NCBI RefSeq assembly: GCF_002777425.1
Contig: NZ_MDVC01000115.1
Span: 1-64,000, forward strand
DNA from: Snodgrassella alvi
GTDB lineage: Bacteria; Pseudomonadota; Gammaproteobacteria; Burkholderiales; Neisseriaceae
Direction: 5' to 3'
DNA: 64,000 bases
A program made the translations under genes and the position numbers. Every line of letters starts with the position of its first letter. Position 1 is the stretch's first letter. The notes below the pieces were generated by a model that searched no databases, was not told the DNA's origin, and worked only from the letters and a program-made list of their open reading frames with translations. Below are positions 1 through 64,000 of this stretch, piece by piece.

Positions 1-369
1 CATTGACCAGCATTCACCTTGTTTACTGGGTGCAGATAGTCTTTCTGGGCATCGTGGAGGAATGCATTTTTTACGCTTTACCCTGAGATTAAGCTTTAAT
101 TCACAATACACCCGATACACCCGTTTATGATTCCATTTATAGCCGAGCTTTCTGATACGATTAAAACACTTGGGAAAGCCCCAGCGTAAATGCCTGTCAG
201 TGATAGCACTGAGTACTGACACAATCACCGAGTCATCCGGTAATTTAGGTTGATAATAGTAAGCACAGCGGCTTAAGCCAACAATTGCGCAGCTCATAGC
301 AATAGTAACAGGATGACTTTCTTGTAATTGCACAGCCCAAGCTTTACGTGCCTTGGTAGGCACTATAGC
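1..369 (-). CDS. IS3-family transposase OrfB, N-terminal part only
   Basis: This frame opens from the A6G slippery run and is read as an OrfA-OrfB fusion by -1 frameshifting. About 120 residues are visible and run off the left edge. They show the HTH_21 region of IS3 integrases, including LRWGFPKCFNRIRKLGYKWN, then HKRVYRVYCELKLN, and stop near ECWSM, just before the first catalytic Asp would appear. No stop codon interrupts the visible part. The catalytic DDE core is outside the window, so activity cannot be judged. Confidence 0.8.
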
Positions 370-620
370 TTTTTTATGATTTCCTCCTGAAGCTGAGATT
401 TTAAACTGAGCTCGGCAAACATTTGCTTAAGTTTACGGTTTTCAGCTTCCAGCTCCTTTAAACGTTTGATATCGGAGGTTTCCATACCACCGTATTTTTG
501 CCGCCATTTATAAAAAGTCGAGTTGCCGATGCCATATTTACGGCAAAGTTCTTTAACAGGAATACCGGCTTCAGCTTCTTTTAAAATAGATACGATTTGA
601 TGTTCAGTCATTTTTTTCAT
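363..620 (-). CDS. IS3-family transposase OrfA
   Basis: An 85-residue DNA-binding subunit of the element. It has a helix-turn-helix near residues 10-40 (EAGIPVKELCRKYGIGNSTF, then YKWRQKYGG) and a C-terminal leucine-rich coiled coil (LKELEAENRKLKQMF). This is the usual OrfA plan of the IS3 family. The stop overlaps the -1 frame of orfB by a few bases. The start at 620 is preceded on the minus strand by an AT-rich leader inside the element end. Function: binds the terminal repeats and, when frameshifted to OrfB, forms the full transposase. Confidence 0.88.
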   Translation of the reverse strand: MKKMTEHQIVSILKEAEAGIPVKELCRKYGIGNSTFYKWRQKYGGMETSDIKRLKELEAENRKLKQMFAELSLKSQLQEEIIKKL

Positions 621-694
621 GATTAAATCCTCTGTGGGTTAATAAAGAGAATTTTCTACTTCAGAGCTGTACTATTTTAAGGGATAGTTACATT

Positions 695-814
695 GAGCTT
701 CTTTTAAAATGGATATATTTGATGTTCAGTCATCTTTTTCATGTTTAAATCCTCTGTGGATTAATAGAGAGAATTTTCTACTTTGGAGTTGTCCTATTTT
801 AGAGGGTAGTTACA
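695..814 (-). mobile_element. Remnant of a second copy of the same IS end
   Basis: These 120 bases repeat 573-692 with scattered differences. They hold the first codons of orfA, the leader, and a terminal repeat ending in gggtagttaca where the first copy has gggatagttaca. The remnant begins immediately outside the intact element. The likely reading is that the newer copy inserted into the orfA start of an older, now diverged copy. Confidence 0.75.
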
Positions 815-890
815 GGCAAATAAAATAAATATTATTCTAAAAAAATGCGCAAGCGTTTCTTATCCGCTTATGAATAGCTATTTTTACCAG

Positions 891-1067
891 TCAATAATTT
901 ATGTTAGCTCGGTATTGCAGTAGAAGTAAGTTACTAATACTTAGGTCATAAACAACTTTTTTATGCTTCTCTGCCCAGCAACACCTTTCCACTAAGTAAA
1001 ATATGGCTACAGAAGCAAGACTGGTTATAAACAGAAAACCCAGCGCAGAAATGGGTAATTTACTCAT
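891..1067 (-). CDS. Possible small membrane protein
   Basis: A 58-codon frame beginning MSKLPISALGFLFITSLASV, with one hydrophobic segment at residues 5-26 followed by a Cys-Cys and a basic stretch. It lies 37 bases downstream of the DUF805 gene on the same strand and could be its operon partner. There is no convincing Shine-Dalgarno sequence before the ATG, and I do not recognise the protein. It may be a chance frame in a short AT-rich gap. Confidence 0.3.
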   Translation of the reverse strand: MSKLPISALGFLFITSLASVAIFYLVERCCWAEKHKKVVYDLSISNLLLLQYRANINY

Positions 1068-1103
1068 TCATTGCCATCTGCAAACCAGTCAAAAAAAAAC
1101 AGA

Positions 1104-1481
1104 TTAAAAAAAACCCTGATGAAAGCGATTCGGTCTACTGGGTAGCAGTGTCAGGATAATAAGCCATATTTGCCCAATTAACGGTATCAGAGAAATCAGA
1201 ATCCACCATGCGGAACGATTTGTATCATGCAGGCGTCTGAACAGCAATGACAAGCTAGCAATCCAAACTACAAAACCAACCACAAGCACGGCAAAATTAA
1301 CTGTCCAGTCACCCCAGGTATAGATATCATTAATCGGATGCCCCAGCATTTTTTCAACGATATGCATTAAAATCATACCAAGAGCATAATTTATTACAAT
1401 AGGCCACCAGTAATCGGTTCGATTGGAGGTGCCAGAAAAATTCAGAATGTTATGCCAAAACCGTTTATAAGATTCAATCAT
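1104..1481 (-). CDS. DUF805-family inner membrane protein
   Basis: A 125-residue integral membrane protein matching the DUF805 pattern: an N-terminal W-rich region (YKRFWHNILNFSGTSNRTDY), three or four hydrophobic helices, the motif RRLHDTNRSAWW, and a final hydrophobic segment (LIPLIGQIWLIILTLLPS). No biochemical function is known for the family. The start at 1481 is well supported by AGGAGG seven bases upstream. It has no recognised partner here apart from a doubtful small frame just downstream. AT-rich, probably unregulated intergenic DNA surrounds it on both sides. Confidence 0.85.
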   Translation of the reverse strand: MIESYKRFWHNILNFSGTSNRTDYWWPIVINYALGMILMHIVEKMLGHPINDIYTWGDWTVNFAVLVVGFVVWIASLSLLFRRLHDTNRSAWWILISLIPLIGQIWLIILTLLPSRPNRFHQGFF

Positions 1482-2014
1482 AAACTTGCCTCCTGATAAT
1501 TAACATATTTATATCTACAGAGTTAAAGATTTAAATTTACATTTCGAATATAGCCAATTCATCTTAAAACCAATTTAGAATCAATACAAACGATTTAATA
1601 TTTAAAACAATTACTTACAAATTTTATTTTTCTTATAAAACATAATAGAAATTTTATTTTTCTTTATTTATGATTTGAAAATTTATACATGTATTAATAA
1701 ATTTTCAGCAATATTTTGCACACATTTTTATGCAGCTTTTTAATGTCCCGTATCGGCTGATGCCAAATCCAGCTAAACAGCAGCAATTTACTTAGTAAAA
1801 TCTGACTAAATGTTGATATTTTTCAAAAAAACAAACTATTAAAGCAACAAAATCACTACATATTTATTTTATTCATACAAATAAATACATTATTTTAACT
1901 ATAATGATTACATGTGATGTCAGCGCTGATAATATTTAAGCATTACTAATGACTGCGATAATAACTACCCATTTAGAGTGACTACTTCACAGCATAATAT
2001 TATGATGAAAATAA
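1482..2014. other. AT-rich intergenic region without a recognised gene
   Basis: About 530 bases with no open frame of useful size on either strand. It contains poly-A/T runs and a 10-base palindrome TCAGCGCTGA at 1920-1929. It presumably holds the promoter of the DUF805 gene, but no clear -35/-10 pair stands out. Confidence 0.6.
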
Positions 2015-2041
2015 AAAACGCATACAGTGTGTATGCGTTTT
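2015..2041 (-). terminator. Terminator after ftsK
   Basis: A perfect 11-bp stem (aaaacgcatac / gtatgcgtttt) with a 5-base loop and A/T tracts on both sides. It lies 50 bases past the ftsK stop and could work in both directions. Confidence 0.8.
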
Positions 2042-2090
2042 AAAATATTCTGATTAATGTACAGATGCAGGCAGCTCGTGTTATGCGCAG

Positions 2091-5000
2091 CTAATCATCC
2101 AGATGGCTATTCTGTGGTGCCAGTACAGTACGATTACCGTTACCTTCAGCAGGTGAAACAATACCTTCAGTTTCCATCTGTTCTACCAGACGAGCTGCAC
2201 GGTTATAGCCTATGCGCAACTGACGCTGTACGGAAGAAATACTTGCTTTACGGGTTTTTACCACCAGTGCAACCGCTTCATCGTACAGTGGATCCAGTTC
2301 ATTCTCATTGCTGCGTGTGGAAGCATTACTGAACATATCATCGTCATTGACACCGGCAGTTAAAATATCATCGATATACTTTGGTTCGCCAAACTGTTTC
2401 AGATAATGCACTACACGATGTACCTCCTCATCAGCCACAAATGCACCATGTACGCGTTCAGGATAGGCTGTACCCGGCGGCAAAAACAGCATATCCCCCT
2501 GCCCAAGCAGATTTTCAGCACCCATCTGGTCAAGGATGGTACGGCTGTCAACTTTACTGGATACCTGAAAGGCAATGCGTGTCGGGATATTGGCTTTAAT
2601 CAGGCCGGTAATAACATCTACACTGGGGCGTTGGGTTGCTAGTATCAGATGGATACCGGCAGCACGGGCTTTTTGTGCCAGCCGTGCAATCAGTTCTTCG
2701 ATTTTCTTGCCAGCCGTCATCATCAGGTCAGCAAATTCATCTACAACTACTACTATATAAGGCAGTTTTTCCAAAGGTTCCGGGTCGCTTGGATTGAGGG
2801 AAAACGGATTAAACAGTTTTTTGTTATGCGCAGCCAGTTCGTCAATTTTCTGGTTGAAACCAGCCAGATTACGCACACCAGCATGGCTCATCAGCCTGTA
2901 GCGCTTTTCCATTTCATTTACGCACCAGGTTAGCGCATTAGCTGCCAGTTTCATATCGGTTACCACCGGTGCGAGCAAATGCGGGATGCCTTCATAAATG
3001 CTTAATTCCAGCATTTTCGGGTCAATCATAATCAGGCGCACATCTTCAGGCGTTGCTTTATACAGCATCGACAGTATCATGGCATTGACGCCCACTGATT
3101 TACCTGAGCCAGTTGTACCGGCAACCAGTAAATGCGGGGCTTTAGCCAGATCTGTGACAACCGGCTGGCCAGTAATTCCCTGTCCCAGAGCCAATGTCAG
3201 TTTGGAGCGTGACTGCTGAAATACCGGTGCTGAAAAAATTTCACTCAAACGGATAATTTGCCGTTTAGGGTTGGGTAATTCCAGTCCCATACAGGTTTTG
3301 CCCGGAATGGTTTCCACCACGCGAATAGATGCAAAGCCCAGACTGCGCGCCAAATCTTTTTCCAGATTAACTACCTGATTACCGCGCACCCCTTGTGCCG
3401 GTTCAATTTCATAACGAGTGATTACCGGTCCCGCAAAGGCATCGATTACGCGAACTTTAACTTTGAATTCTGCCAGTTTTTCTTCGATGGTGATGCCATT
3501 TTCGAGTAAGGTTTCTTCACTTTGCTGTGCTGCAGGGTCGTAATGTGGTGGCAATAATAAGTCCATGCTCGGTAACAATAGTTTTAACTGCGGCTTGGGC
3601 ACAGGTTCCGCCGCCGTAGTCTGATGCAATGCTTTTTGTAATGCCATACCGATGGCTGTTTGCTGTGGCGGTGTGCCGGAATTTTTTTTCAGCTCGGTAG
3701 GCAACTGTGGTTGCTTTAAACCGGTAACCACACTCACGCTTTGAACCGGTGGTACAGATTCAATCTGGCTAGCGGAGAGTTCTTCAGTCACTAATTCATC
3801 AGCTTCGATTATAGTGTCGGTGCTGTTAGCAAGCTGCTTTTCCACTTGTGGCCAGTATTTGGATATGTCTATATCTGTTTCTTCTTCCTCGGGCTTCTCA
3901 TGCTCTTGGAAATAAACGGGTGTGTCTGCCTGTAGATCAGTATCGGCAAAATAAGGGTCTTCAGTTGCCAATACTGGTGCTTCTGCTACGGCAACATCGC
4001 CATCGTTTTTATCCGGCATATACGAAGCTATGCCATCATTACCAGGCATAGAATGAACAGTAGCATTATAATAAGGACTAGAGTTTACTGTGCTGATATC
4101 TGCTGATACAGCCTGTGGTACTACTGGCTGTACGTCTGGCGTGTAATGAAACTGGTGCCTTCTCGAACGCACACTATCGGTCATGGCGTTACCCATCCCT
4201 ATTGCTTCGAGGCTGGCTGGTGTGCCATAGGCTGTATCTTCACTGGTATAACCATCTGCTGGTGACATAGCCACATCTGATGCCACAGTAATAGCCGCTG
4301 GCATCGACTGAAATGGAGTAAAGCGTGTTGACAGTGGTGCGCGTTCACTAACAGCAACACCTGTGTAACCAGTTTCTACGGACATATCTGCCACTGGCGC
4401 CGTCATTTTGACAGCATGGCGTTTACTGATGCGTGCTGCTGCCGGAATAACACTTTCGCGTACTACTGGCCGTTGAAATTTCTGTTTATTAACCGGGGAG
4501 TCGGTTTTAGCCAGATTGGCATAGATTTCATCCTCTGCTATTACCGGTACGCTATAGCCTGAATTAATGTGATGAGAACTCTGTTGATGGCGCTGGCGAG
4601 CCAGCCGCTGGCGCAGCAGGTTTAAACGGATATCTTCTTCATCAATAACCTGCACGCTATTATGTTCATTGCTGAGGCTATACTCAAGGGAGGGATGGCT
4701 TGACAAGGGTAACACTGGATGAGCCAGATGTGATGGCGCGCCTACCGAATTGCCCAGTTTGCGCTGTGTAGCCTGCTGCAAATCATCCAGATCAAAGTTT
4801 TTTAATGCTCGTGCTTTTAATAAGGCAGCCTGTTCGGCTTTTGTACGTGAACGAATTTTATTTAATATAGGATCATCGGCTGTTATTTCTTTTGCGTTAC
4901 GGTGGCGCTGCTGATTCTGGCTACTCACTGGTTTGTGCTGCCAATTGAGCTGGATAACTTCAAGTACAGGAGCAGATTCCGTTACTGCATCAGCCAGCGG

Positions 5001-5789
5001 GTGCGTAGCCACTTTGCGCGTAGCTTCAGCCAGAGTAATTACTTCCAGATTTTTATTTGGGGTAAATACCACCGCTGGTTCGACAACTTCTTCACTGGTA
5101 ACCAGTATTTTTTCCTCAGCCAAAGCTTTGTCTTCATCATCAGCTACATTATCTGGATTTGGGTAGTCTTCTGCTTCTGGTTCAATCTTTAAATGGACAT
5201 CATCACTACTGGCCACAGTAGGTTGTGTCTTCACCAGCGTCAATGATTCTGCCAGAGCCTGCTGGTTGTTTTCCAGTACCTGCAATTGATAGCCGGTATC
5301 TGTTTTATCCCCAGAAGCATCTGTGGCTGTACTTGCAGCACTGGGTTTTACTGGTTTTGGGGTGGCTTCAGTAACGGTAATCTGCGGTGTAATCTGCTTC
5401 AGAACCGGCTGATCTGCCGGTGATGGCGGCCGGCTGATTTCTGCCGGTGAATCCTGTTCTGGCTGCTCATAAACATGAGTAGATACTACTGGCTCTGGTG
5501 TGAGCTCAGGCTCAGTCTGTACCAGTTCTGTAGCAGATGGCTGCTGTTTTTGTGGTGATGATTGTACTGCCTGATTATGCTGCGTACGCTGTGGCATTAC
5601 GCTGGGCACAATGTAATCTAGCAGTGACGCTTTAGCCGCCTTTGGTGCAGTAATCTGGCCAGGCTGAAACTGATTTTCATATCGAGATAAGTAGGTCATT
5701 TCCAGCTGCCATTTGCGTTCCTGAATATTACGCCACCAGAGTAATGCGCCTATAGCAATAATTAACAGTATTAATACAATCCACCACAT
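2091..5789 (-). CDS. ftsK: DNA translocase FtsK
   Basis: A 1232-residue septal DNA pump that aligns chromosome termini for dimer resolution at division. It has one N-terminal membrane span (residues 2-20) instead of the four of E. coli FtsK, as I recall for Neisseria FtsK. A long Pro/Gln/Ala/Val-rich linker runs to about residue 750. The motor follows, with Walker [12 protein letters not shown] near 890 and Walker [13 protein letters not shown] near 1015. A C-terminal winged-helix gamma domain (about 1160-1225) should read KOPS sites. panC lies 54 bases upstream on the same strand, and a terminator follows. The linker is low complexity and likely varies in length between strains. Confidence 0.96.
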
Positions 5790-5843
5790 ACGTATTCACG
5801 CTGCCTTTTGGTTAATATCTAGTTAACAAATTATCTTTAATTA

Positions 5844-6683
5844 TTAATTTGACAAATGCACTTCTATATTATCAATCAAACGGGTGGTTCCCAGTATTGC
5901 GGCTGCTACAATCACCAGATTAGTATCAGAATTCTGTGCTTTTGTCAGCGTTTGAGCCTGACGGGCCTCAATATAATCCACTTGCCAGCCATGCTGTTGT
6001 AAATATGTTGCTGCACTGTTCTCCAGAGCGGCAAAATCTCTGTTTCCCTGTGCGATTGCTTTGGCCATGACTTGTAACTGCTCAGATAACTGCGCTGCCT
6101 GTGTGCGCTCATCGTCTGTGAGATAACCATTGCGGCTGGACAAAGCCAGACCAGTTTTTGCACGCTCAATTTCTACTGGAATGATTTCTACATTTATATT
6201 CAAATCCTGCACCATGCCTTTTATTACGGCAAGCTGCTGGTAATCTTTTTTACCGAAGCAGGCCACATCAGGCTGCACAATATTGAACAATTTGGTTACC
6301 ACTGTAGCCACACCGCGAAAATGGCCGGGACGGCTACGGCCGCACAGTTCATTCTGGATTGCTGGCGGTTCTACAAAATAACTTTGTATACCATTAGGAT
6401 ACAACTCACTTTCAGCTGGCGCAAATACCACATCGACACCCGCAGCAGCCAGCTTTTTCACATCCTGTTCCAAAGTCCGCGGGTACTGGTCAAAATCTTC
6501 ACCAACACCAAACTGTATCCGGTTTACAAATATGCTCACTACCACTGCATCGGCATGGGCTCTGGCTGTACGTACCAGTGACAAATGGCCTTCATGCAGG
6601 TTACCCATTGTAGGCACTAAAGCTACACGTTTAGCCTGCCGCCGCCATGAACGCAGTTCTGTAATGGTATGTATTATATGCAT
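5844..6683 (-). CDS. panC: Pantothenate synthetase
   Basis: Joins pantoate and beta-alanine with ATP to make pantothenate, the precursor of coenzyme A; cytoplasmic. The 279-residue length is normal. The nucleotidyl-transferase signature [10 protein letters not shown] is at residues 24-33, GKKDYQQ at 144-150, and the KMSKS-like LALSSRN at 179-185. The usual FVNPxQF motif reads FVNRIQF (52-58), a change I recall as shared with Neisseria. panB and panD are not nearby. The gene precedes ftsK on the same strand with a 54-base gap and may be cotranscribed with it. Confidence 0.96.
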
Positions 6684-6926
6684 TATCTATCCTGTAAAGC
6701 TGAATCATACATGACCTGTTTACTGTTAAATACTGTCATGTATTCGTGAAAACAGGATTATAACATTGCTAACCAGCCTCACAGTGCATGTATAAAGCTT
6801 GTGTCACCAGTTAAATATGTTACTATCAAGTCAGACATGGCAGTAAGGATGCATATTTTGTGGTGCAAACTGTTGTATGGATAGCAACCTTCAGCCAATA
6901 AATCTATCGGAACTCAAGGATTCATC

Positions 6927-7718
6927 ATGAAAATCAAACACTGGCTGGCCGCTGCGGCCATGGGCTCTACCCTGATTTTAACTGCCTGTGGTGGCAGCAA
7001 TAACAATTCAGCTTCGGCGCCTGCCCAATCTGCTGCTGACAAAACCTATATTGTCGGTACAAATGCGGAATTTGCACCATTTGAATCACGTACAGCGGAC
7101 GGTTCATTAACAGGTTTTGATGTTGATCTGATGAGTGCAATGGCTAAAGCCGGAAATTTCAAGGTACAGTTTAAAGACCAGCCATGGGACGGCTTGTTTG
7201 CCAGTCTGAACAATGGCGATCTGGATATCGTGGCCTCGGGTGTAACCATCACTGATGAACGTAAACAGAGCATGACATTCACTGATCCGTATTTTGATAT
7301 TTCCATGATGGTATTGACACCGAAAGCAAAAACTTTCCATTCGCTTGCTGAATTAAACAACATGCACCGTGTGGCTGTGGCAACAGGTCAGACTGGTGAT
7401 CTGGCTGTTCAGAAAGTACTCGGTGCACAAAGCACCAAAATTGCCCGTTTTGACAGCGTCCCATTAGCCATCAAGGAACTGGAAAACGGCGGAGTTGAAG
7501 CGATGGTATCAGATGGTGCAGTAATCAGCAATTATATTAAGGCAAATGGTGCAGATAAATTTACCATCAATAAAGTACCTGAATTCGGAGTTGACCATTA
7601 TGGCTTTGTTGTACGTAAGGGCGATACAGCCACTGCGGAAAAGCTGAACGAAGCCCTGAGAAAAATTCGCGCCAGTGGCGAATATGACAAAATTCACGCC
7701 AAATATTTCTCGAATTAA
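6927..7718 (+). CDS. Amino-acid-type ABC transporter substrate-binding lipoprotein
   Basis: A 263-residue family 3 solute-binding protein. The signal peptide ends in the lipobox LTAC with Cys21, so it is probably a lipid-anchored periplasmic protein. The binding domain starts at YIVGTNAEFAPFES and includes GFDVDLMSAMAK and GVTITDERKQSMTFTDPYF, typical of polar amino acid binders. No permease or ATPase gene is adjacent, so the membrane partner must be elsewhere. The ligand cannot be told from sequence alone. AAGGA precedes the start, and a strong terminator follows directly, so it is a single-gene unit. Confidence 0.9.
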   Translation: MKIKHWLAAAAMGSTLILTACGGSNNNSASAPAQSAADKTYIVGTNAEFAPFESRTADGSLTGFDVDLMSAMAKAGNFKVQFKDQPWDGLFASLNNGDLDIVASGVTITDERKQSMTFTDPYFDISMMVLTPKAKTFHSLAELNNMHRVAVATGQTGDLAVQKVLGAQSTKIARFDSVPLAIKELENGGVEAMVSDGAVISNYIKANGADKFTINKVPEFGVDHYGFVVRKGDTATAEKLNEALRKIRASGEYDKIHAKYFSN

Positions 7719-7740
7719 GCTATTTAGTCAGTATCAATTC

Positions 7741-7770
7741 AAGCCCGTTATCCTGCATAACGGGCTTTTA
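7741..7770 (+). terminator. Terminator after the binding-protein gene
   Basis: A 10-bp stem aagcccgtta / taacgggctt with a 7-base loop, followed by a T-rich run. Confidence 0.88.
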
Positions 7771-7842
7771 TATTGTATTGCGACACAGCACTCAATATCA
7801 TTTTTTTACCCACTATGGCTTACAGGGCGGTTAGCGTCCGAT

Positions 7843-7871
7843 TTGGCTTTTGTTTTGCTGCACACTAAAAT
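7843..7871 (+). promoter_or_regulatory. Probable sigma70 promoter of the reductase gene
   Basis: TTGGCT (7843-7848), a 17-base spacer and TAAAAT (7866-7871) sit about 30 bases before the ATG at 7903. Confidence 0.5.
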
Positions 7872-7902
7872 AGCCGCTTTGTTCAAATAATCTAAAACCG
7901 AG

Positions 7903-8904
7903 ATGAGTTATCAGATAACTGTTTTACCAGCTGGTGAAACTTATTGTGCAGAAAAGGGAGAAACGCTGCTTAATGCGGCAATTGAGCACAGCATAATGCT
8001 ACCGCATGCTTGTAAAAGTGGCTGTTGCGGAGCCTGCAAGGCACGATTAGTCAACGGCCAAACTACCGAGATTAATGCTCAGGCAGCTCTGAATAGTAAT
8101 GATAATAATCAGCAGGATATTTTATTGTGCTGCCAGAGTGCAGAAAGTGATATTGCTTTTTATCTGCCGAGTTATCAAGGTAAGAATAACCAGCCGGCGC
8201 AAACTCTGGCCGCACGAATAGATGATATCCGTTATTGTGCCAATGTTGCCATTGTCAGCCTGAAACTGGCACCCAAAAAGCATTTCAATTTTACTGCCGG
8301 ACAATATATTGACATTGTTCTGCCTAATAATCTTCGTCGCAGTTATTCCATTGCCTGTTTTAATGCTGATACCCGGCAACTGGTTATTCATGTTCGCCGT
8401 CAGAATGGTGGTGTATTTTCGGAACAGTTGTTTGATGGCCGACTCCAGCCAAAAGATATCATTCATATTCATGGTCCGCTGGGCAGCTTCCAGTTAAACT
8501 GGCTGCATAAACCACTCATTATGCTCGCTTCCGGCACTGGTATTGCTCCAATCGAAGCGATGTTGGCTGCACTGACGCAACAGCAATACCAGCAGGCTGT
8601 ATATGTATATTGGGGCGTGGCCGCTGAAGAGAATTTATATGATATTGTTTTACTAGACAAACTCTGTGCCGGCTTGGCACAGGCGCAGTGGACGGCGGTA
8701 TTATCGCGTGCATCAGCAACATGGCGAGGTGCTCAGGGATATGTACAGGATATTGCCTTAGCCAGACATCCTGACATGAGTAACTATGCAGTCTATGCCT
8801 GCGGAAATCCGCAGATGATTGCCCACGCACAAAATTTATTTACCAGCCAAGCCAGTCTGGTAGAAGACGCTTTCTTTGCCGATAATTTCACTCCTGCTGC
8901 CTGA
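7903..8904 (+). CDS. Ferredoxin-FAD/NAD(P)H reductase (CDP-6-deoxyglucoseen reductase-like)
   Basis: A 333-residue single-chain electron transfer protein. An N-terminal plant-type 2Fe-2S ferredoxin domain has CX4CX2C at Cys37, Cys42 and Cys45 and a fourth Cys at 76/77. It is followed by a ferredoxin-reductase module with the FAD motif RRSYS and the nucleotide-binding motif LASGTGIAPIEAML. It takes electrons from NAD(P)H and passes them through FAD and the cluster to an unknown acceptor. Similar proteins are annotated as AscD/CDP-6-deoxy-3,4-glucoseen reductase, but no sugar pathway is nearby, so that label should not be taken as function. It ends 7 bases before the next gene. Confidence 0.88.
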   Translation: MSYQITVLPAGETYCAEKGETLLNAAIEHSIMLPHACKSGCCGACKARLVNGQTTEINAQAALNSNDNNQQDILLCCQSAESDIAFYLPSYQGKNNQPAQTLAARIDDIRYCANVAIVSLKLAPKKHFNFTAGQYIDIVLPNNLRRSYSIACFNADTRQLVIHVRRQNGGVFSEQLFDGRLQPKDIIHIHGPLGSFQLNWLHKPLIMLASGTGIAPIEAMLAALTQQQYQQAVYVYWGVAAEENLYDIVLLDKLCAGLAQAQWTAVLSRASATWRGAQGYVQDIALARHPDMSNYAVYACGNPQMIAHAQNLFTSQASLVEDAFFADNFTPAA

Positions 8905-8911
8905 GTTATTT

Positions 8912-10495
8912 ATGAAACTGACACCACGTAAACATTACCTGCTGACTGTAGTACTCTTACTCATTTACAGCATTGTAATGATTTATGCGCTAGCCTATCC
9001 ACCCAATCCAAACCGGATTATTGAAACATGGCTGCTTACTCTGCTGTTACAGCGTTTCTGCCCGCGACTGTGGCAAGGCCTAATGTGGTTAAGTGCCATT
9101 ATTATTCTGTTATATCACCCCACCGCTGCTCTGTATGGACGGCCAAGTTTTGGTATTGTTGCCTCACTATTAAGTACCACCGCCAGTGAAGCAAGTGAAT
9201 ATATCAGCGCTATTTCATGGCACACTTATTTTGCTACTCTTCTGCTGGCATCTATACCATTATTTGTTGTACGCTTAAGCCGCAGTCTTGCCGCACCACG
9301 CTGGCGCGGCTATTGGGGCTTTTTGCTTGTCCTTATCCTTGTGCTGATGACAGCCCAGACAGCCCGCAAAGGCTATACTACTGGCGGTTTTGCCCTGCGC
9401 GCACAGCCAATAGAATTTCTGGCCGATGCCTATCTGCAACCTCGTGCCTACTTCGCTGAGCTGGCCAAAATGAAAGCAGACCTGGCCAAACCGGACAACT
9501 GGCAAATCAGCAGCAGCCATCAGATTTACCGTAACTATGTATTGATTATTGGCGAGAGTGCACGTGCAGACTATATGCACTTGTACGGATTTAAATACAC
9601 AAACACGCCATTTCTGGATAAACATGCCAATATTGTTATGGACAATATGCTGTCTGCCGGGCCAAATACCCCCATCTCTCTATTACATGGCCTGACACTA
9701 AGCCATGGCAAACCATTCAGCATTCAGAATAATGTGATTACACTGGCCAAAAAGGCTGGCATGGATACTGCCTGGCTATCGAATCAGGGTGCACTGGGAC
9801 AATATGATACTTCAATTTCCACCATTGCCCATCAGGCAAATCATGTTACCTTTCTGAAAACAACCGGCTATGATTTTGGTGAACGCAGCTTCGACTATCA
9901 GCTTGTTGCGCCTTTACAAAAAGTCCTTGCCCAGTCATTGGCTACCTCGCAATCACGCCTGATTGTGCTGCACATTATGGGTTCACATCCTAATCCTTGT
10001 GATCGCCTGCCCCAACCACCACATCTCTACGTGGAAAATAACAACAGTAACTGTTATATCGATAGTATCCGGCAGACGGATAGCCTGTTAGGCCAGATAT
10101 ATGCAACATTACAATCCAGCGGCCAGCCGTTCAGCATGCTGTACTTCAGCGACCACGGCTTAAGCCATGATAAAAATACTTATGAGAAAAACAGTATTAT
10201 GCGGTCGACCAGCATTCTGCGCCATAACGACCATTTCTATCAAAACTATCATGTGCCACTAGTGGTTATAAACAGCGATCAATCTGGACAATCACGCAAT
10301 AAAGCACAGCGCAGTGGTCTGGAACTTTTGGATGGAATAGCGCAGTGGCTAGGTATCCGTACACCACAATTACCTTATAGCCAGCAGTTTTTTAGTACGG
10401 TTGACAGCACACAGCTTCAGGTTCTGGATTTCAATCAGCGCTTACAGTCTGTAAACCAGCTGCAAAGCGACCCACTACCCGCTAATTTTCGTTAA
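8912..10495 (+). CDS. Phosphoethanolamine transferase, sulfatase family
   Basis: A 527-residue inner-membrane enzyme. About five N-terminal helices (to roughly residue 165) precede a periplasmic sulfatase-fold domain. Visible active-site motifs are IGESARADYMHLYGF, the SAGPNTP segment holding the likely nucleophilic Thr, HIMGSHPNPCD and YFSDHG. It would move phosphoethanolamine from phosphatidylethanolamine onto a surface acceptor such as lipid A, LOS core or pilin; the acceptor is not known. A longer frame opens at 8876, but the ATG at 8912 gives a normal membrane N-terminus (MKLTPRKHYL) and does not overlap the reductase gene. A paralogue lies at 28241-29833. Confidence 0.88.
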   Translation: MKLTPRKHYLLTVVLLLIYSIVMIYALAYPPNPNRIIETWLLTLLLQRFCPRLWQGLMWLSAIIILLYHPTAALYGRPSFGIVASLLSTTASEASEYISAISWHTYFATLLLASIPLFVVRLSRSLAAPRWRGYWGFLLVLILVLMTAQTARKGYTTGGFALRAQPIEFLADAYLQPRAYFAELAKMKADLAKPDNWQISSSHQIYRNYVLIIGESARADYMHLYGFKYTNTPFLDKHANIVMDNMLSAGPNTPISLLHGLTLSHGKPFSIQNNVITLAKKAGMDTAWLSNQGALGQYDTSISTIAHQANHVTFLKTTGYDFGERSFDYQLVAPLQKVLAQSLATSQSRLIVLHIMGSHPNPCDRLPQPPHLYVENNNSNCYIDSIRQTDSLLGQIYATLQSSGQPFSMLYFSDHGLSHDKNTYEKNSIMRSTSILRHNDHFYQNYHVPLVVINSDQSGQSRNKAQRSGLELLDGIAQWLGIRTPQLPYSQQFFSTVDSTQLQVLDFNQRLQSVNQLQSDPLPANFR

Positions 10496-10604
10496 ATTAT
10501 TTTATCATCCCGCCTGTTTTCATTAATAAAGCAAATATCTCTGTTTGTAAATAAAACAGGAATATTTACTTTATACAGGATTATATCTGATTAAACCTTC
10601 TTAT

Positions 10605-10645
10605 TTGACTTGCATCAAAACACTTATAATCAAAAGCATTATAAT
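10605..10645 (+). promoter_or_regulatory. FNR box and -10 element: oxygen-regulated promoter
   Basis: TTGACTTGCATCAA (10605-10618) is one base from the symmetric FNR consensus. A TATAAT at 10640-10645 predicts a start near 10652, which puts the box centre at about -41, the class II activator position. A second TATAAT at 10625-10630 is an alternative -10. Confidence 0.65.
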
Positions 10646-10651
10646 GAATTT

Positions 10652-10714
10652 ACTTTGATTGGTTTCCTCTTGATGTGTGTGTTTAAGTGTGGCATTTAGC
10701 CACACTTTTTTTTA
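10652..10714 (+). ncRNA. Candidate FNR-activated small RNA
   Basis: The predicted transcript is about 60-75 nt, from the FNR-type promoter to the terminator at 10685-10714. No open reading frame is present. The 5' half is single-stranded and pyrimidine-rich (ggtttcctcttgatg), able to pair with AAGAGG-type ribosome binding sites. The 3' half is a strong Rho-independent hairpin with a long U tail, as Hfq-bound RNAs have. The layout resembles FnrS of E. coli and AniS of Neisseria meningitidis, both FNR-dependent RNAs; I cannot tell whether it is homologous. The 3' hairpin could alternatively serve only the upstream transferase gene. Confidence 0.55.
10685..10714 (+). terminator. Strong Rho-independent terminator
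   Basis: A 9-bp stem (aagtgtggc / gccacactt), 5-base loop and a run of eight or more T. Its direction is plus strand, away from the transferase gene and the FNR promoter. Confidence 0.88.
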
Positions 10715-10740
10715 TCTGTAATTTAGATTTTTTAACATAA

Positions 10741-13035
10741 TTATTCAATGGCTACTGATTCAAGTTTTTTCCGGTCAGACAACTGCGAAGCTGAAAAATC
10801 CAATATCACTTCATCTGCCTGCGGCAGATAATCAATAACCACATCACCGCCTTCACTTAAGCGTCCGAACAGTAATTCATCCGCCAGCAATTTACGAATC
10901 CGCTCCTGAATCAGACGATGCATCGGTCGTGCGCCCAGTGCAGCATCAAAACCATGTTTAGCCAGATAAGTGCGCAGAGCCGATGTAAATTCCGCCACTA
11001 CGTGTTTAGTCAGCAGCTGCTGTTCCAGCGCCAGCAAAAATTTATCCACTACTTTGACAATTATCTCTTCATTCAATGCCTTAAATGGCACAATAGCATC
11101 AAGCCGATTGCGAAATTCGGGAGTAAAGGTCTTTTGAATCGCTGCCAGACTATCCGCCTGCTCACGCTTTCCAGTAAAGCCTATATTAGGTTGAGCCAGC
11201 TCAGCTGCGCCTGCATTGGTGGTCATAATGACAATTGCATTACGAAAATCTGCACTGCGTCCATTATTATCCGTAAGTTTGGCATAATCCATCACCTGCA
11301 ATAATACATTGAACACATCTGGATGTGCTTTTTCAATTTCATCCAACAACAGCACACAATAAGGCTGTTTATTGACCGCATCGGTCAAAAGACCGCCTTG
11401 CTCATAACCTACATAACCCGGCGGCGAACCAATCAGGCGCGAAACAGCATGTCGTTCCATATATTCCGACATATCAAAACGCAGTAGTGGCAAGTCCAGT
11501 AACTGTGCCAGCTGCCTGGCTACCTCGGTTTTACCCACGCCTGTCGGACCTGCAAACAAAAAACTACCAATCGGCTTATCTGACTGTTTCAAGCCGGAAC
11601 GTGCCATCTTTATCGAAGCAGCCAATACATCAATAGCCTGATCCTGTCCAAACACCTTGGCTTTCAGATTATCTGCCAGAAAACGCAGTACTTGTTTGTC
11701 GTCATGTGAGACTGCGGTTTCCGGAATACGTGCGACTTTTGCAACAATCGCCTCAATCTCTGCACGCCCGATAACTTTGCGTTGTTTGGATTTAGGTTGA
11801 ATTTTTTGCGCCGCAGCTGCTTCATCAATAATATCGATGGCCTTGTCAGGTAAAAACCGCTCATTGATATAACGTGCAGACAACTCGGCCGCAGCCTGCA
11901 ACGCGGCACGGGTATAACGCACCTGATGAAAATGCTCAAATGCCGGACGCAATCCCTGCAATATCTGTACTGTTTCCGGTACAGATGGCTCCACCACATC
12001 TATCTTTTGAAAACGCCGGCTCAAAGCATGGTCTTTATCAAAAATAGTGCGGTACTCCTGATAGGTTGTTGCACCTATGCAACGCATGCTTCCCTTGGCC
12101 AGTGCTGGTTTAAGTAGATTGGAGGCATCCATCGTACCGCCAGACACACTGCCAGCACCAATAATGGTATGAATCTCGTCAATGAACAATACAGCCTTGT
12201 CCAGTTCACTTAATTCCTTGATAACTGACTTCAGCCGAGCCTCAAAATCCCCGCGGTATTTAGTGCCAGCCAGTAAAGCCCCCATATCCAGCGAAAAAAC
12301 CACCGAGCCCTTAATGGATTCAGGTACCTTTTCATGTACCAGCAAATAAGCCAGTCCTTCCGCCAAAGCTGTTTTACCTACACCAGCCTCCCCCACCAGC
12401 AAAGGGTTATTCTTGCGTCGCCGGCATAAAGTCTGAATCAGGCGTTGCATTTCCTCATTACGGCCAATCAGTGGATCAATCCGGCCAGCCAGTACCTCCA
12501 TATTCAGATTCACCGTATAGTGCTCTAAAGCCTTTATTTCTGGCTTGACTACCTCATTTTCATTGCCCTGTTCAGTATCTTGATCCTGAGTAAGATTAGA
12601 ATTACCCAAAGTCAGATAGCGCAGTACATCCAAACGGTTTACCGACTGTGATTCAAGAAAATACACTGCATGACTGTCTTTTTCCGACATAATGGCCACC
12701 AGTACATCTACCGGCGTTACCTCACCTTTAGTTTGGGCTGCACGCACTTGCACAATAGCCTGTTGCAAAACACGCTGAAAACCAAGTGTGGGTTGCAATT
12801 CTGACTTTTCCAGCTCACTTTCCGACAACACGGGTGTATTTTCATGAATACTTTGCTGTAACTGTTTGGCCAGCAGGCTGTTGTCCACGCCAACAGCCTG
12901 CAATACTTCACTTACGTCTTCACTTTGCTGCAACAGGCCGAGCAGTAAATGTTCAATACCAATAAATTCAAAAGCATGGCCGCGAGCCTCGGCATAAACA
13001 TACTGCAGAATTTTTTCAAGCTGTGCCGAAATCAT
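10741..13035 (-). CDS. clpA: ATP-dependent Clp protease ATP-binding subunit ClpA
   Basis: A 764-residue AAA+ unfoldase that feeds substrates to ClpP. An N-terminal Clp_N repeat domain occupies residues 1-145. AAA module 1 has Walker A GEAGVGKTA near 217 and Walker B VLFIDEIHT. Module 2 has GPTGVGKTE near 497 and LLLDEIEKAHPDV. The loop NIGFTGKR near 620 is in the position of the IGF/IGL loop that docks on ClpP. clpS lies 147 bases upstream on the same strand, as in most proteobacteria. clpP is not in the window. Confidence 0.96.
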   Translation of the reverse strand: MISAQLEKILQYVYAEARGHAFEFIGIEHLLLGLLQQSEDVSEVLQAVGVDNSLLAKQLQQSIHENTPVLSESELEKSELQPTLGFQRVLQQAIVQVRAAQTKGEVTPVDVLVAIMSEKDSHAVYFLESQSVNRLDVLRYLTLGNSNLTQDQDTEQGNENEVVKPEIKALEHYTVNLNMEVLAGRIDPLIGRNEEMQRLIQTLCRRRKNNPLLVGEAGVGKTALAEGLAYLLVHEKVPESIKGSVVFSLDMGALLAGTKYRGDFEARLKSVIKELSELDKAVLFIDEIHTIIGAGSVSGGTMDASNLLKPALAKGSMRCIGATTYQEYRTIFDKDHALSRRFQKIDVVEPSVPETVQILQGLRPAFEHFHQVRYTRAALQAAAELSARYINERFLPDKAIDIIDEAAAAQKIQPKSKQRKVIGRAEIEAIVAKVARIPETAVSHDDKQVLRFLADNLKAKVFGQDQAIDVLAASIKMARSGLKQSDKPIGSFLFAGPTGVGKTEVARQLAQLLDLPLLRFDMSEYMERHAVSRLIGSPPGYVGYEQGGLLTDAVNKQPYCVLLLDEIEKAHPDVFNVLLQVMDYAKLTDNNGRSADFRNAIVIMTTNAGAAELAQPNIGFTGKREQADSLAAIQKTFTPEFRNRLDAIVPFKALNEEIIVKVVDKFLLALEQQLLTKHVVAEFTSALRTYLAKHGFDAALGARPMHRLIQERIRKLLADELLFGRLSEGGDVVIDYLPQADEVILDFSASQLSDRKKLESVAIE

Positions 13036-13182
13036 ATTCGACCTCCTGACAAAGTAACGTTATCAATTATGACTGTGACCAAATTCATTCATTTGCTTAA
13101 ACATGAAGCATACACGATAAAATTCAAGTAACACCTATAGGATATTTCATTTCACATATACACTTAACATAAATCAGTAATT

Positions 13183-13488
13183 TCAAGCCTCTTCAACCAG
13201 ACATTGCAACGGAAAGCCGGCCGCCTCAGCCCGCGATAAAACCTGATTACATCTGGTTTCGGCAATGTCTTTCTGGAACACACCACACACTCCACGCCCA
13301 GATTCATGCACCATCAGCATGATGGCAATGGCCTGCGTGTGTGGTAAATGAAATACATCTATCAACACCGCCACCACAAAATCCATTGGTGTATAGTCAT
13401 CATTCAACAATACCACCTTATAGCGCTTTGGCGGCCTTAACACGGTTTCCTGATTCTGGCTAACAGTTTGTGTCTTCGTATTTGACAT
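13183..13488 (-). CDS. clpS: ClpS adaptor protein
   Basis: A 101-residue N-end-rule adaptor that binds the ClpA N-domain and delivers substrates with bulky N-terminal residues. It shows the family core VVLLNDDYTPMDFVVAVL near residue 30, and VHESGRGVCGVFQKDIAE carrying the conserved acidic and hydrophobic pocket residues. The variable N-terminal tail (residues 1-24) is the part that acts on ClpA. It is followed by clpA on the same strand and faces away from the cold-shock gene, so promoters of both lie in 13489-13600. Confidence 0.95.
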   Translation of the reverse strand: MSNTKTQTVSQNQETVLRPPKRYKVVLLNDDYTPMDFVVAVLIDVFHLPHTQAIAIMLMVHESGRGVCGVFQKDIAETRCNQVLSRAEAAGFPLQCLVEEA

Positions 13489-13563
13489 TGTGCATAAATC
13501 TACATGTATCTGTGGGTTTTTAGTAACGGTTTTAATAATTTTATCATTTTTCAGTAAGCTTGC

Positions 13564-13592
13564 TTGACGTTGCTTCTTAACCTATGTAAAAA
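13564..13592 (+). promoter_or_regulatory. Promoter of the cold-shock gene
   Basis: TTGACG (13564-13569), 17-base spacer, TAAAAA (13587-13592). The predicted start near 13599 leaves a leader of about 115 bases before the ATG, typical of csp genes whose leader refolds in the cold. Confidence 0.5.
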
Positions 13593-13714
13593 GACTACTT
13601 AACAAGTCAGACATGGGCTGCCAGACAAACTATTGTACAGTCGTTCACTACTTTGTTGGTCTTACTGTGTCGCAAACTTGTTCTTTATTTTGTTTTTTAT
13701 GTATAGGAAGTTTC

Positions 13715-13918
13715 ATGGCAACTGGTATTGTTAAGTGGTTTAACGACGCTAAAGGTTTTGGTTTTATTACACCAGATGAAGGTGGCGAAGATTTGTTTGC
13801 ACATTTCTCTGCAATCAACATGAATGGGTTCAAAACCTTGAAAGAAGGTCAACGCGTATCCTTTGATGTGACCACCGGTCCAAAAGGTAAACAAGCGGCC
13901 AACATTCAGGCAGCTTAA
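13715..13918 (+). CDS. Cold-shock protein, CspA family
   Basis: A 67-residue single OB-fold RNA chaperone. The RNP1 motif KGFGFI and RNP2-like DLFAHF are intact, as is the start [11 protein letters not shown] longer frame opens at 13613, but the ATG at 13715 has AGGAAG at the right distance and gives the usual length. The protein should bind single-stranded RNA and melt structure during cold or rapid growth. The gene stands alone between a long leader and a terminator. Confidence 0.95.
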
Positions 13919-13947
13919 TCTTAGCCGGTTGTCCGGTTAGTATAAAG

Positions 13948-13970
13948 ATAGCGGCAAATGCCGCTATTTT
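13948..13970 (+). terminator. Terminator after the cold-shock gene
   Basis: Stem atagcggc / gccgctat with an aaat loop, then tttt. Confidence 0.8.
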
Positions 13971-14052
13971 CTGTTTAGTACTGAAAATACATTTATACTA
14001 CTACCAGTAGCTCGTTATTTATCAATATCGTCTGTACCTGATGGGTACAATT

Positions 14053-14139
14053 GGCCAGCCATGAATTTTCAGGCAAATCTGATTCAATCGGAATTCAACA
14101 CATCATCTAATTGTATCTATTGTTTCTGGCTGGCCTTTT
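14053..14139. other. Possible structured RNA between csp and uraA
   Basis: A perfect 9-bp inverted repeat (ggccagcca at 14053-14061, tggctggcc at 14127-14135) closes a 65-base AT-rich interior and is followed by TTTT. It may be a plus-strand terminator with an unusually long loop or the end of a small RNA. No clear promoter was found, and the rest of 13971-14303 holds no gene. Confidence 0.35.
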
Positions 14140-14303
14140 CTAATCACAATTCAAATTTATAGCTCCCGCTTACCTCTGCTCCAGATAAACCGATTATTTG
14201 GTAATAAAAAATTTACAAGCTGATATTTTTAAATATCACAGCGATCTCCTTATTTTGCAGTTACCCCAAAAGCATAGTGCATCTGTCAATCTGAAGATAC
14301 AAA

Positions 14304-14334
14304 AAAATCGCAGTGCCCAGGCAACTGCGATTTT
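14304..14334 (-). terminator. Terminator after uraA
   Basis: An 11-bp stem (aaaatcgcagt / actgcgatttt) with a 9-base loop. The flanking A7 reads as a U tract on the minus strand. Confidence 0.82.
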
Positions 14335-14358
14335 GCAATAAATTCAGAAAGTGACCAA

Positions 14359-15579
14359 TCAGACCCGAGAAGACGATTTGACTGGCAACAGTAAATTCAG
14401 CACTATCGCCAACAAAGCACATAAGCCCACACCGGCAAATGCCATAGTGCCAATTTTCACCACCATACCACCAACACCCACAATCAGCACCGAGCTCACA
14501 ATAACCAGATTACGTGGTTCCATTAAATCCACTTTGGCATCAATCAACGTTTTCAAACCCAGTGAAGCAATCGTACCAAACAGCAACAGCATAATTCCCC
14601 CCATCACAGGCAGCGGAATGGAGCTGAGAAACGCATTAAACTTGCCAAAAAAAGCCATAAAAATCGCAAATACAGCCGCCCACGTCATAATCACCGGATT
14701 ACTGTTTTTAGTAATCATCACTGCTCCAGTTACCTCACCATAAGTAGTTACAGGAGGGCCACCAATTAAACCGGCAATACACACCCCCAAACCGTCACCT
14801 GCCAAAGTACGATGCAAACCAGGGTCTTTTACATAATCATGGCCAGTTACCTTACCAATGGCCATAATCCCACCAATATGCTCGATAGCTGGCGCAATGG
14901 CCACGGGCAGCATAAACAGCGCTGCCTGCCAGTTAACTTGTGGTGTAGCAAAATGAGGTATTGCAAACCATGGCGCCGCTGCCATCGCACTGGTATCCAC
15001 CACTCCAGTTAACCACGCCATAATATAGCCTGCAGCCACACCAATCAGGATGGGAATCAAGCGCATCATTTTGCTGCCAAATACCGTTACAATTACCGTT
15101 ACCGCAAAAGTAAAACCCGATAAGAACAGCGAATGTGCATAATCAACTACCTGTTTGTCACCCGATCTGCCCATGGCCATATTGCTGGCTACTACCGCTA
15201 CCGATAGTCCAATCACCATAATAACCGGCCCAATTACTACCGGTGGCAGCAAACGGTGTACCGAAGCCAACCCACGCCATTTAATCAGTGCGGCAAAAAC
15301 AAAATACATAAAGCCAGCAGCAAACAGACCAAACATGGTAGAAGCCAGTCCCCACTCCTGCATGGCGTAAATAATCGGAGCAATAAATGCAAACGAAGAA
15401 CCCAGATAAATTGGTACCTTGCGTTTAGTACAGATTTGAAACAATAAAGTACCAATACCCGCTCCCATCAACGCCAATGCCGGGTTCAACCCCGTCAGCA
15501 GCGGTACCAGAACCATGGCACCGAATGCAACAAATAGAATTTGTGCGCCTGCAAGCGCAAGTTTGAAATGGTGTCCCAC
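14359..15579 (-). CDS. uraA: Uracil permease, NCS2 family
   Basis: A 406-residue inner-membrane proton symporter for uracil. It has around 14 hydrophobic segments and the family motifs PIYLGSSFAFIAPI near the N-terminus, VAIAPAIEHIGGIMAIGKVTG (conserved substrate-site Glu) and GLIGGPPVTTYGEVTGAV. These match UraA more closely than the purine permeases; compare the xanthine-type relative at 56176. The start appears to be GTG at 15579, with GGGAG upstream. No upp or pyrimidine gene is adjacent, and a terminator follows directly. Confidence 0.92.
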   Translation of the reverse strand: MGHHFKLALAGAQILFVAFGAMVLVPLLTGLNPALALMGAGIGTLLFQICTKRKVPIYLGSSFAFIAPIIYAMQEWGLASTMFGLFAAGFMYFVFAALIKWRGLASVHRLLPPVVIGPVIMVIGLSVAVVASNMAMGRSGDKQVVDYAHSLFLSGFTFAVTVIVTVFGSKMMRLIPILIGVAAGYIMAWLTGVVDTSAMAAAPWFAIPHFATPQVNWQAALFMLPVAIAPAIEHIGGIMAIGKVTGHDYVKDPGLHRTLAGDGLGVCIAGLIGGPPVTTYGEVTGAVMITKNSNPVIMTWAAVFAIFMAFFGKFNAFLSSIPLPVMGGIMLLLFGTIASLGLKTLIDAKVDLMEPRNLVIVSSVLIVGVGGMVVKIGTMAFAGVGLCALLAIVLNLLLPVKSSSRV

Positions 15580-15738
15580 CCTGACACTCCCATTAAATAA
15601 ACAAAACCGTTTATTATAATATAGAGCGATATAAAAAATAGTTATAGTTTGTCGCCCACAAGCTAAAGCTTGAATATTTTAATTAACCAAAAAAACAGCA
15701 GTTTATTTGTAAAATAAAAAAATAATTCTAAAAAGGGC

Positions 15739-15767
15739 TTGCGCAATTTAATTTTATTGCGCATAAT
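15739..15767 (+). promoter_or_regulatory. Promoter of tRNA-Thr
   Basis: TTGCGC (15739-15744), 17-base spacer, CATAAT (15762-15767). The predicted start is about 7 bases before the mature tRNA. Confidence 0.65.
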
Positions 15768-15780
15768 GCGCATCTCTTTA

Positions 15781-15856
15781 GCCGGCATAGCTCAGTTGGT
15801 AGAGCAGCTGACTTGTAATCAGAAGGTCCCGAGTTCGACTCTTGGTGCCGGCACCA
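15781..15856 (+). tRNA. tRNA-Thr (anticodon TGT)
   Basis: A full cloverleaf of 76 bases with an encoded CCA end. The acceptor arms gccggca / tgccggc pair perfectly. The anticodon loop cttgtaa sits between ctgac and tcag arms, and the T loop gttcgac is present. The anticodon TGT reads ACA and related threonine codons. It has its own promoter and terminator. Confidence 0.97.
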
Positions 15857-15861
15857 ATTCC

Positions 15862-15898
15862 AAATATAGCGTAACCACTGGTTACGCTATATTTTTTT
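15862..15898 (+). terminator. Terminator after tRNA-Thr
   Basis: A perfect 14-bp stem (aaatatagcgtaac / gttacgctatattt), 5-base loop and T run. Confidence 0.92.
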
Positions 15899-16155
15899 AG
15901 CTAAAGCAACTGTGCTCAATCAGGATTTATCTTTCTTGTTATGGCGCATTAGTTTTAGTTGATTACTTTGCTGGTTAGCCTAGTTAAGCAGAAAAATTTA
16001 ATTTATAGCCTATCTTAAAAGTATCCTGACAATTTTACCTTATTAATAATAAATGAAAAAGCGGAAAAAAACCTAAAAATTAACTTGCTTTATTACCAAA
16101 TAAAATTTACATTGTAAAAACTTAAATTTTCAATAAGATGTAATTAAGAATGATT

Positions 16156-16393
16156 ATGTCAAAAAACTACCTTAATCACACTGGCTATTTTGAGTTTTTC
16201 AATACTAAATACAAATGCAACCTGCAAAAATTCTAAAAAGATAATGAACCACATTTATTGATATCTGGCATCCAACTCTAACATTGGACATCTCAATATG
16301 TATTGTGTCCCGAAAGGAAATTCTGAATATAGCATTTCATCAAAGTGGGACTATATATAATATATTGCCGAGAATAAGGTGTTTTTGACTTAA
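16156..16393 (+). pseudogene. Decayed gene for a small secreted protein
   Basis: One frame reads continuously apart from two stop codons. It begins TTLITLAILSFSILNTNATC, a good signal peptide, then KNSKKIMNHIY, stop, YLASNSNIGHLNMYCVPKG..., stop, YIAENKVFLT. The only nearby ATG (16156, MSK) is in another frame and would join if the A6 run at 16161 lost one A. I do not recognise the product. The hydrophobic start and single long frame argue for a former gene rather than chance, but this rests on reading alone. Confidence 0.4.
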
Positions 16394-16427
16394 CTGGCGG
16401 TGCAATTAATCATCATTGGTAAACAAC

Positions 16428-16743
16428 ATGGATAAAACAGACATCCAGCAAGAACATTTAGCTAGCTGAAATTAATACGCGGGCAAATGAACTGTTTGCT
16501 AATATTGATCAATTTGCCCAGAATCTTCAACGAAAATACAACTTTTATTCAGATCTGACTGTATATGCATGTGCTTGCGCATTAGGACATATATCAGACA
16601 TTAATATGTTAATTTATTTATTGAATCCCCAACTGGCACCGGCATATTTGCAAGGAACTGATTACAACACCATCGTTGAGCGAATCAGAAAGGAAAAAAA
16701 AGAATTTGACGAATCCATTGCCAGAGATGTAGAAGAAAATTAA
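16428..16743 (+). pseudogene. Small gene broken by a 4-base tandem duplication
   Basis: The ATG at 16428 opens MDKTDIQQEHLA and stops at once after TTAGCTAGCTGA. Removing one copy of the duplicated AGCT/TAGC unit joins it in frame to about 92 further codons (LAEINTRANELFANIDQFAQ... to ...SIARDVEEN), ending at 16743. The restored product is about 104 residues, acidic at its C-terminus, without signal or membrane segment, and of no family I know. A terminator follows, so this was once a real transcription unit. Together with the decayed secreted gene upstream, it could be the remains of a two-gene unit. Confidence 0.6.
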
Positions 16744-16750
16744 TTTTTAA

Positions 16751-16777
16751 AAAGCTCCTTCAGGAGCTTTAGCTTTT
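16751..16777 (+). terminator. Terminator after the broken small gene
   Basis: Stem aaagctcct / aggagcttt with a 2-base tip, then a T-rich tail with tttt at 16774. Confidence 0.75.
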
Positions 16778-17170
16778 CTCTTTGCCAAATTTTCTATACC
16801 GTTCAGATACAATATGTTATTTATTCATATAACTTTCATAAGATACTAACACATACTCTTGGTTACACATAAATAAATTAGATAAATTGTTGTAATATAT
16901 AAAATTATCCAAACATTCTTCACTCAATTCTTGATAACCTGAAACAGACAGACTTATAAAAACATTATAAAAACATTAATTTAATCCAAAATTTGCTAAT
17001 ATCAGGTTATTATTACATTAATTAATCATTGTTCGTAGAAATCAATATTTTGTTTTAAAATGATTCAAGCAATACCTAAACTGTCCATCCATCTGGATTT
17101 ATTCAGGCTTAATGGATGGCATTTTCAATTGTAGCTGCTAGAACAAATCATATATGGCAGTAAAAATCCC
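16778..17170. other. AT-rich region before the efflux operon
   Basis: About 390 bases with no open frame of note. It must hold the efflux operon promoter and any operator. I could not pick out a convincing -35/-10 pair or a regulator gene. Confidence 0.5.
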
Positions 17171-18850
17171 ATGCCTCATACTACTTATCAGTTAAAACCG
17201 CATGAACGCCCCATGATGGCAGGTTCGCCCTCATTCCCAGACCATCCATGGCGAAGGCGTGTTTGCTATGCCATCATCGGTGTACTGGTAGGTTTAACTG
17301 CCGGCTTTACCAATGGCATGATGCTGGCCAATATTCCGCAGATGCAAGGTTATCTGGGACTGACGCCTGAACAGGGCGGCTGGATACAAGTATCCTATTA
17401 CATGTTCAGTGCCATTATTAGCGTATTATTATTCAAAATCCGCCAGAATTTTGGCCTGCCGCGTTATGTAAGTTACATTATTCTGGGGCTGATACTAACC
17501 AATAGTCTACAGTTTTTCTTCCATAGCTATCATATGGAATTATTCGCCCGCGGTATGAGCGGGCTTGTAGGCGGCAGTTTAAACAGCATGGCCATGTATT
17601 ACATGATGCAGGCCATGCCAACTATTCATCGCGCTAAAGGTATGATACTTGGTCTGGGGCTAACCCAGCTTAGTCAGCCGCTGGCAAGATTCATCTCTCC
17701 CCTACTGTTACAGCACGAACAGTTTCAGCTTATCTTCAGCTTCCAGTTAGGGATGGCGCTGCTGGTATGCGCAGCAGTATGGCTATTGCCCATTCCCTCC
17801 GGCTATCTGGAAAAATCATTTGAAAAAATTGACCTCATAAGCTTTCCCTTAATGGCAGCCGGTATTGCGTTTATTTCTGCCGGAGCCGTACAGGGAAGAA
17901 TTGTCTGGTGGGACAAAGACTGGATTGGTTGGCTGTTTGTAGCCGGTGTCGTGTGCTGTATGCTTTCCGTTATCATTGAATACAATCGCAAACGGCCGAT
18001 GCTTGATATCAAATGGATGATGCACACCAACGGAATGCTTCAAATTCTGATTTTCGGCTCACTGATTCGGGTTGCCTTATCTGAACAGAATATGGGTGCA
18101 GCCGGTTTAATGACTGTATTAGGTCTGAGTAACGACCAAATGATGCATTTTTATGCTGTTACTTCCTGTGGTGCGGCACTGGGGCTGATTACCAGCGTAT
18201 TCACGTTCAAACCTACCGATATTAAATTACCTCTGGTTATTTCATTTGCCATTATTGCCATGGCCAGTTTTATGGAAGTCGGGCAAAATCAATGGTCACG
18301 ACCGGTCAATTTCTATATTCCGGAATTTATGATTGCCTTCGCCTCCCTGTTTTTCTTCGGTCCAGTAATGATGGAGGGGCTGATTCGGGCTATTTCAAAA
18401 GACTCGGTATACATTATGAGTTTCTCCGCAGTATTCGGTTTTTCCCAGACAGTTGGCGGACTGATTGGTTCGGCCCTGCTTAATGCATTTATCACTATCC
18501 GGACACGCATACATTTAATCAATAGTGCCGATGGTTCCTATCTTACAGACCCGCAGGTTAACCACCTAATCCAGCAAAATGCACATGCCAGCGAACGTTT
18601 CAGCTTCGACAGCACATGGAATCATGCGTATGGTGTCAGCAAACTGATTCAACAGGATAGCATGCTGGCACAGGTAGCTGCCTACAATGATTTATTTGTG
18701 ACAGTTGGTATCGGTTCGTTAATCTGTTTTCTGGTTGTCGGCGCGCATCGCTGGTGGCATCAGGTGCATGGCACCAATCCAATTGGGCGTGAGCTGAAAA
18801 ATTTTGCAGCAGCCCGCCAGCGTGCGATGCAGGAACCACCAAAACAATAA
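17171..18850 (+). CDS. MFS drug exporter, EmrB/DHA2 type
   Basis: A 559-residue inner-membrane proton-driven exporter with about 14 hydrophobic segments. The N-terminal half shows the DHA2 layout (AGFTNGMMLANIPQMQGYLG, then GGWIQVSYYMFSAI). The classic LDxTIVN motif of EmrB is not evident, so it is a diverged member. It is followed within 14 bases by an HlyD-type adaptor gene and then by an outer membrane channel gene, so the three form a complete tripartite pump. The exported compound is unknown. No regulator gene is adjacent, and the Shine-Dalgarno sequence is weak. Confidence 0.85.
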   Translation: MPHTTYQLKPHERPMMAGSPSFPDHPWRRRVCYAIIGVLVGLTAGFTNGMMLANIPQMQGYLGLTPEQGGWIQVSYYMFSAIISVLLFKIRQNFGLPRYVSYIILGLILTNSLQFFFHSYHMELFARGMSGLVGGSLNSMAMYYMMQAMPTIHRAKGMILGLGLTQLSQPLARFISPLLLQHEQFQLIFSFQLGMALLVCAAVWLLPIPSGYLEKSFEKIDLISFPLMAAGIAFISAGAVQGRIVWWDKDWIGWLFVAGVVCCMLSVIIEYNRKRPMLDIKWMMHTNGMLQILIFGSLIRVALSEQNMGAAGLMTVLGLSNDQMMHFYAVTSCGAALGLITSVFTFKPTDIKLPLVISFAIIAMASFMEVGQNQWSRPVNFYIPEFMIAFASLFFFGPVMMEGLIRAISKDSVYIMSFSAVFGFSQTVGGLIGSALLNAFITIRTRIHLINSADGSYLTDPQVNHLIQQNAHASERFSFDSTWNHAYGVSKLIQQDSMLAQVAAYNDLFVTVGIGSLICFLVVGAHRWWHQVHGTNPIGRELKNFAAARQRAMQEPPKQ

Positions 18851-18864
18851 TATAGAGGATTATA

Positions 18865-20124
18865 ATGACTAACACACCGCAAAACAGACCTGACCAAATC
18901 CCAGAAACTGACCAAAACCAGACTGAAAAACCGTTATCATCCGCCAGCAGTACTGGTAGCGGGCAAACATCCGCACAGGTAGCCGGTAGTCAGGCTGGTT
19001 CGAATCAGACGGCAGGTAGTTCTACAGCAGCAGACAAAAGTAATCCACCTCCTGCCCAGCCAGTAGCCAGCCAGTGGCAACCACCGCAACGCAAATGGTT
19101 TGTTACTGCCATACTGGTACTGATACTGATGCTGGGTATCCTGATGATTCTACGCGCCTGGCAATTACCACCATTTCGCAATTCCATGGTTTCTACCGAT
19201 AATGCCTACGTGCGCGGCCAGACCACAATCATCAGCCCGCAGGTTACTGGATACGTGACTAAAGTATATGTACAGGATTTTGACGACGTTAAAGCCGGCC
19301 AGCCATTAATCCAGATTGATGACCGCATCTATAAACAAAAAGTTGCTGCGGCTGAAGCCGGAATTGGCCTGCAAGACAGTAGTCTGGCCAATTATGAGCA
19401 AAATCGCCGCAGTAAAGAAGCCACACTGGCGGCACGTGCAGCGGATATTGCCAACGCACAGGCACAGCTGGAAAAAGCACAGGCAGACATGGCTCGTGTA
19501 AACATACTGGTAGCCGATGGCTCGTTGTCTTTACGCGAGCGTGACCAGACACGTGCCGCATTGAAACAGGCTCAAACCGGCGTAGCCCAAGCCAAAGCAC
19601 AATATCGTGTGGCTCAGGAAGACTTGAAAAGTACTCATGTCAACAAAAGCGGCCTGAAAGCAAACGTAGATAATGCACACGCTCAACTGGGGCTGGCACA
19701 GATCGACCTGTCCAATACAGTCGTGCGCGCACCTGAAAATGGCCGTTTGAGTGAAATCAGCGTTAAAAACGGCCAGCTGGTGAATGCTGGCACACAATTA
19801 ATGTTTCTGGTACCAGAACGCAAATGGGTAGTAGCCAACTTCAAGGAAGCACAGACAGCTCATATTCGTGTCGGCCAGCCAGCATGGTTTACCGTAGATG
19901 CACTCAATGGTGCCAAAATCAGCGGTACCGTAGAAAAAATTTCTCCTGCTGCCGGTAGTGAATTTTCTGTCATCAAACCGGACACCACCACAGGTAACTT
20001 TGTTAAAGTACCGCAGCGTATTGCCGTACGTATCCGCATAGATAACCATAATGAATTTTTCGAACGCTTGCGCCCGGGCATGTCGGTGGTAGTGAGTATT
20101 GACACAACCAGAGTGAAAGCATGA
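18865..20124 (+). CDS. HlyD/EmrA-family membrane fusion protein
   Basis: A 419-residue periplasmic adaptor joining the MFS pump to the outer-membrane channel. A Ser/Gln/Ala-rich cytoplasmic leader of about 70 residues precedes one membrane span (about 76-95). The lipoyl-type half motif follows (VSTDNAYVRGQTTIISPQVT), then a long alpha-helical hairpin (about 150-265) and the second half motif (NTVVRAPENGRLSEISVKNG). The long low-complexity N-terminal extension is unusual for EmrA. The gene overlaps the next by ATGA. Confidence 0.9.
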   Translation: MTNTPQNRPDQIPETDQNQTEKPLSSASSTGSGQTSAQVAGSQAGSNQTAGSSTAADKSNPPPAQPVASQWQPPQRKWFVTAILVLILMLGILMILRAWQLPPFRNSMVSTDNAYVRGQTTIISPQVTGYVTKVYVQDFDDVKAGQPLIQIDDRIYKQKVAAAEAGIGLQDSSLANYEQNRRSKEATLAARAADIANAQAQLEKAQADMARVNILVADGSLSLRERDQTRAALKQAQTGVAQAKAQYRVAQEDLKSTHVNKSGLKANVDNAHAQLGLAQIDLSNTVVRAPENGRLSEISVKNGQLVNAGTQLMFLVPERKWVVANFKEAQTAHIRVGQPAWFTVDALNGAKISGTVEKISPAAGSEFSVIKPDTTTGNFVKVPQRIAVRIRIDNHNEFFERLRPGMSVVVSIDTTRVKA

Positions 20125-21521
20125 AAGCATCTTTAGTCCAACTTTTTGCACTAACAGCACTCTCCATCTGTGCAAGTGGCTGTATTCCCCGGATTCCGAG
20201 TATTCCGGCAACAGCACGGGTAGAAGCACCGGCACAATGGCACGAACAATATACTCAAACAACACAAAATGCGGATGCACAGTGGTGGACACAACTGAAT
20301 GATCCGGTTTTAGATCAGCTCATCAACGAAGCCCTTGCCAATAACATCGATATTGCTCTGGCACAAACGCGGATACAGGAAGCACTGGCTCAGGAACATG
20401 CCTCGCGCGCTTCATTATTACCCAGTCTCGATGCCAGTGGTGGTACTACCCGGCAAAAAGGCCTGAATGCCTTTGGCATGGCTACCATTACCAGAGTTGA
20501 ACAGCCGGCTTTTCAGGCTGCCTATGAACTGGATATATTTGGTAAAAACCGTAATGCGTTTAAAGCTGGCCATCTAAGCCGGCAGGCTACCGAAATTGCT
20601 GCAGCAGCTACCCGCCTCAGTGTCATTACTACCACAGTTAAATCCTATATTACCCTGCGGGCGCTGGACGAAAAACTGAATCTATTGCAAAAAACACTGG
20701 ATGCACGTCAGCGTGAACTCAAAATTGCCCAGTCCAAGGCCAACGTAGGCTATACCTCACAACTGGAGCTTAATCAGGCACAAGCAGAGTATGCGGCCAC
20801 GCTGCAACAGATTCCGGTGATTCAATCCAGCATCAGCCAGCAGGAGCATGCACTGAGTATGCTGGTAGGCAGTAACAGCCACACTATCGAACGGGGCTTA
20901 TCACTATCTGAACTGCATGCACCAGCCATTCCTGCCATACTGCCTTCCGATCTGATGAAACACCGCCCGGATATCGTGCAGTCATCATTATTACTGGCCG
21001 CCAGTGACGCCAGTCTGGCTTCGGCACAGGCAGAATTTTTACCATCAGTAAAAATCAGTGCCACACTTGGCCGTGTGTTTTCTACTGCACCCATTAAAGA
21101 ACCAGTTAATATATGGAGTATAGGTGGCAGTATACTGGCACCTATCTTTGAAGGAGGTAAAATTCAGGCCAATTTTGACCTGAACGTGGCCAAACGGAAT
21201 GAAGCAGCCTGGAATTATCGCAAAACCGTGCTGACAGCACTAAAAGAAGTCGAAGACCAGCTATCTGCCAGCTATCGCTTACAGCAACAGGAGCAGGCTC
21301 TGGGAATGGAGCATGATGCACTGGCCAATGCCTTGCACCACGCAACCAATCGCTACCGCGCCGGTTATTCTCCCTATCTGGATGTGCTGGATAGCCAGCG
21401 TAATCTGCTTAGTGTGGAAAGCCAGCTTATTCAGAGTAAGGCCGACTATCTGAATGCACAGGTTTCACTGTATCAGGCTTTGGGTGGAGGCTGGACACTA
21501 AACACAATGCCTAACCATTAA
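20121..21521 (+). CDS. Outer membrane efflux channel, NodT/TolC-type lipoprotein
   Basis: A 466-residue channel of the NodT family. The signal peptide has the lipobox ASGC (Cys21), predicting an outer-membrane lipid anchor, followed by two outer membrane efflux repeats rich in Ala/Gln/Leu coiled coil. Conserved sites include AQWWTQLNDPVLDQLI near the start and SYRAGYSP-like RYRAGYSPYLDVLDSQRNLL near the end, typical of the family. It starts inside the stop of the adaptor gene (ATGA), so translation is probably coupled. It forms the exit duct of the tripartite pump. Confidence 0.92.
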   Translation: MKASLVQLFALTALSICASGCIPRIPSIPATARVEAPAQWHEQYTQTTQNADAQWWTQLNDPVLDQLINEALANNIDIALAQTRIQEALAQEHASRASLLPSLDASGGTTRQKGLNAFGMATITRVEQPAFQAAYELDIFGKNRNAFKAGHLSRQATEIAAAATRLSVITTTVKSYITLRALDEKLNLLQKTLDARQRELKIAQSKANVGYTSQLELNQAQAEYAATLQQIPVIQSSISQQEHALSMLVGSNSHTIERGLSLSELHAPAIPAILPSDLMKHRPDIVQSSLLLAASDASLASAQAEFLPSVKISATLGRVFSTAPIKEPVNIWSIGGSILAPIFEGGKIQANFDLNVAKRNEAAWNYRKTVLTALKEVEDQLSASYRLQQQEQALGMEHDALANALHHATNRYRAGYSPYLDVLDSQRNLLSVESQLIQSKADYLNAQVSLYQALGGGWTLNTMPNH

Positions 21522-21666
21522 TCAGCATAAATTCAAATATCATCACAGTCTGTGCAGGCAACGGATACATCTGTCTTCAAAAAAGGCCTGAATATGTCTG
21601 CAAATTTGCTGATCGGCCTGTATGTTAGAATAGCTGTTTTCCAGTATTCAGCTTCGCAGTCTTATC

Positions 21667-22506
21667 ATGTCTATTGCTTCAGAACACATTGACCGGCTCC
21701 TACCCCAGACACAATGCAGGCAATGTGGTTATCAGGGATGTTCTCCATATGCACAAGCGTTAAGCCGGGGTGAGGCTGCCATTAACTTGTGCACCCCGGG
21801 TGGTGCCACGGTCATCAGGGATTTGGCGCAATTACTGAATGTGCCAGTACTGCCTCCTGCCGACCCGCTCAAAGCGGAGCAGCCCAAAGCAATAGCTGTG
21901 ATTGATGAAGCAGAATGCATTGGTTGCACCGCCTGCATCAAAGCTTGTCCGGTTGATGCCATTCTGGGCGCTACCAAACAAATGCACACCGTTATCAGCA
22001 ATGAATGCAGCGGGTGTGAATTATGCATTGAGCCCTGCCCAGTAGACTGTATCAGCATGCAGCCAGTACAAGAACACTGGCTGCCCCGTGCTCGGCAATT
22101 GGCCGAAAATCCACAGGACGAGCGTTTTGCCGCTGCCACACAAGCCAATGCGCGTTTTCAGCACCGCACAGCCCGCCTGCAACGCTTACAACGCGAGAAA
22201 GAACAGCAATTGCATGCACGCCAGCAAAAAACAGCAATTGCAGCCACACCGGCAACCAAATCAGCCAGTAGCATCAATCCGGCCGCACTGATTGCCAAAG
22301 CCATGGCCAAAGCACAAACCCAGCAGTTACAACGGCGCGTTCCCGACAATCAGGACTCATTCCAGCAACAGCAAATCGCCAAGGCTCAGGAGCAAGCCAG
22401 TTATCGCCGTGCGATGCGTGATTTACAATATGGCAGCGAACAGCAGAAAGCTGATGCACTTGTCTGGTTACGTTTATATAAGCAACAGCGCGAATCCCAG
22501 CAATAA
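21667..22506 (+). CDS. rnfB: RnfB-like iron-sulfur protein, solitary
   Basis: A 279-residue protein with the RnfB Fe-S motif (Cys17, Cys20, Cys25, Cys42) followed by two 4Fe-4S ferredoxin motifs ([12 protein letters not shown] and [12 protein letters not shown]). The C-terminal part (about 150-279) is a long Gln/Ala/Lys-rich, probably helical tail. It lacks the N-terminal membrane span of true RnfB, and no rnfA, C, D, G or E is next to it, so it probably acts as a soluble ferredoxin-like carrier rather than as part of the ion-pumping complex. It probably transfers electrons in the cytoplasm; the partner is unknown. Confidence 0.85.
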
Positions 22507-22595
22507 TGCACTTAGTCTGATAAAATCAAAAAAAATGATAAACTTACAAGTTATAATCAATATTAATTAATAACCTAACCTGATGAAATTCTAAA

Positions 22596-23039
22596 ATGAA
22601 GAAGCTAAAATTGATTCTGGCATGCGTAGCTACTCTGCTTGTGCTTAATGCCTGTGCTTTTGCATACAAGCCCAATACCAAGTATTTATCCGGTAACTGG
22701 CAAATTCGTACTCTGAATGGCGAACCCACGCCTGATGCGTCTTCACGCATTCGTTTTGACCCTAATACCCATCAATACTTTGCTTATTTTGGCTGTAACC
22801 AGATAAATGGTACTTATCGCGATTTTCGCCATACCCTGCACTTAAGCCGGCCATTTGGTATCAACAAATTGTGTTCCAATATTGAAGATGAACGCACCGG
22901 CACGGGCACACTGGGTTTCGTTGACTCATGGCGCATTATTAATGACTCTATTGGTGTACGCTTACAATTACTGGATAAAAACCGCTATGTTCGGGTAGAG
23001 GCACGTTTACTACCAGAAACTGACAATAAAAAGAAATAA
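22596..23039 (+). CDS. META-domain lipoprotein (HslJ-like)
   Basis: A 147-residue exported protein. The signal peptide ends in LNAC (Cys20), a lipobox, so it is probably lipid-anchored. The rest fits a META/HslJ fold: LSGNWQIRTLNGEPTP at the start, FGCNQINGTYRD in the middle and a C-terminal LLDKNRYVRVEARL strand region. META proteins are linked to stress and envelope functions without a known reaction. It is convergent with fumC and shares a bidirectional terminator with it. Confidence 0.65.
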   Translation: MKKLKLILACVATLLVLNACAFAYKPNTKYLSGNWQIRTLNGEPTPDASSRIRFDPNTHQYFAYFGCNQINGTYRDFRHTLHLSRPFGINKLCSNIEDERTGTGTLGFVDSWRIINDSIGVRLQLLDKNRYVRVEARLLPETDNKKK

Positions 23040-23113
23040 AATCTGGTGATAGCAGGAACGCATAACACAAAACAAAGCAGCCCAATTTTGTATTACCGAA
23101 AAGCGTCCCAACA

Positions 23114-23150
23114 AAAAGCCACATTGAATATTCATTACAATGTGGCTTTT
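23114..23150. terminator. Bidirectional terminator between the META gene and fumC
   Basis: A 13-bp stem (aaaagccacattg / caatgtggctttt) with an 11-base loop and A/T tracts both sides, between convergent genes. Confidence 0.87.
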
Positions 23151-23166
23151 TAGCTAGCTTACAACA

Positions 23167-24555
23167 TTAATGCGGAGCAATCATATCTTCAGGAATTACC
23201 CATTTATCAAATTCTTCCGCAGTCAGAAAGCCAAGCTCAATCGCAGCCTGTTTCAGGCTGGTATTTTGTGCATAAGCGGTTTTGGCAATCTTAGCAGCCT
23301 TTTCATAGCCAATATGGCGATTCAAGGCAGTAACCAGCATCAGTGAATGATGCAAATTGGCATCAATTTTTTCACGTACCGGTTCAATTCCTTCTGCACA
23401 GCGCAGATTAAAGCTATTGCATGCATCTGCCAGTAAACGCACTGATTGCAGAATATTAAACACCAGCACCGGCATGAACACATTCAGTTCAAAATTACCG
23501 GAAGCACCTGCTACAGTAATTGTCGCATCGTTACCCATCACCTGTGCAGCCACCATAGTCATCGCTTCACACTGGGTTGGATTTACTTTACCCGGCATAA
23601 TACTTGAGCCTGGCTCATTGGCCGGAATGGTGATTTCACCAATACCACAGCGCGGGCCACTGGCCAGCCAGCGGATATCATTGGCAATCTTGTTCAGACT
23701 TACAGCCAGCGTTTTCAGGCTGCCTGAAGCAAATACCACAGCATCCCGTCCGGCGAGGGCTTCAAATTTATTGGGTGCGGTAACAAATGGCAAACCTGTC
23801 AGTTCTGCCAGTTTTGCCGCAGCCTTTTCAGCATATTGAGGATGGCTGTTCAGGCCGGTACCCACGGCTGTACCGCCCAATGGCAATTCATACAACCAAT
23901 GCAATGCCTGCTGCAAACGTGCCAGGCCATGATCCAGCTGGCTGACATAACCACTGAATTCCTGCCCTAGTGTTAACGGTGTTGCATCCTGCAAATGGGT
24001 ACGGCCAATCTTAACAATATCTTTAAAAGCTTCAGCTTTAGCAGCCAGCGTATCACGTAGAGCCTGCACAGTAGGGATCAGATGCTGGTTAATCTGAATG
24101 GCAGTAGCAACATGAATAGCAGTCGGAAATGAATCATTGGTAGACTGGGCATGATTCACATGATCATTCGGATGCACCGGTTTATAGCTGCCGCGCGGCT
24201 GGCCAGCAATTTCATTGGCCACATTGGCCAGAACTTCATTCATATTCATATTGCTCTGAGTGCCAGAACCGGTTTGCCATACGACCAATGGAAACTGGTC
24301 AGCCAGCTCGCCTGCCAGAATACGTTCAGCTGCCTGCACAATCAGACCGGCACATTCATCACTGATGCGTCCAAGCTGCTGATTGGTTAATGCAGCCGCC
24401 TTTTTAACCAGAGCCATCGCCTGGATCATCGCTGGTGGCAAGGTTTCACCGCCAATGTCAAAATTCTGTAGGCTACGCTGAGTTTGCGCACCCCAATAAA
24501 CATTTTCAGATACAGCGATTTCACCCATGCTGTCATGTTCAATACGTGTATTCAT
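23167..24555 (-). CDS. fumC: Fumarate hydratase class II
   Basis: Interconverts fumarate and malate in the TCA cycle; oxygen-stable and iron-free. The 462-residue length is normal. The superfamily signature [13 protein letters not shown] is intact, as are [12 protein letters not shown] and [16 protein letters not shown] carrying the catalytic His. In this window it can supply fumarate from malate to the flavin reductase at 35298, if that enzyme uses fumarate. A single-gene unit with a terminator shared with the META gene. Confidence 0.96.
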
Positions 24556-24940
24556 ATCGTCTCCATGATTGTTTGCTCATTATTCTTCAAATAAAAACAA
24601 TAATTTGCATACCAGTCAGGTATTAATTACATTCCCAGACCCTCTAGAATATACTTAATCCCCATTTCTATTATAAGCAGGCTTAATTGTGCAGTGATTC
24701 AACCAACTTAGCCACCAATTTATTGCATTTATAAACAGATGTTAATACAAGAATAGGATTTTATTATTAATTTTTATGATAATTTACTAATATATACCAA
24801 AGTAGTTTTTTGCTGTACAGCCTGAGTGCTCAGTCAGCAGGTAAAAGATCAAATCGCCAATGTCTATATAAATCAAAATAACAATACGCTAACGAGTTTG
24901 TGGCAGAATAGAAATCTGGTAAACAACAAAAGCATAAGTA
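24556..24940. other. Divergent promoter region of fumC and the antiporter gene
   Basis: 385 AT-rich bases with no open frame of note. Both genes should have promoters here. I see no FNR-type palindrome or other clear operator. Confidence 0.5.
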
Positions 24941-26707
24941 ATGGATATAGCCTTTCAGTTTTCAGCATTACTGGCACTGGGCATGGGCGCACAATGGCTG
25001 GCTTGGTATCTGAAACAACCATCCGTACTGTTTCTGCTGTTTGCCGGCATCATCATTGGTCCTGTACTGGGCTGGTTTCAACCTGATGTCGTGATGGGAA
25101 ACCTGCTTTTTCCCTGCATTTCACTTGGTGTAGCCATTATTCTGTTTGAGGGTGCCCTCACCCTGCAATTTCATGAAATCAGCCAGCATGGACGCATTGT
25201 TCAGAATCTGGTCACACTGGGTGCACTGATAACCATCGCCGTGTTATCACTGGCTGCATACTGGCTGTTTAAGCTGGATTTGCGCGTAGCCATACTGTTT
25301 GGTGCCCTTGTCTGCGTTACTGGCCCGACAGTTATTGCACCAATGCTGCGCAGTGTGCGTCCGCGTAATCAAATTGCCAATATCCTGCGCTGGGAAGGGA
25401 TTATTATCGATCCGATTGGCGCTATTGCAGTAGTGCTGGTGTATGAATACATCGTTTCCAACGGGCACGAAAACTCACTGCTACTTTTCAGCAAAATTGT
25501 GCTTGTGGCCATCATCTGCGGTGGTTTGGGTGCTGTGTTTCTGGCCAATGCCATCAAGCGCTACTGGTTGCCCGAATACATGCGCAATGTAGTGACCTTT
25601 GCTTTTGTGCTCACTGTATTTTCCCTATCCAATTATCTGGAAAGCCAGTCCGGTCTGTTAACCGTTACCATCTTGGGGCTGGCACTGGCCAACTGGCCAC
25701 AATTCCCCCGACAAAGCATACTGGCCTTTAACGAATCCCTCACCCTATTATTTATTCCTACCTTATTTATTATTCTGGCTGCACGCATGGATGTGGCAGC
25801 ACTGCTGGGGCTGGGCTGGCATGGTTTAGCCTTATTATTCATCGCCATGTTTGTTGCCCGCCCCCTAGCCGTATGGTTTTCATCTATCCATTCCGGCTTA
25901 AGCGTACAGGAAAAGCTGATGATAAGCTGGATTGGGCCACGTGGTATCGTCGCTGCATCCATTGCTTCACTGTTTGCGCTACGCCTGCAAAATCAACATT
26001 TAGCTGGAACCGAACTGCTGGCACCGATGGTTTTTCTGATCATTATCGGTACAGTGCTGATTCAGGGCTTAGGTGCAAAAACCATTGCCAGCCTACTCAA
26101 GGTACGCGAGCCGGGTAATAATGGCGTACTGATTGTTGGCAGCAATGAAGTAGCCCTTATGCTGGCCAATACCCTCAAACAACTGAATATCGATGTTTTA
26201 GTGGCCGATTATCACTATGTACAGATTGCCCGGGCACGCATGCAGGGGCTGCGAACCTATTTTGGCAATCCCGTTTCAGAAAACGCACAAACCCAGCTGG
26301 ACCTGATTGGCATCGGCCACCTGTTTGCCGTAAGCCGTGATAAAGAACTGAACACCTTATGTGAGCTACAGTTTCGGCATGAATTTGGAGAACAGAATAT
26401 TTACCGCATCCGTTTTGCCGAAGAGCAGGATTTAACTTCCCGCGCACAAAAACAGCATCAGTACGTATTCCGCCAACTGTTTGAAAAAGATGTTACTTTC
26501 AGCAGACTGGAAAATATGCTCAATAAACAGGCAAGGATTAAAATTACCAATATTACTGCTGCCTATGATTATCAACAGTACTGCCACGATCATCCGCAGG
26601 CAATACCCCTGTTTCTTCAGGATAAAAACAATACTCTATCTATCATCAGTACTGAATTTCAGCCTGCTATGGCGATTGGCAAAAGACTGATTGCACTGGA
26701 TTATTAG
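24941..26707 (+). CDS. CPA1-family Na+/H+ antiporter with TrkA-N domain
   Basis: A 588-residue inner-membrane cation/proton exchanger. Residues 1-400 contain about 12-13 hydrophobic segments with the CPA1 motifs ILFEGALTLQF, CVTGPTVIAPML (ion site region) and SWIGPRGIVAASIASLFAL. Residues 405-540 form a Rossmann-type RCK/TrkA-N domain (GVLIVGSNEVALMLANTLKQ), which usually binds a nucleotide and gates transport. It should maintain pH and Na+/K+ balance. Gene order gives no partner. The Shine-Dalgarno sequence is weak. Confidence 0.9.
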   Translation: MDIAFQFSALLALGMGAQWLAWYLKQPSVLFLLFAGIIIGPVLGWFQPDVVMGNLLFPCISLGVAIILFEGALTLQFHEISQHGRIVQNLVTLGALITIAVLSLAAYWLFKLDLRVAILFGALVCVTGPTVIAPMLRSVRPRNQIANILRWEGIIIDPIGAIAVVLVYEYIVSNGHENSLLLFSKIVLVAIICGGLGAVFLANAIKRYWLPEYMRNVVTFAFVLTVFSLSNYLESQSGLLTVTILGLALANWPQFPRQSILAFNESLTLLFIPTLFIILAARMDVAALLGLGWHGLALLFIAMFVARPLAVWFSSIHSGLSVQEKLMISWIGPRGIVAASIASLFALRLQNQHLAGTELLAPMVFLIIIGTVLIQGLGAKTIASLLKVREPGNNGVLIVGSNEVALMLANTLKQLNIDVLVADYHYVQIARARMQGLRTYFGNPVSENAQTQLDLIGIGHLFAVSRDKELNTLCELQFRHEFGEQNIYRIRFAEEQDLTSRAQKQHQYVFRQLFEKDVTFSRLENMLNKQARIKITNITAAYDYQQYCHDHPQAIPLFLQDKNNTLSIISTEFQPAMAIGKRLIALDY

Positions 26708-26877
26708 CAGAGAACAACAGTAGCCTATGTTTTGAAAATACAGCTGTAACTCACAATCAGCAAATATAAATTCAAAAAATAATAGCAGGTAAACAGCACT
26801 TAAATTAAATTTTACTTAATAACCATATTTACACGAAAATCATTTTCGCCATACAAATATGAGCATGATAGGTACTA

Positions 26878-28119
26878 TTAATTCTTCTCATGTAATATCG
26901 ATTCAAAAGCTTTCAGGCGTTTATGAATTGATAAGAGCTCAATAATGGTTTTCCATGAATTAATCAGATACTGAAATGATTCACGCACATTATTAAACAC
27001 ATTAATAATCTGGTTAATCAATCCGAGCGTCATCGTACCCGCAGCGATAGACGGTGATAACATAACCAGACCAAACAGCCCGTCTAGCTGTAAATACCAA
27101 GTGCTCACCATATTGAAATAAGCATAGTGGAAATACAAACGATAGTAATTAATCCGCACCCGCTCAAAAAGCTGTTTCAGGGTAGCAGGCTGGGCACGTT
27201 CACCATGATCTTCCCCATACACCAGCTCCTTGCGGTAGGCCGCTTCCACTTTCTGATTATTGTACTGAAGACCGGGCAACTTAATGCCCACTACCATCAG
27301 CAATACCGTACCGAACAATGACCAGCCCAATGCCGCCCAGACCAGCGAGTATTTAATTTCACCAATCAAGGGTAATACTGGTACATGGCTGGATAGCTGA
27401 AACAAAATCGGTAAAAATGCAATCAGTACCATCACTGCTCGTACCAGACTCACACTCAGCTCTTCCACAATCGTGGCAAAGCGCATGGTATCTTCCTGAA
27501 CACGTTGAGAAGCACCCTCAACAGTACGTAATTTTGGCCAGTGATCAATGTAATACTGATTCATGGCTGTACGCCAGCGAAATACATAATGGCTGACAAA
27601 AAAAGCATTCAGCATAATCACGGTTACCGCTACCATCGCAATCAGCAGAAAAGTGAGCATATTCTGATAAATATGATTGATTGGCCCGCCACCACTGCCG
27701 AGCATCTTCTGAATCATATCCCAGAATGGGCCATACCAGGCATTGATGGTTACATTTACCTGCACATTAAACCAGATATTGAACAGGATTAAGGCCGAAC
27801 CCCATATTGACCAGCGCTGCCATGGATGCCGTGCCACCACTGACCAGAAAACAGCAAAAATGGTTGTAGCCAGTACAAACCAGATATAAAACCACAGAAA
27901 TCCGGGCGACCAGAAACGCGACAGACCAATAGCCAGAGGTTTATCCGCATAGCCCTGCGGCCAACCAAACCACTCACCTGCCGCTTTACCACCCGCATAC
28001 CAGAGAGCAATATTCAGACCAATCCACAAGATAGCAGACAGGAAAAACCAACGGGGCTTCGGGAAAAATGACTGAAACACAATTTCATCCTGATAAAATA
28101 ACTGCCGGTTGAGAGACAA
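26878..28119 (-). CDS. sbmA: SbmA/BacA-type peptide antibiotic transporter
   Basis: A 413-residue inner-membrane importer. It aligns by eye with E. coli SbmA along its length: [15 protein letters not shown] near the start, [12 protein letters not shown], and [18 protein letters not shown]. SbmA/BacA proteins use the proton gradient to bring in proline-rich host peptides, microcins and other peptides, and BacA is needed for chronic symbiosis in rhizobia. No ATP-binding domain is present, as in SbmA. The start looks like TTG at 28119 with a poor Shine-Dalgarno sequence; no in-frame ATG lies upstream or near it, so the exact start is uncertain. Confidence 0.92.
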
Positions 28120-28240
28120 AATATTTATGGTTTTAAACTATGTTAGCTAGTGCTTGCTTCGGCCACAATGCTTACACAACCACACTGATTGTAAATCAGC
28201 TATTAAATAGTGACTTTTATACAAAGTCAATTAATATAAT

Positions 28241-29833
28241 CTAGTTTTGGTAAGGTCTGATTTCGTCAATGGGCAAATCCCGATAGTCAAAAATATTCAA
28301 ATCTGTATCCATCACCTGAATTTTTTTACGCGGGATGAAATCTGTTGATAAAACAGAATGTGTATTTAACTCATCAATTTTCTCAATACCCATCCAGTCA
28401 TAAATTAAATAATAATTATCCTCAGTAGGATATATCTCTCTATATTCACCGACCCATCTACTATTGGCGGGCACATTTGGGCTATACCAGATAAATTGCG
28501 GTACATCTACCCCCTCTTTAGTTGGATGCACAACAGCATGCGTGTAGTCTATCTGTCCCCGTTTAATCTTAATAGTTTGCCCATGATCTGAAAAATACAA
28601 TAATGAAGCTTTTTTGCTGCGTAAATGACTAAAAATTTCTCCTAATATTTTATCTGTAAAATGAATGGAATTATCATAACAGTCTTCTACTGGAGAACGC
28701 CCATTTTTAAACACCTGTTCACTTTCTGGGTATTTATTACATGCATTTTTATGACTACCATTAATGTGTAGAATAATCAATTTTTTTTCAACACTATTAT
28801 CATTCAATATTTTTATAAATCGGGGCAATAAAGTATTGTCATAACCACCGTTCAACCACTCCTTAGTTTCTGCTGCATTTGCAATGGTTGTAATTAATGT
28901 ATCATATTTATTAATCTTACCCTGTTTACTTAACCAGTAAGTTTTAAAGCCAGCCTGACCAGCCAGATTTACTACGTTATCACCCAGTTTATTAATACCC
29001 CTGTCATTTATCGTTCGACTACTTAAAACATTTGGTACCACCATCAATGTTACCGGAGCCGGAGCTACAGCCTGATTAAAAATGAACAGATTTGCCCGCT
29101 CTTTGTCGATATTAGGTGTAGTTAATCTGGAATAGCCATAAAGACTTAAATTAGCACGTCTGGCTGATTCACCTATTACGACTACATAAGTATCTATATC
29201 AGTTTCTTTACGCTGTAATTTATATACAGTTTGCTGCCCAGCTACGGTTTTAAGAACATTCATATCCTTATAAGCACGCGAAAGTATGGCAAAATTATTC
29301 AGTCCAGTATAAGGCCATACTTTTTCACCTAAATCAAAATTTTCCTGACTAAGTCGACCTTTAGCAATCTGCTCTAATGCTTTAAGCGGTATAGCTACTA
29401 TAAATAGTATTACAATAACTTTAAGAACACGCAAAGATAAAATTTGTGCTGTAGTTTTAATCAGTACAATTAAAATTGCAAATATAAATATTAAGCAAAA
29501 GATTATATGCCAGTAAGCGTGCAAAAAATCTATCGCTTCACTGGTATTGGAAGCTAACATAGTAATAGCTAGCTCCACATTAAACTGGCAATGATATATC
29601 TGAAATATTATCAGCGATATACTAGTATTAAAGCACCAGACAAGTAACAACAGAATCGAAAATATGCGCGTAAGCCTGCTTTTCCATAACAGAACTAACA
29701 GACAAAAATAACCAACTGTCGCACAATATAGACCAATTTGATAAATTACAGAGTAATTCGATGCATCAAGAATAGGTAAGCCACAAAAAGCAAGTAATAA
29801 TAAAATTACATATTTATTAATAACTAACTTCAA
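28241..29833 (-). CDS. Phosphoethanolamine transferase, sulfatase family (second copy)
   Basis: A 530-residue inner-membrane enzyme with five N-terminal helices (to about residue 165) and a periplasmic sulfatase fold. Motifs are IGESARRANLSLYGY, APAPVTLMVVP with the likely nucleophilic Thr, HINGSHKNACN and YFSDHGQ. It is related to the protein at 8912-10495 (compare YWLSKQGKINKYDTLITTIA with AWLSNQGALGQYDTSISTIA). The coding sequence is clearly more AT-rich than its neighbours, which may mean later acquisition. The start is TTG with GGGGA seven bases upstream. The acceptor (lipid A, LOS or protein) is unknown. Confidence 0.88.
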   Translation of the reverse strand: MKLVINKYVILLLLAFCGLPILDASNYSVIYQIGLYCATVGYFCLLVLLWKSRLTRIFSILLLLVWCFNTSISLIIFQIYHCQFNVELAITMLASNTSEAIDFLHAYWHIIFCLIFIFAILIVLIKTTAQILSLRVLKVIVILFIVAIPLKALEQIAKGRLSQENFDLGEKVWPYTGLNNFAILSRAYKDMNVLKTVAGQQTVYKLQRKETDIDTYVVVIGESARRANLSLYGYSRLTTPNIDKERANLFIFNQAVAPAPVTLMVVPNVLSSRTINDRGINKLGDNVVNLAGQAGFKTYWLSKQGKINKYDTLITTIANAAETKEWLNGGYDNTLLPRFIKILNDNSVEKKLIILHINGSHKNACNKYPESEQVFKNGRSPVEDCYDNSIHFTDKILGEIFSHLRSKKASLLYFSDHGQTIKIKRGQIDYTHAVVHPTKEGVDVPQFIWYSPNVPANSRWVGEYREIYPTEDNYYLIYDWMGIEKIDELNTHSVLSTDFIPRKKIQVMDTDLNIFDYRDLPIDEIRPYQN

Positions 29834-30044
29834 TGCTACGTCCCCAATAATACAAAAATAAAGAATTAAATTTTTATATAAATAGCATATAAATATAGTA
29901 ATTGACTATCTTAATAGCCTAAATTATGCTTAAACCTATATTAAGCAGCAGCTATTACTCAAACTTATAAAAATTTCTGGGTTTTGCAAAGGCTCTATAT
30001 AAAATAAACCCAATTAATTTCCATACCTGACAATAATTAAATTT

Positions 30045-30791
30045 TTATATATCGAATTTTACTGAATAATCATGCTGAAACTCTACGGTTTGTGTAATGG
30101 ATATCAGATTGATTACCATCTTTGCTGAGTGAATAGCTGCTTGCTGCAAAAACTGATCAAAACTAATTGAAGCATTGGCGTCGCCATTGTCTGAAATAGC
30201 ACGAATAATCACAAAAGGGACATTGAGCTGATGGCAGGTTTGTGCAATTGCAGCAGCTTCCATTTCCACGGCTACCACATCAGCAAAATTTTCTTTGATA
30301 AAACGGTTTTGTTCAGCGGTACCGATAAACTGATCACCACTCACGATTAAACCAGTATAGATTTCAGCACCAGCAAATACTTGAGCAGCCTGTTTGGCCA
30401 CATCAATAAGATGCTGGTTAGCAAAGAATCTTGGTGGCAATTGTGGTACCTGGCCAGGCACATAGCCAAAAACAGTGACATCAACATCGTGATGAGCCAC
30501 CTCATTACCAACCACTACATCCCCAATCTGAATACCAGCTTTCAGGCCACCAGCACTGCCCGTATTAATAACATAATCAGGTGCAAACCGTTCAATGATA
30601 ACTGAGGTAGTAAGCGCTGCGTTGACTTTACCTATGCCGCTCAGGGCAAGTATCACCGGTACCCCTTTAATTTCACCCTGATGAAAATGTACCGCTCCGG
30701 CCACACTATCCTGCCGGTTACCCAGCTGTTCAAGTAAATAATCCAGTTCGGGCTGCATTGCCGCAATAATTGCAATTAAAGGTTTATCCAT
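30045..30791 (-). CDS. mtnN: 5'-methylthioadenosine/S-adenosylhomocysteine nucleosidase
   Basis: Cleaves adenine from MTA, SAH and 5'-deoxyadenosine, recycling by-products of SAM use, and yields S-ribosylhomocysteine for LuxS where present. The 248-residue length is slightly above usual because of a short C-terminal tail. Motifs include IAAMQPELDYLL at the N-terminus, GSAGGLK, VEMEAAAIAQ (ribose-binding Glu) and the catalytic Asp in AISDNGD. It is cytoplasmic. Neighbours are unrelated, and AT-rich DNA separates it from the transferase gene. Confidence 0.95.
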   Translation of the reverse strand: MDKPLIAIIAAMQPELDYLLEQLGNRQDSVAGAVHFHQGEIKGVPVILALSGIGKVNAALTTSVIIERFAPDYVINTGSAGGLKAGIQIGDVVVGNEVAHHDVDVTVFGYVPGQVPQLPPRFFANQHLIDVAKQAAQVFAGAEIYTGLIVSGDQFIGTAEQNRFIKENFADVVAVEMEAAAIAQTCHQLNVPFVIIRAISDNGDANASISFDQFLQQAAIHSAKMVINLISITQTVEFQHDYSVKFDI

Positions 30792-30937
30792 GATTCAGTC
30801 TTTGTGATATTTCCTGATAAAGCAGAATAGCATAAATTTATTCCACCAACCAGAATATTATAGATACATAAAATTAAGTTTCACAGCATGGATTGTCAAA
30901 GTAAGCAGGCAAGATTAAAGCCAGCAAATAGGCAGAA

Positions 30938-32722
30938 TTAAAATAAAGACAACTGCGATTGTTTTTTAGCCAATTGAGCCAAGGCTGCACTTAATCCGCT
31001 GCGCCGCTGCTGGTTATTTTTTATACCTTGTGCCAACTGTCTGGCCGTACCACAAAAAGTAAATTGCTGTCTGGCGCGTGTAAGTGCTGTATACAAAAGA
31101 GAACGATTAAACAGAGGATCGTCTGCCGCTGCCTGCGCCTGAGGAGCCAGCAACCACACACTATCGTATTCCGAACCCTGACTTTTGTGCACTGTAATCG
31201 CAAATGCAGCTTCATGTTGAGGCAGACGGCTAAGGGAAATGGCACGATAGTTCGCACCGTCGGCAAAATAGGCAAGCAGGTGTCCCGAATTATCCCGATC
31301 CGGGAGAATGACACCAATATCACCATTAAACAAACCAACCCCATAATCATTCTGGGTAATCAGAATCGGCAGACCTGCAAACCAGCTATCAGTATTCAGA
31401 TGTAACTGCTGGCGTAAATAACGCCGGTACTGCTGGTTAAATGCTTCTGCATCAGCGCGCCATGCAGTCAATACCATAATATCTGTTAGATGGCTGAAAA
31501 CCGCTGCGATATTATTTTCAGCCACCGCCTGCCACCACATTCGCTGCTGTGAATATAAATCGCGGCTCAATCGCTGCATATCAGTCTGCTGCAATTGCAA
31601 CTGTGCTGGGAAACTGGTTACTGCATTAAGTGCTGCACTATCGTCACCATTGATACAAGCCATTGCCAACGCACCAATACCCTGAGTAGCGTCAAAGCGA
31701 TAACTGTGACTCAAAGTAGCAACATGTGCAGCCATATTGGCTTCATTGCTGGATGGGGGTAAAGGCTGCTCTAGCAAAAGCGCTGCGAGTTGCTGTTTCA
31801 GCACAGGAGACAATACTGTCGGCTGAGATAATTCTGCCAGCACATTACCGGCACCTACCGCCGGCAACTGGTTGGCATCTCCGAGCAATATCAGGCGCAC
31901 ATCAGGTTTTAATGCGCGCAACAGTGCCCGAAACAGGGATAAATCTAGCATGGAAGATTCATCAACCACCAGAATATCCACCGGCAAGGGGTGTTCCGCA
32001 TCATATGGACCCGTTAACAGCGGCGGCTGTAGTTGTAGCAACCGGTGCACCGTCTGACCTGTTAAACGTCCCAGTAATTGCATACTGCTGTCCGGTAGGG
32101 GCAGTTTATTCAGGGCACGTTGTAAAGCATTAGCCATATGAGCAGCCGCTTTACCGGTAGGCGCCACCAGCGCAATCTGTGGTGGACGCGACAACGGCCA
32201 GGCGTGTTTGAGTAATAATCCCAGAATTTTGGCAACCGTAGTTGTTTTCCCCGTGCCCGGTCCACCATTAATCACCACAAAATGCTGGATTAAGGCCAGT
32301 GCAGCCGCGAAGCGCTGCTGGGCACTGTCTGCTTCAGGAAACCAGCTGGCCAGATCGGCAGCCACAGCCGCGTCATTTATCCTTGCAGGCGCAATATCGG
32401 CCAACCGCCACAAGCTCTCAGCAATATCCTGTTCTAGCTGCCACATACGCCCTAAAAATAAATGATTGTTTTGCAGAATAAACGGAGTATAAGCTCCGGC
32501 AGCGCCCACCAAAACACGACAGTTGCGGATTGCCGCCAGATGTTCGCGGGGTACCACAATATGACTGTCTCCCCGATTGAAAGCCCATAACAGCGCGTCT
32601 GCCCATGGCTGCATAACAGCCCACTCAGTGTGTGCGACCACACCAAGCACCTGAGTCATTGCCTGTAGCGCCGGATGGGTAGCCTGTGCGGAAACCTCAA
32701 CCAGATTGACATTATCAGCCAT
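30938..32722 (-). CDS. recD: Exodeoxyribonuclease V alpha subunit RecD
   Basis: The fast 5'-3' helicase of RecBCD, which processes double-strand breaks. It is 594 residues with Walker A INGGPGTGKTTTVAK near 160, Walker B DILVVDESSMLD, and C-terminal helicase motifs AITVHKSQGSEYD and YTALTRARQQ. An upstream TTG in the same frame would add two residues; ATG at 32722 is preferred. recB and recC are not in the window. lolD lies 39 bases upstream on the same strand, so cotranscription with lolCD is possible. Confidence 0.94.
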   Translation of the reverse strand: MADNVNLVEVSAQATHPALQAMTQVLGVVAHTEWAVMQPWADALLWAFNRGDSHIVVPREHLAAIRNCRVLVGAAGAYTPFILQNNHLFLGRMWQLEQDIAESLWRLADIAPARINDAAVAADLASWFPEADSAQQRFAAALALIQHFVVINGGPGTGKTTTVAKILGLLLKHAWPLSRPPQIALVAPTGKAAAHMANALQRALNKLPLPDSSMQLLGRLTGQTVHRLLQLQPPLLTGPYDAEHPLPVDILVVDESSMLDLSLFRALLRALKPDVRLILLGDANQLPAVGAGNVLAELSQPTVLSPVLKQQLAALLLEQPLPPSSNEANMAAHVATLSHSYRFDATQGIGALAMACINGDDSAALNAVTSFPAQLQLQQTDMQRLSRDLYSQQRMWWQAVAENNIAAVFSHLTDIMVLTAWRADAEAFNQQYRRYLRQQLHLNTDSWFAGLPILITQNDYGVGLFNGDIGVILPDRDNSGHLLAYFADGANYRAISLSRLPQHEAAFAITVHKSQGSEYDSVWLLAPQAQAAADDPLFNRSLLYTALTRARQQFTFCGTARQLAQGIKNNQQRRSGLSAALAQLAKKQSQLSLF

Positions 32723-32761
32723 GCACAATCAACCAAGATGACAAAATACGATTTCCCTACT

Positions 32762-33457
32762 TTAGTTAGCAATAAATGGTGATAATCTGCCGTCTGTTAC
32801 CGTTAAAACCTCATCAAAGCGGGCGGCCAGCTCATCATCATGGGTTACCACAACCAGACTGGTATCCAGTTCATGCTGTAAATCCAGCATTATATCCAGT
32901 ACATTGCCAGCGTTTTTCCGATCCAGATTACCGGTTGGTTCGTCGGCCAGTATACAGGCAGGATGAGTAACCATAGCCCGTGCAATTGCAGCCCGTTGCC
33001 GTTCTCCACCAGACAGTTCACCCGGCCGGTGCGCCATCCGCTGTTTCAGTCCCACTTTATCCAGCATTGCTTGCGCCTGCTCTTCAGCCTGAGCTTTAGA
33101 CATGCGCCCTATCAGCAGAGGCATCATCACGTTTTCTAATGCTGAAAACTCTGGTAACAAATGATGAAACTGATAAACAAAGCCCAGGTACTGATTACGC
33201 AACTGACCTACAGCTTTCTGACTCAACTGGGTTATACCCTGCCCCATCAAACGTATTGTGCCACTACTAGGGGTATCCAGTCCCCCAAGCAGATGCAGCA
33301 AAGTGGATTTGCCGCTACCGGAAGCACCAACAATACTGATACTCTGGCCACGCCTGACATTAAAATGCAAATCATCCAGCACCGATACCTGTAAATACCC
33401 ATCATCATAGGTTTTACAAACATGCTCACATTCAATAACATACTCGGGTTTATTCAT
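32762..33457 (-). CDS. lolD: Lipoprotein-releasing ABC transporter ATPase LolD
   Basis: ATPase of the complex that extracts mature lipoproteins from the inner membrane and hands them to LolA. Motifs: Walker [10 protein letters not shown], signature [15 protein letters not shown], Walker [12 protein letters not shown], switch His in VVTHDDELA. The frame opens at 33520, but ATG at 33457 ([10 protein letters not shown]) matches known LolD starts and overlaps the end of lolC by 8 bases, as expected for coupled genes. The product is 231 residues. Confidence 0.95.
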
Positions 33458-34700
33458 AGCGCAAAGCCTCTGCCGGTTGCGTTTTGGCGGCACGCCAGCT
33501 TGGATACAATGTGGCAACAAAGGCCAGCAACAAAGAAATCACTGCAATCATGCATACGTCAGAAAATTTGACATCCGTAGGCAGATAACTCACAAAATAA
33601 ATCTGGGACGGTATCAGGTGTTTGCCGGTCATATGTTCAAAAAAGGCAACAATGCGGCCAATATTCAATCCGAGCGTTACCCCGAAAATCACCCCAAAAA
33701 AGGTACCGAGAAATCCGGCTACTGCCCCCTGAATCATGAAAATACGCATTACACCACCCGGAGAAAGTCCAAGTGTGCGCAATATGGCAATATCAGCCTG
33801 TTTTTCAGTTACAGCCATCACTAACGACGACACCAGATTAAAAGCTGCTACAGCGATAATTAACAACAGAATAATGAACATTATTCGTTTTTCCATCTGC
33901 ACCGCATCAAAATAGCTGCGATTCTGGAAAGTCCAGTCGCGAATCCAGATTTCATTCTGTAGTTTTGCCGGTACCAACTTCTGAATCACAAAAGGCGCAT
34001 TCTGCGGATCGGCCAATTTCAGGCGCAAACCACTCACATTATTGCCTAGCCGATACAGTTTTTGCGCATCGGTGATATGGGTTAAGGCAAGCGTATTATC
34101 CACCTCATAAATCTTCGTTGTAATCACACCTACCAAAGTAAACTGTTTTAAACGCGGCACCATGCCGGCTGGTGTTACATTGCCATCTGGCGTGATTACA
34201 GTAACCTTGTCACCAATATTGGCGCCAAGCCCGTCAGCGAGGTCTTTACCCAAAAGAATACCAAACTCACCCGGCTTAAGACTGGCAAAACCATTATTAG
34301 GCATTCCCTGACCATAATCGACAACATTACCTTCCAGTGCCGGTTCAATCCCGCGAATTTGCACACCACGCACCTCTCCTGCATTGGCCAGTAATGCCTG
34401 ATCAGCTACATAGGGCGCCGATCCCACCACCTGTTGGTTATCTTTTATCAGCTTCTGTAAATCCTGCCAGTGCTGATCCAGACTGTTTTCGTAAAACCCC
34501 ATTTCAGCATGAGGAGCCACACTGAGTAACTGATTACGGATTTCTTTTTGAAAACCATTCATCACAGACAGTACAACAATCAATGTTGATACGCCAAGCG
34601 CGATACCAGCAATAGATACCGCAGTGATGAATGACATAAACCCATTACGTTTCCTGGCACGTAAATAACGTAAGCCAATCCATGTTTCCAGAGATGCCAT
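33450..34700 (-). CDS. lolC: Lipoprotein-releasing ABC transporter permease (LolC/LolE or LolF type)
   Basis: A 416-residue inner-membrane permease with one N-terminal span (about 25-47), a large periplasmic domain that contacts LolA, and three C-terminal spans (about 275-400). The start shows [19 protein letters not shown], typical of LolC/E. No second permease gene lies beside it, which fits a homodimeric LolF arrangement rather than the LolC-LolE pair of E. coli; a copy elsewhere cannot be excluded. It overlaps lolD by 8 bases. Its promoter lies in the long divergent gap with the flavin reductase gene. Confidence 0.92.
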
Positions 34701-35160
34701 GAGTGCTATATTTCAATAGAAAAAACAGATTGTACCTGAGCGCGGCAAGCAACGTCATGCTTGTGTCTCATTGTGCAATTGTTAATATTTGTTAATAAAA
34801 TAAACTCAATCTGTCTGCGTATGGTGAAAATTATCTTAATACAGCCAACAAGATTATATAAACACATGAAATTAATATACTTTTAATATTTATATCGATA
34901 GCAGCAAACTTAAAACAAATACTGCTACCCTTATATGTAGCAGCACTATTCTTAATTATTTTATTCTGCCAGAAATCGCCCATGCATAGCCAGATATCAG
35001 AAAATTCCTATTTCCAGTGCAATATCATGCAGGACACACCTGCTGTCCTGACCAGAAATTTAATGCTGGCAATAAACTTGCAGAAAGACATATATAACAA
35101 TAGCCGCAAAAATATATTCATTTTATAAACTACTACTTTACCAGATTTAACCAGCTAAAT
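34701..35160. other. Long divergent intergenic region upstream of the flavin reductase
   Basis: This stretch has no protein gene. Two hairpins stand out: ctgctac / gtagcag at 34922-34943 and caggaca / tgtcctg at 35030-35050. Neither has a good T tract. They may belong to a leader or small RNA, or have no role. Confidence 0.4.
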
Positions 35161-35207
35161 TTGACACGTATCAATACAATAAATTAAATACATGCCATTG
35201 TTATATT
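35161..35207 (+). promoter_or_regulatory. FNR box and -10 of the flavin reductase-apbE operon
   Basis: TTGACACGTATCAA (35161-35174) is one base from the symmetric FNR consensus. A -10 candidate TATATT (35202-35207) gives a start near 35213 with the box centred at about -45, close to the class II activator position (-41.5). The box is about 125 bases before the reductase start. It predicts activation when oxygen is low. Confidence 0.65.
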
Positions 35208-35297
35208 TATGCCTTTTATTCAATAGATAACCCCTCAGGTTTTACGCTACCATGCGCATATTTTTTTATACCAAGTTCTGATTAATTGGCATTGAAT

Positions 35298-38075
35298 ATG
35301 AATAATCCATCTTCTCCCCTTTTTAATCCGCTTACCTTACCCAACGGTGTTGTACTGAAAAACCGTCTGGTGATGGCGCCCATGACTACCTGCTGTGGTT
35401 TTTATGATGGTACCGTCACTGATAACCTGATTGATTACTATCGAGAGCGTTCTGGCAGTATAGGCACAGTAATTGTTGAATGCGGCTATGTAGATGCACT
35501 GGGACCAGCTTTTCCCGGTGCAATAGGTATTCACAACGATGACTGCATTGAAGGGCTGAGTCTCTTGGCCGCAGCCATAAAAGAACGCGGCTCCAAAGCA
35601 GTTATACAAATCTATCATGGCGGGCGTATGGTAGAGCCTCGGCTAATCGGCGGCCAGACACCTGTAGGCCCCAGTGCCATCGCTATTCCACGGCCGAATG
35701 CAACCGTACCGGTAGCCATGACAGCTGGCGAAGTTGAAGACATGATTGGTAAATTTGGCGAAGCGGCACGACGTGCAATTGCCGCAGGTTTTGATGGTAT
35801 TGAAATTCACGGAGCCAACACCTATCTGATTCAGCAATTTTTCTCTCCTCATGCCAATCAGCGGCAGGACAAATGGGGTGGCAGCCGCGAAAACCGTACC
35901 CGCTTCCCGCTGGCCGTACTGGAAATCAGCCGGCAGATGGCACAGAAACATGCCACTAGCGAATTTATTATCGGTTACCGGTTCTCACCGGAAGAACTGG
36001 AAGTGCCGGGTATTACTTTTGACGATTCCCTATTCCTGCTAGATAAACTGGCTCAGGCCGGTTTAGACTATGTCCATTTTTCCATGGCGGCCACATTACG
36101 CCCATCCATTATTGACAGCAGCGATGAAACCCCATTAATTGACAAATACATGCAGCTGCGTTCTGCCACACTGGCCAAAATACCGGTTATCGGCGTGGGT
36201 AATGTCGTGAATAAGGCCGATGCAGAAACAGCAATGGCACATGGCTATGATCTGGTTGCAGCCGGAAGAGCCTGTGTAGCTTATCCAGACTGGGCTGAGC
36301 GTATTCAGAACCAAAATGATTTACAGCTATCCATGAATAGCGACCAGCGGGCTAATCTGTGCATACCAGAACCATTATGGCGTTTTCCCCTTATTCACAG
36401 CATGGTACGCGAAATCAATACGAAAAAATTCCATGCCGGCACTTATCAGCAAACCGTTAGTGACGATTTCGACAATAAATTCGTTATCAATGTTGAACTG
36501 GGGCAGGACTTTATTAAAGACCTGTCACTGGTCAATACCGAACAACTGGATCACGTTTCTATTCGTAATTTTAATGAAATCAAAGAGCGTATTCTGGCCG
36601 CTAACAGCCCTTATGTAGATGCAATCAGCGGTGCTACTTCACAATGTGATGCATTTAAAAAAGCAGTTACCAAAGCCATATCTACTTCTTATAAAGTGGC
36701 CACCATCGTCGAAGGTGGCGATGCTGATGACAAATCATGTGATGTTGTTGTAGTGGGTAGTGGTGGCGCCGGTCTGGCCGCAGCCATTGAAGCACATGAT
36801 AAAGGTGCTTCAGTTATCATCATTGAAAAAATGCCGGTTACCGGTGGTAATACCAACAAAGCCTCAGCCGGCATGAATGCAGCGGAAAGCCGTTTCCAGC
36901 AACAGGCAGGGATTATCGACCATAAAGAATGGTTCTATAATGAAACGCTTAAAGGCGGTAAAAACAAAAACAACCCGCAATTATTGCACTACTTTGTCGA
37001 ACACGCTCCGGCAGCGATAGACTGGCTGGATGAAAAAGGAATTCAGTTAAATAATTTAACTACTACCGGCGGCATGAGTGTAGACCGCACCCATCGCCCA
37101 GATAGTGGTGCAGCCGTTGGTGGTTATCTGATTAGCGGCCTGTTGAAGAACATCAATGATCGTGGCATTGAAGTAATGCTCGATACCTCTGTTACCGATA
37201 TTGAAATGAAAGATGGCCGCATCAATGCAGTAATGGTGTGCGATGAAGAAGGCAATGAACAACGCATCAGCACCAAAACAGTCATTGTCGCAACCGGCGG
37301 CTTTGGTGCCAATGCACAGATGGTTACACATTACCGGCCTGATTTAGCTAATTTTGTCACCACCAACCATAAAGGTGCGACAGGTTCAGGCATTGCACTG
37401 TTACAGAAAATCGGTGCCGGCACTGTCGACATGAATGAAATACAGATACACCCCACAGTAGAACAAAATACAGCCTATCTGATTTCAGAATCCATTCGCG
37501 GCGGTGGTGCCATTCTGGTATCGCAGTACGGTAAACGCTTTGTCAATGAAATGGATACGCGTGACAAAGTTTCCAACAGCATTATTGACCTGCCTGAACA
37601 TTATGCTTACATACTGTTTGATGAACAAATTCGAGCCGAAAACAAGGCAGCAGAAACTTATATCGGCAAAGGACTGGCAGTACAGGCCACCTCACTGGCA
37701 GAACTGGCCGATAAACTGAACATCAATGCCGAGAATCTTGCTAACACTGTAGAATGCTACAACCGTTTTGTAGAACAACAACATGATGAAGATTTCGGGC
37801 GTACTACCGGCATGCGCCATCCATTAAATCAGCCATCCTTTTATGCCATCCAGATTGCCCCGGGCATTCACCATACCATGGGCGGTGTAACCATCAATAC
37901 CAACACCGAAGTACTGGATACCCAAGCACAGGTTATTAAAGGTGCCTATGCCGCAGGTGAAGTAGCTGGTGGTGTGCATGGTGGCAACCGCATAGGTGGC
38001 AATGCCATTGCCGATATCATTATCTTTGGTATTCAGGCTGGCGATCAGGCTGCCGCTTATGCTAAAAACCATTAA
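35298..38075 (+). CDS. Three-domain NADH-dependent flavin reductase (fumarate/acrylate reductase type)
   Basis: About 925 residues in three parts. Residues 1-370 form an old-yellow-enzyme TIM barrel (PLTLPNGVVLKNRLVMAPMT, HGANTYLIQQFFSP) that should accept NADH. Residues 385-465 form an FMN_bind domain with the covalent FMN motif DAISGAT near 446. Residues 478-925 form a FAD_binding_2 fumarate-reductase domain (VVGSGGAGLAAAIEA, SIRGGGAILV, HHTMGG, GGVHGGNRIGGNA) that keeps the Arg and His residues used for dicarboxylate reduction. This layout matches the cytoplasmic NADH:acrylate reductase of Vibrio and resembles the NADH:fumarate reductase of Klebsiella. The substrate is not certain. There is no signal peptide. 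A TTG four codons upstream is an alternative start. Confidence 0.9.
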   Translation: MNNPSSPLFNPLTLPNGVVLKNRLVMAPMTTCCGFYDGTVTDNLIDYYRERSGSIGTVIVECGYVDALGPAFPGAIGIHNDDCIEGLSLLAAAIKERGSKAVIQIYHGGRMVEPRLIGGQTPVGPSAIAIPRPNATVPVAMTAGEVEDMIGKFGEAARRAIAAGFDGIEIHGANTYLIQQFFSPHANQRQDKWGGSRENRTRFPLAVLEISRQMAQKHATSEFIIGYRFSPEELEVPGITFDDSLFLLDKLAQAGLDYVHFSMAATLRPSIIDSSDETPLIDKYMQLRSATLAKIPVIGVGNVVNKADAETAMAHGYDLVAAGRACVAYPDWAERIQNQNDLQLSMNSDQRANLCIPEPLWRFPLIHSMVREINTKKFHAGTYQQTVSDDFDNKFVINVELGQDFIKDLSLVNTEQLDHVSIRNFNEIKERILAANSPYVDAISGATSQCDAFKKAVTKAISTSYKVATIVEGGDADDKSCDVVVVGSGGAGLAAAIEAHDKGASVIIIEKMPVTGGNTNKASAGMNAAESRFQQQAGIIDHKEWFYNETLKGGKNKNNPQLLHYFVEHAPAAIDWLDEKGIQLNNLTTTGGMSVDRTHRPDSGAAVGGYLISGLLKNINDRGIEVMLDTSVTDIEMKDGRINAVMVCDEEGNEQRISTKTVIVATGGFGANAQMVTHYRPDLANFVTTNHKGATGSGIALLQKIGAGTVDMNEIQIHPTVEQNTAYLISESIRGGGAILVSQYGKRFVNEMDTRDKVSNSIIDLPEHYAYILFDEQIRAENKAAETYIGKGLAVQATSLAELADKLNINAENLANTVECYNRFVEQQHDEDFGRTTGMRHPLNQPSFYAIQIAPGIHHTMGGVTINTNTEVLDTQAQVIKGAYAAGEVAGGVHGGNRIGGNAIADIIIFGIQAGDQAAAYAKNH

Positions 38076-38098
38076 CTATTAACACATAGCTCATCACC

Positions 38099-39085
38099 AT
38101 GTCTGGTTCATGTTACACCTATAGCCAACAGCTCATGGGAACAACTGTTTCCCTGCAACTGTTTGTCGAAAATCAGCAGGCAGTAGCAGCAGTTTTCAAT
38201 ACCATTCAGGCACTGGAAACACGTTTAACGGTCAACCGTGACCATTCAGAAGTGATGAGCATTAACCATGCTGCCGGCAAACAACCGGTAGCAGTAAGTA
38301 AACTGGTATTTGATTTAATCCGACAGGCTAAAGCAGCCAGCCTGCTGCCGCACAGTTGCTTTAACTTTGCCATCGGCCCGATAGTCAAGCTATGGAAAAT
38401 CGGCTTTAATGGACACAGTATTCCTCCGGCAAAAGAAATAGCACACCGATTAACCCTGACTAATCCGCATCTGATCGAGCTGGATCAGGCAAAATATACA
38501 GTGTATCTGGCCAAAGCCGGCATGGAAATTGATTTAGGAGCCATTGCCAAAGGCTATATTGCCGATATTACCAGACTAGTATTGGCTCAATATGGCATTC
38601 ATCAGGCTATCATCAATTGTGGCGGCAATGTATTAACCATTGGCTGCTCACCGCTTACTCCCAACCAGCACTGGCATATCGGTTTGAAACGCCCTTTTGC
38701 CAAAGCAGACAGCTTACTCGGTATACTGCACGTGCAGGACAAATCTGTGGTTACTTCTGGGATTTACGAGCGTTATTTTATGCTTAATGAACAGCTTTAT
38801 CACCACATTATCGACCCGTTCACCGGCTATCCACTGGATAATGAACTGCAAAGTGTAACCATCATTTCAGATAATTCATTAACGGGGGATATTTATTCAA
38901 CCATTCTGTATGGTTTTGGCGTCAGACAAGGGCTGAATGAACTGGAAAAACACAAAGATATGGGCGCTATATTTGTAACAAAAGATAAAAAAATATTTGT
39001 CAAATCCAATCAGCATTTCCAGTTTGAATTACTGGCAGATGATTATGAGCTCTGCCAATCATTCATACCAGAACAGACACAATAA
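38099..39085 (+). CDS. apbE: FAD:protein FMN transferase, ApbE family
   Basis: Attaches FMN from FAD to the Thr of SGAT-type motifs. It is 328 residues with the family motifs DLGAIAKGYIADI, TSGIYERYF, IIDPFTGYP and GDIYST (metal-binding region). No lipobox or signal peptide is visible, so unlike periplasmic ApbE it should act in the cytoplasm, where the neighbouring reductase is. It starts 23 bases after the reductase stop and is almost certainly cotranscribed with it from the FNR-box promoter. The gene pair therefore encodes an enzyme and its own maturation factor. Confidence 0.92.
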   Translation: MSGSCYTYSQQLMGTTVSLQLFVENQQAVAAVFNTIQALETRLTVNRDHSEVMSINHAAGKQPVAVSKLVFDLIRQAKAASLLPHSCFNFAIGPIVKLWKIGFNGHSIPPAKEIAHRLTLTNPHLIELDQAKYTVYLAKAGMEIDLGAIAKGYIADITRLVLAQYGIHQAIINCGGNVLTIGCSPLTPNQHWHIGLKRPFAKADSLLGILHVQDKSVVTSGIYERYFMLNEQLYHHIIDPFTGYPLDNELQSVTIISDNSLTGDIYSTILYGFGVRQGLNELEKHKDMGAIFVTKDKKIFVKSNQHFQFELLADDYELCQSFIPEQTQ

Positions 39086-39148
39086 ACTGCTTTTGCCCAC
39101 CCATATCAACTATCGTTATCCAGACGGTAATAGCTGCTAAAATCCAGC

Positions 39149-40210
39149 TTATTGCGCAAGCATTTCCTCCAGTACCGCAATTAGCCGTTGTTGTTGTTCC
39201 TGCGTTCCAACACTGATGCGCAGAAAATTACTGATTCGTTCCTGCTGAAAATGACGTACTACCACACCATGCAACCGCAAGAAGGCGGCAATCTGTGCTG
39301 CTTCTTTGCTACCATGGCGTGCAAATACAAAATTGGCTTCAGAAGGCAAAACCTCAAACTCCAGTCGCTGCAACTGTTCAGTTAGCCAGATACGATTTTT
39401 AATCACCTTGGCACAAGTAAGACGGAAATAGTCATCATCAGTGAATGCTGCAATAGCAGCAGCCTGTGCTACCCGGTCAAGCGGATAGGAATTAAAACTG
39501 TTCTTAACCCGCTCCAGCCCCTCAATCAAATCAGCATGTCCCATTGCCAGACCAATCCGCATTCCTGCCAGCGAACGGGATTTAGACAGCGTCTGCACCA
39601 CCAGCAGATTAGGATAATCATTAATCAGCCTAACGGCAGATTCTCCACCAAAATCAATATAAGCCTCATCTACCAGTACCACACAGTCAGAATTGGCCTG
39701 CAATATCTGCTCAACCTGAACCAGCGGTAAAATACAACCAGTCGGCGCATTCGGATTTGGAAAAATCACCCCCGCCCGAGCACCACAATAATCAGCAGGA
39801 TTCAGGGAAAAATGCTCATTCAGAGGCACATAACAAGCTTCAACATCATATAACTGACAATATACCGGATAAAAACTATAGCTGATATCCGGCAACAATA
39901 ACTGCTGTTTACCCTGAAAAAAAGCAGCAAATGCCTGTGCCAGCACTTCATCTGAACCATTACCCACAAAAACCTGCTGTTTGTGCAAACCGTAATAATC
40001 AGCAATTGTCTGCTTTAAGTTATCCGCACTCGGATCCGGGTATAAACGCAAATCATCATTAATTGCATCCCGCATCGCAGTAAGAACCATAGGCGATGGC
40101 GGAAATGGATTTTCGTTGGTATTCAGCTTAACCAGATTGGTTAGTTTAGGCTGCTCTCCAGGTACGTAAGGCTGTAAGCAATTAGTTTTCTCACTCCAGA
40201 ATTTATTCAT
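39149..40210 (-). CDS. hisC: Histidinol-phosphate aminotransferase
   Basis: PLP enzyme converting imidazole-acetol phosphate to histidinol phosphate. It is 353 residues of aminotransferase class I/II. The N-terminal motif [15 protein letters not shown] and the PLP lysine in [14 protein letters not shown] are present, with VDEAYIDF as the PLP Asp region. It stands apart from other his genes. The convergent gap with apbE is only 63 bases and has no clear terminator. The SulP permease gene lies upstream on the same strand. Confidence 0.94.
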
Positions 40211-40296
40211 TTCTCCCTCCCAGCCAAATACAGTAAATATTCAGTATAAAGTAATCATACCTGACTACCAGCTTCAGCAACAATAAACAGAATATC

Positions 40297-41832
40297 TTAT
40301 GCCACCAGAGACTCACTCATATACTTTTGACATATCAATAAAGATTCAGCATCACGAGTACTAAACTGCTCAGGCAACAAATAATCCAGCTTCTTCGCTA
40401 TGAGCGCCAAACATGCCTTCTCGCTCAAGCCACATACAAACAACATTTTATCCTGCTGATGTAATTCACGAGCCAGAGCCTGTAAATGAACAAACACAGT
40501 GACATCCGCACAGCAGCCAGCGCTCACATCCAGATACACCTTTTGTACATTCAATGTATTAACCAGATCGCGGCTGCGCTGTAATAGCATACAGGCATTA
40601 GCAAACAGCAAAACCTGAGGTAAAATAATAACAGCTTCCTGCGCCATAATCTGAACTTCGGGCAATAATACAGGCCAGGCGTACATACGGAGCGAATGCC
40701 AGCACATCACTATCAATCCCAGCGAAATAACCAGCCATAAACCAGCATATATACCAAACAGAATAATCAGAATGGCCGAAGCACACAGCCACAACAAATC
40801 ATCCCACTGTCGATAATATAAACGCAATTCACCCCAGCTAATCTGTACACAAATTATATATAGCGCAATAACCGCAAGCACAGGTAAAGGCACACAAGGC
40901 CACCATGACCAGCAATAAATCAGTGCCAGCAGTAATAGCGTTGTCATCAGGGTATTAACCCTGATTTTCACTGACCGATCAGCCACATACCCCACACTGA
41001 CTACCATACCGCCAGTCATTGCAGCCAGTATATTGGACAAGCCAGCAATGCCAATACCACGCCGAAACTGATCGGGTAAATACTGACAAACCTCCACATA
41101 GATTAACAGCGCTATCGTGGCACTTAAAAAAATCAGCAATGGCCAGTCAGCATGCATCAGATGAAATAAAGGCCAGAGTTGCCAGCTTTGCTGAACAGGC
41201 GTAGCAATCCCGATAAATGAAAACGGCCATATATGACTGAGAATCCACACCAGCAGCAGTACCCACAAAACCTTGGGCTGAGATTTGGTTCTCCACAGCA
41301 CCAACAAGGCAAGAGTTAAGCCGGCCAGAACCATACTTGGCCAGTTCCATCTTTGCCAGTTGACCAGAAGTTCCCATTGTTCCAGCCATGAACTACTATT
41401 GGCAGAAACACCAAGAATAATCGGCACCAGCATAACCACCAAAGTCAGAACAATACCAGCACCAATACCATGCCACACCGGACGAGGAATCCAGCTCAGA
41501 CAATGCCTGGGTAATACCATAGCCAGTAATAATAACCAGACACCAGTAAACAAAGTCAGCATACTGGCCACAGCAACCCGCTCCGTTACTGCACCGGCAT
41601 AATAGGCCACCGATGCCATGAGCATTAGTGCTGAAAACGGCGATGGTGTCAGCAATATCTTCTCTCGGCCACAGAAAAGCACACTGCACAACAATGCGCA
41701 CATAACACCGGTCAGCGCCATTGATATGGGTAATCCGGCAATACCTGCACATGCCAAAGCCATCGGTAATACATACCCTAGCAATATCCAACCATTTGAA
41801 AACCTTAGTAGCGGAGACAATTTTGTGCCCAT
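40297..41832 (-). CDS. SulP-family anion permease with STAS domain
   Basis: A 511-residue inner-membrane protein with 11-13 hydrophobic segments followed by a C-terminal STAS domain (about 400-500; VQKVYLDVSAGCCADVTVFVHL). This is the plan of SulP/SLC26 transporters for sulfate, bicarbonate or dicarboxylates. Sequence similarity to well-studied members is modest by eye, so the substrate is open. The frame opens at a TTG (41841), but ATG at 41832 is preferred. It begins 30 bases after purK on the same strand. A bicarbonate substrate would fit the PurK neighbour (the PurK reaction uses bicarbonate), but this is speculation. Confidence 0.75.
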   Translation of the reverse strand: MGTKLSPLLRFSNGWILLGYVLPMALACAGIAGLPISMALTGVMCALLCSVLFCGREKILLTPSPFSALMLMASVAYYAGAVTERVAVASMLTLFTGVWLLLLAMVLPRHCLSWIPRPVWHGIGAGIVLTLVVMLVPIILGVSANSSSWLEQWELLVNWQRWNWPSMVLAGLTLALLVLWRTKSQPKVLWVLLLVWILSHIWPFSFIGIATPVQQSWQLWPLFHLMHADWPLLIFLSATIALLIYVEVCQYLPDQFRRGIGIAGLSNILAAMTGGMVVSVGYVADRSVKIRVNTLMTTLLLLALIYCWSWWPCVPLPVLAVIALYIICVQISWGELRLYYRQWDDLLWLCASAILIILFGIYAGLWLVISLGLIVMCWHSLRMYAWPVLLPEVQIMAQEAVIILPQVLLFANACMLLQRSRDLVNTLNVQKVYLDVSAGCCADVTVFVHLQALARELHQQDKMLFVCGLSEKACLALIAKKLDYLLPEQFSTRDAESLLICQKYMSESLVA

Positions 41833-41862
41833 CAATTTCAAAGTAATATCTTTTTGCCCATA

Positions 41863-43050
41863 TCAACAAGATACATTTAGTGCAGTTGAGCAAAAATTTT
41901 GAGCATCATTGTATAGATGAAGATGAAGAGACCGTGCCGTTTGCCATGCCTGGTCAGAATCTTCGGCCAGAACAGTAAAATGTCCCATCTTGCGACCCGG
42001 CCGTACCTGTTTTTTGCCATACAGATGTAAACAGGCGGTATTGTGATTCAGCACGGTACACCAGTCCGGTTCCCTGTCTGCCGGCCAGACATCTCCCAGA
42101 ATATTGGCCATACAGCAAGCCTGTAATAAATCAGTAGCGGCCGGCGGCAAACCACACATTAGCCGTACCTGCTGTTGAAACTGGTCAGAAATACAGGCAT
42201 CTAAAGTGTAATGCCCAGAGTTGTGCGGTCGGGGTGCGATTTCATTGACAAGTAATTGCATTTCACTGCCCACAATAAACATCTCAACTGCCAGAACTCC
42301 TTTATAATCCATGGCATGAGCCAATTTTACAGCCATGTGTTCAGCCTGCTGCAATACAGACTGTGGTAATCTGGCTGGTACTAATGAATAGGCCAGAATA
42401 CCATTTTCATGCTGATTTTCTGCCGGTGGAAAACATACGGTTTGCTGTTCATTCAAACGCGCGACAACAACAGATATTTCCGCACGCAAATCCACCTTTT
42501 TTTCCAACACACAACGCACATTCTGCAATCGTGTAAAAGCGGCGCGCAACTCTTCAATAGTACCTACTTCTATCTGCCCTTTTCCATCATAACCCAGAGT
42601 GGCCGTTTTCAGAATTCCAGGCAATAACTCTTCCAGATGACTATCAATATCAGACTCAGCACAAATAACCGCAAACGGCACAGTAGCCAGTCCGGCCTTA
42701 GTAATCCAGTCTTTCTCCCGCTGCCTGTCCTGTGCAATAGCCACACAATCACCAGATGGTGACACCTCAGTATATTGTGCCAGCCAGCGCATTGAATCGG
42801 CACTTACATTTTCAAATTCAGTCGTCACTGCCGCACATCTGGCCATATTCTGCAAGGCAACAACATCATCAAAAGCCGCACATAAATGCACATCAGCATA
42901 CTGAACCGCTGGTGCATTCGGATCAGGATCCAAAACCGTTACCTGATAACCCATTGTTTTGGCAGCAACAGTAAACATTGCACCCAGTTGCCCACCACCC
43001 AGAATACCTAGCATTGCTGGCGGCAGAATACAGGAAGAAGAGAAAGACAT
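41863..43050 (-). CDS. purK: 5-(carboxyamino)imidazole ribonucleotide synthase
   Basis: ATP-grasp enzyme of purine synthesis that joins AIR and bicarbonate to make N5-CAIR. It is 395 residues with the start motif GILGGGQLGAMF, FENVSADSMRW, the ATP-grasp segment LKTATLGYDGKGQ and NEIAPRPHNSGHYT near residue 265. purE is not adjacent. The gene is followed closely by the SulP permease on the same strand. The upstream 470 bases are AT-rich and gene-free. Confidence 0.95.
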   Translation of the reverse strand: MSFSSSCILPPAMLGILGGGQLGAMFTVAAKTMGYQVTVLDPDPNAPAVQYADVHLCAAFDDVVALQNMARCAAVTTEFENVSADSMRWLAQYTEVSPSGDCVAIAQDRQREKDWITKAGLATVPFAVICAESDIDSHLEELLPGILKTATLGYDGKGQIEVGTIEELRAAFTRLQNVRCVLEKKVDLRAEISVVVARLNEQQTVCFPPAENQHENGILAYSLVPARLPQSVLQQAEHMAVKLAHAMDYKGVLAVEMFIVGSEMQLLVNEIAPRPHNSGHYTLDACISDQFQQQVRLMCGLPPAATDLLQACCMANILGDVWPADREPDWCTVLNHNTACLHLYGKKQVRPGRKMGHFTVLAEDSDQAWQTARSLHLHLYNDAQNFCSTALNVSC

Positions 43051-43520
43051 AACGATAAACAGTTACCTTACCTAGAATTATAAACAATATTAGCTTAAGT
43101 CAAATATTTCTGCTGATATAGTTATCTGGTGTAAATCAAACGCCTCAAAATATACCAACAATTTTTTTACCTTATAAATCATACTAATAATCAGAAAGCA
43201 CTCCGTCAAAATCAACACTTACTCAACTACACAGGTGTGCACAGCAGCCAGCACAAACTTGTTTAGCATCAATAAATTTAACTGTTGCATTTATCAATTC
43301 CAACAATAAAATCGGGCAAACTCACGAATGATATTAGCAAATATAATATTAACATAAATAAATAGATTATTACAAAAATTGCCAATATATTTAAAACTGT
43401 ATCCAGTCAGAATAATTTTAATTGTCTTATATAAAACAAATTATTATCAAAATCAGAATAAACAAATAAAATATAACTATACAGCTTATAAAAAATATTC
43501 ATCAAAACCTATTAACTGCA
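43051..43520. other. AT-rich gap upstream of purK
   Basis: A 470-base region with no convincing gene on either strand; an apparent plus-strand frame from 43379 runs into the lectin gene and looks accidental. It presumably carries the purK promoter. No PurR-like operator was recognised. Confidence 0.5.
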
Positions 43521-44129
43521 TTAATGAAATTGTTGAGTGGTTACGTCCCGGCAAGGCTGTAACTGCAAACGTCCTTGTGCGCCATCCACACACAAATTAC
43601 TGTTACGGTCACGTAACTGCCGGCCAGTCAATAGCCAGTTATTTTCCCTGTTAAGCGCACAAGTAACCGTTCCCACAGCATTATTTTTCACTGCCAGACA
43701 GCGACTGTTCAGCCATACCTGTCCCTGATGGAAATACATAGCTTCACTGATTTCGCCACTGGAACAGGAATCAAGCATAACTGACTGCCAGGCAGAAGAA
43801 ATGCCATCATTGCGCAAGCAAACATGACCTACCGGACGCAAGCTGATACTGGGAGACACCGGATAAACCGGAGGATAAGGTAAAACAGTCGGATAAGACG
43901 GTACAGCGGGATAAACTGGCGTATCCGTGTAAATAACCGTTGCTCCTGCCGGTGCATCAATGCGCACAGTTTTATTAATGGTAGTGGTAGATGAAACAGG
44001 TAAATCAACAATAATATCGCGTTCACCATGCCCTGCATGATAAATCACAGCAGCATCAGCAACTGTCACGAGTAAGCACAGCATACCTAATACACCTGCA
44101 ACATGTACTATTTGAGCCTTTCCAACCAT
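43521..44129 (-). CDS. Secreted ricin-B-lectin-like protein
   Basis: A 202-residue exported protein. A signal peptide (about 1-27, ending near VADA) is followed by a short beta-rich segment and a Pro/Tyr-rich linker (PVYPAVPSYPTVLPYPP). A cysteine-rich half resembles ricin-type beta-trefoil repeats (VCLRNDGISSAW, CLAVKNNAVGTVTC, NLCVDGAQGRLQLQPC). About two repeats are present rather than the usual three. It may bind carbohydrate at the cell surface or outside. ATG at 44129 has AGGAG six bases upstream. It is cotranscribed perhaps with the methyltransferase gene 28 bases upstream. Confidence 0.65.
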   Translation of the reverse strand: MVGKAQIVHVAGVLGMLCLLVTVADAAVIYHAGHGERDIIVDLPVSSTTTINKTVRIDAPAGATVIYTDTPVYPAVPSYPTVLPYPPVYPVSPSISLRPVGHVCLRNDGISSAWQSVMLDSCSSGEISEAMYFHQGQVWLNSRCLAVKNNAVGTVTCALNRENNWLLTGRQLRDRNSNLCVDGAQGRLQLQPCRDVTTQQFH

Positions 44130-44157
44130 CACTGTCTCCTAAAACAAACTTTACCAG

Positions 44158-45105
44158 CTAACGTTTCTGCATCTCCCAGCATTGATGAATACGCGCATTA
44201 CGAAAATCTTCCGGTACCGTTTTTCTGGAAATATTACTTACCTGATAACGCTGCTCCAGAGCAGGATTCAGCGTAAAGCTGCGCAGATTATTCGAAAAAA
44301 ACAAAATTCCCTGCGGTGATAACAAACGCATAGCACCATCTATCAGCTTTTCCTGATCACGCTGAATATCAAGAATATCCAACATTTTCTTACTATTGGA
44401 AAAACTTGGCGGATCCATCACAATCAAATCAAATTGCTTTCTTTCTTCAGCAGCCATCTGCAAATATTGAAATACATCAGCCCGCACAATCTGATGTGCC
44501 CCCATATCCAGCCCGTTCAGCTCAAAATTACGCCGAGCCCATTGCAGGTAAGTATTAGACAAATCAACTGTTTCACTTGACAAAGCGCCACCAGTGCCTG
44601 CATATACCGAAAAACTGCCAGTATATGCGAAAAGATTCAGAAAACGTTTGCCCGCAGCCATACAACCTATTTTTTGGCGCGTATTGCGATGATCAAGGAA
44701 CAAACCTGTATCCAGATATTTATCCAGATTTACCCAAAAAGCCCGCCCATACTCATGAATCACAAAATCCGTGCCATCAGCACCGGTTTTTTCATACTGT
44801 TCCTTACCTTTCTGACGCTGGCGCCTTTTCAAATGAATATGTTCTCTGGGCAAACCAGTTACAAATACAATTGCGTCCATAACCCCCGTCAGCCAATCTT
44901 CATATTCCGACTTATGCATCAGCCAACCCGTATCGTACTCCTGCAAATGAACCTGATCCGCATAGATGTCCACAGCAAAGGGATATTGCGGCACATCACG
45001 GTCGTACATACGCCACGCTTCCAGTCCCTGACGCTGTGCCCATTTACGCAAATGTTTAATATTTTTGCCAAGACGGTTGGCAAATGCACCTAGATCATCA
45101 CTCAT
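44158..45105 (-). CDS. 23S rRNA methyltransferase, RlmK type (stand-alone)
   Basis: A 315-residue SAM-dependent methyltransferase resembling the C-terminal half of E. coli RlmKL, which makes m7G2069 in 23S rRNA. Motifs: FANRLGKNIKHLRKWAQRQG at the start, SAM-binding FLNLFAYTGSFSVYAG, and catalytic-region LIVMDPPSFSNSKKM. In E. coli the K and L activities are fused; here K stands alone, so an RlmL-like protein should exist elsewhere. The lectin gene follows on the same strand. Confidence 0.85.
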   Translation of the reverse strand: MSDDLGAFANRLGKNIKHLRKWAQRQGLEAWRMYDRDVPQYPFAVDIYADQVHLQEYDTGWLMHKSEYEDWLTGVMDAIVFVTGLPREHIHLKRRQRQKGKEQYEKTGADGTDFVIHEYGRAFWVNLDKYLDTGLFLDHRNTRQKIGCMAAGKRFLNLFAYTGSFSVYAGTGGALSSETVDLSNTYLQWARRNFELNGLDMGAHQIVRADVFQYLQMAAEERKQFDLIVMDPPSFSNSKKMLDILDIQRDQEKLIDGAMRLLSPQGILFFSNNLRSFTLNPALEQRYQVSNISRKTVPEDFRNARIHQCWEMQKR

Positions 45106-45491
45106 AAATAAAACTTTACATAACTGCCATAATCACGCTAACAGCCACATTGTAACGGAAAAAACCATCTAATACCCCAGAGTATTCGTCACATATACCC
45201 CATGTACCAAGTTGCCTAACAAAACGATATAACTTATAATCAATCGAATAATTTGAAGCCATCGTTAGCAACCTAATTAAACACGGCGTACTCAATATCA
45301 CCATATTATGTAACGCCGTATACCAACATCTGCAGAAATGCATCCGTTGCTTGGTTGTCGCCGATGTATAAAATACCCAAACACACACGCTTACGACAAC
45401 CAATTGCTATCTTTGATTATTTTTCTATTTGGCTTAAGCTAGCAACTGTTTCCCATAATCTAATTTATCTTTTACAAACTAGATTATCACA

Positions 45492-45516
45492 TTTGGTTGG
45501 TCGTTTAACCAAAGGA
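45492..45516 (+). promoter_or_regulatory. Hairpin overlapping the rhlE ribosome binding site
   Basis: Inverted repeat tttggtt (45492-45498) / aaccaaa (45507-45513) with an 8-base loop. Its 3' arm runs into the Shine-Dalgarno AAAGGA (45511-45516), so folding would partly hide the site. It could make translation sensitive to temperature or to the helicase itself. Confidence 0.4.
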
Positions 45517-45521
45517 AAATC

Positions 45522-46838
45522 ATGACATTGTCTTTTTCAGATTTACACTTAGACAAACAACTCACTACCGCACTTACCGCTGCCGGTTATGAAAATCCAA
45601 CTCCCGTACAACTGGAATCCATTCCCGCCGTTCTGGATAATCAGGATTTAATGGTTTCTGCTCAGACTGGTTCTGGTAAAACCGCCGCCTTTCTGTTACC
45701 TACCTTACAAAAACTGCTCAAACGCAGTGAAAAATCAGGCAAAGGCCCTCGGGCACTGGTTTTAACACCTACACGTGAACTGGCACAACAGGTAGAAAAA
45801 AATGCTCAGATTTATGGTAAAAACATGCCATGGCTACGCACAGTTACACTGGTGGGCGGTACTGCTTTTGGCCAGCAAATCCGTGCATTGTCTCGCCCGA
45901 TTGACCTGATTGTTGCTACACCGGGACGATTAATGGATCACATGCGTCAGGGTCGAATTGACTTCAGCCGTCTGGAGGTACTGATTCTGGATGAAGCAGA
46001 CCGCATGCTTGATATGGGCTTCATAGACGACATAGAAACCATTGTTGCCGCCACTCCTGCTGAACGTCAAACCCTGTTGTTCTCAGCCACATGGGATGGC
46101 ATGGTTGGCAAACTGGCACAGAAACTAACCCATCAGCCACAGAAAATTGATATTGCCCGCGAAGAAAAACAGGGCAAAATTGATGAACAGCTGCTTTATT
46201 GTGATGACACACGACATAAAAACCGGCTGCTTGATCATCTTTTACGCGACACTAGCATTGATCAGGTTGTTATCTTTACCGCCACCAAAGCTATGTCTGA
46301 ACAACTGGCTGATGAGCTGTATGAAAAAGGGTTTTCTGCCAACTGTCTGCATGGCGACATGCCTCAGGGCTGGCGTAACCGTACACTGATGGATTTACGT
46401 AAAGGGCGAATTAAAATTCTGGTGGCTACTGATGTTGCTGCCCGTGGTATTGACGTACCAACCATTACCCACGTAATTAACTATGATTTGCCCAAACAGG
46501 CTGAAGACTATGTGCACCGCATCGGCCGTACTGGCCGCGCAGGACGTACTGGTTTGGCCATTTCCTTTGCCGAAGTGAACGAGTACATCAAAGTACACAA
46601 AATTGAACGGTATCTGAACCGTAAACTGCCAGAACATACTGTCACCGGCATGGAGCCTACCCGCAAACGTTCTGGCAAAACAGCAGGCAAAGGACGCCGT
46701 TCATTTGGTAACCAAAGCAAAAATGGCAACTGGGGTGCAAACCGGCGTCAGAATGGCGAGCAGCAGCCAAACCGTTCCCGTCATCGCAGCAGCAACCAGC
46801 AAAACAGACGTACCGGCAACAGCCAGCCTAAGCCTTAA
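45522..46838 (+). CDS. rhlE: DEAD-box RNA helicase, RhlE type
   Basis: A 438-residue ATP-dependent RNA helicase. Motifs in order: Q motif GYENPTPVQLESIP, I AQTGSGKT, Ia PTRELAQQ, II DEAD, III SAT, V DVAARGIDVP, VI HRIGRTGRAGRTG. Residues 370-438 form a basic Arg/Asn/Gln-rich tail that binds RNA. It is likely involved in ribosome assembly and RNA turnover, often at low temperature. It is preceded by a gene-free 416-base gap and a hairpin at the ribosome binding site, and followed by its own terminator. Confidence 0.93.
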   Translation: MTLSFSDLHLDKQLTTALTAAGYENPTPVQLESIPAVLDNQDLMVSAQTGSGKTAAFLLPTLQKLLKRSEKSGKGPRALVLTPTRELAQQVEKNAQIYGKNMPWLRTVTLVGGTAFGQQIRALSRPIDLIVATPGRLMDHMRQGRIDFSRLEVLILDEADRMLDMGFIDDIETIVAATPAERQTLLFSATWDGMVGKLAQKLTHQPQKIDIAREEKQGKIDEQLLYCDDTRHKNRLLDHLLRDTSIDQVVIFTATKAMSEQLADELYEKGFSANCLHGDMPQGWRNRTLMDLRKGRIKILVATDVAARGIDVPTITHVINYDLPKQAEDYVHRIGRTGRAGRTGLAISFAEVNEYIKVHKIERYLNRKLPEHTVTGMEPTRKRSGKTAGKGRRSFGNQSKNGNWGANRRQNGEQQPNRSRHRSSNQQNRRTGNSQPKP

Positions 46839-46861
46839 TTTTCTACTCTTATCATTACAGT

Positions 46862-46892
46862 GATCAGGCAGCCACTGCTGCCTGATCTTTCC
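46862..46892 (+). terminator. Terminator after rhlE
   Basis: A 10-bp stem gatcaggcag / ctgcctgatc with a short loop, then ttt. Confidence 0.82.
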
Positions 46893-47132
46893 GCAAATCA
46901 GCCGTGTTCTCGGCAATCAATTACATTTCACCCTTAAAGGCAGCCAAAAATTACTGCCTTGCAAAAGTCTGCTATATCTTATATATTGTTAGTGAACAAA
47001 TAAATAATCATGTTAAAAACAATAACTGTACAGACAACTGATTTACATTATTAATCATCAGTACAAGCTGTACACAAGCTATAAATGACAACAGTTGGTG
47101 CACAACACCGACAAGCGAGAAAGGATTTAATT

Positions 47133-47273
47133 ATGCAACACCGTCGTAGACTACAAATTTTTCAGGCTGCTAAACGTGCCGCCTTTTATCAGCATGCCCA
47201 ACCAGAAAATGGTAAAGAGCAGATTCCTGAAAACGAGAAAACCATTCACAATCTCGAACCTATTCATTCCTAA
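47133..47273 (+). CDS. Small basic protein of unknown function
   Basis: A 46-residue frame MQHRRRLQIFQAAKRAAFYQ... that ends in an acidic stretch and a His-rich tail. ATG at 47133 has AAAGGA eight bases upstream, a better start than the in-frame ATG at 47085. A perfect terminator hairpin begins 19 bases after the stop, so the unit is transcribed. No domain recognised. The charge split (basic first half, acidic second) might suit a nucleic acid- or ribosome-associated small protein. Confidence 0.55.
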   Translation: MQHRRRLQIFQAAKRAAFYQHAQPENGKEQIPENEKTIHNLEPIHS

Positions 47274-47291
47274 AACTGATTAGATTAAACA

Positions 47292-47330
47292 AAATAAAGC
47301 CATATCCAACCAGATATGGCTTTATTTTTT
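47292..47330 (+). terminator. Terminator after the small protein gene
   Basis: A perfect 15-bp stem (aaataaagccatatc / gatatggctttattt), 6-base loop and T run; symmetric, so it may work in both directions. Confidence 0.92.
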
Positions 47331-47576
47331 AGATAAATACTGTTTATCAACAGTTAAAACAAGCTTAATCATCACCACCTGCTTGGTACGGTATATATAC
47401 CAGTCTTAATATCAGCTGATAGATTGATTCCAATTCATTTAATACAAAAAAATAACAGTATAAATATTTCATAACTATATAAAATATAACTTAGCTGACA
47501 CCCCTCCAATTTAATCCTTACTGGTCTCACAACCCAATTTGTGCGAAAATTCGATTTATTTATTGGGCGAACTACC

Positions 47577-48116
47577 ATGTTAGACAGAGAAGGTTATCGC
47601 CCCAATGTCGGGATCATCATCACCAACGACCGTAACGAGGTTTTTTGGGGCAAACGGGTACACGAACATTCCTGGCAGTTTCCGCAGGGAGGCATCAAGC
47701 CAGGCGAAAGCCCGGAAGCGGCCATGTATCGCGAGCTGATGGAAGAAGTAGGCTTGTTACCACATCACGTCAAAATAATCGGACGTACACGTGACTGGCT
47801 ACGTTATGATGTACCTACGCATTGGATTAAACGCGAATGGCGAGGTTCTTATAAAGGACAGAAACAGATATGGTATCTGCTGCGTCTGACTGGGCGGGAA
47901 AGCGATGTTCATCTGCGCGCTACCCATCATCCGGAATTTGATGCGTGGCGCTGGCATCAGTACTGGGCACCAGTAGACGAAGTTATTGAATTCAAACGTA
48001 GCGTCTATCTGAATGCATTGCATGAATTGTCACGCTTTTTGCATGAACTGCCAAGCTGGGCTGATTTTGTTCAAACCCGCCAGAATCATGATGATAAATA
48101 TTCACTGGCTGAATAA
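47577..48116 (+). CDS. rppH: RNA pyrophosphohydrolase
   Basis: Removes pyrophosphate from triphosphorylated mRNA 5' ends, triggering RNase E decay. It is 179 residues. The Nudix box [20 protein letters not shown] (then VGL) is complete, preceded by [14 protein letters not shown], the usual RppH start. The frame opens at a GTG (47541), but ATG at 47577 gives the family N-terminus. A stand-alone gene between the small-protein unit and parE. Confidence 0.94.
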
Positions 48117-48226
48117 ATATCAGTAATCAACTCTTTACCATATTTCCTTTCTACAGTATAAATCAGAAACAAATTACCGAAAAAATAATCTTTTTACGGT
48201 AATTTGTTTTATATTGCCATTGATAC

Positions 48227-50230
48227 ATGTCTAAAAATAAAACTATGAGCAAATCCATAACATACGATGAATCCAGCGTTACCGTTCTCAAAGGTCTGGC
48301 ACCAGTTAAAGAACGTCCCGGAATGTATACCAGAACGGAAAGTCCTACCCATATTATTCAGGAAGTAATTGACAATGCGGCTGATGAAGCATTAGGTGGC
48401 TACGCACAAAACATTGACGTTACCCTGAATCAGGATGGTTCTGTTACCGTCAAAGACAATGGCCGCGGCATTCCTACCGGATTACATCCAACCGAAAATG
48501 TACCCGTAGTTGAACTAGTATTTACCCAACTACATGCCGGCGGTAAATTCAATAAAAAAAGTGGCGATGGTGCCTATGCCTTTTCAGGTGGTTTACATGG
48601 TGTTGGTGTTTCTGTTACCAATGCCCTGTCCTCACGTCTGGAAGTTACCGTTAAAAGAAGCGGAAAAATTTATCATATTGCCTTTGCAGGAGGCGATGTT
48701 ATTCAGCCACTATCCATAATTGGCAAATGTGCGAATAAAGACAGTGGCACAGAAGTTCGTATCTGGCCAGACGGACAGTACTTTGATAACCCACAATACA
48801 ATCTGGCCGAACTTGAACGCTCATTACGTGCCAAAGCAGTTTTATTGCCGGGAGTCAGCGTCACCCTTACCCGCTATCACAACAACACTGATGAAGCACA
48901 CACACAAAACTGGCATTACCCAAATGGCCTGAAAAGCTATTTACTTGATTTACTGGCTGACACCCAAACTGCAACCCCGATTTTTGCCAGCGAAAACTAT
49001 TTAAACGCCAATCATGAAACCGATTTTAATCGGGGCGAAGGTGCAGCCTATGCACTAACATGGGTAGAAGAAGGCCATGCACCAAGTGAAAGTTACGTTA
49101 ACCTGATTCCTACTGCCGTTGGTGGCACTCACGAAGCCGGCCTAAAACAGGCTGTTTTTCATGCCGTAAACAATTTTATTAACCATCACAACCTGCTGCC
49201 GCGCGGCGTAAAATTGCAGTCAGATGATGTTTTCTCACGAGTAGCCTTTGTCCTTTCAGCCCGACTGCTAGACCCGCAATTTCAGGGACAGACAAAAGAT
49301 AAACTAACTAGTCGCGATGCGCTCAAACTGGTTGCCACCATGTGCAGTGATCCATTGGAATTATGGTTAAACCAGAATATCGATACTGGTAAAAAAATAG
49401 CCGAACTGGCCATTCGTCAAGCTCAGGCACGTATGCGCTCAACCAAAAAAATAGAAAAGAAAAAAGGTTCAGGCGTAGCCGTTTTACCAGGTAAACTCAC
49501 TGATTGCGAAAGTGAAGATATTCGCGAAAATGAACTCTTTCTGGTCGAGGGTGATTCTGCCGGTGGTTCAGCCAAACTGGCACGCGACAAAAATACTCAG
49601 GCCATCCTCCCCTTACGCGGTAAAGTCTTAAACAGCTTCGAAATCCATCGTGATCAATTATTTGGTAACGCTGAAATTCACGACATCTCAGTCGCCATTG
49701 GGGTAGATCCGCATGGCAAAAACGATAATCCTGATTTATCCGGTCTGCGTTACGGTAAGATTGCCATATTATCCGATGCAGATGTGGATGGTGCTCATAT
49801 ACAGGTTCTGTTACTCACCCTTTTTTATACCCATTTTCCGCGCCTGATCGAAGCCGGTCATATCTATGTGGCTCAACCGCCGCTTTTTCGTGTAGATGTG
49901 AATGCTCAGGGAAAAAACAAACCAGCAAGAAAACTTTATGCTCAGGATCAGACAGAGCTTGATAGCATTCTGGAACGGCTACAATCAGAAAAAGTTAAAG
50001 AAAGTGCTTACAGCATCAGCCGGTTTAAAGGCCTGGGTGAAATGAACCCGGATCAGCTTAAAGATACTACCATGAGTCCGGGTACCCGCTGCCTGCTGCA
50101 AGTTCATATTCCAGATGAAGACAATAGCGAAACCCAGAATATATTCGTCAAATTAATGGGTAAAGGTGAAGCAGCATCCCGACGCGTCTGGATGGAAGCA
50201 GAAGGAGACAAAGTAGAAACCGATATTTGA
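48227..50230 (+). CDS. parE: DNA topoisomerase IV subunit B
   Basis: ATPase subunit of the enzyme that unlinks replicated chromosomes. It is 667 residues. GHKL ATP site: EVIDNAADEAL and DNGRGIPTG; GGLHGVGVSVTNALS forms the ATP lid. TOPRIM: EGDSAGGSAKLARD and DADVDGAHI. The length and sequence fit ParE rather than the longer GyrB of Neisseriaceae. parC is not adjacent. ATG at 48245 is a possible alternative start. A degraded insertion sequence follows about 200 bases downstream. Confidence 0.92.
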   Translation: MSKNKTMSKSITYDESSVTVLKGLAPVKERPGMYTRTESPTHIIQEVIDNAADEALGGYAQNIDVTLNQDGSVTVKDNGRGIPTGLHPTENVPVVELVFTQLHAGGKFNKKSGDGAYAFSGGLHGVGVSVTNALSSRLEVTVKRSGKIYHIAFAGGDVIQPLSIIGKCANKDSGTEVRIWPDGQYFDNPQYNLAELERSLRAKAVLLPGVSVTLTRYHNNTDEAHTQNWHYPNGLKSYLLDLLADTQTATPIFASENYLNANHETDFNRGEGAAYALTWVEEGHAPSESYVNLIPTAVGGTHEAGLKQAVFHAVNNFINHHNLLPRGVKLQSDDVFSRVAFVLSARLLDPQFQGQTKDKLTSRDALKLVATMCSDPLELWLNQNIDTGKKIAELAIRQAQARMRSTKKIEKKKGSGVAVLPGKLTDCESEDIRENELFLVEGDSAGGSAKLARDKNTQAILPLRGKVLNSFEIHRDQLFGNAEIHDISVAIGVDPHGKNDNPDLSGLRYGKIAILSDADVDGAHIQVLLLTLFYTHFPRLIEAGHIYVAQPPLFRVDVNAQGKNKPARKLYAQDQTELDSILERLQSEKVKESAYSISRFKGLGEMNPDQLKDTTMSPGTRCLLQVHIPDEDNSETQNIFVKLMGKGEAASRRVWMEAEGDKVETDI

Positions 50231-50424
50231 TTCAAACAACAACACACAAATGTAACCTTGATAACGCAAAAATTTTTAAATAGCCTATTAATTTTAAAAT
50301 ACAGTAATTTTTATTTACTACAGGTTGTTATCTAATAACAACCTGTCTAATTATGCAGTATCAACCCCATTTTCTCTAACCTTCAGCCTTATTTGTCTGC
50401 ATAAGCTGGAATGGCAACACACAT

Positions 50425-51393
50425 TCAAACAACAAAATTAAAAGGTGCTAGTTTGTTAAATCCCACGGGAGCTAAATAGCTCAACAATGAATGTAACCGT
50501 TTGTGATTGTACCAATAAACATAAGCCGAAAAGGTTCGTTATGATTACCTAATTGTCATGAATTTTTCCCCTTTATCAAACTCAGTTTTAATACTTTAAA
50601 ATATTGCTGCCGACACCGCACTGTCATACGAGCATCTTTTTTACTCAGCGAGCGTTCAATATCAAATGTATTGAAACCCTTATCTAGTAATTAAATATCA
50701 AACTCCTTTCCTCTATCCGAATGAAATAGATTTAATGATGACAATGGTTGCTTAATCTGGCTTAATGCAGACATCACTAAATCTGCCGTTTTATGTTGAC
50801 TGATACTATAACCGGCAATCTGTCGATTAGATAAATTCAGTAATGCATATAAATAATTCTAGCGATGGTTAACACGAATATAGGTTAAGTCTGCCACTAC
50901 AATCTGTCGTTTGGTACCTACATCAAACTAACGTTGTAAATGATTAGCTGTTGCGGCGCCATTGCTTAACGAATTCGTCTGGTTCCATATAATTGGTAGC
51001 TGCGATTAAAAATAGTCAATATTTTATCAGTGTAATCGGCCACTGCTTTCTGTTTAGTTGCTTTGCTCCGATAATAGACATACCGTCCATGTAGCCCTAA
51101 GCAGCGACATAATGCCGTTCATTATAACGATGCTGGTTTGCTCTCAGGGTTTTGATTTTCGTCCCATGACATGATCAGTGCAGTTTGCTTTAGGATATCG
51201 TTTTCCATTCGTAGCGGCTTAAGCTCTTTTCGTAACACAATTAGTTCATTTTTTGAGGTACAGTTATCTTTAATCTTAAATGAACCGCTTTGACCAATTC
51301 ACTGCGCGATTTCCCCTGCTGATAAAGTTTGACTATTTGCGATTTGAAATCAGCACTAAAGATCCATCGTGCACATTTTTCTTGATTCATCAT
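50425..51393 (-). pseudogene. Degraded IS3-family transposase
   Basis: OrfA begins MMNQEKCARWIFSADFKSQI and breaks within 40 codons. OrfB pieces follow in shifting frames: VVADLTYIRV (first Asp), FHSDRGKEFD (second Asp), SYDSAVSAAIF where intact relatives have a catalytic Glu, and the C-terminal VYWYNHKRLHSLLSYLAPV. Several stops and frameshifts are present, and the Glu position is Ala, so it cannot transpose. It belongs to a different IS3 subgroup from the element at 1-692. Terminal repeats could not be fixed. Confidence 0.8.
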
Positions 51394-51560
51394 CTTTTCT
51401 TTTTAGAGTTAAGTTTACCTTACCCCTAAAAAAAGTTGTATGAATTAGTGTAGCCTATCCAAACCTATTTCCCACCCTTAACATTTAATCATACTAATAG
51501 CAGTTAAGGTTAATTAACCTCAACACTTACACTTATCTACCCTAGTCTAAATTTTGTAAC

Positions 51561-51631
51561 TTGATTAATATCAAGAAATCTCTAATAAAGTAATTTTATC
51601 CTCCATAATCCGTTTTTCATAATGCTATAAT
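51561..51631 (+). promoter_or_regulatory. Perfect FNR box with an extended -10 downstream
   Basis: TTGATTAATATCAA (51561-51574) matches the symmetric FNR consensus exactly. An extended -10 TGCTATAAT ends at 51631, giving a start near 51638 with the box at about -70, a class I position. The Roadblock gene begins about 210 bases later. The box may also act on the minus strand. Confidence 0.5.
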
Positions 51632-51781
51632 TAATTGTTTCCCTAAAAATATATGACTAACGAAAGTAATAGTTAACTTAAATTTTGCGCTATAAAAGTA
51701 TCAGATCAATAAAAATAAAATAACATAAATAAATATAGAAAATATAAATAAAGATAATTAATAAAATTTAATAACATTCTT

Positions 51782-51810
51782 TTGCAAAAAAACTCGCCCC
51801 TCTCTATAAT
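51782..51810 (+). promoter_or_regulatory. Sigma70-type promoter of the Roadblock gene
   Basis: TTGCAA (51782-51787), 17-base spacer, TATAAT (51805-51810), predicted start near 51817. An inverted repeat attgac / gtcaat (51809-51829) covers the start and could be an operator. GAGGAA precedes the ATG. Confidence 0.55.
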
Positions 51811-51845
51811 TGACAGGGTTATAGTCAATTTTTAGAGGAATTTTC

Positions 51846-52208
51846 ATGAAATATGATTTTATTGAAGGTGTGTTGAAAACACTGAACAGTACTCCCGACA
51901 TTACTTCTTCAGCCGTTATTTCAACAGATGGTCTGCCAATCGCTTCTGCATTACAGAGCGGCATGGATGAAGACCGTATTGGTGCCATGGCAGCCGCATT
52001 ACTGTCTTTGGGTAACCGTTCTGCAAAAGAAGTTTTGAAAGGCACTCTGGATAATACTATTATTCATACCGATAAAGGTTACATGTTGCTGTTTCAAGCA
52101 TCTGAAGCCATCCTGTTAACCATTACTACCACTCATGAAGCCAAATTAGGTTTGATTCTGTTTGAAGCTAAACGAGCATTGAAAGAACTGGCTGATCATT
52201 TTGATTAA
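51846..52208 (+). CDS. Roadblock/LC7-domain protein
   Basis: A 120-residue cytoplasmic protein covering one Roadblock/LC7 (MglB-like) domain: DITSSAVISTDGLPIASAL near the N-terminus, the helix DRIGAMAAALLSLGNRSAKE, and strands TIIHTDKGYMLLFQA and ILLTITTT. Such proteins dimerise and often regulate small Ras-like GTPases (MglB acts on MglA). No GTPase gene is in this window. Its partner may be the PAS or PhnD-like protein 460 bases downstream, or a GTPase elsewhere. It has its own promoter and good Shine-Dalgarno sequence. Confidence 0.88.
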   Translation: MKYDFIEGVLKTLNSTPDITSSAVISTDGLPIASALQSGMDEDRIGAMAAALLSLGNRSAKEVLKGTLDNTIIHTDKGYMLLFQASEAILLTITTTHEAKLGLILFEAKRALKELADHFD

Positions 52209-52666
52209 CAATTAGTTTGCTTAATCAGAAATGTACTGTGCCATTTAAATTCCCGCTCATGCATCATTGTAATTATTTATTTTATAAATAATTTTGCAAT
52301 AAGTATACAATACTGTATAAATCAGACCAGATAGTCCAGTATTGCCGTTATCCCAGATTCTATGTAAAAATCTGGCCGGATTTATGTCAGATAAACCTGA
52401 AAAAGACGAAAGCTGACTCAACTGCATGAAAGGGCGTTTAAGTGTTTATAAAAGTTTTTAATGAAAACATCGCATATCTATAAATTGGGTAAATATTATT
52501 TCATCCCAATTACATGGAAATTCAGAAGTTTATAGTAGCGATTAATGTATAAGACCAGAAATAACTTTGGCTGCTGTAATTTTACAAAAAAACTCTGAAA
52601 TGCATCTCGTTAAGTACACTCATCCTTTATTATTCAGATTAAACCAAAATTGAAGGACAAATTAAT
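52209..52666. other. Gap between the Roadblock and PAS genes
   Basis: 458 AT-rich bases with no open frame of note. A weak hairpin ccagatt / aatctgg lies at 52353-52375 without a good T tract. The gap suggests that the PAS gene has its own promoter, but none is obvious. Confidence 0.45.
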
Positions 52667-53170
52667 ATGGATATGAGTCGTTGGATTCAGCCAAAGCCAG
52701 AAAGCGAATCTTCTGAGCACAAAATCAAACACTATCATCAAGATGGAGAATCAACTGTTTATGTAACCAATGAGGAATTCCCCTATCCGGATGGCGCTCT
52801 GATTGTATCTCGCACTGATCTTAATGGCATCATTACTCATGCAAATGACGTATTTGTTGATATCAGCGGCTGGGCCCGTGATGAAATCATTGGTGCACCA
52901 CATTGCCTGTTACGCCATCCCGAAATGCCAAAAGCACCATTTGCCGACATGTGGGCTACTCTGCAAAGAGGCGAACGCTGGTATGGTTACGTAAAAAATC
53001 TGCGCAAAGACGGCGGCCACTATTGGGTATACGCCACTGTAATTCCAAATTTACGTCAAGGCAAAGTAATTGGCTACAGCTCAATCCGCCGCAAACCAAG
53101 CCGTGAACGGATTAACGAAATGACCGCCAAGTATGCAGAAATGCTGAAAAACGAACAGGAAGGAAAATAA
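52667..53170 (+). CDS. Stand-alone Aer-type PAS-domain protein
   Basis: A 167-residue cytoplasmic protein with one PAS domain at about residues 40-142. It closely matches the PAS of the aerotaxis receptor Aer: ITHANDVFVDISGWARDEIIG, LLRHPEMPKAPFADMW and LRKDGGHYWVYATVIP. In Aer this domain binds FAD and reads redox state. Here there is no membrane segment, HAMP or chemoreceptor part, so the signal must pass to another protein. AAGGA precedes the start. The next gene begins one base after the stop, with its ribosome binding site inside this gene, so the two are coupled. Confidence 0.88.
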   Translation: MDMSRWIQPKPESESSEHKIKHYHQDGESTVYVTNEEFPYPDGALIVSRTDLNGIITHANDVFVDISGWARDEIIGAPHCLLRHPEMPKAPFADMWATLQRGERWYGYVKNLRKDGGHYWVYATVIPNLRQGKVIGYSSIRRKPSRERINEMTAKYAEMLKNEQEGK

Positions 53171-53171
53171 T

Positions 53172-53918
53172 ATGCTGAGTTTAATGGTTGTACCCGATTA
53201 TCTACCTGATCAGTTCAGCACTTGGTATTTGCTCAACAACTACCTGCAAAAGAAAAGCGACCAGAACATTTCCCTGCTTATGCCCCCTTCATTTGATGAA
53301 GTAAAAGCACAGCAGGAAAAAGAAAAAGTATCCATGCTTTTCGTGAATCCTTTTTCAGCCGGTAACTACGTTCGTGAACAAGGATATTTGCCACTGGTAA
53401 AACCAAAAAACAAATCAGATGAAATCGTGATTGTTACTGCTGCCGACTCAGATATCAATGCCATTGAAGATCTGAAAGGCAATGTAGAATTAGCACTTTC
53501 TAACAATGAAGATGCAAACTTTATTGGTTTACGCCTGTTGGAACCAGCCAATCTTAGCGATGATGAAATCATCATCAAACGCAAAGACAACTTCCTCATG
53601 GTAGCTTCCGGTGTCATTCGCCATCATGCTAAAATTGGGATTGTTCAGGCAGATGTATATGAAAGCTTTAACTCAGTTACCAAAAATCAGTTGAAAGTGC
53701 TGCTGAAAAGCCGGATTAATGAAGTTTCACATGTGATGTTATATCACCCAGACGTTGCTGCAAAAGCTGAACCACTACAAGAAATACTGTGCAAAATGGC
53801 AGATGACCCTGATGGTGCCAATGTTGTCAAAGCCTTAGGCTTTCCAGAAGGCTTCGCTGAATTATCAAAAGAAGATATGGAATTTATGATTGACGTTGTA
53901 GATACAATGCGCATGTAA
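53172..53918 (+). CDS. PhnD-like solute-binding-fold protein without signal peptide
   Basis: A 248-residue protein resembling phosphate/phosphonate ABC substrate-binding proteins (PhnD-like): SMLFVNPFSAGNYVREQGYLPLV, VTAADSDINAIEDLKGNVEL, and KIGIVQADVYESFN. Unlike transporters' binding proteins it starts MLSLMVVPDYLPDQ with no signal peptide or lipobox, so it should stay in the cytoplasm. Translation is coupled to the Aer-type PAS gene one base upstream. It probably senses a small ligand or takes part in signalling, not uptake. No ABC transporter genes are near. A strong terminator ends the unit. Confidence 0.78.
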   Translation: MLSLMVVPDYLPDQFSTWYLLNNYLQKKSDQNISLLMPPSFDEVKAQQEKEKVSMLFVNPFSAGNYVREQGYLPLVKPKNKSDEIVIVTAADSDINAIEDLKGNVELALSNNEDANFIGLRLLEPANLSDDEIIIKRKDNFLMVASGVIRHHAKIGIVQADVYESFNSVTKNQLKVLLKSRINEVSHVMLYHPDVAAKAEPLQEILCKMADDPDGANVVKALGFPEGFAELSKEDMEFMIDVVDTMRM

Positions 53919-53934
53919 TTTCCCTAGCTTATAC

Positions 53935-53975
53935 CAACCCGTGTAACCCTACTAAGGGCACACGGGTTGTTTTAT
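53935..53975 (+). terminator. Terminator after the PhnD-like gene
   Basis: A 10-bp stem caacccgtgt / acacgggttg with an inner ccct / aggg pairing, then tttt. Confidence 0.87.
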
Positions 53976-54532
53976 ATATAAGCCTTTATCTGGAAACCAG
54001 ATAAACCAAATCAGAGAATTTTAACTTTTACAATATAATTCCAAATTAAAAGGCATTTTAATTGCCAAAAATATACTATTATCTATTTATTCATAAAAAA
54101 TAAACTCAGTCTATTTTTAAAATTTTCAAATAAAACATTATTCTAATCTGAAAAACCAGCGACACTTCAATCAAAAACAATGTCCCCCTATTTAAAATCA
54201 GGTTGTAAACTTCTCACCCATAAAAGTTCACAAGAACAAATGAACAGCCAATTGTTTTCAAGATAGATTGAGGAAACTCTAAAATATTAAAAGAATTCGA
54301 AAAACATTAAGTAATTCTCAATATATTTCAGATAATGCACTTAACTTCATCCAAGCTGATTCTCTCAAGAGTAAAAAGCGTGTTCAATCCAGAAATCATT
54401 TCTATTAACTTATTATTATTAATTTATGAAGTACTTATACAATACGTCACAATCTATGTATTTATACCAATGAATCAAAGCTAAACATGATTCTGTTATA
54501 ATAAATCAAACCATCATTAATAAATAACAATT
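53976..54532. other. AT-rich gap before the MFS gene
   Basis: About 560 bases with many stops in all frames and no recognised element. It presumably contains the promoter of the MFS gene. Confidence 0.5.
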
Positions 54533-55930
54533 ATGGCTACCATTAATAACAGTAAACCATCACGCTTTTTGCCTTTATTATTGGCAATAGCCATCTTTAT
54601 GCAGCAATTGGATGCAACCATCCTGAACACTGCCCTGCCATCAATGGCCACAGATCTGGGGCAATCTCCACTAAACATGCAATCGGCTATTATTGCTTAT
54701 GCACTGACATTGGCCATTATGATGCCTTTGTCTGGATTTCTGTCCGACAAATTAGGCACCCGTAAACTGTTTATGGGTTCCATGGTTATATTTGTTATCG
54801 GATCCGTCCTGTGTGCAGCCAGTAATAATCTGGCTCTACTGGTACTGGCCAGAATTATTCAGGGATTGGGTGGAGCCATGCTTACACCAGTAGCCCGTTT
54901 AACCATGATGCAGGCTTACGACCGCTCCAAACTAATAACAGTCATGAACTATGCCATTATGCCAGCACTTATCGGACCGGTACTCGGGCCGATTATTGGT
55001 GGTTATCTTGTGGTATATACCAGCTGGCACTGGATTTTTCTACTGAACGTACCCATCGGCCTGCTGGGATTGCTGGTTACCTGGTACATCATGCCCAGTT
55101 TTAACCGCCCGGCCAATTATTTTGATGGTTTAGGCTTTTTTCTGTTCTCCGCATCAGCTTTTTGCATGACTCTGACCTTTGAAACCATGTCACATGCCAA
55201 TAATATGCTTTTTGGCTCCATGATGGCTCTCGCAGGCATCGGAGCACTAATTGCCTATTTGGCACATGCACGCCAGAACAATCGTGCATTGTATCCACCG
55301 CATCTCATTCTGGTACGCACTTTTCGTCTGGGGCTGGCTGGTAATCTGGTCAGCCGTCTGGGTATGAGTGCATTACCATTATTATTACCATTATTATTTC
55401 AGGTCGCTTTTAACTATGACGCAGTCACCTCAGGCTGGCTACTAATGCCACTGGCTTTGGCGGCCATATTTGCCAAACCATTTCTAAAGCCATTAATGAA
55501 TCACTTTGGCTATCGTGATACATTGGCCTGGAACACTCGTATTATTGGTATATTGATAATATCACTGGCTTTTATTAGCCCCAGTACACCACAATGGCTG
55601 ATTCTATTACACTTGTGTATTCTGGGTGCATGTAATTCATTACAGTTTACCGGTATGAATACCATTACACTGGCTGATTTACGCCCCAACCAAGTTAGCA
55701 GTGGTACCAGCCTGATGGCAGTTAACCAGCAGCTAGCACTGAGCTTCGGCATAGCAATTGGTGCCTTACTATTACAAAATTTCAGTCGCGCCAGCTTTAT
55801 AAATCACAATATCACTACAGCTTTTCGTCTCACATTTGTTATTCTGGGTGTATTTACCCTACTCTCAAGCTGGATATTTGCACGTTTACATCCTATCGAT
55901 GGAGAAAATCTGCTGACAAAGAAAAAATAA
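54533..55930 (+). CDS. MFS exporter, DHA2 family (MdtD-like)
   Basis: A 465-residue inner-membrane transporter with about 14 hydrophobic segments. The DHA2 start motif LDATILNTALPSMATDLG is present, as are the motif A-like SDKLGTRKLF and motif C-like ALIGPVLGPIIGG. It resembles E. coli MdtD, whose substrate is poorly defined (drug or metabolite export). It stands alone, with no adaptor or channel gene, unlike the pump at 17171-21521. The Shine-Dalgarno sequence is weak. A long hairpin lies between its end and the convergent permease gene. Confidence 0.88.
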   Translation: MATINNSKPSRFLPLLLAIAIFMQQLDATILNTALPSMATDLGQSPLNMQSAIIAYALTLAIMMPLSGFLSDKLGTRKLFMGSMVIFVIGSVLCAASNNLALLVLARIIQGLGGAMLTPVARLTMMQAYDRSKLITVMNYAIMPALIGPVLGPIIGGYLVVYTSWHWIFLLNVPIGLLGLLVTWYIMPSFNRPANYFDGLGFFLFSASAFCMTLTFETMSHANNMLFGSMMALAGIGALIAYLAHARQNNRALYPPHLILVRTFRLGLAGNLVSRLGMSALPLLLPLLFQVAFNYDAVTSGWLLMPLALAAIFAKPFLKPLMNHFGYRDTLAWNTRIIGILIISLAFISPSTPQWLILLHLCILGACNSLQFTGMNTITLADLRPNQVSSGTSLMAVNQQLALSFGIAIGALLLQNFSRASFINHNITTAFRLTFVILGVFTLLSSWIFARLHPIDGENLLTKKK

Positions 55931-56069
55931 ATATCATTATATAAATTCTTTATTATTCAGCAAAAAGCTTTGACGTACTATCTTGAGAACAACACGAAAT
56001 CATTCAAATCCCAGTTTACTTTGAGATACAACCTCAAGCAGCTTAATAAGATTTATTTCAAATATAGAA

Positions 56070-56126
56070 TTAGCCCTATATTTAATCTCTTAACGAATGT
56101 GCTAAGAGCATTCAATACAGGGCTAA
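56070..56126. terminator. Long hairpin between convergent genes
   Basis: Arms ttagccctatatt (56070-56082) and aatacagggctaa (56114-56126) pair with one mismatch, and a second inner stem ctctta / taagag sits inside. It probably ends transcription from both sides, but lacks a clean T run. Confidence 0.5.
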
Positions 56127-56175
56127 TATATAAGACTGCCGAAAAATTTAGCTAGTCTTGTTTATCGCGTATTAA

Positions 56176-57570
56176 TTAATGCGGAATATCATCACTTAAA
56201 TATACCGCAGGTTCGCTTTTATCATGTGGCAGCAGCAAATTCAAGATAATTGCCACAATTCCGCCCATACAAATCGGATTCTGAAACAGAATGGGTAACT
56301 GAGCAAAAACTTCCGGTTCAAACGCTACTCCCAGCCCAAGACCCAGTGAGGTTGCACAGATAACCGCTTCACGGCGACGTATACCAGCAGTAATAATAAT
56401 TCGTATACCGGCTGTCACAATCAGCCCGAACATAACTACCATCACTCCACCAAGAACCGGGCTGGGAATAGTAGTGAAAACAGCTCCCACCCAAGGAAAT
56501 AACCCAAGGATGATCAAAATCACTGCAATATATTTCCCGACATGTCGCGAAGCAACACCAGTCATTTGAATCACACCATTATTCTGGGCAAATGTAGTTA
56601 ATGGCAAAGATCCCAGAGCTGTAGCAATCACTGAAACCAGACCATCAGCCATTACCCCACCACGCAAGCGACTTGTATAAGAAGGTCCGTCTACCGGCTG
56701 ATTGGAAATCATGGCTGTGGCAGTTAAATCTCCAACTGCTTCAAATACACTTAATAAATAAATAGTACTGGCTACCATAAATGCATGCCAGTCAAAAGCA
56801 AAACCATATTTGAATGGAATCGGAATAGTAAACAGTGGCAAATCATGTAAATTGGAAAAATCAACAATACCCATAAAAATGGCAATTACATAACCAGATA
56901 TCAACCCTACTGCAATACCAGCCATGCGCCACCATGCATTCTTGAAACAGTTAAATAACAGTACAATGAATAGCACAAACGTAGATAATGCCAGATTCGA
57001 CCATGACCCGAAGGTATGATTAGCTTTGGCTGTGAGGCCGCCGCCAAAATCGGTAATGCCAACATGAATCAGACTCAGACCTATCATCAAAACCACCACC
57101 CCGCTTACTGTGGGCGTGATGATTTTTTTCAGAAAAGGCAATAACCATGATGCACCAATTACTAAAAAGGCGCCTACAAAAGAGACGCCCAGCAAAGTAG
57201 AAATCATGGCATTTTCATTCATCCCGTTCTCTTTCATGCCCAATCCAAGCGCAATCATCACGGTAACAAAAGAAAAATTAACTGATTGAATTGATAACAG
57301 CCCCGAACCAATGACGCCAAAACGGTGTACCTGAATATATGTGCCCACACCTGAGGCAACCATGGACATAGACACCAAATAGGCAGTCATGTCTGCAGGC
57401 AGTTTCAGAGCACCGCCAACCACCAGAGCAGGAGCCACCATTGGCACAAAAAGAGCAAGTAAATGGGTTAATGCACTGAGCAAACCATTAAAAACAGGAG
57501 GCTTTTCCTCCAGACCATAGACCAGATCAGAGTGTTCATTATGTGTACGAACAGAGGAATTATCGGTCAT
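56176..57570 (-). CDS. NCS2-family xanthine/uric acid-type permease
   Basis: A 464-residue inner-membrane symporter with around 14 hydrophobic segments. N-terminal GLEEKPPVFNGLLSALTHLLALFVPMVAPAL and later LLSVFEAVGDLTATAMISNQPVDGPSYTSRLRGGVMADGLVSV fit the purine branch (XanP/XanQ/UacT) rather than the uracil branch. The conserved substrate-site Glu is in FEAVGD. It may take up xanthine or urate; which one cannot be told by eye. No purine catabolism genes are near. It is a single gene, divergent from dapA. Confidence 0.85.
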   Translation of the reverse strand: MTDNSSVRTHNEHSDLVYGLEEKPPVFNGLLSALTHLLALFVPMVAPALVVGGALKLPADMTAYLVSMSMVASGVGTYIQVHRFGVIGSGLLSIQSVNFSFVTVMIALGLGMKENGMNENAMISTLLGVSFVGAFLVIGASWLLPFLKKIITPTVSGVVVLMIGLSLIHVGITDFGGGLTAKANHTFGSWSNLALSTFVLFIVLLFNCFKNAWWRMAGIAVGLISGYVIAIFMGIVDFSNLHDLPLFTIPIPFKYGFAFDWHAFMVASTIYLLSVFEAVGDLTATAMISNQPVDGPSYTSRLRGGVMADGLVSVIATALGSLPLTTFAQNNGVIQMTGVASRHVGKYIAVILIILGLFPWVGAVFTTIPSPVLGGVMVVMFGLIVTAGIRIIITAGIRRREAVICATSLGLGLGVAFEPEVFAQLPILFQNPICMGGIVAIILNLLLPHDKSEPAVYLSDDIPH

Positions 57571-57794
57571 GTCATCCTTCCTTATTTGCTTTATGCATGT
57601 GTTAAATGAATATAAAGCAGCGTATTTTAAGCGAAGCAGGAATATTTAATCCAGAGCAAACTATTGAGCAATAAAATCTTTAACACAACAAAACCACTTT
57701 TATCAAAAATAATTCGATAACAGGCTATTTTCCACGAAAGGGAAAAATACGCTACAATCATCACATTTTCAGCTCACCTGTAAAGGGTAGAATT

Positions 57795-58670
57795 ATGTTG
57801 ACAGGCAGCCTAGTTGCCATCGTAACGCCTATGCATGCAGATGGTAGTATTGATTATGAACAGTACAAACAGCTTATTGACTGGCACATCGAATCTGGTA
57901 CCGACGCTATTGTCGCTGTAGGAACTACTGGTGAATCAGCTACACTTAGTGTTGATGAACACCTGACGGTGATTAAAACTGCTGTAGAACATGTAGCCGG
58001 ACGCGTTAAAGTGATTGCAGGCGCTGGTGCCAACAATACGCATGAAGCGATTTATCTGGCTCAGGAAGCACAGCAGGCTGGTGCAGATATGACATTGTCA
58101 GTAGTACCTTACTACAACAAGCCCAATCAGGAAGGTATATACCGCCATTTCAAAACCATTGCTGAAGCCACCAGTATTCCCATGATTCTGTACAATGTAC
58201 CCGGCCGTACTGTTGCCGATATGCAACCAGATACCGCTTTACGGCTAGCAGAAATCGATAATATTGTGGGTATTAAAGAAGCCACTGGTAATATTAGCCG
58301 CGCATGCTATCTGTTTAAACATGTACCTGAAGATTTTGCGGTATATTCCGGTGATGATCCTACAGCCATGGCATTCCTTTTATGCGGTGGCCATGGTGTT
58401 ATCAGTGTTACTGCCAATGTTGCTCCCAAAATGTTTGCTGACATGTGTCATGCAGCCTTACGTGGGGATATTGCCAGCGCACGTATTTTAAATGACAAAT
58501 TACAGCGCCTGCACGGTGATCTTTTCTGTGAACCGAGCCCGGCACCAACCAAATGGGCCTTATCCAAACTGGGTAAAATCAACCCGGTTTGCCGCCTGCC
58601 AATTATCGAACTGTCTCCTACCGGACAGGCTACGATACTGGCCGCTATGCAGGAAGCTGGATTAATCTGA
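57795..58670 (+). CDS. dapA: 4-hydroxy-tetrahydrodipicolinate synthase
   Basis: Condenses pyruvate with aspartate semialdehyde, the first step of lysine and meso-diaminopimelate synthesis. It is 291 residues. Active-site motifs: [10 protein letters not shown] near 43, YNVPGRT with the catalytic Tyr near 133, and the Schiff-base Lys in GIKEATGN near 161. AAGGG precedes the start. The bamC gene follows after 46 bases, the same order as dapA-nlpB in E. coli. Confidence 0.96.
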
Positions 58671-58716
58671 ACACAAGCCAACATTGCCATAATAATGCAC
58701 ACAGAAAGTGGCCGAT

Positions 58717-59862
58717 ATGAATATAAGTAAAACCGTTGTTCTGACCTTGCTGGCAGCCAGCCTTGCCGCTTGTGCCAGCAAAAAAGACAACCTGCCCAAA
58801 CTGGATTATCAGTCAAACAATAAAAAAATTGTCCAGCTGGATGTACCACCAGACCTGACTGACCCGAATCAAGGTAATCGTTTCAGTGCTCCGGGCAGTT
58901 CACTGATTAATGGTGCGGTACGTGCCAGCGATTTGAACAAGCCTGCCAGCAAATACCAAACCAGTACCAATACTCAGGTGCTGACTCAAGTACCGGATAT
59001 TCACTTTCAACGTGATGGTAGCATCCGCTGGCTGACCATTGACAATAAACAGGCTGCTGAATTATGGCCACTGTTGAAGGCCTTCTGGCAGGAACAGGGT
59101 TTTACTATTGAGCGTGAAGAACCAGCAATTGGCTTAATGCAAACCAACTGGGCAGAAAACCGTGCCAAAGTACCTTCAGATGCCATTCGCGGCATTTTTG
59201 AAAAAGTGGGTCTGGGTGGCATTTATTCCAGCGGTGAGCGTGATATGTTTACTATCCGCCTGGAACGCAACAGCAAGGGCGGTACAGATGTATTCTTCAG
59301 CCAGAAAGGTATGAAAGAAGTTTATACCAGCAAGGATGGGGACAGTACTGCATGGCAGCCCCGTCCGAACGAACCTGAGCTGGAAGCAGCATTCTTAGCA
59401 CGTTTCATGCAATATCTGGGCGCGGATGCCAAACAGGTACAACAGCAGATAGCCGCCCAGAAGCAGGATCCGAATGAAAATGCACTGGCAAAGCTGGATG
59501 GTAACAGTGTTTATCTGCTAGGTTCGCAAGAGCGCAACTGGCGCCGTGTTGCCCTGGCTCTGGATCGTGTTGGCCTGAATGTCATCGGTGAAAATCGCAA
59601 CCAATACGCTTATCTGGTTGAAGTAGCAGCTGCTGAAGCCTCCTCTGTTTCCAATAAAAAACCGGGACTGTTTAGCCGCATGTTTGGACGCAGCAAGAAA
59701 GCTGAGCAACAACAGCTCAAACAGCAACCGCGTTTAATTGTATTGGCGCAGCCACTGACAGAGGGTGGTACACGTGTCAGTCTGGCCAATGAAGATGGTA
59801 CGCCCTACACTGGCAAAGATGCCAGAAAATGGATTCAGCAACTGGATCAGCAATTACGTTAA
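58717..59862 (+). CDS. bamC: Outer membrane assembly lipoprotein BamC
   Basis: An accessory lipoprotein of the BAM complex that inserts beta-barrel proteins. It is 381 residues. The signal peptide ends LAAC, a lipobox, followed by an unstructured segment (VQLDVPPDLTDPNQGNRF) that in E. coli BamC binds BamD, and two helix-grip domains (about 110-220 and 265-380). The start at ATG 58717 is preferred over GTG 58708. It is cotranscribed with dapA and ends in its own terminator. Confidence 0.93.
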   Translation: MNISKTVVLTLLAASLAACASKKDNLPKLDYQSNNKKIVQLDVPPDLTDPNQGNRFSAPGSSLINGAVRASDLNKPASKYQTSTNTQVLTQVPDIHFQRDGSIRWLTIDNKQAAELWPLLKAFWQEQGFTIEREEPAIGLMQTNWAENRAKVPSDAIRGIFEKVGLGGIYSSGERDMFTIRLERNSKGGTDVFFSQKGMKEVYTSKDGDSTAWQPRPNEPELEAAFLARFMQYLGADAKQVQQQIAAQKQDPNENALAKLDGNSVYLLGSQERNWRRVALALDRVGLNVIGENRNQYAYLVEVAAAEASSVSNKKPGLFSRMFGRSKKAEQQQLKQQPRLIVLAQPLTEGGTRVSLANEDGTPYTGKDARKWIQQLDQQLR

Positions 59863-59865
59863 TAT

Positions 59866-59895
59866 AAAAGCCTGCTTATGCAGGCTTTTATTTTT
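59866..59895 (+). terminator. Terminator of dapA-bamC
   Basis: A 10-bp stem aaaagcctgc / gcaggctttt with a ttat loop and T tail. Confidence 0.92.
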
Positions 59896-60422
59896 CCATA
59901 CTCAACAATCAGGCACATATCCAATATCATAACAATACTGATAATATCAATCATTTATAGCAAATAAGCAGCAAAAACCATGTTTACCTCATGCCGCAAT
60001 ACAATTGATCGTGAAAATAGTCCGTGAACACCGTCACTCAGAACACTGCACACTCTACCAGCAATATATTAATAATCTGACTCTGGTTATCATCCCCGCT
60101 ACCTAAAATGGCGACTCAATACACTGAAATAAAAATAACTGATATAACTGTACAAATTCAGTAAAATCTTATTTATCCGAATTTGCTCTGGTAAATTGAA
60201 ATTCAGATAATATTTAGATATTTAATAGTATAAAGCATGGTTGTAGGATCAATCAGCTTTGATTATTTTTAGCATCACAATCAAATGTTTTCTGGCCAGT
60301 ATGAATATTTTTCGGGTTAAAATATTATTTTTAGCATTTATAACCCGATACTTGATATATATGTTCGGGATGCAAATAAACGGTTGATACAAACTTTAAA
60401 TACTGATATTAAAATGCCAAAT
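59896..60422. other. Gap before the small membrane-protein loci
   Basis: About 530 bases without a recognised gene. An in-frame TTG at 60384 could extend the following gene by 13 residues. Confidence 0.45.
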
Positions 60423-60620
60423 ATGAAAAAACTGATTATAAATTATTGTTTTCTAGCAATGACGGTGATTACCACTCTCGTTATGGGTACCATTTTCTTT
60501 GCCGATATACGTTATCCTTTGTGGTACAGTATTTGCTGTTTTATCATTGCTGCCATTGGATTGATAATAATAACACCATTTACGATTAAGCTAATTAAAA
60601 TCAGCCGGAATTCAAATTAA
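60423..60620 (+). CDS. Small two-span membrane protein
   Basis: A 65-residue frame starting MKKLIINYCFLAMTVITTLV, with two hydrophobic segments (about 5-27 and 35-58) and a basic end (KLIKISRNSN). ATG at 60423 is preferred to the upstream in-frame TTG (60384) and ATG (60414). The pattern MKKLII...TIKLIKISRN is repeated in the broken locus 134 bases downstream, so the two are paralogues. No family recognised and no strong Shine-Dalgarno sequence. Confidence 0.55.
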   Translation: MKKLIINYCFLAMTVITTLVMGTIFFADIRYPLWYSICCFIIAAIGLIIITPFTIKLIKISRNSN

Positions 60621-60753
60621 TCACCAGCAGCTGCAAGCAAAAATTCATTCATAGCTAAAGAATAGATATTGATTAAAGTTTTATTGTAAAATAGTGAAAA
60701 TATTACAAAACTGATCTTCATTAATAGCCTTCTTCTTAAAGGGAACAACACTA

Positions 60754-61035
60754 ATGTAAAAACTGATTATTATCCACATTGTTACATCATTACTATTTAT
60801 AGCATCCATCAATATCGGTTTTTTACTATATCGAAATGAACAACAGCTTTCTGCTTATAGTACAACATGTTTTATTATTGGTTTGATTATTTCAATTGCT
60901 GAAATGCCATTAACCATCAAAATAGTCAAAATGAGCCAGAATAAAAAACAGACATCAGACAGCACTACAGATTTTACATCGCTTGGAAAAAATAAATTTT
61001 TACATCTGAAAATACGAATGAGTATATTGAATTGA
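60754..61035 (+). pseudogene. Paralogous small membrane protein with a stop at codon 2
   Basis: The frame reads ATG TAA, then KLIIIHIVTSLLFIASINIG and onward with no further stop for 92 codons, ending at 61035. A good Shine-Dalgarno AAAGGGA precedes the ATG. The start aligns with MKKLII of the gene at 60423, with AAA changed to TAA. It also shares the end pattern TIKIVKMSQNKK, followed by a 30-residue hydrophilic tail. One substitution would restore it. Use of another start codon cannot be excluded. Confidence 0.6.
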
Positions 61036-61193
61036 AGATGCTGTATCTTATTTAAATCCGGATGATAACTAATGATTAATTCATTTTATATTCTATTTCA
61101 TTCTAAAAACCATAATCTGCTATAAACTATAGTGATTAACCTGATTACTGTAGCCGGCTTCAAGCCATACCATTTATTTTTGAGCATACCAAT

Positions 61194-61433
61194 ATGACTA
61201 AACTCAAACTTTTATTACTCATCCTAGCGTCATGTACCTTTATGTTTATTGGCTGGGTGATATTAGGCTGTTATTATTGGGTGCATCAACAGCACACTAT
61301 TGCGATAATTTGCTGTTTACTTGCTTTTGTCAGTGCGCTGGGACAGTTTGCAGCGCTGGCATTTACGCTACGCGAACGTGCCTGCCAGCAAATGTATCAG
61401 GCCTTATCTTCTAACGATATTAATCATGAATAA
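61194..61433 (+). CDS. Small membrane protein overlapping rdgB
   Basis: A 79-residue frame with two hydrophobic segments (about 5-28 and 35-58) and a polar end. It starts MTKLKLLLLILASCTF and overlaps the start of rdgB by 8 bases, so translation of the two is probably coupled. No family recognised. It is similar in size and plan to the two loci just upstream but not clearly related in sequence. Confidence 0.6.
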   Translation: MTKLKLLLLILASCTFMFIGWVILGCYYWVHQQHTIAIICCLLAFVSALGQFAALAFTLRERACQQMYQALSSNDINHE

Positions 61434-62037
61434 AATTGTTCTTGCCAGTAATAATCAGGGAAAACTGGCTGAATTCAGCCGTTTGTTTAAATCATTGAAC
61501 ATAGAAATCATACCTCAATCGGTTTTCAACATCACCGAATGCCCAGAACCCTACGTGACCTTTGTAGAAAATGCACTGGCTAAAGCTCGACATGCCAGCC
61601 GCCATAGCAGTTTACCAGCATTGGCCGATGATTCCGGTATTTGTGCTAATGCCCTGCATGGTGCTCCCGGTGTACATTCTGCTCGCTATGCAGGTACAGA
61701 ACCAAAATCCGACGCCGCTAATAATGCCAAACTGGATGCCCAGCTGCGTCAAAATAGTGACAAAAGCGTATTTTACGTATGCGTACTGGTACTGGTTCGC
61801 CATCCAGACGACCCACAGCCACTGATTGCCGAAGCAAACTGGCCGGGTCTGTGGCAGTCATCTGCTGCCGGAAATAATGGTTTTGGCTATGATCCGCATT
61901 TCTACTTACCTGAGCAGAAATTAACCGCAGCACAAATGAGCCATGAAGAAAAAAACCGCATCAGCCACCGAGCGCAGGCTCTGCATATTCTCATGGCAAA
62001 ACTCCAGCAACAATATGGCCTGAATTCTAATGCCTGA
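61426..62037 (+). CDS. rdgB: XTP/dITP diphosphatase (non-canonical purine NTP pyrophosphatase)
   Basis: Removes dITP, XTP and related damaged nucleotides from the pool before they enter DNA or RNA. It is 203 residues. Motifs: LASNNQGKLAEF at the N-terminus, LADDSGICANAL with catalytic Asp, and the C-terminal GFGYDPHFYLP and SHRAQAL. The frame opens at 61321, but ATG at 61426 (MNKIVLAS) gives the family start. It overlaps both neighbours by 8 bases, in an operon with hemW. Confidence 0.95.
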   Translation: MNKIVLASNNQGKLAEFSRLFKSLNIEIIPQSVFNITECPEPYVTFVENALAKARHASRHSSLPALADDSGICANALHGAPGVHSARYAGTEPKSDAANNAKLDAQLRQNSDKSVFYVCVLVLVRHPDDPQPLIAEANWPGLWQSSAAGNNGFGYDPHFYLPEQKLTAAQMSHEEKNRISHRAQALHILMAKLQQQYGLNSNA

Positions 62038-63229
62038 GTTTTCTGTCTCATTACAAACACCACAGAGTCACTCTCCACATCTGTCCAGTTTACCGCCATT
62101 ATCGCTGTACATTCATATTCCATGGTGTGTGCGTAAATGTCCGTATTGCGATTTCAATTCGCATCAGTTGAAACAGGAGTTGGATGAACAGGCCTATATT
62201 GCTGCCTTATTAACCGATCTAGAAACGGAACTGCCCTATTTCTGGGGCAGGCCAGTGCATACGATTTTTATTGGCGGCGGTACCCCTAGCCTGCTTTCGG
62301 CCGCAGCTTTTGAGAAGCTGTTAAGTGGTATTCGTGCGCGGGTTAATTTGTTGCCAGCAGCGGAAATCACGCTGGAAGCCAATCCGGGCACATTCGAACG
62401 CAATCGTTTTGCTGCTTTTGCGGCAGCGGGCATTAACCGCCTTTCAATCGGCGTGCAAAGTTTTGCCGACGACAAACTGGCAACTCTGGGACGTATTCAC
62501 AACCGTGATGAAGCGCTAAGTGCAATTGAATCCGGTTTAACTTTATTTCCTAAAGTGAATATAGATTTAATGTATGCCTTGCCTGGACAAACAGTCACAC
62601 AGGCACAGGAGGATATTCGTATAGCCATTGCAACCGGCGTACAGCATATTAGTGCCTATCAGCTTACACTGGAACCAAATACACCGTTCGCCCATACTCC
62701 TCCGCCACAATTGCCAGACGATGACCATATCGCTGATATCGAAGAAACCGTGCATACAGCATTACATCAGGCCGGATTCACTCACTACGAAACTTCAGCT
62801 TTTGCCCAGCCACAACAGGAATGTCAGCATAATCTGAACTACTGGCAATTTGGTGACTATATCGGTATTGGTGCTGGTGCTCATGGTAAAATATCTACTG
62901 CTCAGGCAATCGAGCGTACAACCCGCAGCCGGCATCCAAAAGACTATTTGCAGGCCATGCAACAGCAACCGCAACGTGCAATTACCCGTCAACAGATATC
63001 GGCACAGGATTTGCCGTTTGAATTTATGCTGAATGTCCTGCGACTGACTGCTGGCGTGCCCAGTGCATGGTTTAGTGAACGTACCGGCCTGCCACTGGCT
63101 TCGATACAGCATGCCATTACTCAGGCAGTTGAACACGGCTTACTGGATGCAAATCCAGTGTATTTACGCCCCACGCCACTGGGACGCAGTTTTCTGAATG
63201 ATTTACTGGCTTTATTTTTAAAAACCTGA
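62030..63229 (+). CDS. hemW: Heme chaperone HemW (radical SAM)
   Basis: A 399-residue coproporphyrinogen-III-oxidase-like protein. The radical SAM cluster motif CVRKCPYC is near residue 34. The sequence after it (DFNSH) is typical of HemW, which carries heme to respiratory enzymes rather than oxidising coproporphyrinogen. GGGTPSLL and the C-terminal HemN domain are present. It overlaps rdgB by 8 bases, and the rdgB-hemW order is common in proteobacteria. Confidence 0.93.
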   Translation: MPEFSVSLQTPQSHSPHLSSLPPLSLYIHIPWCVRKCPYCDFNSHQLKQELDEQAYIAALLTDLETELPYFWGRPVHTIFIGGGTPSLLSAAAFEKLLSGIRARVNLLPAAEITLEANPGTFERNRFAAFAAAGINRLSIGVQSFADDKLATLGRIHNRDEALSAIESGLTLFPKVNIDLMYALPGQTVTQAQEDIRIAIATGVQHISAYQLTLEPNTPFAHTPPPQLPDDDHIADIEETVHTALHQAGFTHYETSAFAQPQQECQHNLNYWQFGDYIGIGAGAHGKISTAQAIERTTRSRHPKDYLQAMQQQPQRAITRQQISAQDLPFEFMLNVLRLTAGVPSAWFSERTGLPLASIQHAITQAVEHGLLDANPVYLRPTPLGRSFLNDLLALFLKT

Positions 63230-63273
63230 TTATTTGATAATCCTTTTTTTCTTTAATGCAAAGGAGTAGCAAC

Positions 63274-63660
63274 ATGAGTAAAAATATTATTCATACTGAT
63301 AAAGCACCAGCCGCCATCGGCGCTTATTCTCAGGCTGTACGCGCTGGCAACACCGTATACCTGTCCGGCCAGATTCCACTAGTAGCCGAAACCATGCAGG
63401 TAGTAGAGGGTGGTTTTGCAGAACAGGCACACCAAGTATTTAAAAACCTTCAGGCAGTTGCAGAAGCTGCTGGCGGCAGCCTGAATGATCTGGTGAAAGT
63501 AAACGCTTATTTAACCGACTTAAGCAATTTTGCTACCTTTAATGAGATTATGGCGCAATACTTTACTGCTCCATACCCTGCCCGTGCCGCTGTTGAAGTT
63601 TCTGCCTTACCCAAAGGTGTGCAGGTTGAAGCAGAAGGTGTTCTGGTTCTAGACAAGTAA
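63274..63660 (+). CDS. ridA: Enamine/imine deaminase RidA
   Basis: Hydrolyses reactive 2-aminoacrylate formed by PLP enzymes such as serine/threonine dehydratases, protecting other PLP enzymes. It is 128 residues. Motifs: [20 protein letters not shown], catalytic Arg in PARAAVEV and the end [13 protein letters not shown] with the conserved Glu. ATG at 63274 with AAGGAG upstream is the better start than 63256. Confidence 0.96.
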
Positions 63661-63669
63661 GCAGACAAA

Positions 63670-63707
63670 TTCAGGACAGGCAGTCAAAATGGCTGTTTGT
63701 TCCTGAA
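63670..63707 (+). promoter_or_regulatory. Hairpin between ridA and apaH
   Basis: Outer stem ttcagga / tcctgaa with an inner acaggcag / ggctgttt pairing, just before the apaH Shine-Dalgarno GGGAGG. There is no T run. It may stabilise the upstream message or affect apaH translation. Confidence 0.4.
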
Positions 63708-63724
63708 TGGCTGGGAGGTTGGAT

Positions 63725-64000
63725 ATGGCGCAATACGTAATTGGTGATATACAGGGATGTCTGGCAGAATTTCAGAGTCTGCTGACGAAACTGGACTTTA
63801 ATCCCGGTACCGATACTTTATGGCTTACTGGTGATCTGGTCAATCGTGGCCCCCAGTCACTGGCTACTTTGCGTCTGGTTAAACAGCATGATGGCTGTAT
63901 GCAAACTATTCTGGGCAACCATGATTTGCATTTACTGGCGCTGCATTACGGCTATGGCAAACTCAAACGTGCGGACACAATCAGCGACATTCTCAATGCG
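63725..64000 (+). CDS. apaH: Symmetrical bis(5'-nucleosyl)-tetraphosphatase ApaH, truncated by the window edge
   Basis: Hydrolyses Ap4A to ADP and removes Np4 caps from RNA. The visible 92 residues hold the metallophosphatase motifs GDIQGCLAEF, GDLVNRGPQS and GNHDLHLL, all intact. GGGAGG is well placed before the ATG. The gene continues past 64000. It follows ridA by 64 bases with a hairpin between them. Confidence 0.93.
   Translation, partial: MAQYVIGDIQGCLAEFQSLLTKLDFNPGTDTLWLTGDLVNRGPQSLATLRLVKQHDGCMQTILGNHDLHLLALHYGYGKLKRADTISDILNA

Follow-up and report, generated by a model that had tools for sequence, protein, structure and literature searches.

A Roadblock-PAS-PhnD gene cluster of Snodgrassella alvi as a probable sensory input to Group 3 MglA/MglB systems

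We find that three neighbouring genes in the window, by which we mean the whole stretch of 64,000 nucleotides of DNA analysed from the bee-gut bacterium Snodgrassella alvi, encode a Roadblock protein, a stand-alone PAS protein and a PhnD-fold protein, and that their linkage is conserved in several bacterial families. The reading that we favor, and to which we give roughly two chances in three, is that these proteins form a module that supplies a Group 3 MglA/MglB system with sensory input. Such a module would probably tell the Ras-like switch when to alter cell movement or sticking.

The three-gene locus and its conservation

The genes of the locus are the following.

51846..52208, + strand: Roadblock/LC7 protein of the MglB type, 120 aa (Pfam Robl_LC7, 2.8e-15)
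52667..53170, + strand: stand-alone Aer-type PAS protein, predicted FAD sensor, 167 aa (Pfam PAS_3, 3.6e-12)
53172..53918, + strand: PhnD-fold protein, predicted to be cytosolic, 248 aa (Pfam Phosphonate-bd, 5.6e-32)

All three were re-checked in the window and lie where the original prediction had placed them, with the PAS and PhnD-like genes one base apart as it had stated (PAS stop codon at 53168-53170, PhnD-like ATG at 53172). The Roadblock gene ends 458 nt before the start of the PAS gene. In the Snodgrassella genome the system is spread over three contigs, of which one has the trio, another the mgl locus and the last a second PAS-PhnD pair. A promoter scan returned 12 sites against a mean of 13.8 in shuffled sequences, that is, no excess.

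A gene-neighbourhood search had been proposed as a check of the joint function of the trio, and when run it found the three genes together in Neisseriaceae, Comamonadaceae, Moraxellaceae and Lysobacteraceae. Of 201 named relatives of the PhnD protein we kept the best 80, hereafter the named loci; a PAS gene adjoins the PhnD gene in all 80, with a median gap of 1 nt, and a Roadblock gene lies upstream in 70. The Roadblock-PAS gap is below 60 nt in 42 of these 70 loci and 83-483 nt in the others. We also drew an even class sample of 323 genomes, in which PhnD was called at E<=1e-20; 19 genomes had PhnD, 62 had an MglA-type GTPase and 17 had both (Fisher p 1.1e-11, a value for which kin genomes are counted as independent). 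Three genomes, in which PhnD scored 139-170 bits and PAS and Roadblock were not adjacent, were set aside (G064, G194 and G288; L133-L135), and in the remaining 16 both PAS and Roadblock stand beside PhnD in every case (in G319 as fragments). A chance cluster was rejected on this linkage in the class sample and on the PAS-PhnD adjacency throughout the best 80 of 201 relatives. In a separate relatives set, PhnD was found in 21 of 41 genomes, and the 21 best loci had PAS in 20 (it is absent from L026 in G014) and Roadblock in 13, from five genera; in L024 of this set the order is PAS-Roadblock-PhnD.

The trio is not obligate, since three genomes (G001, G003 and G024) keep a Roadblock gene with neither PAS nor PhnD beside it, and at ten Neisseriaceae loci PAS and PhnD are paired without a Roadblock next to them. 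The lone Roadblock genes would fit an exapted transporter subunit and a stray PAS protein that merely travel beside an mglB gene. Against such hitch-hiking, which we regard as very unlikely, the association is conserved across gene orders, including the rearranged order of L024 and loci with the GTPase upstream or downstream, nine families of the class sample have a linked GTPase, and there are invariant residues in both the PAS and the PhnD-fold proteins.

The PAS protein and the PhnD-fold protein

That the Aer-type PAS protein has lost any receptor part is borne out by its length of 167 aa, by its closest match, the PAS domain of Aer (PDB 8dik, 6.4e-41), and by Pfam, where nothing beyond the PAS fold scored above the curated cut-offs. 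The Aer residues H53, R57, W70, N85 and R115, which contact FAD, correspond to H79, R83, W96, N111 and R141 of the PAS protein, and these five are invariant in 13 aligned PAS sequences; Aer M69, a further published FAD-contact residue, is also Met in the PAS protein, yet variable among the 13. From these residues we infer that the stand-alone PAS protein binds FAD. The MCPsignal domain had no match in the whole Snodgrassella genome, and hence there is no Aer-type output; with neither HAMP nor a methyl-accepting signalling domain in the PAS protein itself, an aerotaxis receptor was rejected. The protein thus resembles E. coli Aer in the five flavin-contact residues and differs from it in having no HAMP or MCP part.

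As the reading frame of the PhnD-like gene is open for just 8 residues 5′ of its start (256 versus 248 aa), no signal peptide can be encoded upstream. In 80 of the 80 named loci the PAS stop codon lies between 4 nt inside and 83 nt before position 1 of the PhnD model. The absence of an export signal, as originally claimed, therefore holds, and the upstream signal peptide that would speak against it has no room. An AlphaFold2 model of the protein (pLDDT 91.6) has, by structure comparison, the fold of PtxB, ArrX, AioX and XAC2383 (VIA Z 22.7, rmsd 3.1 and 237 aligned residues against PtxB; Foldseek E 3.4e-16 for XAC2383 and 1.4e-14 for ArrX). The Pfam Phosphonate-bd fold is also what one would expect of an ABC importer subunit, which in this case would have to be exported by another route. 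We consider this extremely unlikely and rejected an ABC transporter subunit: besides the missing room for a signal peptide, the protein scores 20.1 bits for the NCBIfam PhnD equivalog, whose cut-off is 261.1, and its neighbours in the window are the PAS gene and, on the other side and 614 nt away, the gene for a 465-aa membrane protein that is MFS transporter-like (assigned by eye).

The Ser-rich loop of PtxB and ArrX is their oxyanion loop. In the PhnD-like proteins this loop is replaced, and the position reads NxD or DxD; an alignment of the window protein with 48 of the best 80 named loci (A5) has D114 in 49/49 and N112 in 45/49 sequences, and in the class sample the loop is mostly DxD, with Glu at 114 in one genome (L119 in G169). 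Of the idea of a combined redox and ligand sensor, the redox side is supported by the conserved flavin-contact residues only, and the ligand side is putative, the usual oxyanion loop being replaced. Residues E234, E237, D241 and T245 of the C-terminal helix are each present in 49/49 sequences of the same alignment, and the location of conserved residues on one face of this helix suggests a protein contact.

The Roadblock protein and the MglA-type GTPase

The window Roadblock has a Robl_LC7 domain, with a score of 56.2 bits where the cut-off is 23, and shares 48% identity with the 121-aa Roadblock that is coupled to mglA on contig C107; an NCBIfam scan assigned no family to the Roadblock proteins. 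Its residue 78 is Gly, encoded by GGA in S. communis LMG 28360, and because this fits the site of the published mglB-3 G78R mutation, a GGA to AGA change (PMC11112851), we match the window Roadblock to the orphan mglB-3. The mutation arose under selection in passage through a non-native bee host, and it altered soft-agar spreading and bee colonisation in one evolved strain compared with its background control (Meng et al., 2024, PMC11112851). mglB-3 is regarded there as an orphan duplicate; the abstract, passages and sections 18 and 19 of that paper make no mention of the neighbouring PAS-PhnD pair, and the word "phosphonate" is absent from its text. The adjacent pair gives context to this mutation. 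What had been predicted as a possible new sensory module is retained as a module, with conserved linkage, while its Roadblock gene had already been published as mglB-3.

The original prediction also guessed that the sensors might report to a distant GTPase, and an MglA-type GTPase is indeed encoded on another contig of the Snodgrassella genome: on C107 (genome G000) the GTPase, a 219-aa Roadblock-like protein (19.1 bits, below the Pfam cut-off of 23) and the 121-aa Roadblock stand in a row. T68-P69-G70 and D154-A155-R156 are invariant in 11 aligned GTPases, the first of which is from the Snodgrassella genome. Thr in G3 and DAR in G5 are MglA-type and Group 3 patterns (PMC3000849; PMC4316618), and the MglA of S. 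communis has been placed in Group 3 (PMC11112851). Searched with a profile of which 10 of the 11 sequences came from loci with the module, the class sample had the GTPase in 14 of the 16 module genomes (17 of 19 with the three set aside) and in 48 of the 307 genomes without the module; in G169 and G357 the module is present and the GTPase was not found among the candidates scored, at most 10 per genome. It was found in all 21 PhnD genomes of the relatives set.

Of the 16 module genomes, 13, from nine families, have the GTPase 1.3-2.2 kb upstream of PhnD and thus within the cluster; in the flanking DNA of the named loci it is found at only 20 of 80, although 65 of these 80 extend for 3.5 kb or more to either side of PhnD, and this lowered our confidence in the input-module reading from 0.72 to 0.68. 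It lies 1.5-2.7 kb downstream in 17 named loci, and it was seen near PhnD in none of 17 Neisseriaceae and none of 5 Lysobacteraceae loci, and at one Psychrobacter locus. Three loci (L099, L105 and L107) have contiguous genes for the receiver-like protein, MglA, Roadblock-like protein, Roadblock, PAS and PhnD, and in G527 a PhnD-fold gene follows Roadblock and GTPase with PAS absent.

Alternatively, the PAS-PhnD pair could itself be a nucleotide-exchange or activity regulator of MglA, comparable to RomR/RomX in Myxococcus, which have a GEF role (PMC9481161), so that the Roadblock proteins would act in parallel and not be its target. The Neisseriaceae pairs that stand alone and the conserved helix face of the PhnD-fold protein would suit this option, but the Roadblock upstream of PAS in 70 of the best 80 of 201 relatives and the arrangement in G527 argue against it, and we consider it unlikely. 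We favor the input-module reading, with the Roadblock as the target.

A receiver-like gene of the expected size adjoins the GTPase. Its product matches Response_reg weakly (E 0.014, one member), the model is poor (pLDDT 57.9) with a beta/alpha N-terminal half, and an NCBIfam scan gave no family for these 383- to 405-aa proteins. As transcription control has been proposed for Group 3 (PMC4316618), the output could be the receiver-like/winged-helix protein of these loci, with pili affected indirectly, which is partly compatible with the input-module reading. In Snodgrassella, however, the receiver-like gene and the module are on different contigs, and a winged helix was not confirmed in the model; we hold this option to be possible but rather improbable. 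PilT is encoded in the Snodgrassella genome and in 41 of 41 genomes of the relatives set, and its co-occurrence therefore says nothing on a pilus link.

Proposed mechanism and relation to known systems

Under the input-module reading, the FAD-bound PAS protein would sense redox or respiratory state, and the cytosolic PhnD-fold protein, co-produced with it, would bind a small cytosolic ligand or a partner by clamshell closure. Both may act, possibly by direct contact, on the MglB-type Roadblock (MglB-3 in Snodgrassella), which would control whether the single MglA, whose gene lies elsewhere, is bound to GTP. In its GTP form, MglA would then steer the polarity and extension of type IV pili and surface spreading, and perhaps affect gene expression via the receiver-like protein encoded at the mgl locus. 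We put forward more tentatively, at slightly less than even confidence, that a widespread two-channel cytosolic sensor, with flavin redox read by PAS and a metabolite by the PhnD-fold protein, controls the action of MglB on MglA and thereby links respiration and metabolite state to the behaviour of type IV pili and to host colonisation.

The Group 3 MglA systems (PMC4316618) share with the present one an MglA-type GTPase that has Thr in its G3 and DAR in its G5 motif, the coupling to one or two MglB proteins (C107 of Snodgrassella has two, counting the 219-aa protein below the cut-off), a neighbouring gene for a putative receiver-like protein and an occurrence in beta- and gamma-proteobacteria. 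In contrast to the main text of that survey, in which "PAS" and "phosphonate" have 0 occurrences (its supplementary gene-neighbourhood table excluded), we find PAS and PhnD adjoining many such systems. Its section on signalling links names no sensor for Group 3, and the PAS-PhnD pair joined to mglB is a concrete candidate input for the proteobacterial Group 3 MglA switches, one that spans Moraxella, Psychrobacter, Comamonadaceae, Lysobacteraceae and bee symbionts.

A literature search, with figures, supplements and most subscription papers outside its scope, returned no paper on a Roadblock-PAS-PhnD module, such that a prior mention is possible; the related match was to the actinobacterial conservons (Group 2 MglA; CvnA-D), in which a sensor gene likewise shares an operon with the genes for a Roadblock protein and an MglA-type GTPase (PMC13343842). 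The conservon sensor is histidine-kinase-like, whereas here we find a soluble PAS protein and a soluble PhnD-fold protein. No histidine-kinase family was found among the proteins scanned, i.e., the window trio and the cluster genes of L067, L107, L007 and L099, and conservon identity was rejected on this basis.

The window protein has the same fold as ArrX, AioX and XAC2383, which are PhnD-fold sensor subunits. In these proteins a binding-protein fold is put to signalling use, and they sit in the periplasm as partners of membrane kinases or of a cyclase. The window protein, on the other hand, is predicted to be cytosolic and is linked to a GTPase system, which suggests that a solute-binding protein fold has moved from the periplasm to cytosolic signalling.

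Conservation of the gene trio

The Roadblock, Aer-type PAS and PhnD-like genes of the original prediction are all present on the plus strand and match these families. A single base separates the PAS and PhnD genes, and 458 nt lie between the end of the Roadblock gene and the PAS gene.

Trio and surroundings in the window
48227-50230: gyrB/parE-like gene (by eye)
50425-51402, minus strand: decayed IS3-type transposase look-alike (assigned by eye), fragments in several frames between the gyrB/parE-like and Roadblock genes
51846-52208, plus strand: Roadblock/LC7 protein, 120 aa
52667-53170, plus strand: PAS protein, 167 aa
53172-53918, plus strand: PhnD-fold protein, 248 aa
53919-54532: no ORF of at least 70 aa
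from 54533: transporter-type membrane protein, 465 aa

Among the relatives listed, the closest named one of the PhnD protein is from strain Nev4-2 (98% identity), and the window genome belongs to Neisseriaceae, beside Snodgrassella alvi. We scanned named genomes and obtained 201 relatives of this protein; our counts rest on the best 80 of these (Moraxellaceae 25, Comamonadaceae 23, Neisseriaceae 17, Lysobacteraceae 5, others 10). Co-occurrence of the three families, the check proposed with the original prediction, was found at these loci: PAS adjoins PhnD in 80/80, and in 70/80 PAS is preceded on its own strand, at a distance of 8-483 nt, by a Roadblock gene. The ten loci without Roadblock all belong to Neisseriaceae, and three of them (L068, L086, L097) each represent the second pair of a genome that appears in the list with its trio as well. 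Of 41 genomes related to that of the window, 21 have the PhnD protein, the best locus of each having PAS in 20 and Roadblock in 13 (five genera). The order is PAS-Roadblock-PhnD in G020 (L024), and PhnD is in tandem in G017 and G561; that gene content is constant while order varies speaks for a shared function of the trio. In a phylum sample of 299 genomes four gave a match at E<=1e-25, the window's own among them; besides the latter, G561 and G590 carry the trio, while in G527 (locus L198) GTPase, Roadblock and PhnD are present but no PAS was matched. The PhnD-fold frame of L198 is 383 aa long, its residues 1-138 without a Pfam family match, and at L138 (G169) a 405-aa PhnD-fold frame follows a receiver-like C-terminal part (by eye) and precedes Roadblock-PAS-PhnD.

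The PAS and PhnD-fold proteins

No Pfam family other than the PAS fold scored above cut-off in the PAS protein, which bears out the suggested loss of any receptor part. Among solved structures its closest relative is the PAS domain of Aer (8dik, 6.4e-41), and the Aer residues that touch FAD, H53, R57, W70, N85 and R115 (PMC9668731), correspond to H79, R83, W96, N111 and R141, invariant in 13 sequences; judged from these residues, the protein very likely binds FAD. A search for MCP domains found none in the window genome and was positive in 7/14 control genomes, so the PAS protein cannot feed a chemotaxis receptor of the MCP kind.

The PhnD-like frame is open for just 8 residues above its start, and across the 80 named loci the position of the PAS stop codon ranges from 4 nt within the PhnD fold to 83 nt ahead of where it starts (median 1 nt). 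This leaves no room for a signal peptide, in agreement with the claim that the export signal is missing. The AlphaFold2 model, graded confident (pLDDT 91.6, pTM 0.83), has the PtxB fold (VIA Z 22.7, rmsd 3.1, 237 aligned), and its top Foldseek matches include XAC2383, ArrX, AioX, PtxB and E. coli PhnD. Whereas PtxB and ArrX have a Ser-rich loop, the proteins of the module have NxD or DxD instead, with D114 in 49/49 rows of our PhnD alignment (Glu in one class-sample member, L119), and because of this replacement the ligand is probably neither phosphonate nor phosphate. E234, E237, D241 and T245 of the C-terminal helix, which their spacing puts on one face, are likewise found in 49/49 rows; L131, a damaged locus of the class sample, deviates at E237, and D241 is absent from three soluble PhnD proteins that do not belong to the module. 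Such conservation suggests that this face could dock Roadblock or PAS. Apparently another cytosolic use of the PhnD fold is a 463-aa fusion of STAS with a soluble PhnD-fold domain in genome G194 (L137:1393-2784, minus strand).

Association with an MglA-type GTPase

Gene neighbourhoods support a Ras-like MglA-type GTPase as the missing partner of the trio. At L099, L105 and L107 (Candidatus Thiodiazotropha, a Ctena symbiont and a Pseudomonadales genome) genes for a receiver-like protein, MglA-type GTPase, second Roadblock-like protein, Roadblock, PAS and PhnD cluster together, and at 17 other named loci (Moraxella, one Psychrobacter, several Comamonadaceae, unclassified) the GTPase lies 1.5-2.7 kb downstream of PhnD. 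In all, 20/80 named loci (best 80 of 201) have the GTPase, a figure not due to lack of DNA, since 65/80 have at least 3.5 kb on either side. Counted at the locus only, it is found in 0/17 Neisseriaceae, 0/5 Lysobacteraceae and just one Psychrobacter locus. Psychrobacter loci such as L087, L093 and L100, where a search of the locus found no GTPase, show a weak second-Roadblock-like match (24-29 bits) downstream of PhnD. Eleven aligned GTPases all keep the threonine of G3 and DAR of G5, features that characterise the MglA family as well as its Groups 2 and 3 (PMC3000849, PMC4316618).

In an evenly drawn class sample of 323 genomes, PhnD (E<=1e-20) was found in 19, the GTPase (E<=1e-15) in 62 and both in 17 (Fisher p 1.1e-11, the genomes not being independent), counts to be taken with caution as 10/11 sequences of the GTPase profile come from module-bearing loci. 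G064, G194 and G288 were dropped, having weak PhnD matches with no PAS or Roadblock adjoining. In all 16 remaining module genomes PAS and Roadblock adjoin PhnD (fragments only in G319), and 14 have the GTPase, 1.3-2.2 kb upstream of PhnD in 13, spanning nine families; the window's own is a module genome with its GTPase on another contig. In G169 and G357 the GTPase was not found among at most 10 candidates scored per genome. It occurs without the module in 48/307 other class genomes. Among the 41 relatives it is present in 21/21 PhnD-bearing genomes, and alone in G019, G022 and, weakly, G031. Thus, the module goes with the GTPase, which can do without the module.

Output and relation to known systems

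In the window genome (115 contigs, 2.58 Mb) the system is split: the trio is on contig C115, the mgl locus is on C107, and C2 has the second PAS-PhnD pair, whose identity to the window pair is 58% and 34% and which has no adjoining Roadblock.

mgl locus, in order
C107: 478-aa protein (L007:2469-3905; TPR matches below curated cut-offs), 383-aa receiver-like protein, 178-aa MglA, 219-aa Roadblock-like protein, 121-aa Roadblock protein

Similar weak TPR proteins lie upstream of the receiver-like gene at L099 and L107, and SgmX of Myxococcus offers a parallel to these TPR-like proteins at mgl loci.

By sequence, the Roadblock gene of the window matches the published 'orphan mglB-3'. When mutagenised S. 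communis was passaged in a non-native bee, G78R (GGA to AGA) in this gene swept one lineage; the strain bearing it had an altered colony shape on 0.5% agar, won competitions in Apis and lost them in its native Bombus, and by the authors' account a Tn-seq data set shows mglB-1, -2 and -3 each to be beneficial for colonising the gut (Meng et al., PMC11112851). Codon 78 in S. communis LMG 28360 is GGA (Gly), and residue 78 is invariant across seven aligned Roadblock proteins. Since the nucleotide given, 235, would fall in codon 79, either it or the residue number must be wrong by one codon. 'Phosphonate' occurs nowhere in the text of that article, and the portions consulted do not mention the PAS-PhnD neighbours.

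The TPR-like protein heading the mgl locus, the pilus gene PilT in the window genome and the altered spreading of the mglB-3 mutant lead us to propose type IV pili as the output, a link that draws on one published mutant and homology. In a rival explanation, the output is transcription via the receiver-like protein, which is encoded in the same mgl locus. We favor the trio as the sensory input module of a Group 3 MglA/MglB system, with a probability of roughly two in three. Against it, three quarters of the named loci (best 80 of 201) have no GTPase nearby, which lowered our odds from 0.72 to 0.68, and in G001, G003 (both Snodgrassella) and G024 the Roadblock gene is kept with neither PAS nor PhnD adjoining, the PAS-PhnD pair lying elsewhere in all three. 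More tentatively, a flavin PAS and a metabolite-reading PhnD fold could form a two-channel cytosolic sensor gating MglB on MglA, tied to type IV pili and colonisation; the same count moved this proposal from even odds to just under.

Neither PAS nor phosphonate occurs in the main text of the survey on Group 3 (PMC4316618), and combined literature searches found no account of MglA/MglB together with PAS and PhnD. Each component is already known singly, be it MglA/MglB systems, Aer PAS domains or PhnD-fold sensors; what appears to be new is the union of the MglA/MglB system with an Aer-type PAS and a PhnD-fold protein.
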